Part shown: positions 1 through 64,000 of the stretch, piece after piece | Layout of the letters: every line of letters begins with the position of its first letter | Numbering within the stretch: position 1 is the stretch's first letter | Origin: Fluviispira vulneris | Lineage (GTDB): Bacteria; Bdellovibrionota_B; Oligoflexia; Silvanigrellales; Silvanigrellaceae | Length of the DNA stretch: 64,000 nt | Assembly: GCF_014281055.1 (NCBI RefSeq) | Contig: NZ_JACRSE010000006.1 | Coordinates: 186,001 to 250,000 of the forward strand | Reading direction: 5' to 3' | Position numbers and translations under genes: made by a program | Notes under the pieces: generated by a model | What the model was told of the DNA's origin: nothing | The model's input: the letters and a program-made list of their open reading frames with translations, nothing else | Databases searched by the model: none

Positions 1-666
1 TAAAATTTTTCTTATAAAACATATTAAAATTCCTCAAAATATTTTATTCTGATAAAATCTTTCCCAATTAACTTGGCAAAAGGTTTTAAAGCTTATAAAG
101 ACAACACTGTGATAGAAATTTCTTCGGTCGGTTATTCTTCAACCAAAATTCTATAATTTTTGGATTGAAATAACTCTAAATTGCACACTCCTATTAAATT
201 ATTGAGAAGAAAAAAACTCTTTTATACAATGAAAAAGTATATTCTAAATATGAATTCAAATAGACAACCAATAAAATCCTATTCAACTGGTTAATTGAAT
301 AGAGTGATTTTCAAACAGCATCCAAAGTTCGATTTACAAAGGACTACTTTTAATAATTCAAAATATATATATCATATTTTCAAAAAATTTCAATTTTAAC
401 ATATTAAATATATTATAATATATTTAATATGTTTTTTTATATTGGAAATATAAAATGCAAAAATAAAATTAAATACTCTAAATTAAAACAAAATTATTTT
501 AAATTGAGTCACATATTTCTTCTTAATCTCGTATTATGATAATACTAATGATCTAAGTGAATATATAAAAGATTTTCATCTCAAAAAAAGGAATCAAATT
601 CTAATAAAGGGATTATTCATAGTATTTATTTCTATGCTGAATTTAAAAAAGATTAAAAAGATAATC
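1..666. other. AT-rich gene-free stretch
   Basis: No supportable gene. An open stretch without a start codon runs on the plus strand from about 28 to a TAA at 154-156 and could be the tail of a decayed or upstream gene, but it is too short to call. The only clear structure is the long palindrome at 398-433, listed separately. Confidence 0.5.
398..438 (+). terminator. Perfect 16-bp hairpin followed by T tract
   Basis: Arms 398-413 and 418-433 are perfect reverse complements with a 4-base TATA loop, followed on the plus strand by a run of T ending at 438. The stem is almost entirely A/T with one G-C pair, so as a terminator it would be weak. No plus-strand gene ends close by in the window. It could instead be a palindromic protein-binding site. 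Confidence 0.4.
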
Positions 667-1461
667 TTATTTTTGCTTCAATTCAGCACGCCATGCATCG
701 GTTTCTAAATAATATTGAACGGCTTCAGCATAACCCCCATTTTTTTTCCATTCACTTAAAAATTGATTAAATTCTTTAAGCAGAGCCGTGTCTTTTTTTC
801 TTAGACCAACAGCAAGATCTTCATAGTTTAATTTGTCTGTTAAAATATGTAATTTTTCTTTGTGCTCCTGTTCAGCCATAAGAGAAAAAATGGAATCTTG
901 CGCAAAAGCGTCCGTGCGGTTTTCGAGAACCGCAGTAATGAGATCGGCATTGGTATCAAAGCGGTAGATTTTCGCATGTATTAATTCTTTTTTGAGAAAG
1001 AAATCGGCAGTATTGCCTGTCTTAACCGCAATTTTTACTCCCGCTTTGTCAAGGTCAGCTAAAGTTTTATACTTATCTTTATTTTTTTCTGCGATAACGA
1101 GAGAGTTACCACTTTTGTAAATAGGAGTGCTAAAACGAATGACTTTTTCTCTCTCTTTGGTAATAGACATACCACCGGTGATAAAATCACATTTCCCAGA
1201 TAATAAAGCAGGAAAAACACCTTCCCAGCGAATATCTATCATATTTAATTTGACATTTAATTTCTTTGCAAAAAGTTCAAACATACGGATGTCAAAACCA
1301 ATCCACTCACCACTTGAAGATTTTACTTCAAAGGGTGCATAGCCTGCCGAAGTACACACCTTCAACTCTTTTTCTTTTTTAATCCGTGCAAGCGTTTGAG
1401 AATATAAGTTAAAATGAGAAAAAGTGCATAGCAATGAGAGCAATAAAGTGATTCGTTTCAA
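667..1461 (-). CDS. Polar amino acid ABC transporter substrate-binding protein
   Basis: Predicted periplasmic solute-binding protein of the SBP_bac_3 family (HisJ/GlnH/FliY type), delivering an amino acid to an ABC importer. Residues 1-21 form a signal peptide. The mature domain has the family landmarks: the GFDIRMFELFAKKL segment (55-68) and the ligand-contacting stretch GMSITKEREKVIRF (97-110), with Thr101 and Arg104 in the positions that bind the amino acid carboxylate. Length (264 aa) is normal for the family. No permease or ATPase gene is adjacent, so the partner proteins must be encoded elsewhere. The ligand cannot be told from sequence. It is followed upstream by exonuclease III on the same strand with a 20-base gap, but functional linkage is unlikely. 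Confidence 0.85.
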   Translation of the reverse strand: MKRITLLLSLLCTFSHFNLYSQTLARIKKEKELKVCTSAGYAPFEVKSSSGEWIGFDIRMFELFAKKLNVKLNMIDIRWEGVFPALLSGKCDFITGGMSITKEREKVIRFSTPIYKSGNSLVIAEKNKDKYKTLADLDKAGVKIAVKTGNTADFFLKKELIHAKIYRFDTNADLITAVLENRTDAFAQDSIFSLMAEQEHKEKLHILTDKLNYEDLAVGLRKKDTALLKEFNQFLSEWKKNGGYAEAVQYYLETDAWRAELKQK

Positions 1462-1481
1462 TTTCTTTTCTCCTGTCTTAT

Positions 1482-2261
1482 TTAAGGGAACGAGAGATCG
1501 AGCGAAATAGGGCAGTGGTCAGAACCGTAAACATCTGAATGAATCCCTGCTTTCGATATGTTGTTTATAAGATCTTCTGAGACAAAATGCGAATCAATTC
1601 TCCAACCAATATTTTTTTCACGCACACCTTTCCGGTTGCTCCACCAAGTATAATGCCCTCCATTTTTTTCAAATAATCTAAAGGCATCCAAATATCCATC
1701 TGCAAGAAACTCACTATACCATTGCCTTTCTTCAGGTAAAAATCCTGGGTTTTTTTGATTTTGCTTTGGATTTGCGAGGTCGATTTCTTTATGCGCAATA
1801 TTGATATCCCCACCTAATACTATAGATATATTACTTTTTCTAAGCTCGGTTAATTTTATTTGCAATTTTCTACAAAAAGCAAGTTTATACGCAAGTCTTT
1901 TTCCTTCAGGCTGACTATTTGGAAAATAAGCACTTGCATAGAATATATTATTATGAAAAAAACCTAAAAATCTGCCTTCATTGTCAAATTCAGGATCGCC
2001 AAGTCCCACCTGAATATCGGAATGAGAAAAAGGCAGCTTTGTATAGATTGCGACCCCACTGTATCCTTTTTTCTCCGCTGGATGCCAAATGCTTTTATAG
2101 CCAAATGGTTCAATTTGTTCAGGATTAAGCTGTTCTGGCAAAGCTCTAACCTCTTGTAAAAGAATGATATCTGCCTGAGAATTCTCGAGCCAATTAAAAA
2201 AACCGGCTTTGGCAGCAGCACGAATACCATTCAGATTCCAAGAATAAATTTTAAGCGACAT
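1482..2261 (-). CDS. xth: Exodeoxyribonuclease III
   Basis: AP endonuclease/3'-5' exonuclease of the Xth/ExoA family, acting in base-excision repair. It carries the full endonuclease/exonuclease/phosphatase signature: SWNLNGIR (7-14), LLQEVRA with metal ligand Glu37, LGGDINIAH (149-157) with Asp152 and Asn154, WRIDSHFVS, and the terminal GSDHCPISLDL with the catalytic Asp-His pair. Length of 259 aa is typical. The ATG start places the first beta strand immediately, as in characterised homologues. It is a stand-alone housekeeping gene; the 115-base gap to the divergent symporter gene probably holds both promoters. Confidence 0.93.
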   Translation of the reverse strand: MSLKIYSWNLNGIRAAAKAGFFNWLENSQADIILLQEVRALPEQLNPEQIEPFGYKSIWHPAEKKGYSGVAIYTKLPFSHSDIQVGLGDPEFDNEGRFLGFFHNNIFYASAYFPNSQPEGKRLAYKLAFCRKLQIKLTELRKSNISIVLGGDINIAHKEIDLANPKQNQKNPGFLPEERQWYSEFLADGYLDAFRLFEKNGGHYTWWSNRKGVREKNIGWRIDSHFVSEDLINNISKAGIHSDVYGSDHCPISLDLSFP

Positions 2262-2376
2262 GAATTATTGACTCCCAATATTGATTTAGCTACAGATATT
2301 CTTCCTATTACCTAGGAATCTTCAATTCCTTTTAGGTATGCTCCTGAGAGTATAAAATTTAGACTAAGGTTGCAAA

Positions 2377-3555
2377 ATGCTAAGACATATTTTAAAAGTC
2401 GCAAATAGTATCATCTTTAAACTCGTACTCGCTCTTCTGTTTGGCTTATTTGCGGGAAAATATTTACCACAAGAGGTTCAAGCCACCCTTTATTCTATTA
2501 GTTTGAGCTTAAAAGACATCCTTATCTTTATTTTACCATTTATTATTTTCAGTTGTATTTTTTCTTGTTTACTTTCATTCAAATCAGATGTTTTCAAATT
2601 TATTATAATCTTGATTCTTTGCATTTGCTTATCGAATTTTATCTCAACAATTATTGCATTTAATGTGAGTCATTTAGCTCTTGCAAATATAGACAATTTC
2701 TCGAATATAAACCAAGAAGGCCATGCCATACTTAAGCCTTATTGGAATTTACCACTTCCGTCTCTCATTTCGAACAATGTTGCCTTATTTTCAGGTTTAG
2801 TCGCGGGTCTTATCTTTTCGAAGTTTCGTAACAAAAGGGTTGACGTATTTGCAGATAAAATGCGTGACGCAGTTACTTTATTTTTAAATAAAGCTTTTAT
2901 CCCCATTTTACCTATTTTTGCTCTAGGTTTTATTATAAAACTCGAAAGTGATGGTGTTTTAACTCAGATATTAAGTTCATATTTACCGCTTGTTCTTGCA
3001 ATAATAATCACTCAATATGTATATATTTCTCTGTTATATTTTATTGGTGCAGGCTTTAATATTAAGCAGTTTATTTATTTTGTTAAAAATGTCCTACCTG
3101 CAGGCATAATGGGGTTCAGTTCAATGTCGAGCATGGCCGCCCTGCCGCTGACAATTCAAGCAGCAGAAAAAAACACTCGCAATCGCGACCTTTCGAGGAC
3201 AATAGCACCCGCAACAGTGAATATTCATTTAATTGGGGATAGTTTAGCGATACCTATGATTGCCCTCGTTATTATGAGCACATTTGGAACAGGCTTTCCA
3301 GATTTATCAACATTCCTCATATTTTCATTTTATTTTGTCTTAGCTAAATTTGCGGTTGCAGCAGTACCAGGCGGAGGTATTCTGGTCATGATCACAATTC
3401 TAGAAACTCAAATGGGTTTTACCCCGGAAATGAGTGGATTGATCACAGCTATTTATATTTTGTTGGATCCTATCATCACTTCTGCTAACGTATTGGGCAA
3501 CGGCGCATTTGTTATATTGACTACAAAATTATTAGGAAAAAAAGTTTCTCAATAA
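2377..3555 (+). CDS. Dicarboxylate/amino acid:cation symporter (SLC1/DAACS family)
   Basis: Inner-membrane secondary transporter that imports a dicarboxylate or amino acid with Na+ or H+. Multiple hydrophobic helices cover the whole chain. The C-terminal transport core is recognisable: the serine-rich re-entrant loop GFSSMSSMAALPLTIQAA, the helix-7 region IAPATVNIHLIGDSLAIP, the second re-entrant hairpin around AAVPGGGILVMI, and the helix-8 segment DPIITSANVLGNGAFV. The Asn-rich NMDGT motif of classical glutamate carriers is replaced by NIHLIGD, so substrate and coupling ion may differ from GltP. Length 392 aa is slightly below the usual 400-430. It is convergent with the response regulator gene, 6 bases apart, with no visible terminator between them. 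Confidence 0.85.
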   Translation: MLRHILKVANSIIFKLVLALLFGLFAGKYLPQEVQATLYSISLSLKDILIFILPFIIFSCIFSCLLSFKSDVFKFIIILILCICLSNFISTIIAFNVSHLALANIDNFSNINQEGHAILKPYWNLPLPSLISNNVALFSGLVAGLIFSKFRNKRVDVFADKMRDAVTLFLNKAFIPILPIFALGFIIKLESDGVLTQILSSYLPLVLAIIITQYVYISLLYFIGAGFNIKQFIYFVKNVLPAGIMGFSSMSSMAALPLTIQAAEKNTRNRDLSRTIAPATVNIHLIGDSLAIPMIALVIMSTFGTGFPDLSTFLIFSFYFVLAKFAVAAVPGGGILVMITILETQMGFTPEMSGLITAIYILLDPIITSANVLGNGAFVILTTKLLGKKVSQ

Positions 3556-3561
3556 ATCCTA

Positions 3562-4098
3562 TTAAGACTTATTCGCTATTTTAAGTTTTAAAAGAGCTTG
3601 TACAGTTTCAAATATTTTTCTTTGTTTTTCATTATCCATTTTTCTGAATTTATCGATTGTAATATTGCCAAATTCACAAACGATGAATTCGAGAAGTTTT
3701 TTTCTATCTGATAAAAAATGATACATTTCAATTGCACGCTTCACAGTTTCTTCGAGGATGATTTTATCACTTTGTTTTTCGAGAAAATCGAAAGCACCAT
3801 TGCGCATACATTCTTTTATAACTTTTAAATTATCTTCACCAGTATAAACAATAATAACTGTGTCTAATTTATAACTTTTAATCGATTTTAACACCTCTAA
3901 ACCAGATACTTTAGGTAAACTTAAATCGATAATTGCTATAGAATAATTATTCTCAATTAATTCTTTTTTTGCTGCAACCCCATCACTAACTTCACAAATA
4001 TTTTTAGAAAATTTCTTTAACAAATGCGATAAAAGTTTTTGAATATCTTCATCATCATCTGCTATAAGAATTGATATATCCATTTCTTCAAAGTTCAT
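3562..4098 (-). CDS. Stand-alone response regulator receiver protein
   Basis: CheY-like receiver domain (about 8-122) followed by a helical tail of about 55 residues with no recognisable DNA-binding or enzymatic domain. Acidic pocket DDDED at 14-18, phosphoacceptor Asp58 in AIIDLSLP, switch Thr86 in VYTGED and conserved Lys108 in FLEKQS are all present, so phosphorylation is expected. No histidine kinase gene is adjacent; the kinase at 9.7 kb has its own regulator. It probably acts by protein-protein contact, as in chemotaxis or phosphorelay adaptors. Which kinase feeds it is unknown. Confidence 0.82.
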   Translation of the reverse strand: MNFEEMDISILIADDDEDIQKLLSHLLKKFSKNICEVSDGVAAKKELIENNYSIAIIDLSLPKVSGLEVLKSIKSYKLDTVIIVYTGEDNLKVIKECMRNGAFDFLEKQSDKIILEETVKRAIEMYHFLSDRKKLLEFIVCEFGNITIDKFRKMDNEKQRKIFETVQALLKLKIANKS

Positions 4099-4541
4099 AC
4101 AAAAACCTGTAATAATTATGCATATGAACTTAATATCGGCAGAAAAAATACTAAAGTCTTCTAAACCTATCTAAAAAAATGTCAAATTTTTGACTTAATT
4201 ATTTACTGATTCACAGTGTATATAAATATTTTTTAATTATTTAATAGAAACGTTATATATCTTAAGAACCTTAAAGAACTCACTTGTGATTTCAAGCCAA
4301 ATTGACTTTTAACTATACCATAAAGTCTTCCTAATTTATAGAAAAGTAACATTATAAAATCTAATGGATAAAATTTCTACGTATGAGAAAGAACTTATTA
4401 AATTTGGATAGATAATTTTAAAACGTCTTTATTAGCATTGATAGTATTGAAATGAAAGAAAAAATTGCAGGATTAATATTATTTCTTTATTTTTACCCTT
4501 CTTAAAACAAAAGGAATATTATATCTGTGAATATTAAAATT
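4099..4541. other. AT-rich gene-free stretch
   Basis: No gene larger than about 15 codons. It contains the 5' leader of the response regulator gene and the region downstream of lipB. A small perfect inverted repeat, GTCAAA-TT-TTTGAC, lies near 4180-4193 upstream of the response regulator and could be an operator, but it is short enough to occur by chance in such AT-rich DNA. Confidence 0.5.
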
Positions 4542-5198
4542 TTAATTTAATAATTTATGGATTTCTTCAGCCAATTTTTTTTCTACAATTTGGTATTCAA
4601 TCTTAAGCGGAGGGACATTTTGCGATGACGAAAATTCATTTACAGCCATTTGTAAATTTATGACACCTCTTCCTCTTAAACCGCATGGAACTATAGAAGA
4701 AAAAGTTTCAAGGGAGTTTGTAACATTAAAAGCGATGCCGTGTTTTGTCACTTTATTTGCAATACGAATTCCGACAGCACCGATTTTATTTTGCCCCACC
4801 CAAACACCTGGATTGATAGCATCACGATTCACAGAAATACCAAATTGTGCCGCTGTGGAAATCATAGCTTCTTCCAACAAATTCACATAAGTGCGCACAG
4901 ATTTATTCAGCTCATCCATATGCACAATAGGGTAAACAACAACTTGTCCAGGTTCATGAACAGTCACGCTTCCCCCTCTATCGATTTTATGAAATGCAAT
5001 GCCTTTGTATTTGAGCTGGTCAGGGGGGATTTTCATATCTTCGTAAAGTTCGCGCTTACCCATCGTGACGGTGGGTGGATGCTGTACAACAAGCAACACC
5101 CCCTCACGTTTTGGATTTTCGACGATTTCTTGATGGAGTGACTCCATAATACCAAGGGCGTCACTATAAGATAACAAACCAAGGTAACGAATTTCCAT
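4542..5198 (-). CDS. lipB: Octanoyltransferase
   Basis: LipB transfers octanoyl groups from acyl carrier protein to the lipoyl domains of 2-oxoacid dehydrogenases, the first committed step of lipoate synthesis, in the cytosol. Family motifs are complete: RGGSVTVHEPGQ (74-85), the catalytic lysine Lys138 in NKIGAVGIR, and the catalytic cysteine Cys172 in IVPCGLRGRGV. Length 218 aa is normal. The start codon directly follows the phnE stop, so the gene appears to be the last member of a phnC-phnE-lipB transcription unit. lipA is not beside it. The linkage to a phosphonate-type transporter has no obvious metabolic reason. Confidence 0.95.
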   Translation of the reverse strand: MEIRYLGLLSYSDALGIMESLHQEIVENPKREGVLLVVQHPPTVTMGKRELYEDMKIPPDQLKYKGIAFHKIDRGGSVTVHEPGQVVVYPIVHMDELNKSVRTYVNLLEEAMISTAAQFGISVNRDAINPGVWVGQNKIGAVGIRIANKVTKHGIAFNVTNSLETFSSIVPCGLRGRGVINLQMAVNEFSSSQNVPPLKIEYQIVEKKLAEEIHKLLN

Positions 5199-6491
5199 TT
5201 ATTGAATAGCCTCGCGAATACGTGCAGAAAGGAAATCCATGCACCAAACGACTAAGAAAATAAGGAAAGCTAGACTTCCTACTTGTGTCCAACGCGCAAG
5301 CATTTGTTCTTGGATAAGGATACTTCCGATACCTCCTCCACCAACAAGTCCAATCACTGTCGCCATACGCACGTTGATATCCCAACGATAAATTGTAAAG
5401 GCTAAGAAAGGCAAAATAACTTGCGGTACCACAGCATACCAAACAATTGCTACGCGCGTAGCGCCTGTTGCTTGGAGGGCCTCAATGGGGCCTTCTTCAA
5501 CGCCTTCAACGGCCTCAGAGTACTGTTTCACAAGACTTGAAACACTGTGGATCATGAGAGCAAGGGATCCAGCAAATGGGCCAATGCCAATCCAAACAGA
5601 AAAGAGAATCGCCCAAATAAGTGGTTCGATGGAACGGGTGATATTCATATATGAACGAATAAGGACATAAACAAAACGCATCATGCGGCTGTGACGTGTT
5701 AAGTTACGTGAAGCAAAAAAGGATAGGACAAATGCAACTGGAACACTAAAAAATGTTGCTATAAATGCAAGATAGATAGACTCTGCTAGTTTACTGAGAG
5801 CTTTACTAAAGTAACTTAAATCGTTTGGTTGACATGACACTGAAAATAAATCGACTTGATTTACAAAGAAAATATTATGTAACTTTACAAATAAATTAAG
5901 AAACCATTGCATTGAATCGTATATAGAAAACGAACCAATATTTTCCCCTACTCCAGGTATTCCACAAGCTAATTGCAAACTCAAACGACCTGCACCAAGC
6001 AACCCATCAATTTGGAAAATTTTCGCTATACTTACATTGGTTAAAACCCAGCCCGTAATCACTGTAACAATAACGAGGATAAGTGCTTCGATCCTAGCCC
6101 ATTTCCAATGTTTGGTTAATTTTAAGGAGTCTTCTGGATTGTTTACTTGCAGCTTAGATATGCTTGCTATCCATGAGCCAAAGCCTTTGCATTTCATAGA
6201 AATTGTGAAGCCAATGACTGCTCCAAGAGCCATGATATTAAAGAACCAAGACCAAGGAAAATCAAAGTAACGACTATCATATTCAAGAAATTCAATAATT
6301 TTCAGTGCTGTTCCGTTAGGAGGATCATTATATGCTAAATATTCAACTCCGGGTAAAATAATAGAACAAATTAAAACTTTCGAAAGGAATATTAAAAAAT
6401 ATCCCCACACAAACATTTCAATAACAACACCAGCAATTTGTCTTTTACGACGTTCAGATTCAATAACAGGAATATAGGAAGGAAATCGCAT
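5199..6491 (-). CDS. phnE: Phosphonate-type ABC transporter permease with extra N-terminal membrane region
   Basis: Inner-membrane permease of the PhnE family. The C-terminal half (about 210-430) is a canonical PhnE domain with the EAA-like coupling segment EEGPIEALQATGATRVAIVWYAVVPQ, preceded by the typical NITRSIEPLIWAILF helix and followed by VGGGGIGSIL. The N-terminal half (about 1-200) adds hydrophobic segments and a long periplasmic-looking stretch that ordinary PhnE proteins (about 260-280 aa) lack. Total length is 430 aa. The start overlaps the phnC stop by one base, implying translational coupling. No phnD binding protein is present here. The substrate could be phosphonate, phosphite or another oxyanion. 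Confidence 0.85.
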   Translation of the reverse strand: MRFPSYIPVIESERRKRQIAGVVIEMFVWGYFLIFLSKVLICSIILPGVEYLAYNDPPNGTALKIIEFLEYDSRYFDFPWSWFFNIMALGAVIGFTISMKCKGFGSWIASISKLQVNNPEDSLKLTKHWKWARIEALILVIVTVITGWVLTNVSIAKIFQIDGLLGAGRLSLQLACGIPGVGENIGSFSIYDSMQWFLNLFVKLHNIFFVNQVDLFSVSCQPNDLSYFSKALSKLAESIYLAFIATFFSVPVAFVLSFFASRNLTRHSRMMRFVYVLIRSYMNITRSIEPLIWAILFSVWIGIGPFAGSLALMIHSVSSLVKQYSEAVEGVEEGPIEALQATGATRVAIVWYAVVPQVILPFLAFTIYRWDINVRMATVIGLVGGGGIGSILIQEQMLARWTQVGSLAFLIFLVVWCMDFLSARIREAIQ

Positions 6492-7288
6492 TAGTGTATC
6501 TCCACTTCACGAGCGTCAGCGCCATAGATATCTTTAAACCATTTTTCAGTGATGTCGGTCGGTTTACCCTCAAAAACCAACTCACCATTTTTCAATGCAA
6601 TAACATGTGTGGAGTAATCTCGAACTAAACTTAAAAAGTGCAAATTGCACACGACTGTGATATTATGCTTTTGATTTAAGTCACGGAGATAATTCATTAC
6701 GGAATAACTTGTGGAAGGATCGAGAGATGCGACTGGTTCATCTGCTAATAGAAGATCTGGATGTTGCATAAGCGTTCTTGCAATTGCCACACGCTGCTTT
6801 TGTCCGCCGGATAAGCCATCTGCACGAATCAGAGCTTTGTCTTCAATGCCAACAATACGAAGTGCTTGATAAGCTTCTTCAATCCATTTTTCAGGCCATT
6901 TTTGAAAAATTCCACCTAAGAATTTATTTTCGAGTTGTCCCAAACGCCCAGTTAAAACATTATTTAAAACATTTCTACGATTCACTAAATTGAAATGTTG
7001 AAAAACCATGCCAATTTTTGTCCGAGCTTCTCTCAATTGATGCTCTTTAACATGAGTTATATCACGACCCTCAAAAATAACGGATCCAGATGTGGGCTCA
7101 TGAATTCTGTTAATACAACGTAACAAAGTTGATTTTCCAGAACCGGATAGCCCTATCACAGCCAGAAATGCCCCCTTGGGAACGTTAAAGCTCACTCCCT
7201 TTAAAGCTTTTGTCCCATTAGGATAAGTTTTAACAAGGTCTTTCACTTGCAAAATAAACTCGTAATCTCGTGCTGGCTGAAATGTCAC
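6491..7288 (-). CDS. phnC: Phosphonate-type ABC transporter ATP-binding protein
   Basis: Cytosolic ATPase subunit partnering PhnE. Walker A GLSGSGKS, Q-loop VFQHFNLV, signature LSGGQKQR, Walker B LLLADEP and a switch His are all visible, and similarity is strongest to PhnC (ALKGVSFNVPKGAFLAVIG, NVLTGRLG). I place the start at the GTG at 7288 because GAGGAG sits 7 bases upstream; the reading frame is open further to a TTG at 7315 but without a comparable ribosome site. Length from 7288 is 265 aa, normal for PhnC. The gene follows the lytic transglycosylase stop by 33 bases and may share its transcript. Confidence 0.9.
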   Translation of the reverse strand: MTFQPARDYEFILQVKDLVKTYPNGTKALKGVSFNVPKGAFLAVIGLSGSGKSTLLRCINRIHEPTSGSVIFEGRDITHVKEHQLREARTKIGMVFQHFNLVNRRNVLNNVLTGRLGQLENKFLGGIFQKWPEKWIEEAYQALRIVGIEDKALIRADGLSGGQKQRVAIARTLMQHPDLLLADEPVASLDPSTSYSVMNYLRDLNQKHNITVVCNLHFLSLVRDYSTHVIALKNGELVFEGKPTDITEKWFKDIYGADAREVEIH

Positions 7289-7321
7289 GCAAAAACTCCT
7301 CAGTTTTCTAATCAATCTAAG

Positions 7322-9697
7322 CTAAAAAATGTCTAAGCTTGTATTAGGACTCGGTACAGACTCCCCAAATTCCAAGTTATAGCCGTCGCCTATTCCTAGT
7401 TGTACTCTGTAATACATGTCAAGGTATCCTAGAACTTTTGCAACGTATTTTTTTGTCTCTTGATATGGAATATTTTCATAAAACTCATCTACAGTTAACC
7501 TATTATTTTGATTTATCCAACGATTTACAGCCTCTGGGCCACTGTTATAAGCCGCAGTCGCTAATAAATAATTTCCTTTATAAATGGTTAGCAACATTTT
7601 TAAATACCAAGCCGCAAATGCAATGGACTGGGATGGACTCTTTAACAAGCTGATATTAAAGTTATCTTTCCCAATATTATCCGCGATATTTATGCCGGTA
7701 TAAGGCATGATTTGCATCAATCCTATTGCACCAACTGGACTTTCCGCACGTGGAATATAATGCGATTCGGCCCGCATGATAGATAGGATCCAAAAGGGAT
7801 CTAAATCAAGTAGTTTTGCAGCTGAAATAACATCTGGCCAATAAGCTAACGGATAATTGAGCTTCCAAAAGTTTGTTTTTTCTGTCCACACTTCCTTATA
7901 ACTATAATCATCAATAGGGTTTGCAAAGGAATTGCGGGCAAGATCTCCTGCATTTTTATAGTCATACGAAGAATATGCCAAATTTGCCAAAATAATAGCT
8001 TCATTCCTTTTTAGCTTCTTATTCTTAAAATCATCAATATATAATGAAGCAATATTAGCTAGATCATAATGTGCCAATCGACGGATATTTTCGAACTTCT
8101 TATTTCTAAGTTTTCCTTTGATAAAGGGATTTAGTTTGTTTGTATAATAGTCTTTATAGCCATTAAGTCTCTCAAGATTTTTTTGCATATCAGGCAATTT
8201 AAATTTATTGAGTCTCCAACGTGAAAAAATAGGATAAGGGTATTCATCTGTTTTTTCACTGATGGCTTTGAGTTCATTTTTATACTCTAAATTATAATAG
8301 TTATTCTTATCTAGCAATGATAACCAATACTGAAATTTTGCAACTGGACTGTTCCTTTTATTTATTTCTTTTTCAATATAATTCTTTGCAGTTTTTTCAG
8401 CTTCTCTTTTCTGAGAAGACAAATAATATTGCCAAAATAATGACCAATTTTGTTCATCATTTGTTGGGAATACATTATTTTGAGAGAGGTATTGCGCCGA
8501 TTCCGAGTGCCTTTTGGCAAAATGCAGTGAAGTACCGTATTTAATTCGTGCAACTTCAGCAAATTTAGAATTTGGATATTCGCTAAAGAGTTCTTTGTAA
8601 TTTTGAGCAGCTTTTACTGGAAGTTCAAGAGAATTAAGCACCCGCCCTCTTAAATCAAGAATTTTATCTCTGCTAAAATTAGCATTATACGATTTTGCAC
8701 CAATTAAATAATCCAACATTTGATTGGCCAAATAGTATTCTCTAGCAATGACAAGCATATTTGCAATTTCAAGAAGTTTTTCTTTTTCAGGCATTGGCAA
8801 AGTATCTATTTCTTGTTGAGGATGTACTCGGTCAGGATTTACTCCTATCAATGATAAAATATAATTTCTTGAATCAGGTTGCTTACCAATTCTTTTAAAA
8901 ATTTCACGCGATAGATATTGCATACTTTCATCGCGAAAATACAAGCTGCCTAGACTTCCTCCAGAACATTCAATGGTTGAAAGAATAACCATAGCATCTC
9001 TGCCCGATTTTTCTAAAGGATAAAATAAGAGAGGTTTTTTTAAGTAAGATAAGGAAAGATTCGGATCATTAAAGCTAAGTGCTGCATTGGCTAAACCAAC
9101 TAAAATTTCATTTAGCTTTTCCCAATTCGTATTTTTATCGATCGCCTTTTTAAATTTATTATAATATTGGATTGATTCTGATTTTAAATTTGCATTGAGC
9201 AAAGCATCTATATATAGAGGAGCAATCATCGGAAACAAAATCGATTCAGATTTGTGAGCAATTGCTTTTAAAACAAGAACTCCACCTGCATAATCTTTTT
9301 TGTTTATTAAATATTTTGCAAAAAGAATTTTGTATATTTCTTTTTCATCAGAATTTAAATATTTAAAATTCTTTTTTATATTTAAAATTGCAAATTCAGC
9401 ATATATTTTTTGATCCCCTTCACTTGATAAATTAAGCATTCCTAAAAGAGTATATATTCTTTCTTCATTTTTCTTAAGTTTTAAAAATGATTGTTTTAAT
9501 CCTTCTAAATACTCTTTCTCTCTTCTATCTTTTGATGAAAGAAAATCTTGATAAAAATTAATATACTTTTTGCCCATAATTTCTGAATTTAGGTTTTCTC
9601 TCGCATAAGAAAACTGTATATTCGTCATGCAGCTTAAAAGTGTTGCAACACAAAGGACTCGTATGATTAAAAAACTAAAATGGCTTTTACATCCCAT
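7322..9697 (-). CDS. Soluble lytic murein transglycosylase (SLT family)
   Basis: Periplasmic enzyme that cleaves peptidoglycan glycan strands, forming 1,6-anhydromuramic ends. The N-terminal two thirds is an alpha-helical, TPR-like superhelix as in Slt70. The catalytic domain is near the C-terminus, with the catalytic Glu644 in MRAESHY, then GAIGLMQIMP and AAYNSGPEAVNRW. The frame is open upstream to 9877, but the ATG at 9697 gives a clean export signal (hydrophobic run ending LLSC, a possible lipobox, then FSYA, a possible signal peptidase I site). Length is then 791 aa, longer than Slt70 (about 645). The 5' end overlaps the divergent histidine kinase gene by about 35 bases. Confidence 0.9.
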   Translation of the reverse strand: MGCKSHFSFLIIRVLCVATLLSCMTNIQFSYARENLNSEIMGKKYINFYQDFLSSKDRREKEYLEGLKQSFLKLKKNEERIYTLLGMLNLSSEGDQKIYAEFAILNIKKNFKYLNSDEKEIYKILFAKYLINKKDYAGGVLVLKAIAHKSESILFPMIAPLYIDALLNANLKSESIQYYNKFKKAIDKNTNWEKLNEILVGLANAALSFNDPNLSLSYLKKPLLFYPLEKSGRDAMVILSTIECSGGSLGSLYFRDESMQYLSREIFKRIGKQPDSRNYILSLIGVNPDRVHPQQEIDTLPMPEKEKLLEIANMLVIAREYYLANQMLDYLIGAKSYNANFSRDKILDLRGRVLNSLELPVKAAQNYKELFSEYPNSKFAEVARIKYGTSLHFAKRHSESAQYLSQNNVFPTNDEQNWSLFWQYYLSSQKREAEKTAKNYIEKEINKRNSPVAKFQYWLSLLDKNNYYNLEYKNELKAISEKTDEYPYPIFSRWRLNKFKLPDMQKNLERLNGYKDYYTNKLNPFIKGKLRNKKFENIRRLAHYDLANIASLYIDDFKNKKLKRNEAIILANLAYSSYDYKNAGDLARNSFANPIDDYSYKEVWTEKTNFWKLNYPLAYWPDVISAAKLLDLDPFWILSIMRAESHYIPRAESPVGAIGLMQIMPYTGINIADNIGKDNFNISLLKSPSQSIAFAAWYLKMLLTIYKGNYLLATAAYNSGPEAVNRWINQNNRLTVDEFYENIPYQETKKYVAKVLGYLDMYYRVQLGIGDGYNLEFGESVPSPNTSLDIF

Positions 9698-10634
9698 ATC
9701 TATTCTCATTCTTGCCCAAATTTGTTGGGGACTATTAATGTTTGTCTGGATCAGATGGTACATTCTTAGAAGCCAAGAAATAAATAGCCTTATCGAAAAA
9801 ATTTCTCTACCAACAACGAGCTCAGGACAATGGGTCATCCTAGCCCAAGGCTGTATTCTCATGGGGTTTATCCTCATAGCACTCTATATGATCTTTGTGA
9901 GTCAACGTAGACTCTCTCGTATTACTAAAATGCAAGATACAATATTAAGCAGTGTGACACATGAATTGAAAACTCCATTGGCAAGTATACGCCTTTATGC
10001 AGAAACAATGTTACTTCGCTCAGTGAGCGAGGATGAAAAGAAAAAATTTTTACGCCGTACTCTCAGTGAAACGGAAAGATTGCAAAGACTCATTGATACT
10101 GTGCTTATATCAGCACGTCTAGAATCAGACAAATCATCACTTGCACATATAAGAGTCAATTTAAGTGAACTGTTTGCTAATAGTTGTAATCAAGTTAAAG
10201 ATCGGTTTTCTGAAAGCAGATCTTTTGACTTTCAATTAAATTCGCCTAATGATGAAAAAGAATTTTTTGTTTGGGGAAATCCCTATCATCTTTCAATGCT
10301 ATTCGATAATTTGCTTGACAATGCTGTCAAATATACTGAAAAAGGTGGATCAATTGTCGCCGGAATCTTACAAAAAAAAGAAGTTGTTCAAGTTTTTATC
10401 AAAGACAATGGACAAGGAATTGAAAAAAATAATTTAAAAAAAGTATTTAAAAAATTCTACCGCGTCGAGCGAAATTCAAAACTCAAAGTTCAAGGCTCTG
10501 GACTTGGCCTTTCCGTTTGCCACTCAATTGTTAAAGAACATCATGGAAAATTATATGCCATGAGTGAAGGACTTAATAAAGGAACAACGTTTTATGTCGA
10601 ACTCCAAAGACTTTCTCCTAATAGTAGAAGATGA
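9663..10634 (+). CDS. Membrane sensor histidine kinase
   Basis: Two-component sensor kinase, 323 aa. Two transmembrane helices (about 7-29 and 57-80) enclose a short periplasmic loop of about 25 residues, too small for a large sensory domain. The dimerisation/phosphoacceptor box is SSVTHELKTPL with His100. The ATPase domain shows DNLLDNAVKYT (N box), DNGQGI (G1), FKKFYRV (F) and GSGLGLSV (G2). The ATG at 9663 is chosen over 9627 because AAAGGA lies 5 bases upstream and it starts the first membrane helix. The gene overlaps its response regulator by about 41 bases, so the two are co-translated. The signal sensed is unknown; the divergent transglycosylase suggests, weakly, the cell envelope. Confidence 0.9.
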   Translation: MIKKLKWLLHPISILILAQICWGLLMFVWIRWYILRSQEINSLIEKISLPTTSSGQWVILAQGCILMGFILIALYMIFVSQRRLSRITKMQDTILSSVTHELKTPLASIRLYAETMLLRSVSEDEKKKFLRRTLSETERLQRLIDTVLISARLESDKSSLAHIRVNLSELFANSCNQVKDRFSESRSFDFQLNSPNDEKEFFVWGNPYHLSMLFDNLLDNAVKYTEKGGSIVAGILQKKEVVQVFIKDNGQGIEKNNLKKVFKKFYRVERNSKLKVQGSGLGLSVCHSIVKEHHGKLYAMSEGLNKGTTFYVELQRLSPNSRR

Positions 10635-11319
10635 AGAAGCAATTGGTGAAGGTTTACAGTTTAATTTTGAAGCAGAAGGTTTTGAAGTTGCTTTAGTCCC
10701 CGACGGAAAAGAAGCGATTTATTTTATTAAAGAACATTATGATAAAATATCAACTATTATTCTTGATATCATGTTACCTCAAGTTGATGGTTATGAAATT
10801 TTAAAAAAAACACGGATACTCGCCGAAAGGATTCCAATCTTAGTTTTAAGTGCAAAAAGTCTTGAAAATGATCGCGTTAAAGCATTTGAATTGGGAGCTG
10901 ACGATTACGTAACAAAACCATTTAGTCTTTCAGAAATCATATTAAGAGTTAAACGACTTGTGCAAAGAAGAAAGTGGTATAAACCCAATGGAAAAGAATC
11001 TATCCAAAAATTTGGCCAGTCGTTATTTGATTCAGAAAGATTGACAATCACATCAGCTGAAGGAATTACATATAGGATTTCCCCTACTGAAGGACTTTTG
11101 ATCCAAGTTTTCATTGAAAATGAAAATAAAATTCTCACTCGCACAGATTTATTGCAAAAGGTTTGGCAATACGAAGCTACAATTGAGACACGAACTGTAG
11201 ATGTATTTGTTGGAAAACTTCGAAAATATATTGAAAAAAATGCAGCGAAACCTGCTCATATCATTTCTGTACGAGGTGTCGGCTACTCTTACGTTACTAA
11301 GAACAATGAGAAAAATTAA
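10594..11319 (+). CDS. OmpR/PhoB-type response regulator
   Basis: DNA-binding partner of the preceding kinase. The receiver domain carries acidic residues EDEE near 12-15, phosphoacceptor Asp58 in IILDIMLPQ and Lys108 in DYVTKPF. A winged-helix trans_reg_C domain follows at about 140-235 with the family segments TRTDLLQKVWQYE, TRTVDVFVGKLRKYIE and ISVRGVGYSY. I chose the ATG at 10594, which has AAAGGA about 10 bases upstream and gives a standard N-terminus; a GTG at 10564 is an alternative. Length 241 aa is typical. The target genes cannot be seen directly; no repeated half-site is obvious in the adjacent DNA. Confidence 0.92.
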   Translation: MSNSKDFLLIVEDEEAIGEGLQFNFEAEGFEVALVPDGKEAIYFIKEHYDKISTIILDIMLPQVDGYEILKKTRILAERIPILVLSAKSLENDRVKAFELGADDYVTKPFSLSEIILRVKRLVQRRKWYKPNGKESIQKFGQSLFDSERLTITSAEGITYRISPTEGLLIQVFIENENKILTRTDLLQKVWQYEATIETRTVDVFVGKLRKYIEKNAAKPAHIISVRGVGYSYVTKNNEKN

Positions 11320-11506
11320 ATCCATTCATCGGTCACTCTTGTCACTAAATCAAATTCATGTCATGATCATAGACTGTTGTTACTTTCAAAATTAATGAAT
11401 AATTTAAGTACAGCGAATTGCCTAAACTCTTTTGTTCTCTCGCCCATTGAGGCTGTGTTGTGTGGTTGTCCACTGTGAGACAAAAAATTATGGAGTGGGT
11501 CTTAAT

Positions 11507-13369
11507 ATGACTGATCATTTAAATAAAACACCGCAAAGGTGTTGTCGTTCTTTTCGCAAATCCCTTGCCGATGGAGATTGCATTCTCCTTGGGGGATCCA
11601 CCGGTTCTCTACTTTATGAAAAAGGCATCTTTATCAATCGTTCTTTTGATGAAGTGAATTTATCTCAACCCGATTTAGTGAGCAAAATTCACAGTGATTT
11701 TATTTCTGCTGGTGCACAAATAATTGGTACAAATACTTGGGGCGCAAATTCATTTAAATTAAAAGCATTTGGTTTAGAAAATAAATTCCTTGAAATCAAT
11801 TTCGCTGGAGCCGCTTTGGCGCGCAAAGCTGCACACAATCAAACGTGGGTCGCTGGTACTTTAGGCCCCTTGGGTGTGCGTATAGAACCTTGGGGCCCCA
11901 CTTCACTCGATGAAGCACGCGATGTTTTTAAAGCACAAGCAGAAGCACTTATCAAAGGGGGAGTTGATCTTTTTATAATGGAAAGTTTTGCTGACCTTTA
12001 TGAAATTCAACAAGCTATTCGTGCCGTTCGAGAATTGGGAGATCTTCCCATCATTGCCATGATGAGTGTGAATGAAGAAGGACAAAGTTTATATGGAACG
12101 GAACCGGAATGGTACATCCGAAAACTCGATGAATGGGGCGCAGATGTCGTAGGTGCAGATGGCGGAAATGGACCTACACCCATGCTTGAGCTGCTTAAGA
12201 AATTTAAAACATCCACAAAAAAACCAATTATTCTTTGCCCCAATGCTGGTCAACCACGAATGGTCGATGGCCGGCTTATCTATATGGCAAGTCCAGAATA
12301 TATGGGGGAGTTTGCTAGACAGGCTTTTCTTAAAGGTGCACGTTTATTAGGTGGGAGTAGCGGAACTTCTCCTGCTCATATAAAAATCATGGCTGGCGCA
12401 TTGCGGCAAGCAAAAGCATTTGATCAAGTTGAAATAAAACATCACGAAATTATTGATCACACTCTTGTGCACCCAACGACAGTGCCCCGTGTGCAACAAA
12501 GTAACTGGGCTAAAAAAATAGCGGATGGCGAGTTTGTCGTCTGTATGGAACTTTTACCACCTAAAGGACTTGAAACAGAAAAAATTATTGAACGATCTGA
12601 AATATGCAAAAAGCACGGTATCGATGCCATAAATATTCCCGATGGACCACGTGCATCGGCTCGCATGAGTTCTTTAGCCACAGCTTGTATTATTGAACGA
12701 GAAGTCGGCATAGAAAGCATATTGCATTATGCCTGTCGTGATAGAAATTTATTAGGTATTCAAAGTGATTTACTAGGAGCTTCCGGTCTTGGAATAAAAA
12801 ATATACTCTGTATCACTGGGGATCCACCTAAAATGGGACCTTATCCCAACGCAACAGCCGTTTTTGATATTGATGCCATAGGACTCGTTAATATGGTAAC
12901 AAGATTAAACTCTGGGTATGACTTGGGTGGCTCGAGTATCGGTCGACACACCAGTATGAGTGTTGGTGTGGGTGCAAATCCAGTGGCAATTGATCTCGAA
13001 AAAGAAAAATCTCGTTTCCGCTATAAAGTAGAAGCGGGAGCGGAATGGGCCATTACCCAACCCGTCTTCGATTCTGAATCACTCTTTCGTTTTTTAGAAT
13101 TTTCTTCGCAATTCAAAATTCCAATTATCGCCGGAATTTGGCCTTTAAAAAGCATTCGCAATGCTGAATTTATGGCCAATGAAGTTCCTGGAGTTTTTAT
13201 TCCAAATAAAGTTTTAGAACGCATGCGTAAATGTAAAACTGCAGAAGAACAGACTCAAGAAGGAATCCTTATTGCTCGAGAACTTATTGAAGAAATCAAA
13301 TCATCAGTACAAGGGTTACAAATCAGTGCTCCACTTGGTATGGTTGATTTTGCATTAAAACTTCTATAA
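11507..13369 (+). CDS. Methylenetetrahydrofolate reductase fused to a homocysteine-methyltransferase-like domain
   Basis: Two-domain protein of the YitJ type. The N-terminal half (about 15-310) is homologous to homocysteine S-methyltransferases but lacks all three zinc cysteines: the NC of the usual GxNCxxGP motif reads D218-G219, and GGCCGT reads GGSSGT with Ser284-Ser285. The C-terminal half (about 335-620) is a flavin-dependent MTHFR making 5-methyl-THF, with MELLPPKG including the catalytic Glu, HYACRDRN for FAD, ITGDPP, GVGANP and EWAITQPVFD. I start at the ATG at 11507; the frame is open to 11432 but without homology. It is first in an operon with ferredoxin and metH, which would use its product. 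The methyltransferase half is probably inactive as a zinc enzyme. Confidence 0.88.
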   Translation: MTDHLNKTPQRCCRSFRKSLADGDCILLGGSTGSLLYEKGIFINRSFDEVNLSQPDLVSKIHSDFISAGAQIIGTNTWGANSFKLKAFGLENKFLEINFAGAALARKAAHNQTWVAGTLGPLGVRIEPWGPTSLDEARDVFKAQAEALIKGGVDLFIMESFADLYEIQQAIRAVRELGDLPIIAMMSVNEEGQSLYGTEPEWYIRKLDEWGADVVGADGGNGPTPMLELLKKFKTSTKKPIILCPNAGQPRMVDGRLIYMASPEYMGEFARQAFLKGARLLGGSSGTSPAHIKIMAGALRQAKAFDQVEIKHHEIIDHTLVHPTTVPRVQQSNWAKKIADGEFVVCMELLPPKGLETEKIIERSEICKKHGIDAINIPDGPRASARMSSLATACIIEREVGIESILHYACRDRNLLGIQSDLLGASGLGIKNILCITGDPPKMGPYPNATAVFDIDAIGLVNMVTRLNSGYDLGGSSIGRHTSMSVGVGANPVAIDLEKEKSRFRYKVEAGAEWAITQPVFDSESLFRFLEFSSQFKIPIIAGIWPLKSIRNAEFMANEVPGVFIPNKVLERMRKCKTAEEQTQEGILIARELIEEIKSSVQGLQISAPLGMVDFALKLL

Positions 13370-13410
13370 AAATTTAAATATATTTTTTGTTACATTATTA
13401 GGAACAAAAT

Positions 13411-13701
13411 ATGTCAAAACCAATAGTCCACTTTGTTTTAGAAGATATGGACGTCGAAGTTCCTATAGGAACACCATTTCAAGAAGTCGTAGATGCATGT
13501 CAAGCAGATGTTACCTTTGGTTGTAGAAATGGAACTTGTGGAACTTGTCGTATCAGAATTGAAGAAGGCCTAAATAATCTTTCAGAAATGCAGCGAGAAG
13601 AAAAAGATTTCTTAATATCAATCGATGCTGAAAAAAATGAAAGACTTGGTTGCCAAGTCTGCATCAAAGGGAATTGTAAAATAAGTTATATAGGTCTATA
13701 A
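13411..13701 (+). CDS. 2Fe-2S ferredoxin
   Basis: Small plant-type ferredoxin of 96 aa. The cluster ligands are CRNGTCGTC (C-x4-C-x2-C) plus a distal cysteine in the LGCQVCIKGNC segment. It sits 41 bases after the MTHFR gene and 2 bases before metH, so it is almost certainly co-transcribed and perhaps translationally coupled to metH. Known methionine synthases need reductive reactivation of cob(II)alamin, and MTHFRs need a reductant for FAD; a dedicated ferredoxin could serve either. This role is inferred from position only. A leader SD, AGGAAC, lies just before the start. Confidence 0.9.
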   Translation: MSKPIVHFVLEDMDVEVPIGTPFQEVVDACQADVTFGCRNGTCGTCRIRIEEGLNNLSEMQREEKDFLISIDAEKNERLGCQVCIKGNCKISYIGL

Positions 13702-13703
13702 AA

Positions 13704-16700
13704 ATGAAAAAGATAATTAAAGAATTGATGCAAGAAAAAATTCTCGTGCTTGATGGGGCAATGGGCACCCAAATATTTGCGAACAATCCTACAATAGATG
13801 ATTATGGCGGAATTGATTTTGATGGTTGCGTAGAATTACTGAATGAAAGACGAAAAGAATGGATTCAAACCATTCATAATAATTATTTTAATGCGGGATC
13901 CGATGCAGTCGAAACAAATACTTTTGGTTGCAATGAAGTCGTTCTTGCAGAATTTGGTATTGCCCATAGAACGTGTGAATTAAATATCATTGCCGCAAAA
14001 CTCGCACGGGAAGTTGCAGATAGCTACAAAACTCCAAAATATGTTATTGGCAGCGTAGGTCCCGGCACAAAATTAATTTCACTTTTACAAATAGACTATG
14101 CAACCCTTTATAAAAGTTATTTTGAACAAATGAAAGGGTTATTAATCGGTGGGGTTGATGTAATATTAATTGAAACCTCACAAGATATTAACCAAGTAAA
14201 AATCGCTGTGCGTGCTGCAAAAAATGCAATGCGTGAGTTAAAAGTTAAAGTACCAATTTGGACACAAGTCACAATTGAATCTTCTGGCACAATGCTTGTA
14301 GGGAGCGACATTCAATCTGCATTAACGGCTATAGAGTGTTTAGATATTGATCTAATTGGAATGAATTGTGCAACGGGCCCAGACGAAATGCGTTCCCATA
14401 TTGCCTATTTATCGCAAGCCGCACCTTTTGCACTCAGTGTCCTGCCTAATGCAGGTCTGCCACAAAATATTGGTGGAAAAACAGTATATCCCTTAGGCCC
14501 TATCGATTTTTCTAAAAAAGTAACAGATATGGCAAAGGATTTTTCCTTAAATGTCGTTGGTGGCTGTTGTGGTACAACTCCAGAACATATTAAGGAGCTA
14601 GTTACTTTAGCCAATCGATTGCCTGTAGGAATTCGTAATATAAATCCTGAAAGATGCGTGAGCAGTTTATACTCTTCTGTTTCGTTAAATTTAGAACCAA
14701 AACCACTTTATGTTGGTGAACGTACCAATGCCAATGGTTCAAAAAAATTCCGTGATTTACTTGCAGAAAATGATTATGATGGACTTGTGCAAATAGCCAA
14801 AGGACAACTTAAAGAAGGCGCACATATTCTTGATGTCTGTGTCGCATATGTATCTCGTAACGAAACAGAAGATATGGAGAAATTTCTTAAAAAACTTGTT
14901 ACACAAGTGAATATTCCATTGATGATCGATTCAACCGAAGTCGGCGTGATAGAAAAAGCCTTACAAATTGCCCCTGGGAAATGTATCGTAAACTCTATTA
15001 ATTTTGAAGATGGCGAAGAAAAAGCAAGAAAGATATTATCCTATTGTAAAGAATATGGTGCCGCTGTTGTTGCCTTAACGATTGATGAAGAAGGCATGGC
15101 AAAAACGGTTGAAAAAAAATTATCTATTGCAGAAAGAATATATAATCTTGTTGTTAGTGAATTTAAAATAAACCCTGGTGATCTTATTTTCGATCCATTG
15201 ACCTTTACTTTAGGCAGCGGTGACGAAGAATTTAGAAAATCAGCTATTGCAACGTTAGATGGTATAAAAAAAATAAAAGAAAAATTTCCTGGTGTGAGAA
15301 CAATTCTAGGATTATCCAATGTGAGTTTTGGTCTCAATCCCTTCACACGGCAAATGCTCAATTCCATGATGCTTTACTATGCGGTAAAAAATGGTCTTGA
15401 TTTAGCAATATTAAATGCATCTAAAATAATTCCAGTTGCAAAAATAGAAGAAGAGGATAGAAAATTATTTACCGATCTTATTTATGACAATCGCAGAGAA
15501 GACTATGATCCTTTGAAAAAAATATTAGCCAAATTTTCAAATGTTAAAAAAGAAATTTCTGAAGCTATTTCCAAGCGTTCGACAATGTCTATTGAGGATA
15601 AATTGAAAATCGATATTATAGATGGAGAAAAGCAGTATATTTCTGAAGATTGTCAAGATGCTCTGCAAAAATATTCTCCATTGCAAATAATAAATACGAT
15701 TTTACTTGATGGTATGAAAGTGGTAGGCGAACGTTTTGGTGCAGGAGAAATGCAATTGCCTTTCGTCCTTGAAAGTGCTGAAGCTATGAAAACAGCAGTG
15801 AAATTTCTTGAACCTTTTATGGAAAAAAAATCAAGTTATAGCAAAGGAAAAATAATTCTTGCCACAGTAAAAGGGGATGTTCATGATATTGGCAAAAATT
15901 TAGTTGAAATCATTCTTTCCAATAATGGTTTTGAAGTTGTTAACTTAGGAATCAAACAACCCATAGAAAGCATAATTGAAAAATATCGCGGTTCCGATGC
16001 TGATGCTATTGGTATGAGTGGATTACTCGTAAAATCAACAGTTATCATGAAAGAAAACCTTGAATATATGAACGATAAAGGATTTAGCATCCCGGTTATT
16101 TTGGGGGGAGCAGCCCTCACCCGTGAATTTGTTGAAAATGATTGCCAAGCAACCTATAAAGGCGCTGTCTTCTATGCGTTTGATGCCTTTGAAGGTTTAA
16201 AAATAATGGAAGGACTGGCTGGTAAAAAAGGAAATCTCACAAAAGAAGAGATCAACACTATTCGCAAAAATTCCAAAGCAACACCAAAAGAAAATAAAGA
16301 AGAAAACGATTCAACGATTAAAATAATTCGAAAAGGTGAAGCAAAAATCTCTCTTGATGAATATTTACAGAGTTCTTGGGTACGTAAAAATGAAAAAATT
16401 CCTTCCCCACCTTTCTGGGGTACAAAAATAATAACAGAACCGCTTGAAAATATTTTTGAGTTTCTTGATGAATTTGCTCTTATTCGCAGCCGTTGGGGCT
16501 TTTCACAAGGTAACAAAAGCGACGCTGAATTCGATCAAATTTTAAATGAAAAAGCTTATCCTCTTTATAAAAAAATGAAACAGGAATTGATTGAAACTAA
16601 AAAAATTCAGCCTAAAGCAATTTATGGATATTATCCTGCGTGTTCTCGAAAAAATAAAGTTCTAGTTTATGCCTTAAATACAAATGCAAATATTCCACCG

Positions 16701-17210
16701 CAAAAAAGAGAAATAATTGCAGAATTTGAATTTCCCCGCCAAAGCTCAGGTCGCAGACTGTGCATATCCGATTTTTTACGTAATGAATCTTCTGGAGAAA
16801 TAGATACGTTAGCTGTACAAATTGTAACTTTAGGAGAAGAACTCTCAAAGGAAACAAGCCTTCTTTATCAGCAAGAAAAATTTTCTGAGTATTATTATTT
16901 GCATGGTATTGGTACAGAACTCACGGAAGCTTATGCTGAACTCATTCACAAGCGTATCCGAACTGAACTTGGTATTGTTAATAAAGATGCTAAAATATTG
17001 CGGCAACTTTTTAGTCAAGGATATCAAGGTTCTCGCTATTCTTTTGGTTACCCTGCCTGTCCAGATATGGAAAGCAATATTCCATTATTAAAGTTATTAG
17101 ATGCAGAGAGAATTGCTGTTCGAGTTTCTGAAGCATTTCAAATGGCTCCTGAGATGACCACAAGTGCTCTAGTGTGCTGGCACCCACAAGCCCGTTACTT
17201 TTCAACCTAA
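13704..17210 (+). CDS. metH: Cobalamin-dependent methionine synthase
   Basis: MetH transfers the methyl group of 5-methyl-THF to homocysteine through methylcobalamin. All four modules are present in order: homocysteine/zinc domain (about 1-310) with Cys222 in GMNCATGP and Cys288-Cys289 in GGCCGTTPEH; pterin-binding barrel (about 330-600) starting VGERTNANG; cap and B12 domain (about 620-860) with DVHDIGKN, where His727 is the lower axial cobalt ligand; and the AdoMet reactivation domain (about 890-1168) with YGYYPACS and RYSFGYPACPD. Length 1168 aa is close to the E. coli enzyme (1227). Because its zinc domain is intact, MetH does not need the degenerate domain of the upstream fusion protein. 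No cobalamin riboswitch precedes the operon. Confidence 0.97.
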   Translation: MKKIIKELMQEKILVLDGAMGTQIFANNPTIDDYGGIDFDGCVELLNERRKEWIQTIHNNYFNAGSDAVETNTFGCNEVVLAEFGIAHRTCELNIIAAKLAREVADSYKTPKYVIGSVGPGTKLISLLQIDYATLYKSYFEQMKGLLIGGVDVILIETSQDINQVKIAVRAAKNAMRELKVKVPIWTQVTIESSGTMLVGSDIQSALTAIECLDIDLIGMNCATGPDEMRSHIAYLSQAAPFALSVLPNAGLPQNIGGKTVYPLGPIDFSKKVTDMAKDFSLNVVGGCCGTTPEHIKELVTLANRLPVGIRNINPERCVSSLYSSVSLNLEPKPLYVGERTNANGSKKFRDLLAENDYDGLVQIAKGQLKEGAHILDVCVAYVSRNETEDMEKFLKKLVTQVNIPLMIDSTEVGVIEKALQIAPGKCIVNSINFEDGEEKARKILSYCKEYGAAVVALTIDEEGMAKTVEKKLSIAERIYNLVVSEFKINPGDLIFDPLTFTLGSGDEEFRKSAIATLDGIKKIKEKFPGVRTILGLSNVSFGLNPFTRQMLNSMMLYYAVKNGLDLAILNASKIIPVAKIEEEDRKLFTDLIYDNRREDYDPLKKILAKFSNVKKEISEAISKRSTMSIEDKLKIDIIDGEKQYISEDCQDALQKYSPLQIINTILLDGMKVVGERFGAGEMQLPFVLESAEAMKTAVKFLEPFMEKKSSYSKGKIILATVKGDVHDIGKNLVEIILSNNGFEVVNLGIKQPIESIIEKYRGSDADAIGMSGLLVKSTVIMKENLEYMNDKGFSIPVILGGAALTREFVENDCQATYKGAVFYAFDAFEGLKIMEGLAGKKGNLTKEEINTIRKNSKATPKENKEENDSTIKIIRKGEAKISLDEYLQSSWVRKNEKIPSPPFWGTKIITEPLENIFEFLDEFALIRSRWGFSQGNKSDAEFDQILNEKAYPLYKKMKQELIETKKIQPKAIYGYYPACSRKNKVLVYALNTNANIPPQKREIIAEFEFPRQSSGRRLCISDFLRNESSGEIDTLAVQIVTLGEELSKETSLLYQQEKFSEYYYLHGIGTELTEAYAELIHKRIRTELGIVNKDAKILRQLFSQGYQGSRYSFGYPACPDMESNIPLLKLLDAERIAVRVSEAFQMAPEMTTSALVCWHPQARYFST

Positions 17211-17214
17211 AAAT

Positions 17215-17595
17215 TTATTTAAAATTCATTTTTCTTAATTCTTTTAATTCTTCTTCCTCTTTTAAATAATGCGAGTCGAGAATTTGCTGCCCAATAGACA
17301 AAAGAATAATTGCAAACATTGCAGCAAATGTAACCCAACCATACCATTGATTTATAGCAATCGAACAAATAGCAATGAGTAACGCCTCAACAATTATACT
17401 GCGTGTGACTGAGAATTTTAAGACAAATATATGAACGAAGCATTCAAATGAAATAGCTAAGCACAATAAAAAATTAACTAAACTTAGAAATGTATAGGCA
17501 ATTGGACTGTCATTCGCAAAAAAGTAGAAGGTTGCAAAATGAATACAAACGACGCTGAAAATAAAAGCAACACAAGAAAAAAAACGGATGGGCAT
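17215..17595 (-). CDS. Small multi-pass membrane protein, unknown
   Basis: I do not recognise this 126-aa protein. It has about four hydrophobic segments (roughly 5-27, 33-55, 65-85 and 87-107) and a charged C-terminal tail rich in Glu and Lys, predicted to face the cytosol. It is convergent with metH with only 4 bases between the two stops, and 222 bases upstream of oppA on the opposite strand. The ATG is preceded by AAGGAGAAAAC on its strand, a strong ribosome site, which supports it as a real gene. Confidence 0.7.
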   Translation of the reverse strand: MPIRFFSCVAFIFSVVCIHFATFYFFANDSPIAYTFLSLVNFLLCLAISFECFVHIFVLKFSVTRSIIVEALLIAICSIAINQWYGWVTFAAMFAIILLSIGQQILDSHYLKEEEELKELRKMNFK

Positions 17596-17719
17596 TAGTT
17601 TTCTCCTTATTGAATAAAAGAATATAAGTTTTACTTATTTAAATACTTCTCTATTCTCTTGCATACTGTTTAAATTGTCTAGAACTTTAAAAATGGAATA
17701 TTAATGCAGCGAATTTTCA

Positions 17720-17748
17720 TTGACACCCGAAAAAAAATCGGCTAGTAA
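17720..17748 (+). promoter_or_regulatory. Candidate promoter of oppABCDF
   Basis: TTGACA (17720-17725) and TAGTAA (17743-17748) are separated by 17 bases, a good -35 match and a fair -10. It lies about 70 bases before the oppA start, in the right orientation. The spacer holds a short CCGA/TCGG inverted repeat. Not tested. Confidence 0.45.
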
Positions 17749-17817
17749 GTCAATAAGTAAAAATTTTAGCGTTCCGGTCGCGTCAAATATTGTTCCTTGT
17801 TTATTGGAGAAATCAAT

Positions 17818-19473
17818 ATGGCTCAACATAAATCTTTTGCATATAGCTATCTACTAAGCGCAGCCCTACTTCCACTTGCCACTTTTTCTCAATCAGTTTT
17901 TGCTGCAGAAGTTCCTGCGGGAACAAAATTAGCGGCAAAACAAATTTTAAATGTGGGAGTTGGTGATGAAGTGCCATCACTGGATCCACAAAAAATGCAA
18001 GATGTTGTGAGCAGCCGTATTGCGGACGATATTTATGAAGGTTTGCTTTCCACCACAGAAGCAGGTGAACTCGCACCAGGCGTCGCTGACAAATGGGAAG
18101 TAAGCGCAGATGGATTAACTTACACCTTCCATCTCCGCAGCAATGCAAAATTTTCTGATGGCTCTCCAATCACCGCTGATGATGTTGTGTTTTCTTACCA
18201 ACGTTTAACCGATCCTAAGACAGGTTCAACTTACGCTGATTTTATTAACATGGTGAAAAATTCTGACGCTATCAACGCTGGTAAATTAAAACCAACTGAA
18301 CTCGGTATAAAGGCATTGGATAAAAAAACGGTGCAAATCTCGCTCATACGGATTACGCCATTTTTCCTTAAACTCACTGCTTATCATTCGTTATCTATTG
18401 TAAAAAAAGAAAATGTTCTTAAACACGGTGACCAATTCACTCTACCCGAAAACTTAGTTTCAAGTGGTTCATATAAACTCACCTATTGGAAAGTTGGGGA
18501 CAAAATTACTGCTGAACGCAACCCGCACTACTGGAACAATGCTAAAACGGTAATCGAAAAAGTAAACTATTGGCCAATTGTAGACGTAAACACCGAATTG
18601 CAAATGTACCAAACAGGACAAATCGACTTCACCAAAGAGTTCCCAATTGACAAATTCCAATTGCTCAAGAAAACCGTAGGTAAGGAAGTGCAAGCTAACC
18701 CCTATTTAAGTATTTATTATTTTGATTTTAACACGCAAAAACCGCCTTTTAAAGACAATATTAAACTGCGTAAAGCTCTGTCGATGGCTATCGATAGAAA
18801 GCTCTTAACCGAAAAAATTTCTGGAAGAGGCGAACTCCCAAGTTATGACATTGTTCCATGGGGCACCAGTGATTATAAACAGAACAAACCCGAATGGGCA
18901 GATTGGCCAAGGGAAAAGCAAGTTGCCGAAGCGCAGCGATTGTATAAAGAAGCGGGCTATTCTAAGGAAAATCCACTTAAATTCGCCATTACATATAATA
19001 CAGCTGCTAATCATAAAAGAATATACACTGCTTTAGCTTCTATTTGGGAAAAAACCTTAGGCGCTAAAGTAACTCTCGAAAATAAAGAATGGAAAGTTTT
19101 TATTCAAGACCGTATTCAAGGCAATTTCCAAGTGGCACGTGATGGCTGGATTGCTGACTACGATGATGCGAGTTCCTTTACTGACTTGTTTCAGTCCACT
19201 CACAAACAAAATAATTCAAAATATTCAAATAAAAAATACGACGCCCTTATTAAACAAGCAGCAGTTGAAATGGATCTGAAAAAAAGAGCAGAAATTTTGC
19301 GTCAGGCATCTGCCATAATGATGAATGATTATCCTGTAGTTCCATTGTTTACTTATGTGTCGAGCCATTTAGTCAAATCACATTTAGGTGGTTATTCAGG
19401 TAAAAACGCTCAAGATAGACAAAAATCGAAAGATTTTTATATTATCGAAAAGCAAACAACAGCAGAACGTTAG
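17818..19473 (+). CDS. oppA: Oligopeptide ABC transporter substrate-binding protein
   Basis: Periplasmic peptide-binding protein (SBP_bac_5 family) feeding OppBCDF. The signal peptide spans about 1-32, ending VFAAEV. Family landmarks include EVPSLDPQKMQD, the domain signature AKFSDGSPITADDVVFSYQR, and LRKALSMAIDRKLL. I take the ATG at 17818, which has TTGGAGA about 9 bases upstream, over 17797. Length 551 aa is typical of OppA. It is first in the opp operon, with a 73-base gap to oppB that contains two overlapping inverted repeats; such elements often make the binding protein more abundant than the permease. MppA/DppA-like specificity cannot be excluded. Confidence 0.93.
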   Translation: MAQHKSFAYSYLLSAALLPLATFSQSVFAAEVPAGTKLAAKQILNVGVGDEVPSLDPQKMQDVVSSRIADDIYEGLLSTTEAGELAPGVADKWEVSADGLTYTFHLRSNAKFSDGSPITADDVVFSYQRLTDPKTGSTYADFINMVKNSDAINAGKLKPTELGIKALDKKTVQISLIRITPFFLKLTAYHSLSIVKKENVLKHGDQFTLPENLVSSGSYKLTYWKVGDKITAERNPHYWNNAKTVIEKVNYWPIVDVNTELQMYQTGQIDFTKEFPIDKFQLLKKTVGKEVQANPYLSIYYFDFNTQKPPFKDNIKLRKALSMAIDRKLLTEKISGRGELPSYDIVPWGTSDYKQNKPEWADWPREKQVAEAQRLYKEAGYSKENPLKFAITYNTAANHKRIYTALASIWEKTLGAKVTLENKEWKVFIQDRIQGNFQVARDGWIADYDDASSFTDLFQSTHKQNNSKYSNKKYDALIKQAAVEMDLKKRAEILRQASAIMMNDYPVVPLFTYVSSHLVKSHLGGYSGKNAQDRQKSKDFYIIEKQTTAER

Positions 19474-19480
19474 TCCTATA

Positions 19481-19515
19481 AGCTCGGTTTAATTTAAAAA
19501 TCGAGCTATTAAACC
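19481..19515 (+). promoter_or_regulatory. Overlapping, mutually exclusive hairpins in the oppA-oppB gap
   Basis: AGCTCG (19481-19486) pairs with CGAGCT (19502-19507), while GTTTAAT (19487-19493) pairs with ATTAAAC (19508-19514). The interleaved order means only one hairpin can form at a time. It lies right after the oppA stop and before the oppB ribosome site, suggesting mRNA processing or attenuation that sets the OppA:permease ratio. Confidence 0.5.
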
Positions 19516-19546
19516 CTGATCTTATTTATCTAAAGGCTGGTTAGTT

Positions 19547-20467
19547 ATGGTTTCATATACTATAAAAAGATTTTTTGGTGCTTTACCGACTCTTCTTGTC
19601 GTAGTCACTCTTTCCTTTTTCCTTATGCGCCTTGCCCCCGGTGGACCTTTTTCAGGTGAAAGAGTTCTAACACCTGCGGTGCAAGCAAATCTCGATGCAA
19701 AATATCATTTAAACGATCCCATTTTTATTCAATATTTAGATTATATTTGGTCGTTGATGAAAGGTGACTTTGGCCCATCCTTTAAATATCCAGATTGGAC
19801 TGTGAATCAGCTGATTGCTCAAGGTTTTCCTGTTTCTGTGTGGTTAGGTGGCTGGGCAATTTTGATAGCTGTTCTTATTGGAATTGCTATTGGTTCGCTA
19901 GCTGCTTTTAAACAAAATACATGGATCGATTACATGGCAACAGGAATGTCTATGACTGGAATTTCCATTCCTTCTTTTGTTACCGCACCAATGATGACAC
20001 TTTTATTTGCTGTTATCTTGCATTGGCTGCCCGCAGGCGGTTGGAATGATGGCGCATTGACCAGTATGATATTGCCTGTGACAGCGCTTGCACTTCCACA
20101 AATCGCCATTATCAGCAGAATTATGCGTGGAAGTATGATTGAAGTATTAAAAAGCAATTATATTCGTACTGCAAAAGCTAAAGGGATTCCCAATCGTGTC
20201 ATAATTTTTAGACATGCTATTCGCCCAGCAATTCTCCCCGTCGTTTCCTATTTAGGACCTGCTACCGCGGGCATTATCACAGGTTCAGTGGTGATTGAGC
20301 AAATTTTCAGTCTGCCAGGACTTGGAAGTTATATTACGAAAGGTGCATTAAATCGAGATTACACGTTGGTATTAGGTACCGTTATCCTATTTGCTGCAAT
20401 CATTATTGCATTTAATTTTATTGTTGATGTACTTTACGCTGTTATAGATCCAAAAATTAAATATTAA
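19547..20467 (+). CDS. oppB: Oligopeptide ABC transporter permease
   Basis: First inner-membrane permease of the peptide importer, 306 aa, the usual OppB length. It begins with the conserved membrane anchor MVSYTIKRFFGALPTLLVVVT, followed by the family segment MRLAPGGPF. The coupling loop that contacts OppD/OppF reads YIRTAKAKGIPNRVIIFRHAIRPA, a clear EAA motif, and the C-terminus shows EQIFSLPGLGSY. About six membrane helices are predicted. The next gene, oppC, starts 14 bases after the stop. Confidence 0.95.
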   Translation: MVSYTIKRFFGALPTLLVVVTLSFFLMRLAPGGPFSGERVLTPAVQANLDAKYHLNDPIFIQYLDYIWSLMKGDFGPSFKYPDWTVNQLIAQGFPVSVWLGGWAILIAVLIGIAIGSLAAFKQNTWIDYMATGMSMTGISIPSFVTAPMMTLLFAVILHWLPAGGWNDGALTSMILPVTALALPQIAIISRIMRGSMIEVLKSNYIRTAKAKGIPNRVIIFRHAIRPAILPVVSYLGPATAGIITGSVVIEQIFSLPGLGSYITKGALNRDYTLVLGTVILFAAIIIAFNFIVDVLYAVIDPKIKY

Positions 20468-20481
20468 GAAATAGGTGAATT

Positions 20482-21408
20482 ATGTCAGTCATACCAACAA
20501 CCGCAGGATTAAATAAAAAAGCTCTCACGATGCAAGCTCTCAATACAAATTTAGAAGTAAAAGGGCGTAGCCTCTGGAAAGATGCATTCAATCGACTAAG
20601 TAAAAATAAAGCGTCGGTTGTCAGTCTTATTATTTTATTTTTGATCGCATTAGCCGTTATTTTTGCACCTTATTTATCGCATTATCAAATGGCAGATACA
20701 GATTGGGATTCCATTGGGCTTCCCCCAAACTTTTCCACTCTGCATTTTTTTGGCACCGATGATCTCGGCCGCGATGTCTTTGCCCGTACCCTTTACGGTG
20801 GAAGAATGTCGCTTATGATCGGGATTATTTCAAGCGTAGTGAGTATTGTAATTGGGATTGCTTATGGCGCAACATCTGGATATATCGGTGGTAAAACCGA
20901 TGATATTATGATGCGCATAGTAGATATTATATATTCTCTACCCTTTATGTTTTTCGTAATTCTTTTAATGACCTTTTTTGGTCGTAATATATTTTTAATA
21001 TTTGTTGCAATTGGTGCTGTAAATTGGCTTGATATGGCACGTATAGTACGTGGACAAACATTAAGCTTAAAAAGTAAAGAATTTATAGAGGCAGCCCATG
21101 CAGGTGGAGTGAGTTCCCCCATCATAATTTTCCGTCATATTGTTCCAAATATTTTAGGCATCGTTATTGTCTATGTTACTTTAACCATTCCACAAGTCAT
21201 TCTCACTGAATCTTTTCTCTCCTTTCTTGGCTTAGGCGTGCAAGAACCAGCGACAAGCTGGGGAGTTCTAATCAATGATGGAGCGCAAAACGTGACAGTC
21301 GCTTGGTGGCGATTGGTGTTTCCTGCTTCATTTTTAGTTGTTACTTTATTTTGTTTTAACTTTATTGGGGATGGATTACGCGATGCACTCGATCCAAAAG
21401 ATCGCTAA
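20482..21408 (+). CDS. oppC: Oligopeptide ABC transporter permease
   Basis: Second membrane subunit, 308 aa. After a hydrophilic N-terminus of about 40 residues come six predicted helices. Landmarks are FFGTDDLGRDVFARTLYGGRMSL near 90-112, the EAA coupling loop EFIEAAHAGGVSSPIIIFRHIVPN and the C-terminal SFLSFLGLGVQEPATSWG. It pairs with OppB to form the translocation pore. AGGTGAATT precedes the start as a ribosome site. It is co-transcribed with its neighbours. Confidence 0.95.
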   Translation: MSVIPTTAGLNKKALTMQALNTNLEVKGRSLWKDAFNRLSKNKASVVSLIILFLIALAVIFAPYLSHYQMADTDWDSIGLPPNFSTLHFFGTDDLGRDVFARTLYGGRMSLMIGIISSVVSIVIGIAYGATSGYIGGKTDDIMMRIVDIIYSLPFMFFVILLMTFFGRNIFLIFVAIGAVNWLDMARIVRGQTLSLKSKEFIEAAHAGGVSSPIIIFRHIVPNILGIVIVYVTLTIPQVILTESFLSFLGLGVQEPATSWGVLINDGAQNVTVAWWRLVFPASFLVVTLFCFNFIGDGLRDALDPKDR

Positions 21409-21428
21409 GTATTTGGAGAAATAATGTT

Positions 21429-22394
21429 ATGTCTTTGCTCAGTGTTCATAATTTAAGTATTGCGTTTTCAACCAATGATGGAGTTGTAAATGCTGTAAAT
21501 GGAATAAGCCTGTCTTTAAATAAAGGAGAGGCGCTTGGTATTGTGGGAGAATCCGGCTCAGGAAAAAGTCAACTTGTTCTTGGTATAATGGGATTACTTG
21601 CACAAAATGGTAAGACTTTTGGCAGTGTAAAATTTCATGATAAGGAATTGATAGGTCTGAAGCAAAATGAATTAAATAAAATTCGTGGCGATAAAATATC
21701 AATGATCTTCCAAGATCCGATGACATCTCTCAATCCCTATTTGCGCATTTCAAAGCAGATGACAGAAGTGCTTATGCTGCATAAAAATTTAAGCTATGCA
21801 GACGCCAAAAAAGAATCTATCAATATGCTCGACATGGTGCGTATTCCTGAAGCAAAGAATAGAATTGATATGTACCCCCATGAGTTCTCTGGTGGCATGC
21901 GGCAGAGAGTCATGATTGCTATGAGTCTTTTATGCAAACCGGACCTTCTTATTGCTGATGAACCCACCACTGCACTTGACGTAACCGTACAAGCTCAAAT
22001 TGTTAACTTATTACAGGATCTCAAAAAAGATCTCGACACAGCGATTATTTTAATCACCCATGATTTAGGTGTTGTTGCTGGTATTTGCAATAATGTCATG
22101 GTTATGTATGCAGGCCGTACCATGGAATACGGTTCTGTAGATAATATATTTTACAATCCTCAGCATCCTTATACACAAGGTTTACTACGTTCTATTCCTC
22201 GTTTGACTGACGAAACTTATACTGATTTACCAACGATTCCTGGCAATCCTCCCAGTTTACTTAATTTACCAATTGGCTGTCCTTTTCAAGAGCGCTGTGA
22301 ATATGCAACAGATAAATGTTCCATAAAACCACCGCCTTTAGTTACTTTAAGTCATGATCGTAAAAAAGCATGCTATAGGGAGAATGCGCAATGA
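21429..22394 (+). CDS. oppD: Oligopeptide ABC transporter ATP-binding protein
   Basis: ATPase subunit on the cytosolic face of OppBC. Walker A GESGSGKS, Q-loop MIFQDPMTSLNP, signature FSGGMRQR, Walker B LLIADEPTTALDVTVQAQI and the switch His in ITHDLGV are all present. The C-terminal peptide-transporter extension has the cysteine cluster seen in OppD/DppD (CPFQERCEYATDKC plus KKACY), which in related transporters can bind an iron-sulfur cluster. Length 321 aa is normal. Its stop overlaps the oppF start by 4 bases (ATGA). Confidence 0.95.
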   Translation: MSLLSVHNLSIAFSTNDGVVNAVNGISLSLNKGEALGIVGESGSGKSQLVLGIMGLLAQNGKTFGSVKFHDKELIGLKQNELNKIRGDKISMIFQDPMTSLNPYLRISKQMTEVLMLHKNLSYADAKKESINMLDMVRIPEAKNRIDMYPHEFSGGMRQRVMIAMSLLCKPDLLIADEPTTALDVTVQAQIVNLLQDLKKDLDTAIILITHDLGVVAGICNNVMVMYAGRTMEYGSVDNIFYNPQHPYTQGLLRSIPRLTDETYTDLPTIPGNPPSLLNLPIGCPFQERCEYATDKCSIKPPPLVTLSHDRKKACYRENAQ

Positions 22395-23368
22395 ATCAAC
22401 CCATATTGAGTGTTAAAAATTTAAAAGTTCATTTCCCTATTTCTAAAAAAGGAACTTTTTTTCAAAAAGTAAATTTAAAAGCTGTCGATGGTGTTACTTT
22501 AGAAGTGTATAAGGGAGAAACACTTGGGGTCGTTGGGGAGTCTGGTTGTGGTAAATCAACTCTGGCTAGAGCCATCATGCGTTTGTTACCTTCAACTGAA
22601 GGTACTATAACTCTATTAGGCAAAAATTTATTAGCGCTGAATAAAACACAATTACGCAATGCACGTAAAGACATACAAATGATCTTTCAAGATCCTCTTG
22701 CATCACTTAACCCACGTATGACAGCTGGACAAATAATTGCAGAACCGCTTAGAACTTTTTTTCCTCAGTTAACAAACAATGAGGTCAAAGAAAAAGTTGC
22801 CAATATGATGAGTCTCGTAGGACTTATACCTGAACATATTAACAAATATCCACATGAATTTTCCGGAGGTCAGTGCCAACGAATTGGTATTGCCAGAGCG
22901 CTTATTTTGGAACCCAAAATCATTGTCTGTGATGAACCCGTGAGTGCTCTCGATGTTTCTATTCAAGCGCAAATTGTTAACTTACTTAAAAAACTTCAAC
23001 GCGAACTTGGTCTCACTCTTATATTTATTGCCCATGATTTAAGTGTAGTTAAACATATTAGTGATCGTATTTTAGTAATGTATTTAGGCCGTCCTGTCGA
23101 AATTGGCACGCGTGAACAGATTTATAAAAATCCAAAACACCCTTACACGATTGCCCTTTTATCAGCTGTCCCTATACCAGATCCTGAGCTCGAAAGAAAA
23201 AAGGTTGTGCAGATCCTTCAGGGAGATCTCCCTTCTCCGATCAACCCTCCGAGTGGATGCCGCTTCCGGACACGCTGTCCTTTGGCTGAAAAAAAATGTT
23301 CTGAAATAGAGCCAGAACTCAAATCATCCATTAGTGGCGCACAAGTCAGTTGTTTAAAGGTAAATTAA
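22391..23368 (+). CDS. oppF: Oligopeptide ABC transporter ATP-binding protein
   Basis: Second ATPase subunit, 325 aa. Walker A GESGCGKST, Q-loop MIFQDPLASLNPRM, signature FSGGQCQR (the fourth position Gln-Cys is a mild variation), Walker B IIVCDEPVSALDVSIQAQI and switch His in IAHDLSV. The C-terminal extension again has four cysteines (CRFRTRCPLAEKKC, CLKVN). It completes a full five-gene oppABCDF importer, so the cell can take up peptides without outside help. No strong intrinsic terminator follows; AT-rich DNA continues for about 280 bases. Confidence 0.95.
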   Translation: MNQPILSVKNLKVHFPISKKGTFFQKVNLKAVDGVTLEVYKGETLGVVGESGCGKSTLARAIMRLLPSTEGTITLLGKNLLALNKTQLRNARKDIQMIFQDPLASLNPRMTAGQIIAEPLRTFFPQLTNNEVKEKVANMMSLVGLIPEHINKYPHEFSGGQCQRIGIARALILEPKIIVCDEPVSALDVSIQAQIVNLLKKLQRELGLTLIFIAHDLSVVKHISDRILVMYLGRPVEIGTREQIYKNPKHPYTIALLSAVPIPDPELERKKVVQILQGDLPSPINPPSGCRFRTRCPLAEKKCSEIEPELKSSISGAQVSCLKVN

Positions 23369-23648
23369 CTCACGTATATTTTCTATATCATAAAGCTAAA
23401 ATTTAACTGAATCCGATAAAATAAATTTGAATTTCTAATAATCAAATTTATTTATATAAAAAATTCAATAAAATTAAAAAATATTTTTAGATTTTCTCAA
23501 ATAATATAAAATATATTTTAATTTTTTATTATATAAAATACATTTATAAAAATCAAAAAATAGGCAAATTCTCTTTATATTTAAAAACAAAAAAAAATGC
23601 CGATAAAAAAACTCACTTGTTTCTAAATTGATCATATAGGGGGAGGTT

Positions 23649-24068
23649 ATGAAAATTAAAAAGAAAATTTTAATAGTATCTGCACTTTTACTCACGTTTG
23701 GATACATAACACAAGTCATTGCTGCAGGTGGCGGCCACGGTGGCGGCGGCGGCGGCGGCGGTGGTGGCGGCCACGGCGGCGGTGGCGGTGGTAGCGGCGG
23801 CGGTGGTGGCGGCCACGGCGGCGGTGGCGGTGGTAGCGGCGGCGGTGGTGGCGGCCACGGCGGCGGTGGCGGTGGCGGCAGTGGTAGCGGTGGACAAGGC
23901 GGTGGACAAGGCGGTGGACAAGGCAGTGGACAAGGCAGCGAAGGTGGTGGACAAAGTAGCGGACAAAGCGGTGGGCAAAGTAGCGATAGCAGTGGAAACT
24001 CAAGAAGCGGGCAAAGCAATGATAGCGGAAGTACTAAAACTGGGAATGGATCACAAGGAAACAGGTAG
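23649..24068 (+). CDS. Secreted glycine/histidine-rich repeat protein
   Basis: 139-aa protein with a signal peptide (about 1-26, ending TQVIAA) and a mature part made almost wholly of repeats. First come tandem copies of a 14-residue unit, a His followed by six Gly, Ser, and six Gly (42-bp DNA repeat), then four-residue Q-G-G-G and Q-G-S-G units, then a Ser/Gly/Gln/Asn-rich tail. There is no cysteine and no recognisable fold. The repeat DNA is strongly GC-rich, an island within an AT-rich genome. GGGGGAGGTT just upstream of the ATG is a strong ribosome site and supports expression. It could be a matrix, adhesive or metal-binding surface protein; its function is unknown. Confidence 0.75.
   Translation: MKIKKKILIVSALLLTFGYITQVIAAGGGHGGGGGGGGGGGHGGGGGGSGGGGGGHGGGGGGSGGGGGGHGGGGGGGSGSGGQGGGQGGGQGSGQGSEGGGQSSGQSGGQSSDSSGNSRSGQSNDSGSTKTGNGSQGNR
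23727..23940 (+). repeat. GC-rich tandem repeat array inside the Gly/His-rich gene
   Basis: A 42-bp unit encoding the 14-residue Gly/His/Ser repeat recurs at least twice in near-identical form with a third, slightly altered copy, followed by about four 12-bp units (GGTGGACAAGGC-like). All six frames stay open for long stretches here because the array lacks stop-forming A/T. Copy number is likely unstable by slippage. Confidence 0.85.
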
Positions 24069-24387
24069 TTCAAAGATATTAATTTCCGTTAAATAGATTA
24101 TTTATTTGACGGAATTATTTTTCAATATATCTTATAAATTCAGTTTAGATTATAAAAAGAATGTACATTGAATCTAAAATAGAGCTGAAAACCATTCCAA
24201 TTCGTAAGTTTAGAATATAAAATCTTAAAAAAAATGACTAAAAATATATAAATTACTAAAATTACAAAATTAATTTTTATTTTGAAGTGATTTTTTAAAA
24301 TACTTATATATTGAAAATTTATTTTTAATACTTTAACAAATTCTTGCACGAATATGTGCTTAATCGAATATTTAAGAGGAGTTCAGC
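24069..24387. other. Intergenic stretch with terminator only
   Basis: AT-rich DNA between the Gly-rich and LRR genes. Apart from the hairpin near 24080-24120 and the ribosome site AAGAGGAG before the LRR gene, I see no gene or motif. Confidence 0.5.
24080..24123 (+). terminator. Intrinsic terminator after the Gly/His-rich gene
   Basis: AATTTCCGTTAAATA pairs with TATTTGACGGAATT with one bulged base and a G-U pair, and is followed by a T-rich run (ATTTTTC). It starts about 12 bases after the stop codon, the expected place. Confidence 0.75.
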
Positions 24388-25749
24388 GTGAAAAAAGAAA
24401 ATCGTAGTCGTATGGTTTATTTACTTCCATTTTTTTGCCTTTCAAATATGACTTATGCTCAGCAATTAAACCAATACTATTTAACTTCCACTGAAAGCAT
24501 TCAAGAAAACAAGATTTCACTAAAAAAATATGACAGTAATATTTATCTTGTTAAAGATGCTGATGGACTTTTTAAAGCAAAATCTGCTTTAACTATCAAC
24601 GGACTTTCTACCACAGGAGGTGTTACAGGTGAGTTGAGTGAATTGCAAAATTTTGAAATCCAAATTGACTCTTCACAAATTGCAAACATTGAAGATTATA
24701 ATACAAACTTTAAAATAAATAGCTCAAATGATTCCCATGAAATGTGCAAGAAAATTAACTTTAAATTCCAAAGTAATAGCATAGTTTCGGAAATCAATAA
24801 TTTGAACTTAACCACAGCAACGAGCTGTCAATATAATATCGTTGACATAGATGATAAAAAAATCTCGGAATTTACAGTTCTTTTAAACTATACTTTTAGA
24901 GATTGGTGTTCTTATTTTGACAGCTCAAATGAAGCTTTCAAAACAGCACGCGCTATTTCACAAACTTGTGACTTGCAAAAAGTTACAAAGAGCAGCTTAA
25001 ATTTATATGGCTTAAAAATATCTGATTTAAGTCCTATCACTGGCTTTGTAAATTTACGCACTCTCAATTTAGACAATAATAATATATCTTATTTACCACA
25101 TGGAATATTTGATAAATTGAGCAACTTAAACTGGCTTATACTTGGAAATAATTATCTTAGAACTATTCCAAAGGATGCATTTCGCAATCTGAGTAATCTC
25201 GAAACGATTTGGCTTATGGAAAACAGAATTTCAAATTTACCTCTAGGTACATTTGATCACAGTCCAAATTTGAGTTGGATTTCTCTATACAATAACGAAC
25301 TCAGTTATTTAGATCCTGAATTATTTAAAAACGTAACTAATCTTCAATCGATAGAATTATCAAATAACAATTTTACTTTTTTCCCATTAAATTTAAGTCA
25401 TTTTAAAGAACTTATCAGCTTTGAAATAAATGACAATTTTATTCGAGAAATCCCTGAAAATGCATTCGATGAGAATACCAAACTTGTTAATTTAGGATTC
25501 TCTGGCAATAATATAAAAGTTTTACCATCAGGAATTTTTTCAAAATTACCAAATTTAGTTTTTCTCAATGTAAGTGGCAATAATTTAAACTTCTTATCCA
25601 AAGGTCTATTTGATCAGCTCATTTCCTTAGAAAGTTTAAATATATCCCAAAATCCTTTACAATGTCTGCCAAAAGATATTTTTAAATATAATACAAAAAT
25701 AGAAAATAGATCAGAACAAAGTACAATCAATTATTGCGTTGAGGAATGA
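24388..25749 (+). CDS. Secreted leucine-rich repeat protein, animal-type repeats
   Basis: 453 aa. A signal peptide (about 1-24, ending TYAQQ) is followed by a unique region of about 180 residues with several cysteines, then about nine LRRs (roughly 205-435). The repeats are 24 residues long and of the typical extracellular class, with the pattern LxxLxLxxNxLxxLPxGxFDxLxN, for example IFDKLSNLNWLILGNN and GTFDHSPNLSWISLYNN. This type dominates Slit, TLR and lamprey VLR proteins and differs from the LRRs of YopM/IpaH effectors. A capping segment NPLQCLPKDIFKYN ends the array, with cysteines near the C-terminus. It probably binds a protein ligand outside the cell or on a host. The exact partner is unknown. 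Confidence 0.85.
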   Translation: MKKENRSRMVYLLPFFCLSNMTYAQQLNQYYLTSTESIQENKISLKKYDSNIYLVKDADGLFKAKSALTINGLSTTGGVTGELSELQNFEIQIDSSQIANIEDYNTNFKINSSNDSHEMCKKINFKFQSNSIVSEINNLNLTTATSCQYNIVDIDDKKISEFTVLLNYTFRDWCSYFDSSNEAFKTARAISQTCDLQKVTKSSLNLYGLKISDLSPITGFVNLRTLNLDNNNISYLPHGIFDKLSNLNWLILGNNYLRTIPKDAFRNLSNLETIWLMENRISNLPLGTFDHSPNLSWISLYNNELSYLDPELFKNVTNLQSIELSNNNFTFFPLNLSHFKELISFEINDNFIREIPENAFDENTKLVNLGFSGNNIKVLPSGIFSKLPNLVFLNVSGNNLNFLSKGLFDQLISLESLNISQNPLQCLPKDIFKYNTKIENRSEQSTINYCVEE

Positions 25750-25822
25750 AACAAAAATATTTTTTACATTGCAGAAAAATGGCGCAAAAATAATTTTCAT
25801 TGAAAAAACAAAACATTTGCTA

Positions 25823-25850
25823 TTGCGTAGATAAATAATTCTGTTAGACT
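25823..25850 (+). promoter_or_regulatory. Candidate promoter of the riboswitch-metE transcript
   Basis: TTGCGT (25823-25828), 16-base spacer, TAGACT (25845-25850). Transcription would start just before the riboswitch at 25861. Matches to consensus are moderate; the position is what makes it plausible. Confidence 0.4.
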
Positions 25851-25860
25851 GATCCATAAC

Positions 25861-25915
25861 AGCGCTCATTTGAAAAACAGCTTGCAAGCGCTTAAAAAAT
25901 TTAGCTAAAGCGGGG
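25861..25915 (+). ncRNA. SAM-II-like riboswitch
   Basis: S-adenosylmethionine-sensing leader of the SAM-II (SAM_alpha) class. P1 is AGCGCT (25861-25866) with AGCGCT (25887-25892). The loop begins CATTT, and the conserved core TTGCAAGCGC is followed by an A-rich strand, AAATTTAGCTAAA, and GGGG, the same order as in the crystallised SAM-II RNA, whose 3' part reads TTGCAAGCGC...AAAT-TAGCTAAAAAGGG. The ATTT of the loop can pair with AAAT downstream to make the pseudoknot. In this class the terminal G run is the Shine-Dalgarno that ligand binding hides. It lies upstream of metE, whose product feeds SAM synthesis. The class is best known from alphaproteobacteria. Confidence 0.85.
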
Positions 25916-25923
25916 TTGTATTT

Positions 25924-26007
25924 ATGTCATATTTGCTTTCCTATTCATCATTCCTTAAAGACATGTTTAATCTTTATTTATACACTCTCCGACATAGTCT
26001 CTTATAA
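25924..26007 (+). CDS. 27-codon ORF controlled by the riboswitch ribosome site
   Basis: The ATG lies 8 bases after the GGGG that ends the SAM-II-like element, the standard spacing for a SAM-II-controlled gene. It encodes a 27-residue peptide starting MSYLLSYSSFLKDMF, rich in Leu, Ser and Tyr, with no Met run and one internal Met. It ends 60 bases before the metE ATG, which has its own ribosome site (CGAAGGATTTG). It may be a leader peptide whose translation controls metE, a remnant of a former first gene, or a small functional protein. Nothing in its sequence is recognisable. Confidence 0.5.
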   Translation: MSYLLSYSSFLKDMFNLYLYTLRHSLL

Positions 26008-26067
26008 TAAAATTCAATAAAGATTATTAAATAAATTAAATAAAATTTTATATACGAAGGATTTGTC

Positions 26068-28365
26068 ATGAGTGATATTTGTACGCATATTTTAGGATAC
26101 CCAAGAATTGGCGGTCAACGTGAATTAAAAAAAGCGGTCGAATCTTATTGGAAACGTGAATTAACTGCACTGCAATTAGAAGAGATTGAAAAAAAAATAA
26201 AAGAAAATAATTGGAAAATTCAGAGTGAAGCAGGCTTGAGTTATGTAACTGTAGGTGATTTTGCCAACTATGACCACGTCCTTGATACCAGTATATTATT
26301 GGGTAATATTCCAGAACGTTTCATCGATAAAAATGTTGATATAAACTTAAATACAGTTTTTTGCATGGCACGTGGGCAAGCTCCACTTTATAAGAGCACC
26401 AGAGCTTGCGAAATGACAAAGTGGTTTAATACTAACTATCACTATATAGTGCCTGAGTTTATTAAAGGCCAAGAATTTAAAATTTCTTTAAATTCACTGT
26501 TTGATCAGATTGATCACGCAAATTCACTTGGCTACAAAATAAAGCCAGTTTTAATTGGCCCACTTACATATTTATGGCTTGGTAAAGCAATTGATAAGGA
26601 TTTTAATAAACTTGATCTTTTAGGCAACTTAACCCAAGCTTACAATGAAATTTTTCAACAACTATCTCTTAAAAATATCGAATGGCTTCAGTTAGATGAA
26701 CCTATTTTATCTTTAGAAATTTCGGCTGAATGGAAAAATGCCTTTTCAACTTCATATAAAAAATTAGACTTTAAAAATTTCAAAATTCTGTTGACGACCT
26801 ATTTCTCATCAGTTGAAGAAAATCTCGATCTAATAAACAAATTACCTATTCATGGTCTCCACGTGGATCTTTGCTCAGCACCACAACAATTGAAAGCTAT
26901 TTTAAAAAATTTTTCCAATGATAAAATTCTTTCACTTGGAATTATAAATGGAAGAAATATTTGGAAAGCAGATATTCTAAAAATCACAAATGAGCTGCAA
27001 GAAGCTAAGAAAATTTTTGGGCAAAAATTATGGCTTGCAAGCAGTTGTTCCCTTTTGCACAGCCCTGTTGATCTTGAACAAGAAAATAAGCTTGATAGCG
27101 AAATTAAAAATTGGCTTGCATTTGCAAAACAAAAAGTTGGCGAAATAAAACTCTGCGCAGATATCTTAAGTAACAACTTATCAGATAAAGGTAAAATAAA
27201 ACTTAACGAGATAAATGAAGCATTAAAAGGCAGAAGTGTTTCAAAAAGAGTGCACAATGAAGAAGTTAAAAAAAGAATATCACAAATTTCGTTAAGTGAT
27301 TCTGAAAGAAAAAGCAAATATAGTGAACGTGCTCTAAAGCAACGAGAGATTCTTAAATTACCACTATTCCCGACAACGACAATTGGCTCCTTTCCTCAAA
27401 CACAAGATATTCGTTCTATTAGGCAGAAACTTAAAAACGGTAAAATAGATCTTGAAACCTATACCCAAGAAATCCGTATTCATATTTTAGAAACAATAAC
27501 GAAACAAGAAACCCTAAATATAGATGTTCTCGTGCATGGGGAAGCCGAGCGCAATGATATGGTCGAATATTTTGGGGAACTTTTAGAAGGATTCGTATTT
27601 ACTTCACACGGCTGGGTGCAAAGTTATGGATCCCGCTGTGTAAAACCACCTATTATTTTTGGAGATGTTTCCCGCCCAAAACCAATGACAACAGAATGGG
27701 CAAAATACTCTCAATCATTAACAAAACGACCAGTTAAAGGAATGCTCACAGGTCCTGTTACCATTCTCTCATGGTCATTTGTACGTGACGATCAACCTGC
27801 GCAAGAAACAGCATTGCAAATTGCTTTCGCTTTGCGAGATGAAGTAAATGATTTAGAAAATGCTGGAATAAAAATTATCCAAATCGATGAGCCAGCCTTT
27901 CGTGAAGCCCTACCATTAAAAAAATCAGAATGGCAAGAGTATTTAAATTGGGCCGTCAATTGCTTCCGTGTGTCTTCTTCAGGAGTAAAAGATTCCACAC
28001 AAATTCACACACATATGTGTTACTCAGAGTTCAATGATATTATTAAATCCATTGCTGACTTAGATGCCGATGTTATAACAATTGAATGCTCACGTTCAAA
28101 TATGGAACTATTAGAAGCCTTTGAAAATTATTCATACCCTAATGAAATTGGACCAGGAGTTTATGATATACATTCTCCACGCATACCAGAGAAAAGTGAT
28201 ATAAAAAATCTCCTTGAAAATGCTTTAAAATATATTCCAGCTGATAGACTTTGGATAAATCCTGACTGTGGGTTAAAGACTCGAAATTGGCCTGAAGTGG
28301 AAATTGCTTTAAAGAATATGACAGAAGCTGCAAAAGATCTCAGAAAAAAATACGAAGCAATTTGA
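26068..28365 (+). CDS. metE: Cobalamin-independent methionine synthase
   Basis: MetE methylates homocysteine directly from 5-methyltetrahydropteroyl-glutamate, in the cytosol. Length 765 aa is standard for the two-barrel enzyme. The N-terminal barrel begins with LGYPRIGGQRELKKA, and the catalytic C-terminal barrel with FPTTTIGSFPQT. Zinc ligands are His649 and Cys651 in HTHMCYS and Cys734 in NPDCGLKTRNW, with a conserved Glu in VHGEAERNDMVEYFGE. It stands alone behind the SAM-II-like leader and ends at an intrinsic terminator. Together with metH it gives the cell a B12-free route; only this one shows visible SAM control. Confidence 0.97.
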   Translation: MSDICTHILGYPRIGGQRELKKAVESYWKRELTALQLEEIEKKIKENNWKIQSEAGLSYVTVGDFANYDHVLDTSILLGNIPERFIDKNVDINLNTVFCMARGQAPLYKSTRACEMTKWFNTNYHYIVPEFIKGQEFKISLNSLFDQIDHANSLGYKIKPVLIGPLTYLWLGKAIDKDFNKLDLLGNLTQAYNEIFQQLSLKNIEWLQLDEPILSLEISAEWKNAFSTSYKKLDFKNFKILLTTYFSSVEENLDLINKLPIHGLHVDLCSAPQQLKAILKNFSNDKILSLGIINGRNIWKADILKITNELQEAKKIFGQKLWLASSCSLLHSPVDLEQENKLDSEIKNWLAFAKQKVGEIKLCADILSNNLSDKGKIKLNEINEALKGRSVSKRVHNEEVKKRISQISLSDSERKSKYSERALKQREILKLPLFPTTTIGSFPQTQDIRSIRQKLKNGKIDLETYTQEIRIHILETITKQETLNIDVLVHGEAERNDMVEYFGELLEGFVFTSHGWVQSYGSRCVKPPIIFGDVSRPKPMTTEWAKYSQSLTKRPVKGMLTGPVTILSWSFVRDDQPAQETALQIAFALRDEVNDLENAGIKIIQIDEPAFREALPLKKSEWQEYLNWAVNCFRVSSSGVKDSTQIHTHMCYSEFNDIIKSIADLDADVITIECSRSNMELLEAFENYSYPNEIGPGVYDIHSPRIPEKSDIKNLLENALKYIPADRLWINPDCGLKTRNWPEVEIALKNMTEAAKDLRKKYEAI

Positions 28366-28370
28366 CAAAA

Positions 28371-28407
28371 AACAAAAGCGAACCAATTAGATCGATTCGC
28401 TTTTGTT
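28371..28407 (+). terminator. Bidirectional intrinsic terminator
   Basis: AACAAAAGCGAA pairs perfectly with TTCGCTTTTGTT around a 13-base loop, 6 bases after the metE stop. A- and T-rich arms let it serve metE on plus and the convergent small gene on minus. Confidence 0.85.
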
Positions 28408-28428
28408 TCTAAGGATTAATTTTAAAAA

Positions 28429-28836
28429 TTAATAACTATAGACACTCGAAGCCTTTTTTACAGGCAATGAGTATTTAATAAAGCCGCCTTCTTCAACGAT
28501 TAAACGAGTAGGAATTCCCTTGCTCTCAACAATTGAAAATTTTGTTCCTCTTAAATTATAAACTTTTTTTGCTCCATCATGTGAACTGTAGACATATTCT
28601 AATGTTGTTGTTGTAGGAATAATTAAGTTCATTGTACAAATACCAGGGTCACCGACTTGATTGAAACGACAACGATTATCTATATAAAGATCGACAGAAT
28701 CTTTTTTAATTTCAACTACTGGACGCCCATGAATTGAAGAAACAAATTCAGTTTGCCAGATACCTTCTGCTAAATTATTTGCAAAACTTGAACTAGAAAT
28801 AGCAACCAGAGCCAATAAAATACTTTTCTTTAACAT
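28429..28836 (-). CDS. Small secreted protein, unknown
   Basis: I do not recognise this protein. From the ATG at 28836 it is 135 aa with a clear signal peptide (about 1-20, ending SSSFAN) and a beta-rich mature part of about 115 residues beginning NLAEGIWQTEF, a start reminiscent of lipocalin-like or META-type small beta barrels. Two cysteines, in NRCRF and GICTMN, could form a disulfide. The frame extends to 28854, but the internal Met at 28836 begins the signal peptide directly. It shares the terminator with convergent metE. Confidence 0.65.
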   Translation of the reverse strand: MLKKSILLALVAISSSSFANNLAEGIWQTEFVSSIHGRPVVEIKKDSVDLYIDNRCRFNQVGDPGICTMNLIIPTTTTLEYVYSSHDGAKKVYNLRGTKFSIVESKGIPTRLIVEEGGFIKYSLPVKKASSVYSY

Positions 28837-29343
28837 TAGTAATTCCTCTACCATAAAAAGTTAAATTTAGGATTAACAAATATTATAACCCAAAGTGAAT
28901 CAATCATAAAAATAATAACTAATAAATATTAAATAAAGGATTGAATTCATGAATTGAAATAAATTGAAAATATTTTTTTGTCAAGATAAATATAAAATGT
29001 TTATCTTATTTTTATCAAACTAGTCTATAAAAATATTACATATAATTTTATATTATTTTTATTTTATTTATGACACACCATAAGTAATAGATGTTAATGT
29101 TTAATTTGTTAATTTAATTTTTTATTTTTTATATTATTTATTTATAAAATAATTTCTTGATTGACTGATTAATTGATGCTATTATTTTTTACGAAAAAAC
29201 AAAGTCAAAAATTTCACTCCTTCTAGGGATAAGAACCATTTTGAATTAAAAATAAGGAAGGAAATTAAATAGACAGATAGATTTATTTTATTATATTTAG
29301 AAGATTTATAATCATAAGAAAATCGAGTTTTTGCATAATTGAT
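28837..29343. other. AT-rich gene-free stretch
   Basis: About 500 bases with no reading frame of note and no clear hairpin; very low GC. It includes the promoter region of the small secreted protein gene. I see nothing else. Confidence 0.5.
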
Positions 29344-29367
29344 TTTGAGTGGAATTATCCACTCAAA
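29344..29367 (-). terminator. Perfect 10-bp hairpin at the end of the small ORF
   Basis: TTTGAGTGGA and TCCACTCAAA pair perfectly around a 4-base loop. The TGA stop of the minus-strand ORF lies inside the right arm. The T run after it is poor on the minus strand (AATCAATT follows), so this may be a weak terminator or an mRNA 3'-end stabiliser. Confidence 0.5.
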
Positions 29368-29569
29368 GATCGTTAAAGTCTTCTAAGTCTAAATCTTCAT
29401 TTAGCTGTTCTGCATCGCTAACGTCATTCAACAACTCTATAAATAAAGATGCTTTTGCTCCAAGTTCATAATATAAATTTAGATCATTAATTCTTAAGTC
29501 TGAACTGTTTAAACACTTAATCATATCTAAAGCTTCTCTTTTCATAATTTCAAAATTTTCAACTTTCAC
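29363..29569 (-). CDS. Small acidic protein, unknown
   Basis: 68 aa, no signal peptide, no membrane segment. It is strongly helical in appearance and acidic at the C-terminus (SDAEQLNEDLDLEDFNDL). AAGGAGCTAAAG just upstream of the ATG on its strand is a strong ribosome site, which supports a real gene despite the small size. It is divergent from the XRE-like regulator gene, with 299 bases between them. Function unknown; small acidic helical proteins beside a regulator can be antirepressors, but nothing here proves that. Confidence 0.6.
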   Translation of the reverse strand: MKVENFEIMKREALDMIKCLNSSDLRINDLNLYYELGAKASLFIELLNDVSDAEQLNEDLDLEDFNDL

Positions 29570-29684
29570 TTTAGCTCCTTAAGATTTTTTAATAAATAAA
29601 TAATTTAATATCAATATATAAATAATTTTTTATTTTACTAGACAATAATTATATCGTTAATAGATGTGCACTCCTTTACATTTT

Positions 29685-29744
29685 GAGCACAGCTATGTAT
29701 CCTAAGGTTGCAGAGAAGGGTACACACAGTGTGCTCTTTTTTTT
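29685..29744 (+). ncRNA. Candidate small RNA or attenuated leader with intrinsic terminator
   Basis: GAGCACA (29685-29691) pairs with TGTGCTC (29730-29736) and, inside it, TGTATCC (29696-29702) pairs with GGGTACA (29718-29724, one T-G pair). Eight T residues follow directly (29737-29744). This is a strong rho-independent terminator, yet both flanking genes start away from it, so it must end a transcript that begins in this gap: either a short RNA or a prematurely ended leader of the regulator gene 125 bases downstream. Confidence 0.6.
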
Positions 29745-29868
29745 AATTAAACTTTTTTCAAAAGTTTCCCCATTAAGATTTTTCTCATTTATGAGAAATA
29801 AATTGCAGAAATATGATATTTATTTTGTACCAGATTGTTGATTTTATGTCAATTAAGGTTTTAAATTT

Positions 29869-30483
29869 ATGAAAAAAAAAGTTTTTAGCGCTAAAAGCTC
29901 ACCTATAAAAACTAAAATTGCAGAGGAAATAAATAAAACACGTAAAGAAAATAATTTAACCATTGCACAAATTGCCAAATATCTTGAAGTCTCGACTGCA
30001 AATGCAGGAAAATATGCTAATGCCGATGTCGAATCGCCACCTTACCGTGTCGTCTCGTGTCTTGCGCGTCTACAGGGAAGAAAAGTTTCTGATCTCGTAA
30101 AAGAAATTGAAGAAGAAGACACTTTTCGAAATCATGAAAAAATAGAAGACTATTTGGATGTCTTAAATTTTCTAAGTCACGGGCTCGATGAAGAATTTAA
30201 AATGCTGTTCGAAATGATCCGAAAGAAGTCCGCTTTGCATTCGGATATTAAAAAGAATTTAAGTTGTATATTGCGTATAGCCAAATTTTTGCTTTTACTT
30301 GACTATGAGAATCTTTTGAAAAAAGAGGATGAGTTTTTAATCTTTGTAAAGCTATTTTTAGAAGCTCGAAGAGATTTAGATCCATCCGACGAGCAATTGC
30401 TGCTGGATGGAAAATTAAATATTATTAAAGAACATTTTAAAATGCTTAAGTTAAGTGAAGAAGTAAAAAATCAATTTTCATAA
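29869..30483 (+). CDS. XRE-like helix-turn-helix regulator
   Basis: 204 aa. Residues about 12-80 form a lambda-repressor-like HTH region (KIAEEINKTRKENNLTIAQIAKYLEVSTANAGKYAN in two helical stretches, with the turn before the recognition helix). The remaining 120 residues are helical, charged and contain no recognised sensor or dimerisation domain. AAGG lies about 10 bases upstream of the ATG. It lies downstream of a terminator-like structure that may attenuate it, and is convergent with an unknown gene 8 bases away. It may control itself and the neighbouring small genes. The family match is to the fold, not to a named regulator. Confidence 0.65.
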   Translation: MKKKVFSAKSSPIKTKIAEEINKTRKENNLTIAQIAKYLEVSTANAGKYANADVESPPYRVVSCLARLQGRKVSDLVKEIEEEDTFRNHEKIEDYLDVLNFLSHGLDEEFKMLFEMIRKKSALHSDIKKNLSCILRIAKFLLLLDYENLLKKEDEFLIFVKLFLEARRDLDPSDEQLLLDGKLNIIKEHFKMLKLSEEVKNQFS

Positions 30484-30491
30484 ATATAACT

Positions 30492-31046
30492 TTATGAAAA
30501 ACTTTCTATCCTGATTATAATTGAATAATCAACAGAACATTTATCATCCTCGCTTTCAGCATAAGGTGCTGTCATAATTTCATTAATAGCTTTTCTTATT
30601 ATTTCTTTACGTTCTTGAATATATTTTTTTGAGCGTTTTTGCACATAATCGAAACCTATAATTATATCATTTGGATCATCATCCTTTAAACATTTATAAG
30701 CAATCGATGTAGCTGCTTGAGCAGTGTATTTAGAATTTATAAATTTATTTTCTCCACAATGAACATGAAATGCTTTATGATCACATTTGAATTTTCCATT
30801 TTTAAAATATATAATTCTGTCCGTTATTAACGCAGGTATTATAATTGATTTAGCATATAGCAATTGCTCTTGATTTCCTACACATTTAAAAATATCGTCA
30901 ACGTCATCGATAATTGATTGGATTATTGAATTTATTGTATATGAGTAATGTGAATTAAAAATTTTGTTTGAAATTGGAGCAGTTTTTTCTGTTATATAAA
31001 ATATACCATCGTTTCTAGAATATTTATTTGATAATATCTCGAGCAT
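30492..31046 (-). CDS. Unknown cytosolic protein
   Basis: I do not recognise it. From the ATG at 31046 (AGG, six bases, ATG; a better ribosome site than the TTG at 31079) it is 184 aa, soluble, without signal peptide or membrane segment. It has a central segment with spaced His and Cys (CDHKAFHVHCGENKF), which could bind a metal, and a helical charged region near the C-terminus (QKRSKKYIQERKEIIRKAINEI). It is convergent with the XRE-like regulator gene. Confidence 0.6.
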   Translation of the reverse strand: MLEILSNKYSRNDGIFYITEKTAPISNKIFNSHYSYTINSIIQSIIDDVDDIFKCVGNQEQLLYAKSIIIPALITDRIIYFKNGKFKCDHKAFHVHCGENKFINSKYTAQAATSIAYKCLKDDDPNDIIIGFDYVQKRSKKYIQERKEIIRKAINEIMTAPYAESEDDKCSVDYSIIIRIESFS

Positions 31047-31367
31047 ATTATACCTCATATCAAAACTCAATTTTAACAATATTTATATAACTCTTATTTT
31101 AAAAAATATCAAATCTCTTAATTTATAAATTTAAAATTTTCCAATAGGTTACCATTTTATATTTCATAATTTAGCAGAAAAAAATAATAGATATGAAAAT
31201 TTATTACTATTTATTTATAATATTTTTAAAAAAATAAAATAAAATTATTTAATAAATTTTATTTTATAAAAATATTAATAATAAATATATATATTTAACT
31301 GTTGATTATAATTTTCTAAATCTATATAATATTTTTATATAGATTTAGAAAACTCAAAGGAAAATCA
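31047..31367. other. Intergenic stretch with a long palindrome
   Basis: Very AT-rich divergent gap between the unknown cytosolic protein gene and the MFS gene. Besides the 18-bp palindrome at 31312-31352 I see no gene or other motif. Confidence 0.5.
31312..31352 (+). promoter_or_regulatory. Perfect 18-bp inverted repeat before the MFS gene
   Basis: Arms 31312-31329 and 31335-31352 are perfect complements with a 5-base loop. The right arm ends 4 bases before the AAAGGA ribosome site of the MFS gene. No T tract follows, so it is not a terminator for an upstream gene (none ends here). It could be an operator for a dimeric repressor or an mRNA hairpin affecting translation. Confidence 0.6.
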
Positions 31368-32645
31368 ATGGAATATCTAAAGAGTTTATTAACGAAAAAA
31401 AACTATTTTTTAATATTTATGCACTATTTTATATCACAAATCCCTTTTATAGGAATTGTGTCAACACTCGCTATTATATTGACGAAACGCAATTTAGACC
31501 CGTCGCAAATTGCAATTGTGATTTTTCTTTTCACCAGTTCCTATCGAGCTTTAAAGGTCATAATTGCACCCTACTTGGATCAATTGGCCGCAGAAAAAGG
31601 GATCGTCATTGGATGTCTGTTTGCAGCCTTTGGTTTTCTAAGCTTTGCAATTTCGGATAATTATTATTTGATCATCCTCTCTCTTCTGCTTACTGGGCTT
31701 GGCATCTCAATTAATAGTATTTCGAGCAAGGTTTTCACTATAGAAAGTTCCGAAAAAGCTGATAACAAAAGTGAAATATTTTCTATAATAATCACATCTG
31801 TCAATATTGCAGGTGCAATTGCCCAACCTTTTGCTTTAAATATGTTAGATAGAAATTATGAGAAAACAATTTTAGTATCTTATGCTATTTTTTACATTAT
31901 CCCAATCATTATTTTTTGTTATCTCTTTAAGAAAAAAGATATTTCAGTTTCGAGTAAAAAAACGGCGCCTCTATCTACCGGGTTTCACACCTATCTCCAT
32001 TTTTTGAAAAATAAATCATTTTTGCTTTTTGTTCTTATCAATATCCTTATTTGGTCTCTCTATGGCCAGTTATATAATGCTTTTTCATTACATATTGGAG
32101 TTAAGTTAAACAATAAAATGTTACTTGGAAATTATTATGTAGCTATGTCTGTATTGATAATTGCTTTTCAATTAATTATTACGAATCTAACTCACAAAAT
32201 TGATAAAGGAGATCCTACAAAAAATCTATATCGTTCTGCTATTGCATTCGCAATTTCATTTATTTTAATCTACTTCAACAGTATAAATATTCTTTTTGTT
32301 ATAGCTATTATAATCACTTTTAGTTTAGCTGAAATCCTATTTGGCCCATCACTTGAAGTCTTCGCAATTCAAGTTTGTGGTCATGAAAACAGAAATGTTT
32401 GGATTAGTTTAGTTACTATTAGCACAGCTTTGGGCGAGTCTCTGGGTGGTGGCTTGGGCATAAAAATTTATAGTTTATTTGGCAATTATAACACTTATTG
32501 GCTTTATGTAGCAATTTACTCTTTTCTAGTCGCTCTCTTTATTTTTTGTGTCCGCTATTTTATTGGCTCTGTGCCAAGCATTCAAACGAAAAATAATAAT
32601 CCTTTGGAATTGGCTTTTGATAAGATCGGAAATAAAGAAAATTAA
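31368..32645 (+). CDS. Major facilitator superfamily transporter
   Basis: 425-aa inner-membrane protein with about 12 predicted helices split by a central cytosolic loop near residue 200 (FKKKDISVSSKKTAPL). The A-type loop motif between helices 2 and 3 is weak (PYLDQLAAEKG), typical of divergent MFS drug or metabolite exporters. AAAGGA sits 6 bases upstream of the start. A perfect 18-bp palindrome directly before the gene suggests dedicated regulation, perhaps by a TetR- or MarR-like repressor not visible nearby. Substrate is unknown. The C-terminal tail is hydrophilic and short. Confidence 0.8.
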   Translation: MEYLKSLLTKKNYFLIFMHYFISQIPFIGIVSTLAIILTKRNLDPSQIAIVIFLFTSSYRALKVIIAPYLDQLAAEKGIVIGCLFAAFGFLSFAISDNYYLIILSLLLTGLGISINSISSKVFTIESSEKADNKSEIFSIIITSVNIAGAIAQPFALNMLDRNYEKTILVSYAIFYIIPIIIFCYLFKKKDISVSSKKTAPLSTGFHTYLHFLKNKSFLLFVLINILIWSLYGQLYNAFSLHIGVKLNNKMLLGNYYVAMSVLIIAFQLIITNLTHKIDKGDPTKNLYRSAIAFAISFILIYFNSINILFVIAIIITFSLAEILFGPSLEVFAIQVCGHENRNVWISLVTISTALGESLGGGLGIKIYSLFGNYNTYWLYVAIYSFLVALFIFCVRYFIGSVPSIQTKNNNPLELAFDKIGNKEN

Positions 32646-32805
32646 CTTCACAGCTATGTTTTTTTAATTAATAAAAAACGAGTACTGAAAAACGTCTTTA
32701 TCTCCCTCCCTATCAAAATTCAGACACATTCCCTCTTTTAATAAAAATACCATTATACTTAAGTTAAGGTAAATCAATGAAATGAAATTTTGCAAAGGTT
32801 CATAT

Positions 32806-33660
32806 ATGCTTTGTTCTTATAAAAATCTATTTGCGAAACTATGTATTTTGCTAATCTTAACTGTTATTTTATTAGGGCAAACCCGCGCGGTAAAGTCACT
32901 TGATATCGAAAATGGAGATCTCCCAATAGTACAAATTAACATGTTGTCATTTGATGATGTGAATGCTGTTCTCAGCTCAAAGACTCAGCTTTTTTTCCCA
33001 CCAAAACTTGTATCTCCAAACGGAACTTTAAAAAATGAATATAACTTTATAGATTTATTAAACTTTGGCGAATCTATTTTAACAATAAAAGGCAACAAGC
33101 GTTATGCGGCATTTGACAATGGACTCTCAGCAAGTTACCAATTGGACGATATCGTCGATCACTTTTACTATCCCTTTGACAAATACAAAATTAATTTACT
33201 GTTTTTTTTAGACAGAGTGAATGCAAACGGCACCATTGAAAATATTCCGTTCAAATATAATTGCGATTTCTGCTCCATTCGCGGATATAATATAATAACT
33301 CATGATATATCAAAACCAAATCAAAATATTCTAACATTAGAAACTTATATTGAACGCCCTTTATCCACAAGAATAATTGCTATGATAAATATTATTTCGA
33401 TGTGGGTTTTATCTTTAGTAGTCGTTTTTATGACAATTAGTATTGCTAAAAGTCAAATGAAACCTGAAATAGGTACGTTTGGTTTTATTGCAGGTCTTCT
33501 TTTTACACTTCCTCTTATTCGCAATATTTCACCTATGATTCCATATATGGGTGTTTTTATCGATTTTATCGGATTTTTTATCAATGAATTTATTATTGCA
33601 TTCTGTATGGTATTTACAGCATATTACTGGATTGTGCGTAATAAATTGGAAACAACCTGA
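32806..33660 (+). CDS. DUF4436-like membrane protein
   Basis: 284 aa from the ATG at 32806, chosen because AAAGG lies 7 bases upstream (the frame opens at 32782). An N-terminal hydrophobic signal or anchor (about 8-27) is followed by an extracytoplasmic beta-rich domain of about 160 residues, then three or so C-terminal membrane helices. The segment GFIAGLLFTLPLIRNISPMIPYMGVFIDF resembles the conserved core of DUF4436 proteins (G-x-LF-LP-LRN-x-P-x-PP-G); I rely on memory for this family. One cysteine pair (CDFCS) sits in the exported domain. Its role is unknown. No operon partner is evident. Confidence 0.65.
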   Translation: MLCSYKNLFAKLCILLILTVILLGQTRAVKSLDIENGDLPIVQINMLSFDDVNAVLSSKTQLFFPPKLVSPNGTLKNEYNFIDLLNFGESILTIKGNKRYAAFDNGLSASYQLDDIVDHFYYPFDKYKINLLFFLDRVNANGTIENIPFKYNCDFCSIRGYNIITHDISKPNQNILTLETYIERPLSTRIIAMINIISMWVLSLVVVFMTISIAKSQMKPEIGTFGFIAGLLFTLPLIRNISPMIPYMGVFIDFIGFFINEFIIAFCMVFTAYYWIVRNKLETT

Positions 33661-33663
33661 ATC

Positions 33664-33740
33664 TTTTCCTATTCTCGTTTAACTATTAACTTGACAGGCA
33701 CTAGTTCCAATGAGAAGTTGATGTTTTCATCAACTATGTC
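33664..33740 (-). pseudogene. Probable remnant of a second SDR gene (C-terminus only)
   Basis: Read on the minus strand and ending at a TAG near 33669, this stretch gives ...DENINFSLELVPVKLIVKRE, which aligns with the C-terminus of the intact SDR at 36.6 kb (DEIIVLPLVQAPVSYKVKRE). The nucleotide similarity includes the shared run GCCTGTCA and the identical GAATAG end. Nothing else of the gene remains upstream; the amidohydrolase gene begins at once. It also contains a perfect AGTTGATG-tttt-CATCAACT hairpin (33716-33735). Confidence 0.4.
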
Positions 33741-33749
33741 ATGATTAAT

Positions 33750-35519
33750 TTAAACTTTTTTATCAGCCATATAAACAATTTTTCCATTAAACATTGTCCA
33801 AAGAGATTTTGTATTTAATAAATCTTCAGATGATATTTCAAATATATCTTGATTTAGCAAGGTAAAGTCTGCAAATTTTCCAATCTCAATCGAACCAATC
33901 TTATCTTGCATCCGTATAGCATTGGCAGCATCAATTGTATATGCATAAAGCATATCTTCTAATTTTACTTTCTCTTCAGGAATAAGTTCTGCGCTTCCTG
34001 TTGATTTTCTTGTTATGGCACGTGTTATAGCTTCCCATGGATTTGCGCTCGAAACTGGCCAATCACTGCCGCCGACTACAAGAGCTTGAGAGCTTATTAA
34101 AGATTTAGTTGGATAAATATATCGATAAATTTGTGCATCGATATATGGTTTAAGGAGATCTACAGTAGATGGATTTGGTACCGCCCACAATAACTGCATT
34201 GAAGCTGCGACCCCGAGCTTCTTAAAGCGAGAAAAATCACTTGGATCTACAAATTGAAGGTGCGCAACAGTATGATATATCCCACTGTTGCCATTCGTTT
34301 TGCGAGCTGAAGCAACACCATCTAACGCAATTTTAACAGCCTTATCGCCAATGGCATGGATATGTACTAATAAATTACTCTTATCTGCTTCGGTCACAAA
34401 TAATCCAAAAGTAGAAGGATTTATAATAGTTGGTACAATAGCTCCGCTATTACTATAAGGTTTAGATAAAGCTGCAGTTTGTGTTGGGTATTCTGGTACC
34501 CCATCTGCAAAAATTTTCACTCCCAGTATGGAAAAATTTTCGACATGCTTATATTTTTCACGTATTAATTCAATCGTTTTTAAATCAGCTAAGTCAGCTT
34601 TTGGACTTGCAACTAAGGCACCAACGTGGACGGTCAGTTTTTTAATTTCTGCAAGTTTTTCATATATAGGAATAGCTCCTAAATGTTTTAATGAAGGATT
34701 CATCGTAAACATAGGTTCAGTAGGATAAGCATTTGATATAGCGTCTACCCAAGCAGTAATTCCTTGCGAGTTGAAATAATTTATGGCAGCCTGTCCTGCT
34801 TTAAGCATCAATTGATTGTCAGGTAAAGAAACATTTTTTCTAACTGTATCAAATCCTTCTTCTGACACAAAACCGTTTGGATTATTTTGTGAATCTCTTC
34901 CATAAAATTTTTGTTCTCTCTCAGTTAACCCTGAAATAAATGCTTTAGAAATACCAGATTTCTCTAGCATTGCTTGATTAACCCATGCCGTGTGCCCATC
35001 ATCACCTGCTAATACAATAGGTGTACCAATAAATTCATCTGCGTTAAATAGAGAATGTAAATCGTCAATATTAGACCAATAATTTGTAGATACACTATTA
35101 ATATATATGACATCATCAATAAATGCACTTTTGTTTGCGATAGCTTCTGTTACTTTAGTTTTTAAATCTGGGATAGTTAATAACTCACCATGTAAAGAAA
35201 ATCCAACTAATTCTGAAAATCCACCTTGAATCGGGTGAGCATGAGTATCTATCATGCCTGGAAGAAGGACTCTACCTTCTAAATTAATCTTTTTTTTGGC
35301 TACCCATTTTTTTGCTTGTGTATCCGTTCCTACAAAAATTATTTTTCCATCTTGAACCACAACGGCTTGTGCAAACGGCTTTTGTCTTTGTGCAGTAAAT
35401 ATTTTTCCATTGTAAATTAATAGATCAGCATTTTTAATTTTATTTGGGAAGGAGAGCGGATGATAAGTAATTAGCAATAAAGCAACGAATCCAATCAAAG
35501 CATAATTTAATTTTTTCAT
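33750..35519 (-). CDS. Exported or membrane-anchored YtcJ-like amidohydrolase
   Basis: 589-aa metal-dependent hydrolase of the amidohydrolase superfamily, closest to the YtcJ/N-substituted formamide deformylase group. The N-terminus has a hydrophobic segment (about 5-24) that could be a signal peptide or anchor. Metal-site motifs are visible: DTHAHPIQGG after the LLPGMI strand, a HIHAIGD strand end, HLQFVD and GGSDWPVSS near the C-terminus, followed by the returning beta domain (GSIEIGKFADFTLLNQD). The substrate is likely a C-N amide or formamide but is not predictable. The gene is flanked by two decayed genes and looks like the surviving member of an older cluster. Confidence 0.82.
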   Translation of the reverse strand: MKKLNYALIGFVALLLITYHPLSFPNKIKNADLLIYNGKIFTAQRQKPFAQAVVVQDGKIIFVGTDTQAKKWVAKKKINLEGRVLLPGMIDTHAHPIQGGFSELVGFSLHGELLTIPDLKTKVTEAIANKSAFIDDVIYINSVSTNYWSNIDDLHSLFNADEFIGTPIVLAGDDGHTAWVNQAMLEKSGISKAFISGLTEREQKFYGRDSQNNPNGFVSEEGFDTVRKNVSLPDNQLMLKAGQAAINYFNSQGITAWVDAISNAYPTEPMFTMNPSLKHLGAIPIYEKLAEIKKLTVHVGALVASPKADLADLKTIELIREKYKHVENFSILGVKIFADGVPEYPTQTAALSKPYSNSGAIVPTIINPSTFGLFVTEADKSNLLVHIHAIGDKAVKIALDGVASARKTNGNSGIYHTVAHLQFVDPSDFSRFKKLGVAASMQLLWAVPNPSTVDLLKPYIDAQIYRYIYPTKSLISSQALVVGGSDWPVSSANPWEAITRAITRKSTGSAELIPEEKVKLEDMLYAYTIDAANAIRMQDKIGSIEIGKFADFTLLNQDIFEISSEDLLNTKSLWTMFNGKIVYMADKKV

Positions 35520-36100
35520 AAAAATTCCTCATATAATTCGCAGAAATGTATTTTAAAAAATTCTCTCTTGATATTAATATTTAAATAATATTTACAATAA
35601 AATAATAATTTCCAGAAACATCAAGAAATATAAATAAAAAACACTAAAAATAATGATAGATATTTAATATAAATAATAACTAAATACCTGTTTACTTAAA
35701 CAGAAAACAAGTTATGAGCAAGAACAATAAACTATATCAAAACCTATCTTGTCAATACTCAATCTGAAATTTTCAATTTTCAAATAAATGCTTTTTACAA
35801 AAAATTGTTTTTCTTTGAACAAAAATATACCTAGTTAAGAAATCATACTTAATTTATTCTATGACATCTCCGATGTATCTAACTTGACAAACTATACAAT
35901 TCAATAAAATGTGTTTTATTTTCAGAGCATTTTTTAAATAACCACATAATTCTTAAACAATAATATATGGTTTTTAAATTGAAAAACCACAATTATAAAA
36001 AAACAATAATTATGACGGTTTTTGTGAGAGCAAGAAAAAAATTTTTAATCTGTAAATATAAATTCAAAGTTAACAAGCATATCATAAGTAGGATACTTTT
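35520..36100. other. Long gene-free stretch
   Basis: About 580 AT-rich bases upstream of the amidohydrolase gene and upstream of the broken lipocalin gene. One hairpin, TGGTTTTT-aaattg-AAAAACCA (35968-35989), lacks a T tract. I found no coding remnant that I can name. The length is unusual in this dense chromosome and fits a decaying region. Confidence 0.5.
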
Positions 36101-36466
36101 ATGATTAAATATTTAAAATTAGCACTATATCCACTCATTACATTTTTTTCTCAAAATATTTATTCCGATCAATGAGTAAAAAATGACCAAAAAGCATCGG
36201 AGTTTAAATTTGATATAAATAAATATTTAGGAACTTGGCATGAGCAAGCACGCCTAGAAACAAAATTTCAAAAAAATTGTGACTCTTCAACAGCTCATTA
36301 TTCTTTAAATAATGATGGGACAATTAAAGTGCTTAATACTTTCAACAGAATAGATGGCAGCAGCAACGATATTATTGGAAAAGCAAAAATTGACCCCAAA
36401 GATCCCAGTGGGCGAAATTTAATTGTTAGCTTTAATTTCATAACAACTTTCAAAGATTATTTATGA
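36101..36466 (+). pseudogene. Broken bacterial lipocalin (Blc-like)
   Basis: A ribosome site (AGGA) and ATG start a 24-codon signal peptide that stops at an in-frame TGA (36173-36175). The same frame then continues with an unmistakable lipocalin N-terminus: FDINKYLGTWHEQARLETKFQ, then CDSSTAHYSLNNDGTIKVLNTF, matching the Blc pattern YLGTWYEIAR...TAxYSLxxDGTIKVxN. It ends at a second TGA after about 97 further codons, in the middle of the barrel (LIVSFNFITTFKDYL); normal Blc proteins continue for some 60 residues. So the gene has an early stop and a lost 3' half. Intact Blc is an outer-membrane lipid-binding lipoprotein. Confidence 0.85.
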
Positions 36467-36556
36467 TAAACGTGCATAATAAGTTTAAATCCTCAGGCAT
36501 TTCTTTCTCATTCTCATGCTGTGTGAGCAATAAATTAGAGACTACAAAACTCTTTT

Positions 36557-37360
36557 CTATTCCCGTTTTACTTTATAACTGACAGGCGCCTGCACCAAAG
36601 GCAAAACAATAATTTCATCGATGTTCACATGTTCTGGCTCCTTTAAGGTTTGCAAGATAACCCGCGCTATATCTGTTGAATTCAATGCCTTTACCCCATC
36701 ATAAACAGCTTGAGATTTTTCATTGTCTCCATGAAAACGCACGAGACTAAAATCAGTCTTAACCATCCCAGGCGAAACTAAGGAAACACGAATATTTTTA
36801 TCATGAAATTCTTGGCGCAAAGCTTCGCTAAATGCACGCACAGCAAATTTAGTCGCACAATATACAGATCCACCTGTATAGCTGTAATGTCCAGCAATGC
36901 TTCCTAAATTTACAATATGTCCACCGCTTCTCTTAAGCATTTTTCGTGATACAACCGATGCCAATTTAAATGCCACAGTTACGTTTGTTTCGATCATTTC
37001 TTCGAGATCTGTGAAGTTTAATTCAGAAACATTATCACGACCACGTGCGAGACCCGCATTGTTTATAAAAATATCAACATCAAGAGCATTTTCATTTTCA
37101 AGCACAGAAAGAAAATCTTTCTGCATAAGATCGAGAGGTATTAGATTTATTCTTAAATCAGGATACAAATCGAGAATTTCATTTTTTAATTCTGTTAATT
37201 TATCGCGTCGTCTCGCCACAAGGTTCAGATGCACTCCTTCACGAGCAAGCCAAGCAGCCGTAGCGAGACCGATTCCTGAGCTGGCTCCTGTCACAAGAGC
37301 CGTTTTATTTTTTAATTTTGTTTCGTTGCTTAAAAAGATATCATTTAGAGTTTTCGCCAT
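36557..37360 (-). CDS. Short-chain dehydrogenase/reductase
   Basis: NAD(P)-dependent SDR of the classical type, 267 aa. Cofactor site TGASSGIGLATA (about 25-36), NNAGLARG, catalytic Ser-Tyr-Lys in GSIAGHYSY...GSVYCATKFAV, and PGMVKTDF after the active site. Overall it resembles YdfG-type 3-hydroxy acid dehydrogenases (the VNIDEIIVLP end is typical). Its start lies inside the 3' end of the KamA-type gene (20-base overlap), so surE, kamA-like and SDR form one translationally coupled unit. The substrate is unknown; serine, allo-threonine or 3-hydroxypropionate are options for the YdfG group. Confidence 0.88.
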   Translation of the reverse strand: MAKTLNDIFLSNETKLKNKTALVTGASSGIGLATAAWLAREGVHLNLVARRRDKLTELKNEILDLYPDLRINLIPLDLMQKDFLSVLENENALDVDIFINNAGLARGRDNVSELNFTDLEEMIETNVTVAFKLASVVSRKMLKRSGGHIVNLGSIAGHYSYTGGSVYCATKFAVRAFSEALRQEFHDKNIRVSLVSPGMVKTDFSLVRFHGDNEKSQAVYDGVKALNSTDIARVILQTLKEPEHVNIDEIIVLPLVQAPVSYKVKRE

Positions 37361-38438
37361 GTTCTTCTCCTTGAGGATACTGAACAGTGATTATAGAACC
37401 ATCAAGCGGACTTTCAAATTCCCAAGTATTTTTTTCGCTTTCTCTTGCTGTGTGGGTATTTATAGCAATTTTCCCATTTCCACCTGGAATATCAATTATT
37501 AAATGAGGAATACAAAGCCCAGAAATTTTCCCACGCAAACTTTTCATAAGATCAATTGCTTGCTTTAATGGAATACGAAAATGCTCTGTTCCTTTAGCTA
37601 AATCTGGATAATGGATATAATAAGGTTTCACTCTATTTTCTATGGCAGTCTTTAATAAAGAAACGAGTTTATTATTCGTATCGTTAATATCCTTTAATAA
37701 AACGGATTGGAGCACCACTGGTATTCCGTTGTCAATCAATTTTGCGAGAGCAGCTTTTGCTTCAGCCGTAAATTCTTCCGAACTGTTCATATGCACAGCG
37801 ATCCAAATACTCTTTTTTGTTTCATTAAGTATCTGAATAAGTGAATCGTTAATTCTTGAAGGTAGCACGGAAGGAATACGCGTGTGAAAACGTATGACTT
37901 TAACATGTTCAATTGATGAAATTTCTTTTAATAAATTGTGCAATACTTTATCGGTTAAGACTAAGGGATCACCTCCCGTTAAAATAACTTCCCAAATTTC
38001 TGGATGAGACTTAATATAATCAATTGCTAATTTGGCATTATCACTTTTGATATTGTTTGCTGAGTCAGAAACTTTATTCCGTCTGAAACAAAATCGACAG
38101 TAGACACCACAAAGATAAGTGGGCTTAAATAAAACCCGATCTGGATAACGATGGACAATCCCTTCTACGGGCGACCAACGGGAATCGCCGATTGGGTCAT
38201 CTAATTCTTCAGGCAAAAATATAATTTCGTTTTTAGAAGGAATAAATTGTTTCGCAAGGGCTTTATTACCCTTAACAATATCTTCGATAAAAATATGCGG
38301 CACACGAATATCAAATGTGTCTTTTACTTTTTGCAAATCTTGTATATCACTCGCAGGAACAATAGATTTCTCTGCCAATTGATTCAAGTTAATCAAAGAT
38401 TTTGCTAATTCTTTTGCCCAGTTTTTTTCAGATATCAT
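37341..38438 (-). CDS. KamA-family radical SAM enzyme (lysine 2,3-aminomutase-like)
   Basis: Radical SAM, PLP-dependent aminomutase family, 365 aa. The cluster motif is CGVYCRFCFRR (C-x3-C-x2-C) preceded by the family segment DSRWSPVEGIVHRYPDRVLF. The SAM-contact motif reads TGGDPLV, and the PLP lysine lies in DIPGGNGKIAI, which favours KamA over EpmB. It is shorter than clostridial lysine 2,3-aminomutase (about 416) and resembles the short forms of Gram-negative bacteria. It would make beta-lysine, either as a metabolite, an osmolyte or for modifying EF-P; no efp or epmA gene is nearby. The start overlaps the surE stop by ATGA. Confidence 0.85.
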   Translation of the reverse strand: MISEKNWAKELAKSLINLNQLAEKSIVPASDIQDLQKVKDTFDIRVPHIFIEDIVKGNKALAKQFIPSKNEIIFLPEELDDPIGDSRWSPVEGIVHRYPDRVLFKPTYLCGVYCRFCFRRNKVSDSANNIKSDNAKLAIDYIKSHPEIWEVILTGGDPLVLTDKVLHNLLKEISSIEHVKVIRFHTRIPSVLPSRINDSLIQILNETKKSIWIAVHMNSSEEFTAEAKAALAKLIDNGIPVVLQSVLLKDINDTNNKLVSLLKTAIENRVKPYYIHYPDLAKGTEHFRIPLKQAIDLMKSLRGKISGLCIPHLIIDIPGGNGKIAINTHTARESEKNTWEFESPLDGSIITVQYPQGEEHGENSK

Positions 38439-39214
38439 AATTTCAGATTACCAAGAAACCTTTCTAGTTTTTTGTTACTTTCTGTACTGCTTTGCTTCGC
38501 TTGAACAAAGCTTAAGGTTGCAATTCCACTCGATACTAAAGAAACATCTTGAGACATATCTTGTGGTTCAAAGCGAGAAACACCACCTATCAGATAGATT
38601 TTTATATTCTTATTGTCCTTAGGAGTCATTTCGTCGAAGTTAGGGACATAAAGGGATTCTCCACCACAGTCCGCAATGGCCGCTGTTTTTGCACAGATAG
38701 GGACATTGATATTGAGTATTTCAAGCCGAGGCCATTCAAGTTTTTGTGCATGCTCTAAAACTTGCCCCACAAGCTGGGCAGCTTTTAAAAATGCTTCGTC
38801 CACATCCTGTTCCGAGCCTCCTCGATTATCTGAATCAGCAGACACGGCAATTGCTTTGTAGCCAATCATGGCTGCCTCAGTTGCTGCTCCCACCGTGCCG
38901 CTGTAATTGACATCAATTCCAACATTCATGCCATGGTTGATACCAGAAATGACGAAATCAGGTTTATCATCCTTTAGAATTTGTCCTAATGCCAGAGCCA
39001 CACAATCCGCTGGTGTGCCGTCAACTGCATAAACTTCTTCAGAAATTTTCTTTACGCGAATGGGTTCATAAAAGGTCATTGCATGGGATTTTCCACTGCG
39101 TTCGCCATTTGGAGCAACAACTGTTATTTTGTGACCTAAGGATTTGAGATGGCTCATAAGAACTTGCATACCTTTTGCCTTATAACCATCGTCATTTGAG
39201 AGGAGAAGATGCAT
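38435..39214 (-). CDS. surE: 5'/3'-nucleotidase SurE
   Basis: Metal-dependent nucleoside monophosphatase, 259 aa from the ATG at 39214. The classical N-terminus is MHLLLSNDDGYKAKGMQVL, with the metal-binding Asp-Asp, followed by VVAPNGERSGKSHAMT, VDGTPADCVALAL and SGINHGMNVGIDVNYSGTVGAATEAA. The frame is open 22 codons further, into the divergent gene, but homology begins at 39214. It is first in a unit with the KamA-like and SDR genes. The start is one base from the GTG of the divergent glutaminyl cyclase gene, so the two promoters must lie inside the opposite coding sequences. Confidence 0.93.
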   Translation of the reverse strand: MHLLLSNDDGYKAKGMQVLMSHLKSLGHKITVVAPNGERSGKSHAMTFYEPIRVKKISEEVYAVDGTPADCVALALGQILKDDKPDFVISGINHGMNVGIDVNYSGTVGAATEAAMIGYKAIAVSADSDNRGGSEQDVDEAFLKAAQLVGQVLEHAQKLEWPRLEILNINVPICAKTAAIADCGGESLYVPNFDEMTPKDNKNIKIYLIGGVSRFEPQDMSQDVSLVSSGIATLSFVQAKQSSTESNKKLERFLGNLKL

Positions 39215-39215
39215 T

Positions 39216-40220
39216 GTGAAAAAAACCTCGTTGTTTTGGGTAATATTATGGATGGTTCCGTTCGGAGGAGCAATTGCCAAAGCTCAACCCCTAACTTATC
39301 AAAACTCGACTCAATTCTCAGAAGACAATATGAGTAAGTCGCTTGCTTGGTATACTTTAAATCCACACCCTATGGGAAGTGAAAATCAAACTAAAATTGC
39401 TCAAAGTTTAGAGCTCACTCTTAAAAAACTTGGATGGAAAACAACAAAACAGAGGTTTAAGGTAAACGCACCAAATCTAGAATCTTTACGTTTCGGTGGA
39501 AAAAATAAAAATGACAAAGAATTAAAACTTGTTGATGGATATAATATTATTGCAACATTAAACGGTAAAGAAAATTGTTCTATTATAATTGGTGGCCATT
39601 ATGACACAAAATTTTTTAGAGATTTTAAATTTATTGGTGCAAATGACGGAGGTTCTTCGACCGTTTTAATGTTAGAGTTTGCTCGCATGCTTAAAAAAGA
39701 AAACTTTAAATCAGGAACTCTAGGACGTTGCTCTATAACACTCGTTTTTTTTGATGGAGAAGAAGCATTTTTACCAAATTGGGATGAAGGAAATTATATT
39801 TTAGGAATACAAGATAACCTATATGGATCAAGAGAGTTTGTAAAACAATATGTGCAAACAAAAAATAATATAAAGTTATTTGAAAATAAGCCCATCAATT
39901 TAACAATTGTTCTTGATATGATTGGACATAAAAATCAAAAACTTTTTATGTCCAATGGTTCTGATAATACTTATGCAGAAAAATTTATTCTAACAGCCAA
40001 AAATATTGATATAAAAAAATCTTGGCTTTCAATGGAAGATGATCATATTCCTTTTAAAGATCTAAATATTCCTTATCTCCATATTATTGATTGGACAAAT
40101 TTAAAAGAATGGCACACAATGAAAGATACAGAAGAAATAATATCAGTTAAAAATTTAGCAAATTTTGGCCAATCGCTTTTATCCTTTCTTTCTAGCAAAA
40201 GGATTGAAAATGGAAAATAA
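39216..40220 (+). CDS. Exported M28-family glutaminyl-peptide cyclotransferase-like enzyme
   Basis: 334 aa starting at GTG with AGGAG 10 bases upstream. A signal peptide (about 1-23, ending AIAKAQ) sends it out of the cytosol. The zinc aminopeptidase-like fold shows GGHYDTK, GANDGGSSTVLMLE, LVFFDGEEAF and LDMIGHK. The stretch NLYGSREF, the loop after the DGEEAF motif and EDDHIPF match animal-type glutaminyl cyclases (QPCT) better than typical M28 peptidases. QPCT converts N-terminal Gln to pyroglutamate, protecting peptides from aminopeptidases. A genuine aminopeptidase remains possible. It overlaps cobU by 11 bases and may be co-transcribed with cobU and ubiE. Confidence 0.78.
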   Translation: MKKTSLFWVILWMVPFGGAIAKAQPLTYQNSTQFSEDNMSKSLAWYTLNPHPMGSENQTKIAQSLELTLKKLGWKTTKQRFKVNAPNLESLRFGGKNKNDKELKLVDGYNIIATLNGKENCSIIIGGHYDTKFFRDFKFIGANDGGSSTVLMLEFARMLKKENFKSGTLGRCSITLVFFDGEEAFLPNWDEGNYILGIQDNLYGSREFVKQYVQTKNNIKLFENKPINLTIVLDMIGHKNQKLFMSNGSDNTYAEKFILTAKNIDIKKSWLSMEDDHIPFKDLNIPYLHIIDWTNLKEWHTMKDTEEIISVKNLANFGQSLLSFLSSKRIENGK

Positions 40221-40851
40221 TCAATCAACTATTGCTCTTCTATTAGGCGGAGCCCATTCTGGCAAAAGTCAATTCGCTGAAAACTGTGCTGCCCATTGGC
40301 GATCTGTTGCTTACTATGCAACAGGTGGACAAATTGAAAACTCACCTGAGTGGGAAAACCGCATTCTTCGCCACAAAGAGAGAAGACCAAGCCATTGGTT
40401 GACTATTGAATATCCAATGGAAATTGATGATGTAGCAACTATTTGTAAACAAGAAAATCCAGAAGTATTAATAATGGATTGTTTGACCCTCTGGATGGGT
40501 TGGAAATTGAGCAAAAATTTCCAAAGTTATTCTCAAATTCAATTGTTAAAACATTTAGAAACAGAGTCGATCCATCTTTTAAAAGAAATACAAAATTTAA
40601 ACCTTCCTGTACTTGTAGTTTCGAACGAAGTGGGAGAAGGTGTCGTACCAAGCTCAGAAAGTGGAAGACTTTTTCGCGAGGCTATGGGATATATAAATCA
40701 ATTGTTTGCCGAAGCTGCAAAATTAATTTCATTCAGTATTGCCAGTCAGAATCTTCTTTTAAAAAATTCTAACATGAAAATGCAAAATGGATTTTCGCCG
40801 CTAGGCATAATAAATGCTGAATATATTTTTTCTGAATTAAATTTTAAATAA
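40210..40851 (+). CDS. cobU: Adenosylcobinamide kinase/guanylyltransferase
   Basis: CobU phosphorylates and then guanylylates adenosylcobinamide in the nucleotide-loop branch of cobalamin assembly and salvage. The P-loop is LLLGGAHSGKSQFAE at the N-terminus, followed by family motifs RHKERRPSHWLTIE, the DCLTLWMGW strand and VSNEVGEGVVPSSESGRLFREAMGYIN. I start at the ATG at 40210 because homology begins there. Length 213 aa is slightly over the usual 180. It is the only cobalamin gene here; with MetH in the same window it shows that the cell uses B12. It supports uptake and completion of cobinamides, not full synthesis. Confidence 0.92.
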   Translation: MENNQSTIALLLGGAHSGKSQFAENCAAHWRSVAYYATGGQIENSPEWENRILRHKERRPSHWLTIEYPMEIDDVATICKQENPEVLIMDCLTLWMGWKLSKNFQSYSQIQLLKHLETESIHLLKEIQNLNLPVLVVSNEVGEGVVPSSESGRLFREAMGYINQLFAEAAKLISFSIASQNLLLKNSNMKMQNGFSPLGIINAEYIFSELNFK

Positions 40852-40870
40852 ATATTTTTTGAGGTTAATT

Positions 40871-41611
40871 ATGAAAGTTGAAAATGAAAACAATCAATCC
40901 ATGATTTTAAGCGATAAATCCCTTCAAGTTCAAAAAATGTTCGATAAAATATCTAGGAAATATGATTTTCTAAATCGTCTACTTTCCGCTGGTCAAGACA
41001 TCCGGTGGCGGAATTATATGATTAAAAAACTCCCTAAAGTAGAAAATAAATCAGGAACTTTATATGATATTGCCTGCGGAACTGGCGATGTATTATTTTC
41101 CACAGCAATTCTTAGAAATGATTATACCAATCTTACTGGTTTTGATATTTCAAACGGAATGCTAGAGCAGGCAAAGGCAAGAGGGAAAGCAAAATTCTCA
41201 CATATACATTTTATCCAAGCTTCAGCTGAAAGCATTCCGGTAAATTCTAACTCTGCGGATGCTGTTACCATTTCTTTTGGTTTTAGAAATGTCGATCAAA
41301 GAGAAAAAGCATTGCAAGAGTTTCATAGAATTTTAAAACCATCTGGTACTTTATTTATTCTCGAATTTTTTCCATCTAAAAATACATTTATGTCTAAGTT
41401 ATTTGATTTTTATTTTAAAAAAATATTGCCTAAAATTGCAGGTCTTTTCTCAGATAAATCTGCTTATGAATATCTGCCAAATAGTGTATCAACTATGCCT
41501 GATGGAGATGAATTTAAAAATACTCTTAAAGAAATGGGTTTTATAGAAATTGAGCAAAAATGCTGGCTCACTGGCGCAACACGACTTTTCAAAGCTGTTA
41601 AAAAGAGTTAA
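40871..41611 (+). CDS. ubiE: Demethylmenaquinone/ubiquinone C-methyltransferase
   Basis: SAM-dependent C-methyltransferase of quinone biosynthesis (UbiE/MenG). The N-terminal signature is VQKMFDKISRKYDFLNRLLSAGQDIRWR, followed by the SAM site YDIACGTGDV, the second family signature SFGFRNVDQREKALQEFHRILKPSG and LEFFPS. The ATG at 40871 has GAGG six bases upstream and is preferred to the TTG at 40859. Length from there is 246 aa. Whether it works on menaquinone, ubiquinone or both cannot be seen. It follows cobU by 19 bases and precedes mdh by 96. Confidence 0.93.
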   Translation: MKVENENNQSMILSDKSLQVQKMFDKISRKYDFLNRLLSAGQDIRWRNYMIKKLPKVENKSGTLYDIACGTGDVLFSTAILRNDYTNLTGFDISNGMLEQAKARGKAKFSHIHFIQASAESIPVNSNSADAVTISFGFRNVDQREKALQEFHRILKPSGTLFILEFFPSKNTFMSKLFDFYFKKILPKIAGLFSDKSAYEYLPNSVSTMPDGDEFKNTLKEMGFIEIEQKCWLTGATRLFKAVKKS

Positions 41612-41707
41612 AAATTTATGCGCTGCTTGTTTTGATTAAAAAAAGCGAGCATTATGCCAAACGAGTTAACTTACGAATTGCCTGTTTCTTTAACAAGGAG
41701 CTAAAAA

Positions 41708-42652
41708 ATGCTTAAGAGACCAAAAATTACAGTTGTGGGTGCCGGTGGAAATGTGGGAGCATCCGTTGTTCAATGGTGTGCACAAAAAGAGCTTGGGGAT
41801 CTCGTTCTCATTGACTTAAAACCAAATGTTGCGCAAGGACGTGCTTTGGATCTTTCACAAGGAGGAGCATTTGCGGGCTTCAATGCTAGCTTTACTTCAA
41901 CAGACGACTCTTCTCATATGCAAGACTCGGACATAGTCGTCATCACAGCAGGTGTTCCACGTAAACCTGGACAAACTCGTGAAGAGCTTGTTGGTATTAA
42001 TGCTGGCATTGTAAAAACTGTCTGTGAAAATGTAAAACAATATGCTCCAAATTCCATCGTAATTATTGTTTCAAATCCTCTCGATGCTATGCTCACAGTG
42101 GCACAAAAAGTAACAGGTTTCCCAAGAGAAAGAGTGATAGGAATGTCAGGAGTTCTTGATTCTTCTCGCTTTCGCTCAAATATTGCTCGTGCATTAAATG
42201 TTCATATAAAAGATGTTTCTGCAATAGTTTTAGGCGCACACACTGATAAAGATATGGTTCCTATCACAAGTACAGCTACTGTGGGCGGCGTACCACTCAA
42301 TAAATTGCTAAAAGCAGAACAAATTGCTGATGTCGTCAGCAGAACCAAACGCGGAGGAGCTGAACTTACTGAACTTATTGGCACTTCCGCATGGGTAGCT
42401 CCTGGTTTTGGTGTGACAGCAATGGTTGAAAGTATCGTTCTCAATCAAGGACGCATTTTACCTTGTTCAGTAGAACTCAAAGGTGAATACGATATTTCTG
42501 AAGGTGCATGCCTATGTGTTCCGGTTAAATTAACAAATAAAGGTGCTGAAAAGGTTTTTGAAATCGACCTCTCGTCCGATGAAAAAGCAGCTTTAAAAGC
42601 GGCACACACTGCTTATCTGGAAGTGAGAAAAATTGCTTTGAGCAGTATTTAA
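41708..42652 (+). CDS. mdh: Malate dehydrogenase
   Basis: NAD-dependent malate dehydrogenase of the LDH-like type (314 aa), interconverting malate and oxaloacetate in the TCA cycle. NAD site VVGAGGNVGASV, substrate-loop RKPGQTREELVGINAG with the mobile-loop arginines, VSNPLDAML, MSGVLDSSRFR with the Asp-Arg pair, and the catalytic His in LGAHTDKDMVPI. In this last motif the usual GGHGDxMVP carries extra residues between His and the Met-Val-Pro, an unusual local change. AAGGAGC lies about 7 bases upstream of the ATG. A strong terminator ends the unit. Confidence 0.93.
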   Translation: MLKRPKITVVGAGGNVGASVVQWCAQKELGDLVLIDLKPNVAQGRALDLSQGGAFAGFNASFTSTDDSSHMQDSDIVVITAGVPRKPGQTREELVGINAGIVKTVCENVKQYAPNSIVIIVSNPLDAMLTVAQKVTGFPRERVIGMSGVLDSSRFRSNIARALNVHIKDVSAIVLGAHTDKDMVPITSTATVGGVPLNKLLKAEQIADVVSRTKRGGAELTELIGTSAWVAPGFGVTAMVESIVLNQGRILPCSVELKGEYDISEGACLCVPVKLTNKGAEKVFEIDLSSDEKAALKAAHTAYLEVRKIALSSI

Positions 42653-42673
42653 CTTAGTTATAAAGTTTTAAAT

Positions 42674-42708
42674 AAAAAAAGCTCTTTATTTTAGAGCTTT
42701 TTTTTATT
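42674..42708 (+). terminator. Intrinsic terminator after mdh
   Basis: AAAAAGCTCT pairs with AGAGCTTTTT around a 7-base loop and is followed by a run of T. The A-rich 5' side means it could also act on the convergent DUF6311-like transcript. Confidence 0.85.
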
Positions 42709-42729
42709 TAAAACAAGAATTTTTTATTC

Positions 42730-44631
42730 TTAGTTTTTATTCTTACATGCATAAAATTCCTGTATTATTTCACACTCTAAATTCTTATTTTTCTGATCGG
42801 TCGGAAAAAGTTTCATCTCATTTTTTAAGACAACATAAACAGTATCTCTTGGAATATATCCACCTACAATATTTTTATAAACATTCTTTTCATTTTCTTT
42901 AAATTTATGTAAATCTATTCTTGCAAAATAACCAATATTTGTTGAATATTTATATTCCTTAGACAATAACCAGAAATCTTCATAAAAATATTCTTGATTT
43001 GGATAAAAAATAAGTTTATTTTTATCTGCGCCCATAAATTTTACCCAGGGTGAAAAATCTCGCTTAACTGAAAATCCATTTGCAAGATTAAGTGCTACTG
43101 GTTTATATAAAGGATAAAGATCAATAAGTTGAATTATGAGCGCAATAATAAATAGTATATATTTTTTATAGATCGATCTTTCACGAAAGATTAGTGACAA
43201 TAAACTAAATATAATAATAAAATAATAAACTGGCCAAATAAATCGCCCCATTGATCGATAGACTATAAAAATATAATCAATTAAAAATGTTTTTGAAATA
43301 TTTAATATTGTAATATTTCCAAATTTAAAATTCAATCCTGTAGCTAATAAGGTAAGAATAACTATGATCCAAAGCAGATATTTATTTTCCTTATTAAAAA
43401 TATATTTCTGCTTTGGCCATTTTTCAAAGAGTAAAACAACTAAAATCATTAGAAGGCCTAACCCTAAATATGCCGAACCCTCATAATCACCTCCTGTAGA
43501 AGGTAAAGGGTTTAATAATGCATATTTCCCCATTGAGTTTATAAAGGTATTAAGATTTGAGCGATAAGATAAATTGAGATCATCCACTATATGTCCGAGA
43601 TGAAAATATCCAATGATATACCATGAAATGAAGACAGATATAAAAGTGAAAGTAAACAAGAATGATAAAAATTTGAATTGCTTTTTATCTGTAAAATAGA
43701 TTTTCAAAATAAGAGCTGAAAAAAGCGAAAATAACATAAACGTTAGATACGGATGTAACCAAACCGTTATATAGACGATAATAGAATGCCATATTATTTT
43801 TTTCTTGTTGCTCATTTCACTGGATAAATAAAGATAAAAACTTGCTAAAATAAGCCAGTGGGCATTGAGTGTTAAATGTGAGACACGATCCAACAAAACA
43901 GTCGAAAAAATGAGAAATGGAACTGCTAAGAGTTTTAATTTTAGAGAGCATTTTATATTTTTAAATATCAAAGCTGCAAATAAACCCTGTAAAGCGTAAT
44001 TTAAAAAATACCAAATGCCTAGATATTGAAAATAACTTGGAAGTAAAGGATTTAATAATTTAAAAAGTACGCAAAATAACATCGTTGGATCTGAATATGC
44101 AATTGAAATACCATCCGGATAATTTATGGATTCAATATAACCAAGTGGAAAACTCCAAGGAGAGTCCCTAAATATATGCCAGCTTAAAAAATTAAGACTT
44201 AAATCTCTGCCAAAATGACTAATCCATTCAATACGTCTGGGATCTAATATATAAAAGGAAAAGCGAAATCCAAATAAAAAAATAGAAAGCACAAGAGAAT
44301 AAATAATAAGTATTTTTGCATGTACTTTTAACGATAAATTCTCTAATTTTTTATTTAACATAATTAAAAATATCAAAACTTTATCTATAAATAGAAAAAA
44401 TATACAACCTATAATACCTAAAACTGGTACTAAATAAAGCCTCTGTATTTTATAAATACAGGAATTTGAATAACGACCATGATTGCAATTAAAATCCAAC
44501 CAAGACACTTGATTCACATAAATTGCATAACCAATAATAATTGATGCAAGTAGATACAGTAAAAGTAAAGCTTTTTTACTTCTTATTTTTGCGAGTACAG
44601 AAAAAAATTTCACATCATATATTGCTGACAT
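42730..44631 (-). CDS. DUF6311-like polytopic membrane protein, copy 1
   Basis: 633 aa with about 12 membrane helices and a C-terminal extracytoplasmic domain of about 120 residues. The conserved block at about 145-215 (SWHIFRDSPWSFPLG, IAYSDPTMLF, YFQYLGIWYFL, LQGLFAALIF) matches what I recall of DUF6311, a family resembling GT-C glycosyltransferases in layout. A long loop early on carries CNHGRYSNSCIYK with two cysteines. It might transfer a lipid-linked sugar to a surface polymer. It is a tandem duplicate of the next gene; the two starts and stops are 77 bases apart and both are read in the same direction. Function unproven. Confidence 0.72.
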   Translation of the reverse strand: MSAIYDVKFFSVLAKIRSKKALLLLYLLASIIIGYAIYVNQVSWLDFNCNHGRYSNSCIYKIQRLYLVPVLGIIGCIFFLFIDKVLIFLIMLNKKLENLSLKVHAKILIIYSLVLSIFLFGFRFSFYILDPRRIEWISHFGRDLSLNFLSWHIFRDSPWSFPLGYIESINYPDGISIAYSDPTMLFCVLFKLLNPLLPSYFQYLGIWYFLNYALQGLFAALIFKNIKCSLKLKLLAVPFLIFSTVLLDRVSHLTLNAHWLILASFYLYLSSEMSNKKKIIWHSIIVYITVWLHPYLTFMLFSLFSALILKIYFTDKKQFKFLSFLFTFTFISVFISWYIIGYFHLGHIVDDLNLSYRSNLNTFINSMGKYALLNPLPSTGGDYEGSAYLGLGLLMILVVLLFEKWPKQKYIFNKENKYLLWIIVILTLLATGLNFKFGNITILNISKTFLIDYIFIVYRSMGRFIWPVYYFIIIFSLLSLIFRERSIYKKYILFIIALIIQLIDLYPLYKPVALNLANGFSVKRDFSPWVKFMGADKNKLIFYPNQEYFYEDFWLLSKEYKYSTNIGYFARIDLHKFKENEKNVYKNIVGGYIPRDTVYVVLKNEMKLFPTDQKNKNLECEIIQEFYACKNKN

Positions 44632-44708
44632 TGAAAACCTTTCTTAGATTTTTTAATAACTTTCGCAATAAAATTCCAGTAAATTAAAATAACTTCTAAA
44701 TAAAAGTT

Positions 44709-46607
44709 TTAGCCTTTCAATTTACACGCATAAAATTCCTGAATAATCTCACAATTAAAGTTGTTTTTATTTGGACTAGTTTGAAAAATTTTCATCTCAT
44801 TTTTAAATACCACATAAACAGTGTCTTTAGGTATATAACCACTCATGATATTATTATATGTATTTTTGTCATTTTCGATGCTTCGAGATGAATTCGTTCG
44901 AGCAAAGTAACCAATATTCGTTGAATAATTATTTTTCTTAGACAATAACCAGAAATCTTCATATAAATAATCACGATTTGGATAGAAAATAAGTTTATTT
45001 TTATCTTTGCCCATAAATTTTTCCCAAATAGAAAAATCTCGTTTAATAGTAAAATCTTGGACATAATTAAGAGGCAATCGCTTATATGACGGGTAAAGAT
45101 CAACAAGTTGAATCATAAGAGCTATAATAAATAGAAAATATTTTTTATAAATTGACCTTTCACGATAAATCAATGCCAATAAAGTAAATATAACTATAAA
45201 ATAATAGGCTGGCCATATGAATCGCCCGACGGAACGAAATATTGCAAAAAGATGATCAATAAACAAGGGTCTAGGCAGATATATAAGAATGATATGGCCA
45301 AACTTAAAATTAAAACCTGTTGCTATGATCGCTAAAATCCCTATTATCCATAATAATGGTTTATTTTCCTTTGTGAAAATAAGCTTATTTTTCGGCCAAT
45401 TTTCAAAAAGTAGAACTGTTAAAATCATTATTATACCTAGTCCCAAGTAAGCGGAGCCCTCATAATCCCCCCCTCCTGCTGATAAAGGTAATAACAATGC
45501 TGAATGCCCAAAGGAATTTATAAAAGTATTTAGATTAGATAGATATAGAGATGTTCCTGAATAACTTCCACCTAATTGGAAATAACCTATTACATACCAA
45601 GTTAGAACTAGAAGAAATAGAGTGAATAAAAATAAAAATGATAAATATTTTATAAACTTTCTATTGTCTAAATAAATTTTTAGAAATAGGGCAAACTGAA
45701 GCGCAATCAATATAAAAGTCTGATAAGGATGAAGCCATCCTGTGAGAAAAACAATGATTGAATGCCATATTACTTTTGACTTTACACTTATATTTTTTGA
45801 GAAATATAGATAAAAGCTTGCAAGAATTAACCAATGAGCATTGAGGTTGACATGAACAACCCTATTTAAAAGCACAGTTGAAAATATTAAAAAAGGCACA
45901 GCTAGTAGTTTAAATTTTAATTTGCATTGGATATTTTTAAAAATCAACGCTGCAAAAATTCCCTGCAAAATATAGCTTATAAAATACCAAATTCCTATAT
46001 ATTGAAAATTACCTGGTAGATATTTACTAAAAACCTTAAAAATGAGGGCAAATAAAATAATTGGATCGGAATATGCAATGGAAATACCATCCGGATAATT
46101 AATAGTATGAATCAAACCAAGAGGAAAATCCCAGGGAGAATCTCTAAACATGTGCCAGCTTAAATAATTAAGAATGACATCTTTATCGATATTTCTTACC
46201 CATTCAATACGTGTCGGATCTAAAATATTAAAAGAAAATCTACAATTAAATAAAAAAACAGATAGAGCGATTGAATAAAAAATAAGGATTACCCAACTCG
46301 TTCTCCTTGACAAACTTTCAAATTTTTCATTTATTATTCGAATTAATTTAAATAATTTGTCTATAAATAAAAAAAATATACAAGCTATAAACCCTAAGAA
46401 TGGTAATAAGTAAAGCCTTTGTTCTTTATAAATACATGAATTTGAATTTCTGCCTTGGGTGCAATTAAAATTAATCCAATCTAATTGATAATAGTAAATG
46501 ACATAACTACAAAGAAAAGCCACAAGTAAAAAGATAAAAAGAAGAATTTTGTTTTTTCTCACTTTTGCAAAATAAGAAAAAAACTTAAGATCTTCAAAAT
46601 AAGCCAT
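44709..46607 (-). CDS. DUF6311-like polytopic membrane protein, copy 2
   Basis: 632-aa paralogue of the downstream gene. The two align end to end, including SWHMFRDSPWDFPLG, the CTQGRNSNSCIYK loop, GGDYEGSAYLGLG, YSTNIGYFAR and the C-terminus CEIIQEFYACK. Membrane layout is the same. The GGDYEGSAYLG loop between mid-protein helices is the most strictly conserved stretch between the copies and may be catalytic or ligand-binding. Upstream, its promoter region faces the lipoprotein gene divergently. Two retained full-length copies suggest different acceptor or donor specificity rather than redundancy. Confidence 0.72.
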   Translation of the reverse strand: MAYFEDLKFFSYFAKVRKNKILLFIFLLVAFLCSYVIYYYQLDWINFNCTQGRNSNSCIYKEQRLYLLPFLGFIACIFFLFIDKLFKLIRIINEKFESLSRRTSWVILIFYSIALSVFLFNCRFSFNILDPTRIEWVRNIDKDVILNYLSWHMFRDSPWDFPLGLIHTINYPDGISIAYSDPIILFALIFKVFSKYLPGNFQYIGIWYFISYILQGIFAALIFKNIQCKLKFKLLAVPFLIFSTVLLNRVVHVNLNAHWLILASFYLYFSKNISVKSKVIWHSIIVFLTGWLHPYQTFILIALQFALFLKIYLDNRKFIKYLSFLFLFTLFLLVLTWYVIGYFQLGGSYSGTSLYLSNLNTFINSFGHSALLLPLSAGGGDYEGSAYLGLGIIMILTVLLFENWPKNKLIFTKENKPLLWIIGILAIIATGFNFKFGHIILIYLPRPLFIDHLFAIFRSVGRFIWPAYYFIVIFTLLALIYRERSIYKKYFLFIIALMIQLVDLYPSYKRLPLNYVQDFTIKRDFSIWEKFMGKDKNKLIFYPNRDYLYEDFWLLSKKNNYSTNIGYFARTNSSRSIENDKNTYNNIMSGYIPKDTVYVVFKNEMKIFQTSPNKNNFNCEIIQEFYACKLKG

Positions 46608-46758
46608 TTGAAACCCCTCCTCAAAATTATGCTTAATTATTTTTCATGATTTCAATTTCATTTTGATAGTAATCGATGTAAAATACGCAAAATGAAAAAG
46701 AGCAAGTGGCTTAAGTTCATTTTTCACTGTTATTCATTTTCATGAAAGAGAACATCAA

Positions 46759-47538
46759 ATGCGTCGCATTATAACATTTATTTTAGCAACTCCTGTGGTC
46801 TTAATCAGTTGTACAGACAATTCACCTCCAAAAGTTCCACAGATATCAGCTGCTTCCTGTCCGCTTGAATCCATGCAAGTTCAATCTGTTTCTTATAATG
46901 AAGAAAAAGGAAGATACTCAATTTTCCACACTTATGCAAAGGGTGGCGAGAAAATTAAAAATCCCTTGCAAGTTGAAAATATTCAGATGGCACAAATTTC
47001 TAAACCTCAAGGTGAAACTTCTGACTTTGCTCGTTTGACTTTCAGTAAGGAAAATGGCTCCTGTGAACCTATTTTAGAAATGACACAAGGATTTAAAATT
47101 GAACTTGCTGCTGCTCCTAAAATTGTCAACGGCTCTGGTGAAGGCGGCAATGGTTCTCATTCTGGATCTGGTGGAAGCTCATGGGCTCCATTTTTAATGG
47201 GAGCACTTGTTGGTAATGCTATCTCATCTGCTATGCAGCCACGCATGGCACCTGCATATTATCTTCCACCGCCCGCTAGCTCAGCAGGAGCAAATGGAGT
47301 CGTAACGGGTGGTGTGTCAGCCAAAACACCCGAAGAACTAAATAAAAAGTATGAGTCCACTTACAATAAACCTGCTAAAAAAGGATTCTTTTCTAAGAAA
47401 ACGGAAACAGCAAATGATGCCAATAAAAAAGGCTTTTTTTCGCGAAAGAAAAACGACGGTTTTTCTAATAACGATTCTCCCAAAAAGAAGAGCTTCTTTT
47501 CTGGCTCAAGAGGTTCTGGTGGTTCTAGAAGAAGATAA
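46759..47538 (+). CDS. Lipoprotein with C-terminal KKxFFS repeats, unknown
   Basis: 259 aa. A lipoprotein signal ends in the lipobox VLISC (Cys18). The mature part has an ordinary-looking domain of about 110 residues, then a Gly/Ser-rich linker (SGEGGNGSHSGSGGSS), a glycine-containing hydrophobic segment (APFLMGALVGNAISSAM) and a basic tail with repeats KKGFFSKK, KKGFFSRKK and KKKSFFSG, ending GGSRRR. The tail resembles peptidoglycan- or nucleic-acid-binding basic tails in composition. I do not recognise the family. It is followed 46 bases later by a small gene in the same direction. Confidence 0.7.
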   Translation: MRRIITFILATPVVLISCTDNSPPKVPQISAASCPLESMQVQSVSYNEEKGRYSIFHTYAKGGEKIKNPLQVENIQMAQISKPQGETSDFARLTFSKENGSCEPILEMTQGFKIELAAAPKIVNGSGEGGNGSHSGSGGSSWAPFLMGALVGNAISSAMQPRMAPAYYLPPPASSAGANGVVTGGVSAKTPEELNKKYESTYNKPAKKGFFSKKTETANDANKKGFFSRKKNDGFSNNDSPKKKSFFSGSRGSGGSRRR

Positions 47539-47584
47539 AAATCGTGTTTAAATGTTTTAATTTTACTTATTCAAAGGAGATTAT

Positions 47585-47848
47585 ATGACTGGATTCTTTG
47601 CTGGCGTTGTTAGAAAAAAATATACTTTATTTTGTGTTGCTCCAGATGGTTCACAAGTTGAAATTATCTCTTGCTATGACCAGACTGCTGCTAAAACAAG
47701 TAAACAAGCAACAGAGAAAATTCTTGAACTTATGGCGGATAGCTTTGAAATGGAAGATGACTTCACAGTTAAAATCGTTGAATCCATGGAATCTGCAGAT
47801 GATATTCCACTAACTGAAGTCAAAGAAAAAAAAGAACACGTCCAATAA
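47585..47848 (+). CDS. Small acidic cytosolic protein, unknown
   Basis: 87 aa, no signal peptide or membrane segment. It begins with a beta-like segment (FFAGVVRKKYTLFCVAPDGSQVEIISC) and ends in an acidic, charged tail (SADDIPLTEVKEKKEHV). AAAGGAG sits 6 bases upstream of the ATG, a strong ribosome site. It is probably co-transcribed with the lipoprotein gene and is convergent with the chemoreceptor, 3 bases away. No known domain is visible. Confidence 0.6.
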   Translation: MTGFFAGVVRKKYTLFCVAPDGSQVEIISCYDQTAAKTSKQATEKILELMADSFEMEDDFTVKIVESMESADDIPLTEVKEKKEHVQ

Positions 47849-47851
47849 TAT

Positions 47852-48991
47852 TTAATAGCCCAATTGCTGCAATATTCTTTTAACTTCACTTGCTCTATTT
47901 TCTTTCATACGTAAAGCAGCCATTGGGCCTGAAACGACTCTCTGAATTTCTTCTGAAAGCTCAAATAGCATTAAATTCACATCAACTAATTGCTTGATAG
48001 AAATATCACTTTTCGCTAATATTTTATTATTCGCATGAATGGCTTCTGTAACTTGTGCTAAAATTTCAGAAGCATTTTTTATCACTCCCTGCTGCAATGC
48101 AGTGCCTTCATTGATAATTTGTACTTGTTCTTTTAAAACAGCCACACCTTCTTTTATATGCTCATATGCTGAGAAAGCCTGTAAACTAACAACTTCACCT
48201 TCTTTAATTCTTTCATTCATTGTGCGAATAATTTGTGTTACTTTCATAGAGCTTTCATTTAAAAGATCTTTAATTTGTTTTGCAGATTTCCCACTTGTCC
48301 GCGCTAAACTTTCCACTTCCTCTGACACGACAGAAAACCCTTTTCCATATTCACCTGCCCTTGCGGCTTCAATTGAAGCATTCATCGCTAACAATTCCGT
48401 TTTAGCCACGATATCTGCTATAACGGCTGACTTCAATCCGATTTGGCTGATTATTTGCACCATTTTATCCATATCTTCTGAAGCGTTTTTAATAACTTCA
48501 ATAGAAGAGCTCAATTTTTTCATAATTTCGCTACCAGCTTCAACTCTTCGCTCAGTGGTTTCAGTTATTGCTTTGCAGTCGTTTATTTGCTCATTTGTTC
48601 TCCCTATCATTTGCGTAATTTCTGCAATAGCTGCAGCCGTTTGATTTATCAAATCAAATTGATGATCAAATGATTTTTCAATATTCTTTCTTGGATATTC
48701 AAATTCATCACTGATTTCGTGACTTTTTTGAATATATGTTTGAAAAAGACTCCCAACAATAAACGATCTTTGTTGATTTTTTTTGAGTTTTTGCGATAAA
48801 ATTAATTGAAAAAAAAGTATCAATGAAATAATTGCCACAACATGGTAATAAAAAATACTCCTGTCGCCCAAAAAATAAACAAAAAGAAGCGTAATAAAAG
48901 CAACAATAAAATTAGTTATCGCTAATAAAAAAGTTATCTTATCTTTAAAACCTGATTTATTTTGATTGTCCAGTAAAATCTTTTTGTCCAT
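47852..48991 (-). CDS. Methyl-accepting chemotaxis protein without sensor domain, copy 1
   Basis: 379 aa. Two adjacent membrane helices (about 20-42 and 48-68) leave almost no periplasmic loop, and no PAS or HAMP domain is recognisable. The signalling hairpin (about 110-370) carries the conserved tip segment [35 protein letters not shown], which binds CheA/CheW. So the protein must sense from the membrane or cytosol, or act as a partner. The start lies 8 bases after the stop of the paralogue, so both are in one operon. No che genes are nearby. Confidence 0.85.
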   Translation of the reverse strand: MDKKILLDNQNKSGFKDKITFLLAITNFIVAFITLLFVYFLGDRSIFYYHVVAIISLILFFQLILSQKLKKNQQRSFIVGSLFQTYIQKSHEISDEFEYPRKNIEKSFDHQFDLINQTAAAIAEITQMIGRTNEQINDCKAITETTERRVEAGSEIMKKLSSSIEVIKNASEDMDKMVQIISQIGLKSAVIADIVAKTELLAMNASIEAARAGEYGKGFSVVSEEVESLARTSGKSAKQIKDLLNESSMKVTQIIRTMNERIKEGEVVSLQAFSAYEHIKEGVAVLKEQVQIINEGTALQQGVIKNASEILAQVTEAIHANNKILAKSDISIKQLVDVNLMLFELSEEIQRVVSGPMAALRMKENRASEVKRILQQLGY

Positions 48992-48999
48992 AATTCCTC

Positions 49000-50154
49000 T
49001 TAATTTTTTGTTTCCTTTTTCACTTCAAGATCAACTGCAATTTCAGGATTATCTCCAGTCGTTTTTTTAACCTTTTTTTCTTTTATTATTTTTTTAGCTT
49101 TCCCAAGCCAATAGTCATCTATTGTCATTGCTATTTCAAAGATATTTTTAAAATTAGTTTCGTTTGATTTAAATATTTTAATGAGACTCACTGTGTCTTT
49201 AATATTTTTCTTTAAAATATTGCGAATTTCTTCGGAACCTTGATTGACTTGATCGATTCCTACTTTTTGCTCCCAGGTAGCAGCACGAATATTCTCTGAT
49301 CGACTTGAAATTCCAAACATTTCTGTTTTTATTTCAGAAAAGAGTTTTAATGCATCATTGCTCGCAACTTTACCGACATCAACTCTGGCTTGATTTGCTT
49401 CTATGATCTCTAGAATCTGTTTTTGACTAACAGCAACAATATTTTCTATTTCTTTGGCTTCAATTCCACTATGTTTTGCTAAATTTCCAACTTCTTCAGC
49501 GACGACTGAAAATCCTTTTCCTGCCACCCCTGCACGCGCAGCCTCAATAGATGCATTTAAGGATAAAAGCTCTGTTGTAGAGACAATTGTGTGTATTGTC
49601 GAAGTGTCATCGCTTATTTTATTGATGAGGCTTGATATTTCAGTTAGGCCATCACGGGTTTTTTCAATAATAAGCATTGAAGATACCATTTTTTGCATTA
49701 TTTCATTGCCTTCATTCACATCCCGAGTGACTTTATCTGACAAATCTTTAGTAGATTCAGAGTCTTTCGTAGTACTTACAAGCATAGTGGAAACATTTTC
49801 CATTAACTTCGAACTCTCTCTCAAATTGTCGAGCTGAGAGCCTGAGGTTTTGATAAAGTCAGTTAAATCTTTGCGGATATTCTCTAGACTTTCTTTCCCC
49901 TTCTCTGAAAATTGTTCCATTCGCAGAGAAAGTTCGGACATCCCATTCACAAATTCATTGATAAAAACGCGACTTAAAAAAACTGCAATCAATGAAATGA
50001 GACCGATTAATGAAAATAATATAATTTGATATGGATTTTGAATTGAATTTCTTAGAATAACTGCTATACAATATATTAAAATTACAAATATATTGCTTAT
50101 GCATAGAATCCAAAGTTTATTTTTAATGGACAAACGCCAAGAAAATCGCTGCAT
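49000..50154 (-). CDS. Methyl-accepting chemotaxis protein without sensor domain, copy 2
   Basis: 384-aa paralogue upstream of copy 1 with the same plan: two close membrane helices (about 14-34 and 40-60), no ligand-binding domain, and a signalling hairpin with [35 protein letters not shown]. The C-terminus has a basic stretch ([15 protein letters not shown]) and no NWETF-like CheR tether. The two paralogues are well diverged outside the tip, so the duplication is old. They may form mixed dimers. Confidence 0.85.
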
Positions 50155-50293
50155 CGTTCAACTTTCGCAATAACTTTTTATAGTACTTCTCATATTTAGA
50201 ATCGGATCCATTTGTAAAAAAGAAAATTCCAAAGTAGGAAACTCTGTCAGGTGAGGTAAAATATTGGCGATGTTTGATAAAGGAGAAAATTGA

Positions 50294-50638
50294 ATGAAAA
50301 GAATTTTAGAGCCAAACGCAAAAGGTCTTTATGAAATCCAAAACGAGTTTGATAAATATCAAAATGCAGCTTTTGCAGAACGCAGTCCGAGTTTTTTCTC
50401 GCTAGAACTTTGTGGTGAATGTGGAGAATTGGCAAATCTAGAAAAAAAGATTTGGAGAGACCCAGCAAAAGAAATAGATATGGCAAAGCTTTCTGATGAA
50501 GCTGCAGATGTTTTTATCGCTTTACTCAATTATTGTAATTCAAGAAAGATAAATTTAGAATTGTCTGTGCAAAATAAATTGAAACGAATTGAAGACAAAC
50601 GCATAGCTGGTGAAATGGGGAAGACAAAATCAAATTAA
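50294..50638 (+). CDS. MazG-like nucleotide pyrophosphohydrolase
   Basis: 114-aa single-domain protein of the all-alpha NTP pyrophosphatase superfamily. The metal motif is visible as ELCGECGELANLEKK (E-x2-E) and DEAADVFIALLNY (E-x2-D), with the helix pattern typical of MazG-like housecleaning enzymes that hydrolyse abnormal dNTPs. AAAGGAG lies 8 bases upstream of the ATG. It is shorter than full MazG and close to the phage- and RS21-C6-like forms. It is convergent with the lipid kinase gene, stops almost touching. Confidence 0.82.
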   Translation: MKRILEPNAKGLYEIQNEFDKYQNAAFAERSPSFFSLELCGECGELANLEKKIWRDPAKEIDMAKLSDEAADVFIALLNYCNSRKINLELSVQNKLKRIEDKRIAGEMGKTKSN

Positions 50639-50639
50639 A

Positions 50640-51638
50640 TTATTCTCCTATAATCACATTTATTTTCTTTGATAACAATGAAAATTCCACTGGTGCCAAA
50701 AAAGGCTGTTCTCCATCACATTCTATAGGTATTATATTATTATCTATAGGAGATATTGTTATTTTTCTAGCTTCTCTTAAAAAAATATATTTCTCAAGAC
50801 CTTTATAATTACCTTTGTAAAGATGACTTAATAGATAAATGGATTTTATTTTATTTATATTTTTTATTTGTATAATTTGAAAAAAACCACTTGTTAACTT
50901 TGAGTTTGGAGAAACCTCCATACCACCACCACAATATCGACCGTTGCAAATAAAAAGAACGCGGAGATCTAGAGGAAATGGAAGCTCATTATCATAAGCA
51001 ATTTCAGCAACGAAATGATTGTCTTTAAGTAAAGTTTTTATTGCAGCAAATATATAGGAACCATTTTTTCCGAATTTTTTTGGTGATTGATTTACTCTTT
51101 GAACAACTTCTGCACTTGCACCAACACTGCCAATATTAATAAAATAACGAAACAATTTTTTTTCTTGCGAAGATATGCTTTCAATTTTTCCAATATCACA
51201 AGAAATAAATTTATTTCTTTTAATGATATTTAACGAGGTTTCTAAGCAATAAGGAATACCGAGAGTGCGAGCAAAATCACTACCTGTTCCCATTGGTAGA
51301 CAAGCTAAACTCGGGATATAATTATCTGAATTATAATTCCCAACAAATTCACCTTGAATTTTATGTTTAAAATCTTGTAAATTCACGAGAGGATTATCTA
51401 ATAATCCATTCACAACTTCATTGACAGTACCATCTCCACCTACAGCTACAACGGTTTTATAACCACATTTCTTAACAAAATAAGCATAAAATGAAGCATC
51501 ACCTTTTTTTTCAGTATAAATCCAAGATACTTTCTGAAAAATAAGGTGAATAAGTGGAAGTACTTTTTTTTCCCAATTTAACCTAGTCTTACCTGAATTA
51601 GCATTGGGATTTACAATAAAAAAGACTGTCAAAGTCAT
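50640..51638 (-). CDS. Diacylglycerol kinase-family lipid kinase
   Basis: 332-aa soluble lipid kinase of the DagK/YegS family, phosphorylating diacylglycerol or a related lipid at the inner membrane. Motifs: NPNANSGKTR at the N-terminus, the nucleotide loop VAVGGDGTVNEVVNGLLDN, and PMGTGSDFARTLGIP. The second domain is the usual beta sandwich, ending EVKINVIIG-like. Length is normal to slightly long. The start codon is 3 bases downstream of the pyruvate kinase stop on the same strand, suggesting co-transcription, without a clear metabolic link. Confidence 0.88.
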   Translation of the reverse strand: MTLTVFFIVNPNANSGKTRLNWEKKVLPLIHLIFQKVSWIYTEKKGDASFYAYFVKKCGYKTVVAVGGDGTVNEVVNGLLDNPLVNLQDFKHKIQGEFVGNYNSDNYIPSLACLPMGTGSDFARTLGIPYCLETSLNIIKRNKFISCDIGKIESISSQEKKLFRYFINIGSVGASAEVVQRVNQSPKKFGKNGSYIFAAIKTLLKDNHFVAEIAYDNELPFPLDLRVLFICNGRYCGGGMEVSPNSKLTSGFFQIIQIKNINKIKSIYLLSHLYKGNYKGLEKYIFLREARKITISPIDNNIIPIECDGEQPFLAPVEFSLLSKKINVIIGE

Positions 51639-51641
51639 CTA

Positions 51642-53207
51642 TCAATCAATTTCTTGCAACGTAAATAAGTTAGAATTTCTTTCGGATACACTGGAAGCAG
51701 TTAAGGATACAAAAACAAATTTGTCACCTTTTTTAAAGCCAAAAGCGTTGACTAAGATATCTTTTGTTTCATTTAAAATACGTTCAACTTGTGAACGAGA
51801 CTCAAGCACCATTCCTGTGACAGAACGTAACAAATTCAATTGACGCATGATTTTTTTGTTACAAGTGATTGCAATGATTTCGGTTGGTGTGCGCATAGAT
51901 GAAAGCTTCATTGCGGTGTATCCACCTTCAGTGAAACAGACAATGGCACGGACATTTGCCTGTTGGGCTATACGAATAGCTCCATAAGTCACAGCGTCAT
52001 CATCGCTAGGAATTTTGTCCATTTCGAATGAGTGCCATTTTGTTTCAACCCATGCTTCTGAGTTTACGAGAGTTTCTAACGAAACTTCTGCAACGAGATC
52101 GGCATTGGGTCCTTCGGTCACTTCATGGGAAAGAACGAGTGCATCGGAGCCATCTGCTGCTGCATTGGCCATGTCAGAAACTTCGGCACGGGTTGGGTTC
52201 GCATTCACCCGCATAGAGTGCATAAGTTCAGAAGCAATAATAATTGTTTTTGACATTCGATTGCAGCGATCCACCAAGTCTTTTTGTAAAATTGGCAAAT
52301 TATGTGGATGTTCATCAATTCCGAGCTCAGAACGGCTTAAAAAGACACCATCAACGTGCTTAAGTAACATTGGTAAAAGTTCATAAGAACGCTTGGAATC
52401 TACTTTGAGTAAAAAACGTGGCGGCAATAATGCTTCAGTTTCAAGCACGTCTTTATTGATTGGAATGCTTGGATGTCTTTCAGAGAAAGGGGCATTTTCT
52501 CCTAATATACCTGCTTTGATTGCAAATAGTTCTTGTTCTGACTTAATTCCATCAACAATGACAAAATCCGCTAAATACGAAAAACCCGCTTTTAAAGTCT
52601 TTTCATCATCAGTTAATAATGGAAAAAGATCGCGCGACATATCTTGTGAGTGAACATCGACACCAGAAATGAGAGTGCCACCATTTTCAACTATACAACG
52701 CGCAGTCAATTCAGTTGTTGATTTATTTTTGATTTCTACTATCTGCAATTCTACAGAACCATAAGAAATATTTATAATTGAGCCTATTTTTAAAGTTGAT
52801 AGCTGATCTTCTGAGGAAACTCGCACTTCGAATTGTTTAGATTGAGCATTGCTTTCTGTTGACATAGAAGCACATGCCGAGAAATCAACTAGAAATGAAA
52901 TTTCGACTTCTACACCGTTCTCAAGAGTGATTTCTCCATTAGGTACTGACAAAAGAGCACGTCTTCCAACAAAACTTAATAAAAATGGAACTTTTCCGTC
53001 AGCTGGCTGTTTGTCTTCATTCGCAAGTAATTTGGTAATTTTTTCACGTAATTTGAAAATATTTGGATATGCAAGGCTAGAATATGTCATCCTGACAGCA
53101 TTTAATTTATTTTTTACAATTGTGGAAGCTATGTGATCAATTCCTAATTTTTCACAACCGTTGTTAGTCACTGTCCAAATGAGTTTCGCCTTTGACTTTA
53201 TCTTCAT
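51642..53207 (-). CDS. Divergent pyruvate kinase
   Basis: 521 aa with the A, B and C domains of pyruvate kinase in order, but with key motifs altered. The N-terminal TLGPAS is TVTNNG; RLNFSHG is RMTYSSL (Arg39 kept, N to T41); the potassium/phosphate motif DTKGPEIR is not recognisable (LSFVGRR near 78-83). Lys268 of the KIE motif is kept, but the Glu is Asp270; ARGDLG reads SRSELG, so the Asp is Glu294; ATQMLESM reads ASELMHSM (Thr to Ser326). The GTDAVMLSGETA strand reads GSDALVLSHEVT. So the two divalent-metal acids are exchanged conservatively while the K+ site seems lost. It could be an active K+-independent form or a regulatory homologue. Confidence 0.8.
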   Translation of the reverse strand: MKIKSKAKLIWTVTNNGCEKLGIDHIASTIVKNKLNAVRMTYSSLAYPNIFKLREKITKLLANEDKQPADGKVPFLLSFVGRRALLSVPNGEITLENGVEVEISFLVDFSACASMSTESNAQSKQFEVRVSSEDQLSTLKIGSIINISYGSVELQIVEIKNKSTTELTARCIVENGGTLISGVDVHSQDMSRDLFPLLTDDEKTLKAGFSYLADFVIVDGIKSEQELFAIKAGILGENAPFSERHPSIPINKDVLETEALLPPRFLLKVDSKRSYELLPMLLKHVDGVFLSRSELGIDEHPHNLPILQKDLVDRCNRMSKTIIIASELMHSMRVNANPTRAEVSDMANAAADGSDALVLSHEVTEGPNADLVAEVSLETLVNSEAWVETKWHSFEMDKIPSDDDAVTYGAIRIAQQANVRAIVCFTEGGYTAMKLSSMRTPTEIIAITCNKKIMRQLNLLRSVTGMVLESRSQVERILNETKDILVNAFGFKKGDKFVFVSLTASSVSERNSNLFTLQEID

Positions 53208-53235
53208 ATCCGATTTCTTTCTCTAAAAAAAGTTT

Positions 53236-53267
53236 GGGAAATTAAAACGCAATCATTTTAATTCCCC
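53236..53267 (-). terminator. Hairpin between fur and the pyruvate kinase gene
   Basis: On the minus strand GGGAATTAAAA pairs with TTTTAATTTCCC (one bulged base) around an 8-base loop and is followed after AAAC by seven T. It lies 52 bases beyond the fur stop and about 30 before the pyruvate kinase start, so it probably ends fur and insulates the next gene. Confidence 0.6.
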
Positions 53268-53318
53268 CTTTAAAAGGTCTCGGAGAAAATAGAACTAGGA
53301 TGGATAAAGATCAATTGA

Positions 53319-53810
53319 CTATTTTGAATTTTTACGTTCACACTTGTCTAAGCCTAAACATTCCGCAAAAAGCTCCATTTTATGATGGATTAATTTATAG
53401 CCTAAATTTTTTGCAACCTCTTCTTGTCGCTTTTCAAGATCTGCGTCATAGAATTCGACTATTTCTCCACACTGTTTGCAGATAAGATGGTCATGGTGCT
53501 CATCTCCTTGATCGGCAAATTCAAAACTCGCTCTATCCCCCCCAAAATGCCGCTCAACCAAAATTTGTGAATCGGTCATCATTTTAAGAGTACGATATAC
53601 AGTAGCTAGTCCGATTGAACTATCCGTCTTTTTCACTTCATTTGCGATGGTTTCTGCATCGACGTGGCGACCTGAAGCAAGAACAGCATCGAGAATAATT
53701 CTCCGCTGTCTTGTTTGGCGCAAGCCGAGCTGATTGAGATAGGACTCAAACACTTGATGTAAATGAGCTCTCTTTGGCAAAGAATCTCTTGGACTGCGGG
53801 CTGTCGTCAT
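53319..53810 (-). CDS. fur: Ferric uptake regulator
   Basis: 163-aa classical Fur. The winged helix contains LRQTRQRRIILDAVLAS and SSIGLATVYRTLKMM, the recognition helix. The dimerisation part has the metal cluster GDEHHDHLICKQCGEIVEF with the structural zinc pair CxxC, and a second pair ECLGLDKC near the C-terminus. All regulatory metal ligands appear present. A 16-residue N-terminal basic extension (ARSPRDSLPKRAH) is longer than usual. It is monocistronic, with a hairpin after it, and divergent from prc with 89 bases between the starts. Confidence 0.92.
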   Translation of the reverse strand: MTTARSPRDSLPKRAHLHQVFESYLNQLGLRQTRQRRIILDAVLASGRHVDAETIANEVKKTDSSIGLATVYRTLKMMTDSQILVERHFGGDRASFEFADQGDEHHDHLICKQCGEIVEFYDADLEKRQEEVAKNLGYKLIHHKMELFAECLGLDKCERKNSK

Positions 53811-53899
53811 AAAATCTCACAAACAAACAAATTGACTAATGATTAACAAAAATTGACAATAAACAATACAACTTGTCTCTTAAACACAGGAAACTAAAT

Positions 53900-55930
53900 A
53901 TGCGTATAGTTGCAAAAACGTTCCTCGCATTTTTACTTTGTTGCCTTGCTTGGGAGTCAATTGCTCCAAAAATAGCTTACGGAGACAATTCGAAAAATGC
54001 AAGAATAATTGCATCTGTACTTTCATGCAGAGAAGTCAAATTACGAGTGAATGCAATGCTCGATCTCCATTTTTTTTATACTGAGTTTAATGAAGATTTG
54101 TCAAAGAAAACATTTAAAAAAATATTTGATTTAATGGACCCATCGAAAGTATATTTTACAAAATCAGATATAAAATCCTTTTCTCATCTTGAAAACTCGA
54201 TAAATAAAAAAATTGAAAATAATAATTGTGATTTTCTTTTCGAAATATATAGTCTTTTTTTGAAAAGAGTCGGTGAACGAATTGAAAAAGCAAGGTTTTT
54301 TTTAGCTAAACCGCTCGACTTCTCCAAACCTGAATATATCCCAAGTGGAAAAATAGATTGGAGTGCAAGTACAAGTGAAGCTGATGAAAGGATGAAAAAA
54401 AGAATTAAAATCCAATATTTATCTTCAGAAAATTTTGAAGATGACGGTGCTAAAATTCGGGAAAGACTTTTAAAGAGTTATTTAAAATTAGAAAAAAAAT
54501 ACAAAGATTTCGATGATGATAAAATTTATTCTTTACTTTTAAATAGTATTGCACTTGCAATGGATCCTCATTCAGCACATATGCTACCGGCGGATCACGA
54601 TTCATTTGTAATTCATATCAGCAATAAACTTGAAGGAATTGGTGCACAATTGCAAGAAAAAGATGGATATATTGTTGTGAAATCACTTGTTCAAGGAGGG
54701 GTTGCACAGAAAGATGGAAGACTCAAAGCAAAAGATAGAATCATTGCAATTGATCCAGGCAATGGCACGGGTCTTAAAGATTTAAGTGATCTAGATGTTG
54801 AACAAACTGTTAATTTAGTTCGAGGAAATAAAGGGACCAGCGTTCGTCTGGTTGTTTTAAGAAAAACACAAAAGGGGAATGAAAGATTAAATATTGTACT
54901 TGTACGAGATGAAATAGATTTAAAAGATGATGAAGTAAAAACAAAAGTTGTTGAAAATGGAAATAAAAAAATAGGTGTGATTAAAATATCTACATTTTAT
55001 ACAGATCTTAAATGCAAAGTTAAAATATTTTCTCAATGCCATGGTGTAAGTTACGATGTTGAACAAGGATTAAAAAAACTTCTTGCAAAAGGCGTTGACG
55101 GAATTCTGATCGATTTGCGCAACAATGGAGGAGGAGATTTTCCAGAAAGTATTCGTCTAACTGGCTTATTTGTACCAAGTGGAACAGCTGTGCAAACATT
55201 GGACCGCAATCAAGTCATAAAGAAACAACAGATCAGTGAAGCAAGTTGGCTTTATAAGGGACCACTGATTGTCCTCATTAATAAATACAGCGCATCCGCT
55301 TCAGAAATATTTGCAGGGGCTATTCAAGACTTTTCTCGTGGAATTATTGTTGGAAATAAAAGCACCTACGGTAAAGCAAGCGTGCAAGTTGTACAAGAAA
55401 TTCCTGGAAGCCAAGGACGAAGAAGCGATGGAGCTCTTAAAGTAACACAGAGCAAATTTTACCGCCCGAGCGGAAAAAGTAACCAAATAATCGGAGTACA
55501 ATCTGATATAATTATTCCTGATATGCTTGATGCATATGAAATTGGTGAAGATCAATTGGATTATGCATTGCCTCTTGATAGCATTCCACCAGCTAAAAAT
55601 TTTAGACCATTACTTAATTTAACCGGATTGATTGGAAAATTAAAAGTATCGAGTCAAGAACGAATTTTAAAAAATACAAAATATCGAGAAATTATTGCTA
55701 AAATTGAAAAATACAACAAAGAAAAAAAACAACCCATGCTGCTTTCAAAAGATTATGCAAAGTCATTAGAAGAAAGGGAAAATCCAAGAGATATGAAAGA
55801 GAAAGAAGGTGACAGTGGCGATGAAATCGTTTTACAAAATGACTTGCTTATGCAAGAAGCATTAAATATCGCAAGTGACTCAATAAAATTAACAGAAAAT
55901 AATTCATTATGGATTGGCATGGGGAATTAA
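53900..55930 (+). CDS. prc: C-terminal processing protease (Prc/Tsp)
   Basis: Periplasmic S41 serine protease that degrades or trims envelope proteins and murein hydrolases. From the ATG at 53900 (AGGA 8 bases upstream) it is 676 aa, near E. coli Prc (682), with a signal peptide ending IAYGDN. An N-terminal helical region leads into the PDZ domain (about 235-330, IGAQLQEKDGYIVVKSLVQGG). The catalytic domain has LRNNGGGDFPESI, catalytic Ser466 in SASASEIFAGAIQD and Lys492 in TYGKASVQ, then KFYRPSG. The typical tail (DYALPLDSIPPAKNF) follows. Substrates here might include the SLT transglycosylase at 7.3 kb; that is inference. Confidence 0.93.
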   Translation: MRIVAKTFLAFLLCCLAWESIAPKIAYGDNSKNARIIASVLSCREVKLRVNAMLDLHFFYTEFNEDLSKKTFKKIFDLMDPSKVYFTKSDIKSFSHLENSINKKIENNNCDFLFEIYSLFLKRVGERIEKARFFLAKPLDFSKPEYIPSGKIDWSASTSEADERMKKRIKIQYLSSENFEDDGAKIRERLLKSYLKLEKKYKDFDDDKIYSLLLNSIALAMDPHSAHMLPADHDSFVIHISNKLEGIGAQLQEKDGYIVVKSLVQGGVAQKDGRLKAKDRIIAIDPGNGTGLKDLSDLDVEQTVNLVRGNKGTSVRLVVLRKTQKGNERLNIVLVRDEIDLKDDEVKTKVVENGNKKIGVIKISTFYTDLKCKVKIFSQCHGVSYDVEQGLKKLLAKGVDGILIDLRNNGGGDFPESIRLTGLFVPSGTAVQTLDRNQVIKKQQISEASWLYKGPLIVLINKYSASASEIFAGAIQDFSRGIIVGNKSTYGKASVQVVQEIPGSQGRRSDGALKVTQSKFYRPSGKSNQIIGVQSDIIIPDMLDAYEIGEDQLDYALPLDSIPPAKNFRPLLNLTGLIGKLKVSSQERILKNTKYREIIAKIEKYNKEKKQPMLLSKDYAKSLEERENPRDMKEKEGDSGDEIVLQNDLLMQEALNIASDSIKLTENNSLWIGMGN

Positions 55931-56008
55931 CATAAAAAATAAACTCTTTCTGTTTTGACAAAATTATGCTTTGTTTAAAGCGTATGTTTCTACATTTGGA
56001 GTTTATTC

Positions 56009-58114
56009 ATGTCATCTGCACCCTATTTAAGCTGTTACAACCTATCAACGAGTTATGGATCTACCCAATTATTCAACAATCTTTCCTTTACGGTTCATCC
56101 TGGGGAAAGATGGGGAATTGTGGGGCCCAATGGGGCAGGAAAATCAACTTTATTCCGACTTATAACAGGCACTCAAGATGCAGATACAGGTTCCATCTCC
56201 ATTCGCAATGGGATTCGAGTGGCAATTGTCAATCAGAAATATTCCTTTGACATTGAAAAAACTGTCGAAGAAATTCTAAGAGATTCTCTTCCAGAAGAAT
56301 ATGATCTCGACCTCCAAATTAAAAAAATTGAAGAAGAAATAGATAAACATTCCCTTCTAGCTGAAGAAAACCCAGACATAACCAGTGACCTCCAATGGGG
56401 TGAAAAACTAAGTGATTTAAATGACAAACTTATAAATATCTCAGGCGTCGGCACGGACAATGTTATATTAAGTGCACTTAAAGCTGGTAAACTCCTCTCA
56501 TTACGTGATCGTCGGTTCAAAAATTTATCCGGTGGCCAGCAAAAATGCGTGCAAATCGTTTCTGCTCTCTTAAAAAACCCACAACTTATACTTCTCGACG
56601 AACCAACGAACCACTTAGATGTACAAACTGTCGATTGGCTAGAAGAGTTTTTACTTGAAGTTGTTGAACAGGGAGTTGGGCTCTTTGGCTTTAAACCAAA
56701 AAATGAATCAACCGAACCCGTTGCTTTTGTGATTATTTCCCATGACCGTGCTCTTCTCGATACCTTAGTAAATAAAATTCTAGAAATTGAGGCTGGGGAA
56801 TCTAAACAATATGATGGCAATTATGAAGCTTATAGCCAACTTAAACTTGAAAATGAAATTGTTGAGCAAAAAACCCGCTCGAAAATGGCTAACCTCATGC
56901 GTCGAGAATTGGCTTGGTTGCGCACAGGCGCTAAAGCCAGAACAACGAAACAGAAATCGCGTATAGATAGAGCACTGGCACTGGATAAAACATTAAATGC
57001 AAAGAATCAAAAAGCCAATTTACCTAAAAATGCTGAAATGAATTTCGATGCCCTAATGACAGATGAGCAAAGGAATAATGAAGATAATATTATTCCGGTG
57101 GTAAGAAATTTAGGTGAACAAGAACTTGTCCGCTTTAAAAATGTGTCCATAAAACATCCAGCAGCGGCAGATGACAATCACTTTGTTTTTCAAAATTTAG
57201 AATTTGTAATCAAACCTAAAATGCGCATTGCTCTTTTGGGACCAAATGGCTGCGGCAAATCAACCTTAATGAATTTAGTCGTGAACCAAATAAAACCAGA
57301 TCTTGGTGAAATCACTTATCATGAGCTTGTGAAAATATCTCACTTCGATCAACAAAGACAAAAACTCGATCCCAATGAAACAGTCCGCTCAACCATTGCA
57401 CCGGAAGGTGAATATGTGCATTTTGCTGGTAAATATATGCATATTATGAGCTATTTGGATCGTTTTCTATTTTTTAAATTTGACGCCAATCGAAAAGTTG
57501 GAGAACTCTCTGGTGGAGAACAAGCTCGACTCTTGCTTGCCAAACTTATGCTTGAACAAGGCAATTTATTGATCCTTGACGAACCGACCAATGATCTTGA
57601 TATATCGACCCTGCAAGTGCTTGAAAAAAATCTGTGCGATTTCCAAGGTGGTGTTTTATTTACGAGTCATGATCGTTACTTTGTTCAACGGGTTGCCACT
57701 GGGTTATTTACCTTTTTAGGTGAGAAAAATAAAAATGGCATCCGCACCGGTGAGTGGCTTATGTTACCCGATCTGGATCAAGCGCTTGAGTCCATGGAAA
57801 AATACAAAGAAATAGACCCTAACAAAAAGCCAACTGAGAAAGCACCACTTGAGGTTGAAAATAAAAATGCAAATTCTCAAACAAAAAAAGCAAAACTCAG
57901 TTTTAAGGAACAAAGAGAACTTGATGAAATCGAAAAAAAGATCGAAAATCTTGAAGCAAATATTGAGCAATTAGCACAGAAATTAGAAAATGCATATGCA
58001 AATAATTTACCATATAACGAAACAGCTTTAATTTCGTCTGAAATCCAAACAAAGCAAAGCGATCTTGATTTATGTTACTTAAAATGGGAAGAGTTATCTA
58101 CCAAAAACTCCTAA
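56009..58114 (+). CDS. ABC-F family ATPase
   Basis: 701-aa cytosolic protein with two ABC domains and no membrane segment, of the ABC-F class that acts on the ribosome. Domain 1 has GPNGAGKST, LSGGQQKCV and LILLDEPTNHLD; domain 2 has GPNGCGKST, LSGGEQARLLLAK and LLILDEPTNDLD. The interdomain linker, rich in basic residues (WLRTGAKARTTKQKSRIDRAL), is the P-site tRNA interaction motif region. A C-terminal coiled coil (about 620-690) resembles Uup. The start at 56009 has TTGGAGT about 10 bases upstream. Uup-like or antibiotic-protection type cannot be settled. It overlaps the 3' end of tatD on the other strand. Confidence 0.9.
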   Translation: MSSAPYLSCYNLSTSYGSTQLFNNLSFTVHPGERWGIVGPNGAGKSTLFRLITGTQDADTGSISIRNGIRVAIVNQKYSFDIEKTVEEILRDSLPEEYDLDLQIKKIEEEIDKHSLLAEENPDITSDLQWGEKLSDLNDKLINISGVGTDNVILSALKAGKLLSLRDRRFKNLSGGQQKCVQIVSALLKNPQLILLDEPTNHLDVQTVDWLEEFLLEVVEQGVGLFGFKPKNESTEPVAFVIISHDRALLDTLVNKILEIEAGESKQYDGNYEAYSQLKLENEIVEQKTRSKMANLMRRELAWLRTGAKARTTKQKSRIDRALALDKTLNAKNQKANLPKNAEMNFDALMTDEQRNNEDNIIPVVRNLGEQELVRFKNVSIKHPAAADDNHFVFQNLEFVIKPKMRIALLGPNGCGKSTLMNLVVNQIKPDLGEITYHELVKISHFDQQRQKLDPNETVRSTIAPEGEYVHFAGKYMHIMSYLDRFLFFKFDANRKVGELSGGEQARLLLAKLMLEQGNLLILDEPTNDLDISTLQVLEKNLCDFQGGVLFTSHDRYFVQRVATGLFTFLGEKNKNGIRTGEWLMLPDLDQALESMEKYKEIDPNKKPTEKAPLEVENKNANSQTKKAKLSFKEQRELDEIEKKIENLEANIEQLAQKLENAYANNLPYNETALISSEIQTKQSDLDLCYLKWEELSTKNS

Positions 58115-59107
58115 AAAATTTAGAATATTTTTATTAGAATTTTTTATAAAATAATCCAAATCTGAATTTGCATATATAGCCAAAATTTCTGCAATATTTT
58201 TTAAATATTTTGGTTCATTTTTTTCTAATTTAGGTTGGTCGGGTAATTCTGGAGGCAAATCGGGAGAATCGGTTTCGAGCATAAGAAAATTAGGATCACA
58301 TTGTAAAAAAGCATTACGATTTTTTACAGCTCTTTCCCAGGTAGGAACGCCACCAAATGAACAATATATAGACATTCGAGCTAAAGTTTTCATATCTTCA
58401 GCTGGGCCACTGAAGCAATGAACCATTATTTTTTTTACGCCCTTACTTTTTGCCCATTTAATTTTGTTAAGACAAAGACTCCAACTTCCTCTTAAATGCA
58501 TAATAAGCGGCAAATTATATTGAACAGCAGCTTGCACACAAATTTCAAATGCAATATTTTGTAAAAAAATAATATCTTGTTTATTTAAATTCTTACACTT
58601 TTCGCTTTGCAAAATATCTTTAGAAAGGTCGAAGCCTGTTTCACCAATGGCCCAAATATAATTTATATTTTTATATAAAATTTCTTTGAATTTTTGAATA
58701 TCGCTTTGAATATTTTCATTATGACAGCTACCATCCGCATTGAGCCATTTTTCATGCACTGACATAGGATGTAATCCATGCGCTAAAAAACAGATGAATT
58801 CATTATTTTTTAATGTATTTAATTGCTGTAAATCTTTTTTTAAAAATATTAAACTTTCAATAGAATTATTATCTTTTAAAGCTAAATGTTCAAGTGTGTC
58901 ATTATTCCACACACCGGCGACTATTCCTGATTTAACAGAAGCTTCAAGTGCTAGCTCAATCGATTTTTTAATATCTTTTAGATAGTTTAAATGAAAATGC
59001 GCATCGATTAAATAAGGATTATTTATTTTGCAGAAATTTTCCCACGTAAAAATACTTCTACCCCCTGAACAGAAATATCTTTGGGCATAGCCAACGTCAC
59101 CTGACAT
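58094..59107 (-). CDS. TatD family metal-dependent hydrolase
   Basis: TatD-type DNase/hydrolase with a TIM barrel. Metal-site motifs are IDAHFHLNYL (His-x-His) near residue 35, AIGETGFD, a conserved His in MHLRGSW, MVHCFSGPAED and MLETDSPDLPPE. Homology starts only around residue 32, and no ATG/GTG/TTG lies closer, so the first 30 residues, which overlap the Irr-like gene by 85 bases, are uncertain; the true start may be non-standard (ATA or ATT). The final 20 bases overlap the ABC-F gene. Cellular role of TatD proteins is 3'-5' exonuclease on damaged DNA. Confidence 0.82.
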   Translation of the reverse strand: MSGDVGYAQRYFCSGGRSIFTWENFCKINNPYLIDAHFHLNYLKDIKKSIELALEASVKSGIVAGVWNNDTLEHLALKDNNSIESLIFLKKDLQQLNTLKNNEFICFLAHGLHPMSVHEKWLNADGSCHNENIQSDIQKFKEILYKNINYIWAIGETGFDLSKDILQSEKCKNLNKQDIIFLQNIAFEICVQAAVQYNLPLIMHLRGSWSLCLNKIKWAKSKGVKKIMVHCFSGPAEDMKTLARMSIYCSFGGVPTWERAVKNRNAFLQCDPNFLMLETDSPDLPPELPDQPKLEKNEPKYLKNIAEILAIYANSDLDYFIKNSNKNILNFLGVFGR

Positions 59108-59463
59108 TCTTCAGGAGAAACATCGAAAAGTTTTCCTGTTGCGCTGTCTAAAAAATGAAAATGTTCTTCAACATTGGTATCATAAACGATTTTTCCGGTA
59201 TGTGGTAATTTTAGCTCTTTTAAAAGGCCTGCTTGGACCAATATTTCAAGGGTATTATAAACTGTTGCACGACTGAGCTTTGGGAAGTTGAGGTCAGTCC
59301 AGTTTTTAATGTCTTCTGCAGTCGGGTGATCTGCTTCACATAAAATATATTTACAAATTGCAATCCTCTGGGCAGTTGCTGAAACACCCACATCATTTAA
59401 CCGCTTTTCAATTTGCGCGGTCGTCATTGGACTTGATGTTTTTTGGCCTTGTTTTAAAATCAT
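59023..59463 (-). CDS. Irr-like Fur-family regulator
   Basis: 146 aa from the ATG at 59463, chosen because AAGGGGA lies 8 bases upstream on its strand (the frame runs to 59532). The winged-helix half shows VSATAQRIAICKYIL and PKLSRATVYNTLEILV. The regulatory half has YDTNVEEHFHFLDSATGKLFDV, the DTN-x-HxHF pattern of Irr and PerR-like proteins. It lacks both structural zinc CxxC pairs seen in the Fur at 53.3 kb, also an Irr feature. Irr senses iron through haem. It overlaps the TatD gene by 85 bases and shares its transcript. Target genes are unknown. Confidence 0.82.
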   Translation of the reverse strand: MILKQGQKTSSPMTTAQIEKRLNDVGVSATAQRIAICKYILCEADHPTAEDIKNWTDLNFPKLSRATVYNTLEILVQAGLLKELKLPHTGKIVYDTNVEEHFHFLDSATGKLFDVSPEECQVTLAMPKDISVQGVEVFLRGKISAK

Positions 59464-59563
59464 TTTATATTCCCCTTCACAGCCTGAGAGTATAAGAACT
59501 ACAGGTTTCATGCAAGGAATTTTTAGACCCATTCTAAAAGACAGATGATTTTGGATAATCTTT

Positions 59564-60223
59564 TTAACTATTTGGCCTTGAAGTTGGTTTCCTCGTCATG
59601 GGAAACTTACGTTTGCGTATAGAAACTTCGCCGGCTCTTGGCAAATGCCAATTTTTCCACACAGAGATCATACGCATTGAAAAAATAAGAGGAATAACAA
59701 TGAGATCTGGAATTCCTTCATTCATATAATTGCGCAGGACAAAATATAATATCCCTCCTAATAGAGCAAAACCTCCATAGATTTCATTTTGAAAAACATA
59801 AGGAACTCGATTGATAATCACATCACGTGTGATACCACCAAAACAAGCCGTGATAACGCCCATAAGAACACATTGATAGTTCGAAAGACCTGTTTGAATT
59901 CCCACTTTGACCCCAACTACAGTAAAGAAAGCAAGACCAAGAGCATCGAATAAAACAATAATTTTCTCGACATACTTATTTTGTATATTGAAAAAATAGA
60001 CTAAAAAAGTGGCACACAAAGCAATAATCCAGTAAGCAGGCGTGTTAAATACAGTGGGGGGGGTTTTGCCAATTAGGACATCCCGCAGACACCCACCACC
60101 AAACCCTGCAATCACGGTCATGACAAAAATGCCAAAAAGATCCATTCTGCGTGAAGCAGCAATCGATGCACCACTGACACAAAAAGCAAAAGATCCACTG
60201 TAATCAAGAATTGCCAGCAACAT
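59564..60223 (-). CDS. TRIC-type (UPF0126/YicG) membrane protein
   Basis: 219-aa inner-membrane protein with two repeated halves of three helices each plus a seventh. The glycine hallmarks are AGFGGGCLRDVLIGKTPP in the first half and ACFGGITRDVIINRVP in the second, the pattern of prokaryotic TRIC trimeric cation channels; some relatives have been linked to glycine uptake. About 30 basic residues at the C-terminus (RKRKFPMTRKPTSRP) face the cytosol. Ion or substrate unknown. Start at 60223 has the motif AGGAT shortly before it. Confidence 0.85.
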   Translation of the reverse strand: MLLAILDYSGSFAFCVSGASIAASRRMDLFGIFVMTVIAGFGGGCLRDVLIGKTPPTVFNTPAYWIIALCATFLVYFFNIQNKYVEKIIVLFDALGLAFFTVVGVKVGIQTGLSNYQCVLMGVITACFGGITRDVIINRVPYVFQNEIYGGFALLGGILYFVLRNYMNEGIPDLIVIPLIFSMRMISVWKNWHLPRAGEVSIRKRKFPMTRKPTSRPNS

Positions 60224-60272
60224 AAAAATCCTTTAACCAATGAATAGCACGGTCAATAGAACAATAAAATAA

Positions 60273-61703
60273 TCAATAAACATCATTTGGTTTTTGCTGT
60301 AAATCATTCTCAGTCTTTTTTGCATTCACCTCATCTAAAAAAGAAACTCCTTTTTTCTCAAGCTCTTTTGTCAGTATAGAATGCTGCATTAAAAATAAAG
60401 AAACAATATAAGAAGAAACGCAACCTGTGAGCACGGGTACGGCTGCCCAAAACTGATGGGTTGATTCCAAAGTGATAAACACAGAAGCAAGAAAAGCCCG
60501 GGTCACTCCGCAAAAAAGCGCTGCCATACCGACCAATGCAACCGTTTTTATGTCAAGATTAATTAAAGGAAAAAAATAAATTAAAATACCATATAAAGTA
60601 ACACCTAATGCACTCCCCATCATAAATAATGGTGCTAAGGTACCAGCTGTTGTTCTACTACTCACTGCAATGAGCCAAGCTAAAAATTTTAAAATAAATA
60701 ATAAAACAATAGAATTAGCAAGAATATGTCCGTTTAATATCTGTGTAATGGTTGAATAACCCGCTCCCAGTATTTTTGGTTCTAATAATCCAATAGCACC
60801 CACACCTATGCCACCGATTGCAGGCCACCACATCCAGTGTAAAGGAATTTTTGTATAATCATTTTCTAAATAATGCACACAATGAGTGATTCCAACTGCA
60901 ATAATACCCGAAATAATACCGATAATAAAAAAACAAAATATTTCACTCGAAGCTGAAGGCAATGATACAGAAGACATTGGAAAAACGAGATCATCTCCAA
61001 TGAATTTCATTCTTATAAATTCAGCCGCTATGACAGAAAGTGCTGCTGGTATTAGGGATCTTGCTTTAAATTCATATAACATTAATTCGACTGCTAAGAA
61101 AATGCCTCCTAATGGACTGCCAAATGCTGACGAAACAGCTCCTGCAACCCCCGCACTCAATAAAATTTTTCTTTCATAGGATGACGTTTTAATAAATTGA
61201 CCAATTGTAGAACCAAGAATACCACCAGTTGCTATTATTGGACCTTCATCCCCAAAAGGACCACCAGAACCAACTGATACTGCTGCAGCAGTTGGTTTTA
61301 AAATCAATAATCTTTTAGAAATAATACTGTCATTCAGTAATATTTTTTCCATAGTTTCTGGAATACCATGACCATAAACTGCTGGGTTGATAAATCTTGC
61401 AATCAATCCAATAATAAGACCACCTATAATTGGCATAAAAAAAGCCCAGTAGCCTAAATGATGTTGTGCAGGTGATGCTTCTGTTAAAGAAAATTTTCCA
61501 AAATAAAATAAATTTGTCACAATATTTATGACAAGTTTTAAAGCTTCAGCAAGAAATCCAATAAAAATTCCGATTATTAGGCTCAAAAAGCAGAGAAAAA
61601 AATCACGTTTTTGAAAAAATGCTGACTTATGTACAAAATACTTTCCTCTGAAATAACGCATTTTTTCAATGTAAGTCATATAAGAAATCCTACTCAACAG
61701 CAA
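60273..61703 (-). CDS. ClC-family chloride channel or exchanger
   Basis: 476-aa ClC protein with about 16-18 helices. Selectivity-filter motifs: GSGGPFGDEGP, corresponding to GSGIP/GKEGP (the usual second basic residue is Asp here), and AGTLAPLFMMGSALG, corresponding to GxFxP. The gating glutamate is the Glu in GDEGP. The external proton glutamate of exchangers is not obvious. There is no CBS pair at the C-terminus. The first 25 residues (MLLSRISYMTYIEKMRYF) are probably cytosolic, and an internal Met may be the true start. It may serve acid resistance or fluoride export. Confidence 0.85.
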   Translation of the reverse strand: MLLSRISYMTYIEKMRYFRGKYFVHKSAFFQKRDFFLCFLSLIIGIFIGFLAEALKLVINIVTNLFYFGKFSLTEASPAQHHLGYWAFFMPIIGGLIIGLIARFINPAVYGHGIPETMEKILLNDSIISKRLLILKPTAAAVSVGSGGPFGDEGPIIATGGILGSTIGQFIKTSSYERKILLSAGVAGAVSSAFGSPLGGIFLAVELMLYEFKARSLIPAALSVIAAEFIRMKFIGDDLVFPMSSVSLPSASSEIFCFFIIGIISGIIAVGITHCVHYLENDYTKIPLHWMWWPAIGGIGVGAIGLLEPKILGAGYSTITQILNGHILANSIVLLFILKFLAWLIAVSSRTTAGTLAPLFMMGSALGVTLYGILIYFFPLINLDIKTVALVGMAALFCGVTRAFLASVFITLESTHQFWAAVPVLTGCVSSYIVSLFLMQHSILTKELEKKGVSFLDEVNAKKTENDLQQKPNDVY

Positions 61704-61815
61704 GAGGTTCTATTCATCAAAATCACCTACTCCTTTGGCAAAAAAAAAAGCAAACAACTTTGATTGCAAATTAATATTACACGAATTAGATTCAATTCTG
61801 TAGTATTGGAACAAT

Positions 61816-63096
61816 ATGGAATGGAATATGAATAAATTTATAGAAAACTTTGTTCTCCCCACAGAATGGATGAATTCAAGTCCACAAAAAATCGAATCTA
61901 TTTCTTTTGGTGGAATAAAACTTCCTCAAAATACAATTTATCTTGATTTTGCCTCAAGCACACCGCTTGACAAAAGAATTTTAGAAAAAATGACACCTTG
62001 GATGCTTGGTTATTTTGCAAATTCCGCTAATAGATTGCATCCAATGGGAGAATTAACTGAACATGCTTTAGGTTGGGCTCGCACAACGTTAGCAAAAGTT
62101 TTTTCTGTTTCATTTGATGAAGTTATTTTTACCGGAAGCGCAACAGAAAGTAACAACTTATTTATAAGAGGGCTTGTCGAGAACCCCCATAGAAAGAGAA
62201 ATAAAATTGTTTATTGTGCAACTGAGCATTCTAGTATTATTGTAACAGCAAATACTTTAAAAGCTCTTTCTAATAACATTCAAATTGCTGAATTACCTGT
62301 CGATGAATATGGACAAATAATTATTGAAATTGCTGAACGCATTATCGATGAAAATACATTATGTGTCTGTGTTATGGATGTAAATAACGAAACAGGTGTC
62401 AGACAGTTACAACTTGATAAAATCAGAAAAATTTCTTCAGATTGCGGAGCACTTCTCCATGTGGATGCCTCTCAAGGATTTGCCCGCAGTCAATTGATTG
62501 CTGAAGGTGTCGATTACGACTCCTTAACAATATCATCGGCAAAAATATATGGGCCAAAAGGAGCTGCAGCCCTTATTTTAAAAAGAAGAAAACCTAAAAT
62601 AAAATTACAAGCGCAATTAACTGGAGGAGGCCATGAATTTGATCTGCGTTCAAGCACGCCAAATATTGCTGCAATCATGGGCTTTACGTATGCGTGTCTT
62701 TATCAACAACAAGAAACTAGAGAACGAATCAAGTATTACGAGTTTCTAGAAAATGCTTTTTGCGATGAATTAAATAAACACATACAAGTTAATTTTTATG
62801 CAAACAAAATGCAAAAGATTGCCGGGATATTGACAATCTCTTTTCAGGGCGTAAATGCTATGAAACTTTTAGAAGAAACAAAAACTGTCTGCGCCAGTGT
62901 CGGCAGTGCATGTAAAACCCTCCAAGCAACTGCGAGTCATGTACTTGTGGCTATGGGTGTAGAGCTTGAAAATACTTTAGCGAGTTTTCGAGTGAGTTTT
63001 GGTTTAACAAACTCTGAACAAGAGGTAAGAGAAGCGGCAAAATTACTTGCACAAACAGCTCATCAATTAAGAGAAAAATCTGCAACTCTTTTATAA
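61816..63096 (+). CDS. Cysteine desulfurase, NifS/IscS-like
   Basis: PLP-dependent aminotransferase-fold enzyme (426 aa) of the class V family. IYLDFASSTPLDKRIL, GSATESNNL, ATEHSSI, HVDASQGF, then the PLP lysine Lys243 in ISSAKIYGPKG and the catalytic Cys366 in SVGSACKTL. It is slightly longer than IscS, with a hydrophilic extension of about 30 residues at the N-terminus. No iscU, iscR or thiI is adjacent, so the sulfur acceptor is unclear. The ATG at 61816 has TTGGA before it; the Met five codons later is equally possible. It precedes glpD by 15 bases. Confidence 0.87.
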   Translation: MEWNMNKFIENFVLPTEWMNSSPQKIESISFGGIKLPQNTIYLDFASSTPLDKRILEKMTPWMLGYFANSANRLHPMGELTEHALGWARTTLAKVFSVSFDEVIFTGSATESNNLFIRGLVENPHRKRNKIVYCATEHSSIIVTANTLKALSNNIQIAELPVDEYGQIIIEIAERIIDENTLCVCVMDVNNETGVRQLQLDKIRKISSDCGALLHVDASQGFARSQLIAEGVDYDSLTISSAKIYGPKGAAALILKRRKPKIKLQAQLTGGGHEFDLRSSTPNIAAIMGFTYACLYQQQETRERIKYYEFLENAFCDELNKHIQVNFYANKMQKIAGILTISFQGVNAMKLLEETKTVCASVGSACKTLQATASHVLVAMGVELENTLASFRVSFGLTNSEQEVREAAKLLAQTAHQLREKSATLL

Positions 63097-63111
63097 GGAT
63101 TATGAAGTGCT

Positions 63112-64000
63112 ATGGATTTGAATGTTCTAATCGTCGGCGGAGGAATACACGGAACAGGGCTTTTGCACGATCTTGCGACTCGCAATGTACCGGGCGTGCA
63201 CTTAGTTGAAAAAAGTTTACTTTCTTCAGGAACATCAAGCAAAAGCACAAAGCTTGTGCATGGGGGGCTTAGATATCTTGAACACCTCAATCAATGGGGA
63301 CTTGTGCATGAAGCTCTTAAAGAAAGAGCTATTTTATTACGTTTACTTAGAGATATAGTTAAACCTCTGCCCTTTGTTCTACCTAATTTTAAAGGTGACA
63401 AAAGACCACCTTGGTTAATTCGCATGGGGCTCTTCTTTTATGATCTTTTGGCAGGAGATGGCGGGTTGCCATCTGCTAGTACAATAAATAAAAAAAATAT
63501 TCTTAGCTACGCACCTTATTTAAATCCTGAAAAAGTTGAAAAAGAAATGATAAGTGCATTTCAATATTACGATGCACAAATGCTTGATGATGTAATTACA
63601 AGGATTGTTGCTGAAGCTGCTGTAAAACTCGGAGCGAGTTATGAAGAAAATGCTAAAGTAACTGAAGTCATTCCTATCCAGGATGGATATAAAGTAACAA
63701 TTGTCAGCAAAGATTCTACCAAAACTTTAACTACCAGAACAATTGTGAATGCCTCTGGCGCTTGGTGCAATGCAAATCTATTAAATTGGAATATTATCCC
63801 AAATATCACATGTCTATTGAATCTAGGCACGCACATAGTCTTTAACCCCGAAGCTGTGCCCAACGGTGATATTACAAAAAATTCTGCGACACTTATTCAA
63901 GAACCTGATGGAAGAATCGTATTTTTTATACCATGGTTTGGTAAATGGCTCTATGGCACCACAGAATCTATTCTTGTCGGTGAACCGTCCCATGTTCGTT
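63112..64000 (+). CDS. glpD: Glycerol-3-phosphate dehydrogenase (FAD), 5' part
   Basis: Open to the window edge, 296 codons visible. The protein begins MDLNVLIVGGGIHGTGLLHD, an N-terminal FAD-binding GxGxxG motif, followed by LVHGGLRYLEH, which binds the flavin in GlpD, then LRLLRDIVKPLPFVLP and YDAQMLDDVITRIVAEAA. It oxidises glycerol-3-phosphate to dihydroxyacetone phosphate, passing electrons to quinone, at the membrane. The ATG at 63112 starts the FAD motif at once; a ribosome site AAGG lies about 13 bases upstream. The end lies outside the window. Confidence 0.88.
   Translation, partial: MDLNVLIVGGGIHGTGLLHDLATRNVPGVHLVEKSLLSSGTSSKSTKLVHGGLRYLEHLNQWGLVHEALKERAILLRLLRDIVKPLPFVLPNFKGDKRPPWLIRMGLFFYDLLAGDGGLPSASTINKKNILSYAPYLNPEKVEKEMISAFQYYDAQMLDDVITRIVAEAAVKLGASYEENAKVTEVIPIQDGYKVTIVSKDSTKTLTTRTIVNASGAWCNANLLNWNIIPNITCLLNLGTHIVFNPEAVPNGDITKNSATLIQEPDGRIVFFIPWFGKWLYGTTESILVGEPSHVR

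Follow-up and report, generated by a model that had tools for sequence, protein, structure and literature searches.

The MTHFR fusion protein encoded in the window (the whole stretch of 64,000 nucleotides of DNA that was analysed) lacks all three zinc cysteines in its homocysteine S-methyltransferase-like half, and this N-terminal half is probably a pseudo-methyltransferase, in which the zinc site would have been lost once while the barrel was kept as a non-catalytic module of the only MTHFR. Judged from sequence, the zinc-less half is probably non-catalytic and belongs to a conserved operon of fusion gene, ferredoxin gene and metH. The features on which this reading is based are collected in Table 1.

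Results

Domain composition of the fusion protein

The fusion gene, for which an alternative in-frame TTG start is possible at 11432, matched NCBIfam PRK08645, an equivalog with an N-terminal HMT and a C-terminal MTHFR, at 682.6 bits (cut-off 453), a score that is blind to the zinc site. PF02574 (S-methyl_trans) matched the N-terminal half at 174 bits (cut-off 22) and was covered almost in full (profile positions 3-282 of 283), and PF02219 (MTHFR) matched the C-terminal half at 123 bits (cut-off 24). In the MTHFR half, E348, D439 and Q518 were invariant in the alignment, and presumably these residues carry the roles assigned in E. coli MetF (catalytic Glu and Asp; EFFPP and TGDPP regions). The fusion was the sole MTHFR detected in the genome (98.9% complete), and it is approximately 50-54% identical to zinc-keeping members of its family. 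An AlphaFold2 model of the fusion had a mean pLDDT of 84. The N-terminal half of the model retained the BHMT/MetH fold (Z 33-35, rmsd 2.2-2.7, 276-287 residues), with human BHMT at Z 35.3 and rmsd 2.2 over 278 residues, and the MTHFR half fitted T. thermophilus MTHFR at Z 30.2 and rmsd 2.3 over 267 residues. The mutual orientation of the halves is unsure at a pTM of 0.54, and the predicted two-domain arrangement was left unused.

Table 1. Positions in the window of the fusion gene, its domains and motifs, and the two genes that follow it
Feature	Position	Strand	Basis
Fusion gene (homocysteine S-methyltransferase-like half + MTHFR half), 620 aa	11507..13369	+	Pfam S-methyl_trans + MTHFR; NCBIfam PRK08645
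Zinc-less homocysteine-methyltransferase-fold half, residues 28-298	11588..12400	+	Pfam S-methyl_trans; AlphaFold2 model fit to human BHMT
Gly29 codon; Asp in zinc-keeping relatives, aligned with T. maritima MetH Asp19	11591..11593	+	Alignment
Family-specific loop after strand 3, GPLGVRIEPWGPTSLDEA, residues 120-137	11864..11917	+	Conservation counts, zinc-less vs zinc-keeping
First dead zinc motif GADGGNGP, residues 216-223; Gly219 replaces Cys	12152..12175	+	Alignments
Second dead zinc motif GGSSGT, residues 282-287; Ser284 and Ser285 replace Cys-Cys	12350..12367	+	Alignments
MTHFR half, residues 336-603	12512..13315	+	PF02219; sole PF02219 match in genome
[2Fe-2S] ferredoxin, 96 aa, CX4CX2CXnC; ends 2 nt before metH	13411..13701	+	Pfam Fer2 (PF00111), 35.3 bits, cut-off 21
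metH, cobalamin-dependent methionine synthase, intact zinc cysteines and activation domain	13704..17210	+	TIGR02082, 1278.9 bits vs 1010.85

Replacement of the zinc cysteines

The sequence-only reading had described the zinc cysteines as lost from the fusion and as complete in the adjacent MetH, and both descriptions were confirmed: the translated fusion carries GADGGNGP and GGSSGT, and the adjoining MetH retains GMNCATGP and GGCCGT. A phmmer alignment of the fusion to T. maritima MetH (1q7m) was near-gapless (E 3.5e-43) and placed Gly219 on Cys207 and Ser284/Ser285 on Cys272/273, with numbers counted in that alignment; these three cysteines of T. maritima MetH are what we take to be the published zinc ligands. 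None of the three positions in the N-terminal half of the fusion thus holds a cysteine, and the motif flanks G..GP, PNAG.P and GG..GT are retained. The near-gapless alignment and the conserved flanks rule out a misaligned motif. Six further genomes of the genus carry the same letters (DGGNGP and GGSSGT), and therefore neither a sequencing error nor a mutation of a single strain explains them. MetH binds its zinc through one cysteine that follows strand 6 and a pair that follows strand 8 (PMC539065).

Distribution of the zinc-less fusion in two phyla

The survey covered two phyla, with class-mates in Bdellovibrionota and with Acidobacteriota. The nearest named relative was Fluviispira multicolorata (94%), which places the genome in the Silvanigrellaceae. 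Within the genus of the window, all genomes with the gene carry DGGNGP and GGSSGT, and the other Silvanigrellaceae genera have xGGxGP and GGCSG, with a single cysteine left. Cys219 and Cys285 are absent in all Silvanigrellaceae with the gene and in Holophagaceae-like Acidobacteriota (Geothrix and relatives), the zinc-less fusions of which showed 56-65% identity. Across the 67 distinct sequences of the zinc-less clade, 65 have Gly and 2 have Glu at position 219, position 285 is always Ser or Ala, and position 218 varies among N, D, I and S; Cys284 is retained in 60/67, and its change to Ser was seen only in the window's genus. The resulting ligand triplets are GCS, GCA, GSS, ECA or GDA, and none is the Cys-Cys-Cys of a competent YitJ/SamT active site, which was present in 95 of 95 distinct zinc-keeping sequences from class-mates and other Acidobacteriota. 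Of the residues proposed for a test of fixation in orthologues (D218, G219, S284 and S285), all four are shared within the genus; outside it, fixation does not extend to all of D218, S284 and S285, and what holds clade-wide is the loss of Cys219 and Cys285.

Among 396 sampled Acidobacteriota genomes, the zinc cysteines were missing from the 33 best matches (>1000 bits) and from the next one (genome G352), and all 36 of the lower-scoring matches examined keep CCC. The G352 gene (L267 432-2303) is a diverged zinc-less fusion with LSEGQGP and GGCAGV that adjoins rplM-rpsI-rpsB-tsf; neither a ferredoxin gene nor metH was found within 2.8 kb of it.

In the tree, the zinc-less proteins formed one side of a branch with 100/100 support (24 zinc-less vs 32 zinc-keeping). 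MetH proteins from the same loci likewise grouped Silvanigrellaceae with Holophagaceae, apart from most class-mates. These sequence data would most simply be explained by one ancestral loss of the zinc site and a horizontal transfer of the operon from one phylum to the other, in either direction. Vertical inheritance of the zinc-less form in the class is ruled out, since CCC is found in every class-mate from outside the family for which a fusion could be assigned. The loss was also stepwise, a course that the sequence-only reading had overlooked: Cys219 and Cys285 went first, and Cys284 and Asp29 later, almost exclusively in the genus of the window.

In one Silvanigrellaceae draft genome (G009), the fusion was read as two overlapping ORFs of 326 and 288 aa (L269 796-2627, contig C144). 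This split is an apparent frameshift at an A-run between the halves, which may be a draft error, a real fission or frameshifting. In this draft the fusion and the ferredoxin-metH pair are each found at the end of a contig, and the assembly has probably divided a single operon.

Association of the fusion with ferredoxin and metH

Between the fusion and metH lies a gene that the earlier reading had also missed, which encodes a Fer2-domain ferredoxin with the CX4CX2CXnC motif (FGCRNGTCGTCR...LGC). The order of fusion, [2Fe-2S] ferredoxin and metH is the same in Silvanigrellaceae and Holophagaceae, and in Geothrix rubra the same ferredoxin gene ends 1 nt before metH. Of the 61 distinct zinc-less loci with enough flank, 60 have a CX4CX2CXnC ferredoxin after the fusion, vs none of 57 zinc-keeping loci; because the zinc-less state has one origin, this association counts as one evolutionary event and not as dozens. 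A downstream metH was found at 92/93 zinc-less loci (duplicates included) vs 3/74 zinc-keeping loci. The three exceptions are in Blastocatellia, where metH is divergent and without ferredoxin; they make a neighbouring metH less specific to the zinc-less state, for which the ferredoxin is the better mark. No earlier description of a metF-ferredoxin-metH operon or of a zinc-less MTHFR fusion was found in the open-licence literature.

A ferredoxin-metH pair also stands alone (L249/L258, contig C4) in the class-mate G030, the zinc-keeping fusion of which is located elsewhere, and this indicates that the ferredoxin is tied to MetH and not to MTHFR. The MetH of G030 is of the Silvanigrellaceae/Holophagaceae type and 58% identical to that of the window, and the MetH proteins of most class-mates are 31-33% identical. 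Sequence similarity of this kind suggests further horizontal transfer.

Methionine pathway and riboswitches

The window also encodes MetE at 26068-28365 (PF01717, 512 bits), and the genome therefore has a cobalamin-independent methionine synthase beside the cobalamin-dependent one. Neither the genome of the window nor most relatives gave a flavodoxin-family match. A SAM-I riboswitch lies directly upstream of the zinc-less fusion in four Holophagaceae loci (L055, L056, L072 and L090), and L055, L056 and L072 have a second one after metH (SAM-I matches at 5823-5927 and 11790-11890 in L056, and at 5799-5912 in L090); these data indicate that the operon answers to AdoMet there. The window and the four Silvanigrellaceae loci searched gave no Rfam riboswitch at gathering scores. 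A SAM-alpha riboswitch was found upstream of a zinc-keeping fusion.

Constraint on the barrel and its old pocket

To compare constraint between the halves, the ratio of mean protein distances (homocysteine half to MTHFR half) was used. The ratio was 1.51 in Silvanigrellaceae and 1.48 in Holophagaceae among zinc-less proteins, and 1.47 in Acidobacteriota and 1.60 in class-mates among zinc-keeping ones, and these similar values indicate no relaxed constraint after the loss of zinc. In a single Silvanigrellaceae pair with usable dS, omega was 0.028 for the homocysteine half and 0.025 for the MTHFR half; the all-pair dN/dS values of Holophagaceae were set aside owing to strong GC bias and saturation. 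The homocysteine half is approximately 61% identical between the two phyla, and the fusion is full length except in a few draft genomes. The proposal that this half has been conserved in some role other than that of a zinc enzyme is thus supported by the clade-wide loss and by a relative constraint equal to that in zinc-keeping relatives; the role suggested in the sequence-only reading, a regulatory or structural domain, would fit these data.

Several residues of the old pocket (Glu159, Asn76 and His291, and mostly Asn246) are retained in the zinc-less clade, and some ligand may therefore still bind. MetH holds the amino group of homocysteine with conserved carboxylates (PMC539065); since they align with Glu146 and Asp19 of T. 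maritima MetH, Glu159 and Asp29 would be those carboxylates. Asp29 is present in 95/95 zinc-keeping vs 61/67 zinc-less sequences, and is Gly or Ser only in the window's genus. Thr160 is invariant in 95/95 zinc-keeping sequences and is Gly, Ser or Ala in 67/67 zinc-less ones. No new Cys, His or Asp/Glu cluster has been fixed in the clade in exchange for the zinc ligands.

The loop of residues 120-137 (GPLGxRxEPxGPTSxxEA) is conserved family-wide, unlike in MetH, and became more invariant in the zinc-less clade. Conservation of W129 was 0.97 in zinc-less vs 0.47 in zinc-keeping sequences, and that of P131/T132/S133 was 1.00 vs 0.74/0.88/0.85. The zinc-less set is somewhat less diverse (mean identity of the homocysteine half 0.69 vs 0.62), and these apparent gains in constraint are therefore inflated.

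Discussion

The fusion would descend from a YitJ/SamT-type protein with a zinc-dependent homocysteine methyltransferase barrel, in which the zinc site was lost a single time, in the ancestor shared by the genes of Silvanigrellaceae and those of Holophagaceae type. The MTHFR half would be the cell's source of CH3-THF and the adjoining MetH its user, and the ferredoxin, on its best reading, would supply electrons to re-reduce cob(II)alamin on MetH. The inert barrel may shape MTHFR (packing, oligomer or substrate access), dock MetH or ferredoxin, or do both. By analogy, this pseudo-methyltransferase reading leans on the N-terminal barrel of MetE as a precedent.

Docking or AdoMet sensing by the N-terminal half is what we infer as its possible roles, and a barrel that lost homocysteine activation and kept its AdoMet site could act as an allosteric throttle on MTHFR. 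In the description of YitJ/SamT, MTHFR is joined to an (R,S)-AdoMet homocysteine methyltransferase (PMC6302742), and a protein of this kind that lost its zinc but kept the AdoMet site would therefore be an MTHFR with a sensor attached. In eukaryotes, AdoMet regulates MTHFR by way of a different domain, which bacterial MTHFRs are said to lack (PMC13001107); moreover, the loop at the barrel mouth tightened while the zinc site was lost, and the Holophagaceae riboswitches fit such a role. However, the AdoMet-binding residues of the family are putative, the loop may be an interface, Asp29 on the substrate side is also gone in the window's genus, and the riboswitches were not seen in the Silvanigrellaceae loci or the window, so that AdoMet sensing is considered rather unlikely. 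An electron path, in which FAD of the fusion reduced by NAD(P)H passes electrons through ferredoxin for MetH reactivation (or ferredoxin passes them to MTHFR) and the barrel is the docking site, would account for the position of the ferredoxin gene, its spacing of 1-2 nt from metH in both phyla, and the lack of flavodoxin-family matches. The lone ferredoxin-metH pair of G030 argues against it, and the docking role of the barrel is putative; this path is regarded as quite unlikely.

Persistence of the chemistry, with homocysteine or another thiol activated by another metal site or without metal, is very unlikely. The retained pocket residues and the Cys284 kept in most of the clade would agree with it, but MetH and BHMT are (Cys)3Zn enzymes (PMC539065), no replacement ligands have been fixed, position 218 varies, Thr160 has been replaced throughout, and this genome already has MetH and MetE for the reaction. 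It is highly improbable that the barrel is a functionless remnant in decay, carried along since the MTHFR half is needed: the stepwise loss of the pocket and the split gene of G009 point in that direction, but relative constraint is unchanged, the half is well conserved across two phyla and full length outside a few drafts, and the A-run may mark a draft error. The pseudo-methyltransferase reading is thus preferred. A bolder reading, put forward tentatively as a rather unlikely possibility, is that the barrel has turned into an allosteric domain of a bacterial MTHFR that senses AdoMet or a partner, and that with its dedicated ferredoxin it forms a three-gene unit for CH3-THF supply and MetH reactivation which has moved between Bdellovibrionota and Acidobacteriota. 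If true, this barrel would be an independent, non-homologous counterpart of the regulatory domain of eukaryotic MTHFR.

Databases that name the zinc-less half a working methyltransferase are probably wrong. With one active site devoid of metal ligands across a clade of two phyla, it is unsafe for pathway predictions to count these PRK08645 proteins as a methionine synthase activity. The clade offers a clean comparison of zinc-keeping and zinc-less forms, both for the use of a dead barrel to its live partner and for a possible regulation of bacterial MTHFR by a domain fused to it. The conserved order of the three genes also suggests how MetH might be reactivated in genomes with no detected flavodoxin.

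Comparison with known systems

The fusion has the same domain order and length as YitJ/SamT (PRK08645), but differs in the two or three missing zinc cysteines and in its operon with ferredoxin and metH; with these cysteines missing, one of the two activities named by PRK08645 is probably absent. It shares with the homocysteine domain of T. maritima MetH (1q7m/3bof) the barrel fold and the PNAG and GG..GT motifs, and the two can be aligned over the whole domain; however, Cys207/272/273 there are Gly/Ser/Ser here, and the domain is joined to folate-binding and cobalamin domains there and to MTHFR here. BHMT and MmuM (1lt8, 5dmm) have the same fold as the N-terminal half (Z 32-35, rmsd ~2.2), but are zinc-dependent stand-alone enzymes, unlike the fusion.

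The N-terminal barrel of MetE is a Zn/Hcy barrel with erased sites that is retained beside an active barrel, and one old zinc cysteine survives in most of its sequences (PMC539065), which parallels Cys284 of the zinc-less fusions. That barrel arose by internal duplication within MetE and shows no sequence homology, whereas the erased barrel here is fused to MTHFR. Eukaryotic MTHFR, like the fusion, combines a catalytic barrel with a second, non-catalytic domain; however, its AdoMet regulatory domain is C-terminal and of an unrelated fold (PMC13001107), whereas the second domain here is an N-terminal barrel with a putative role in regulation.
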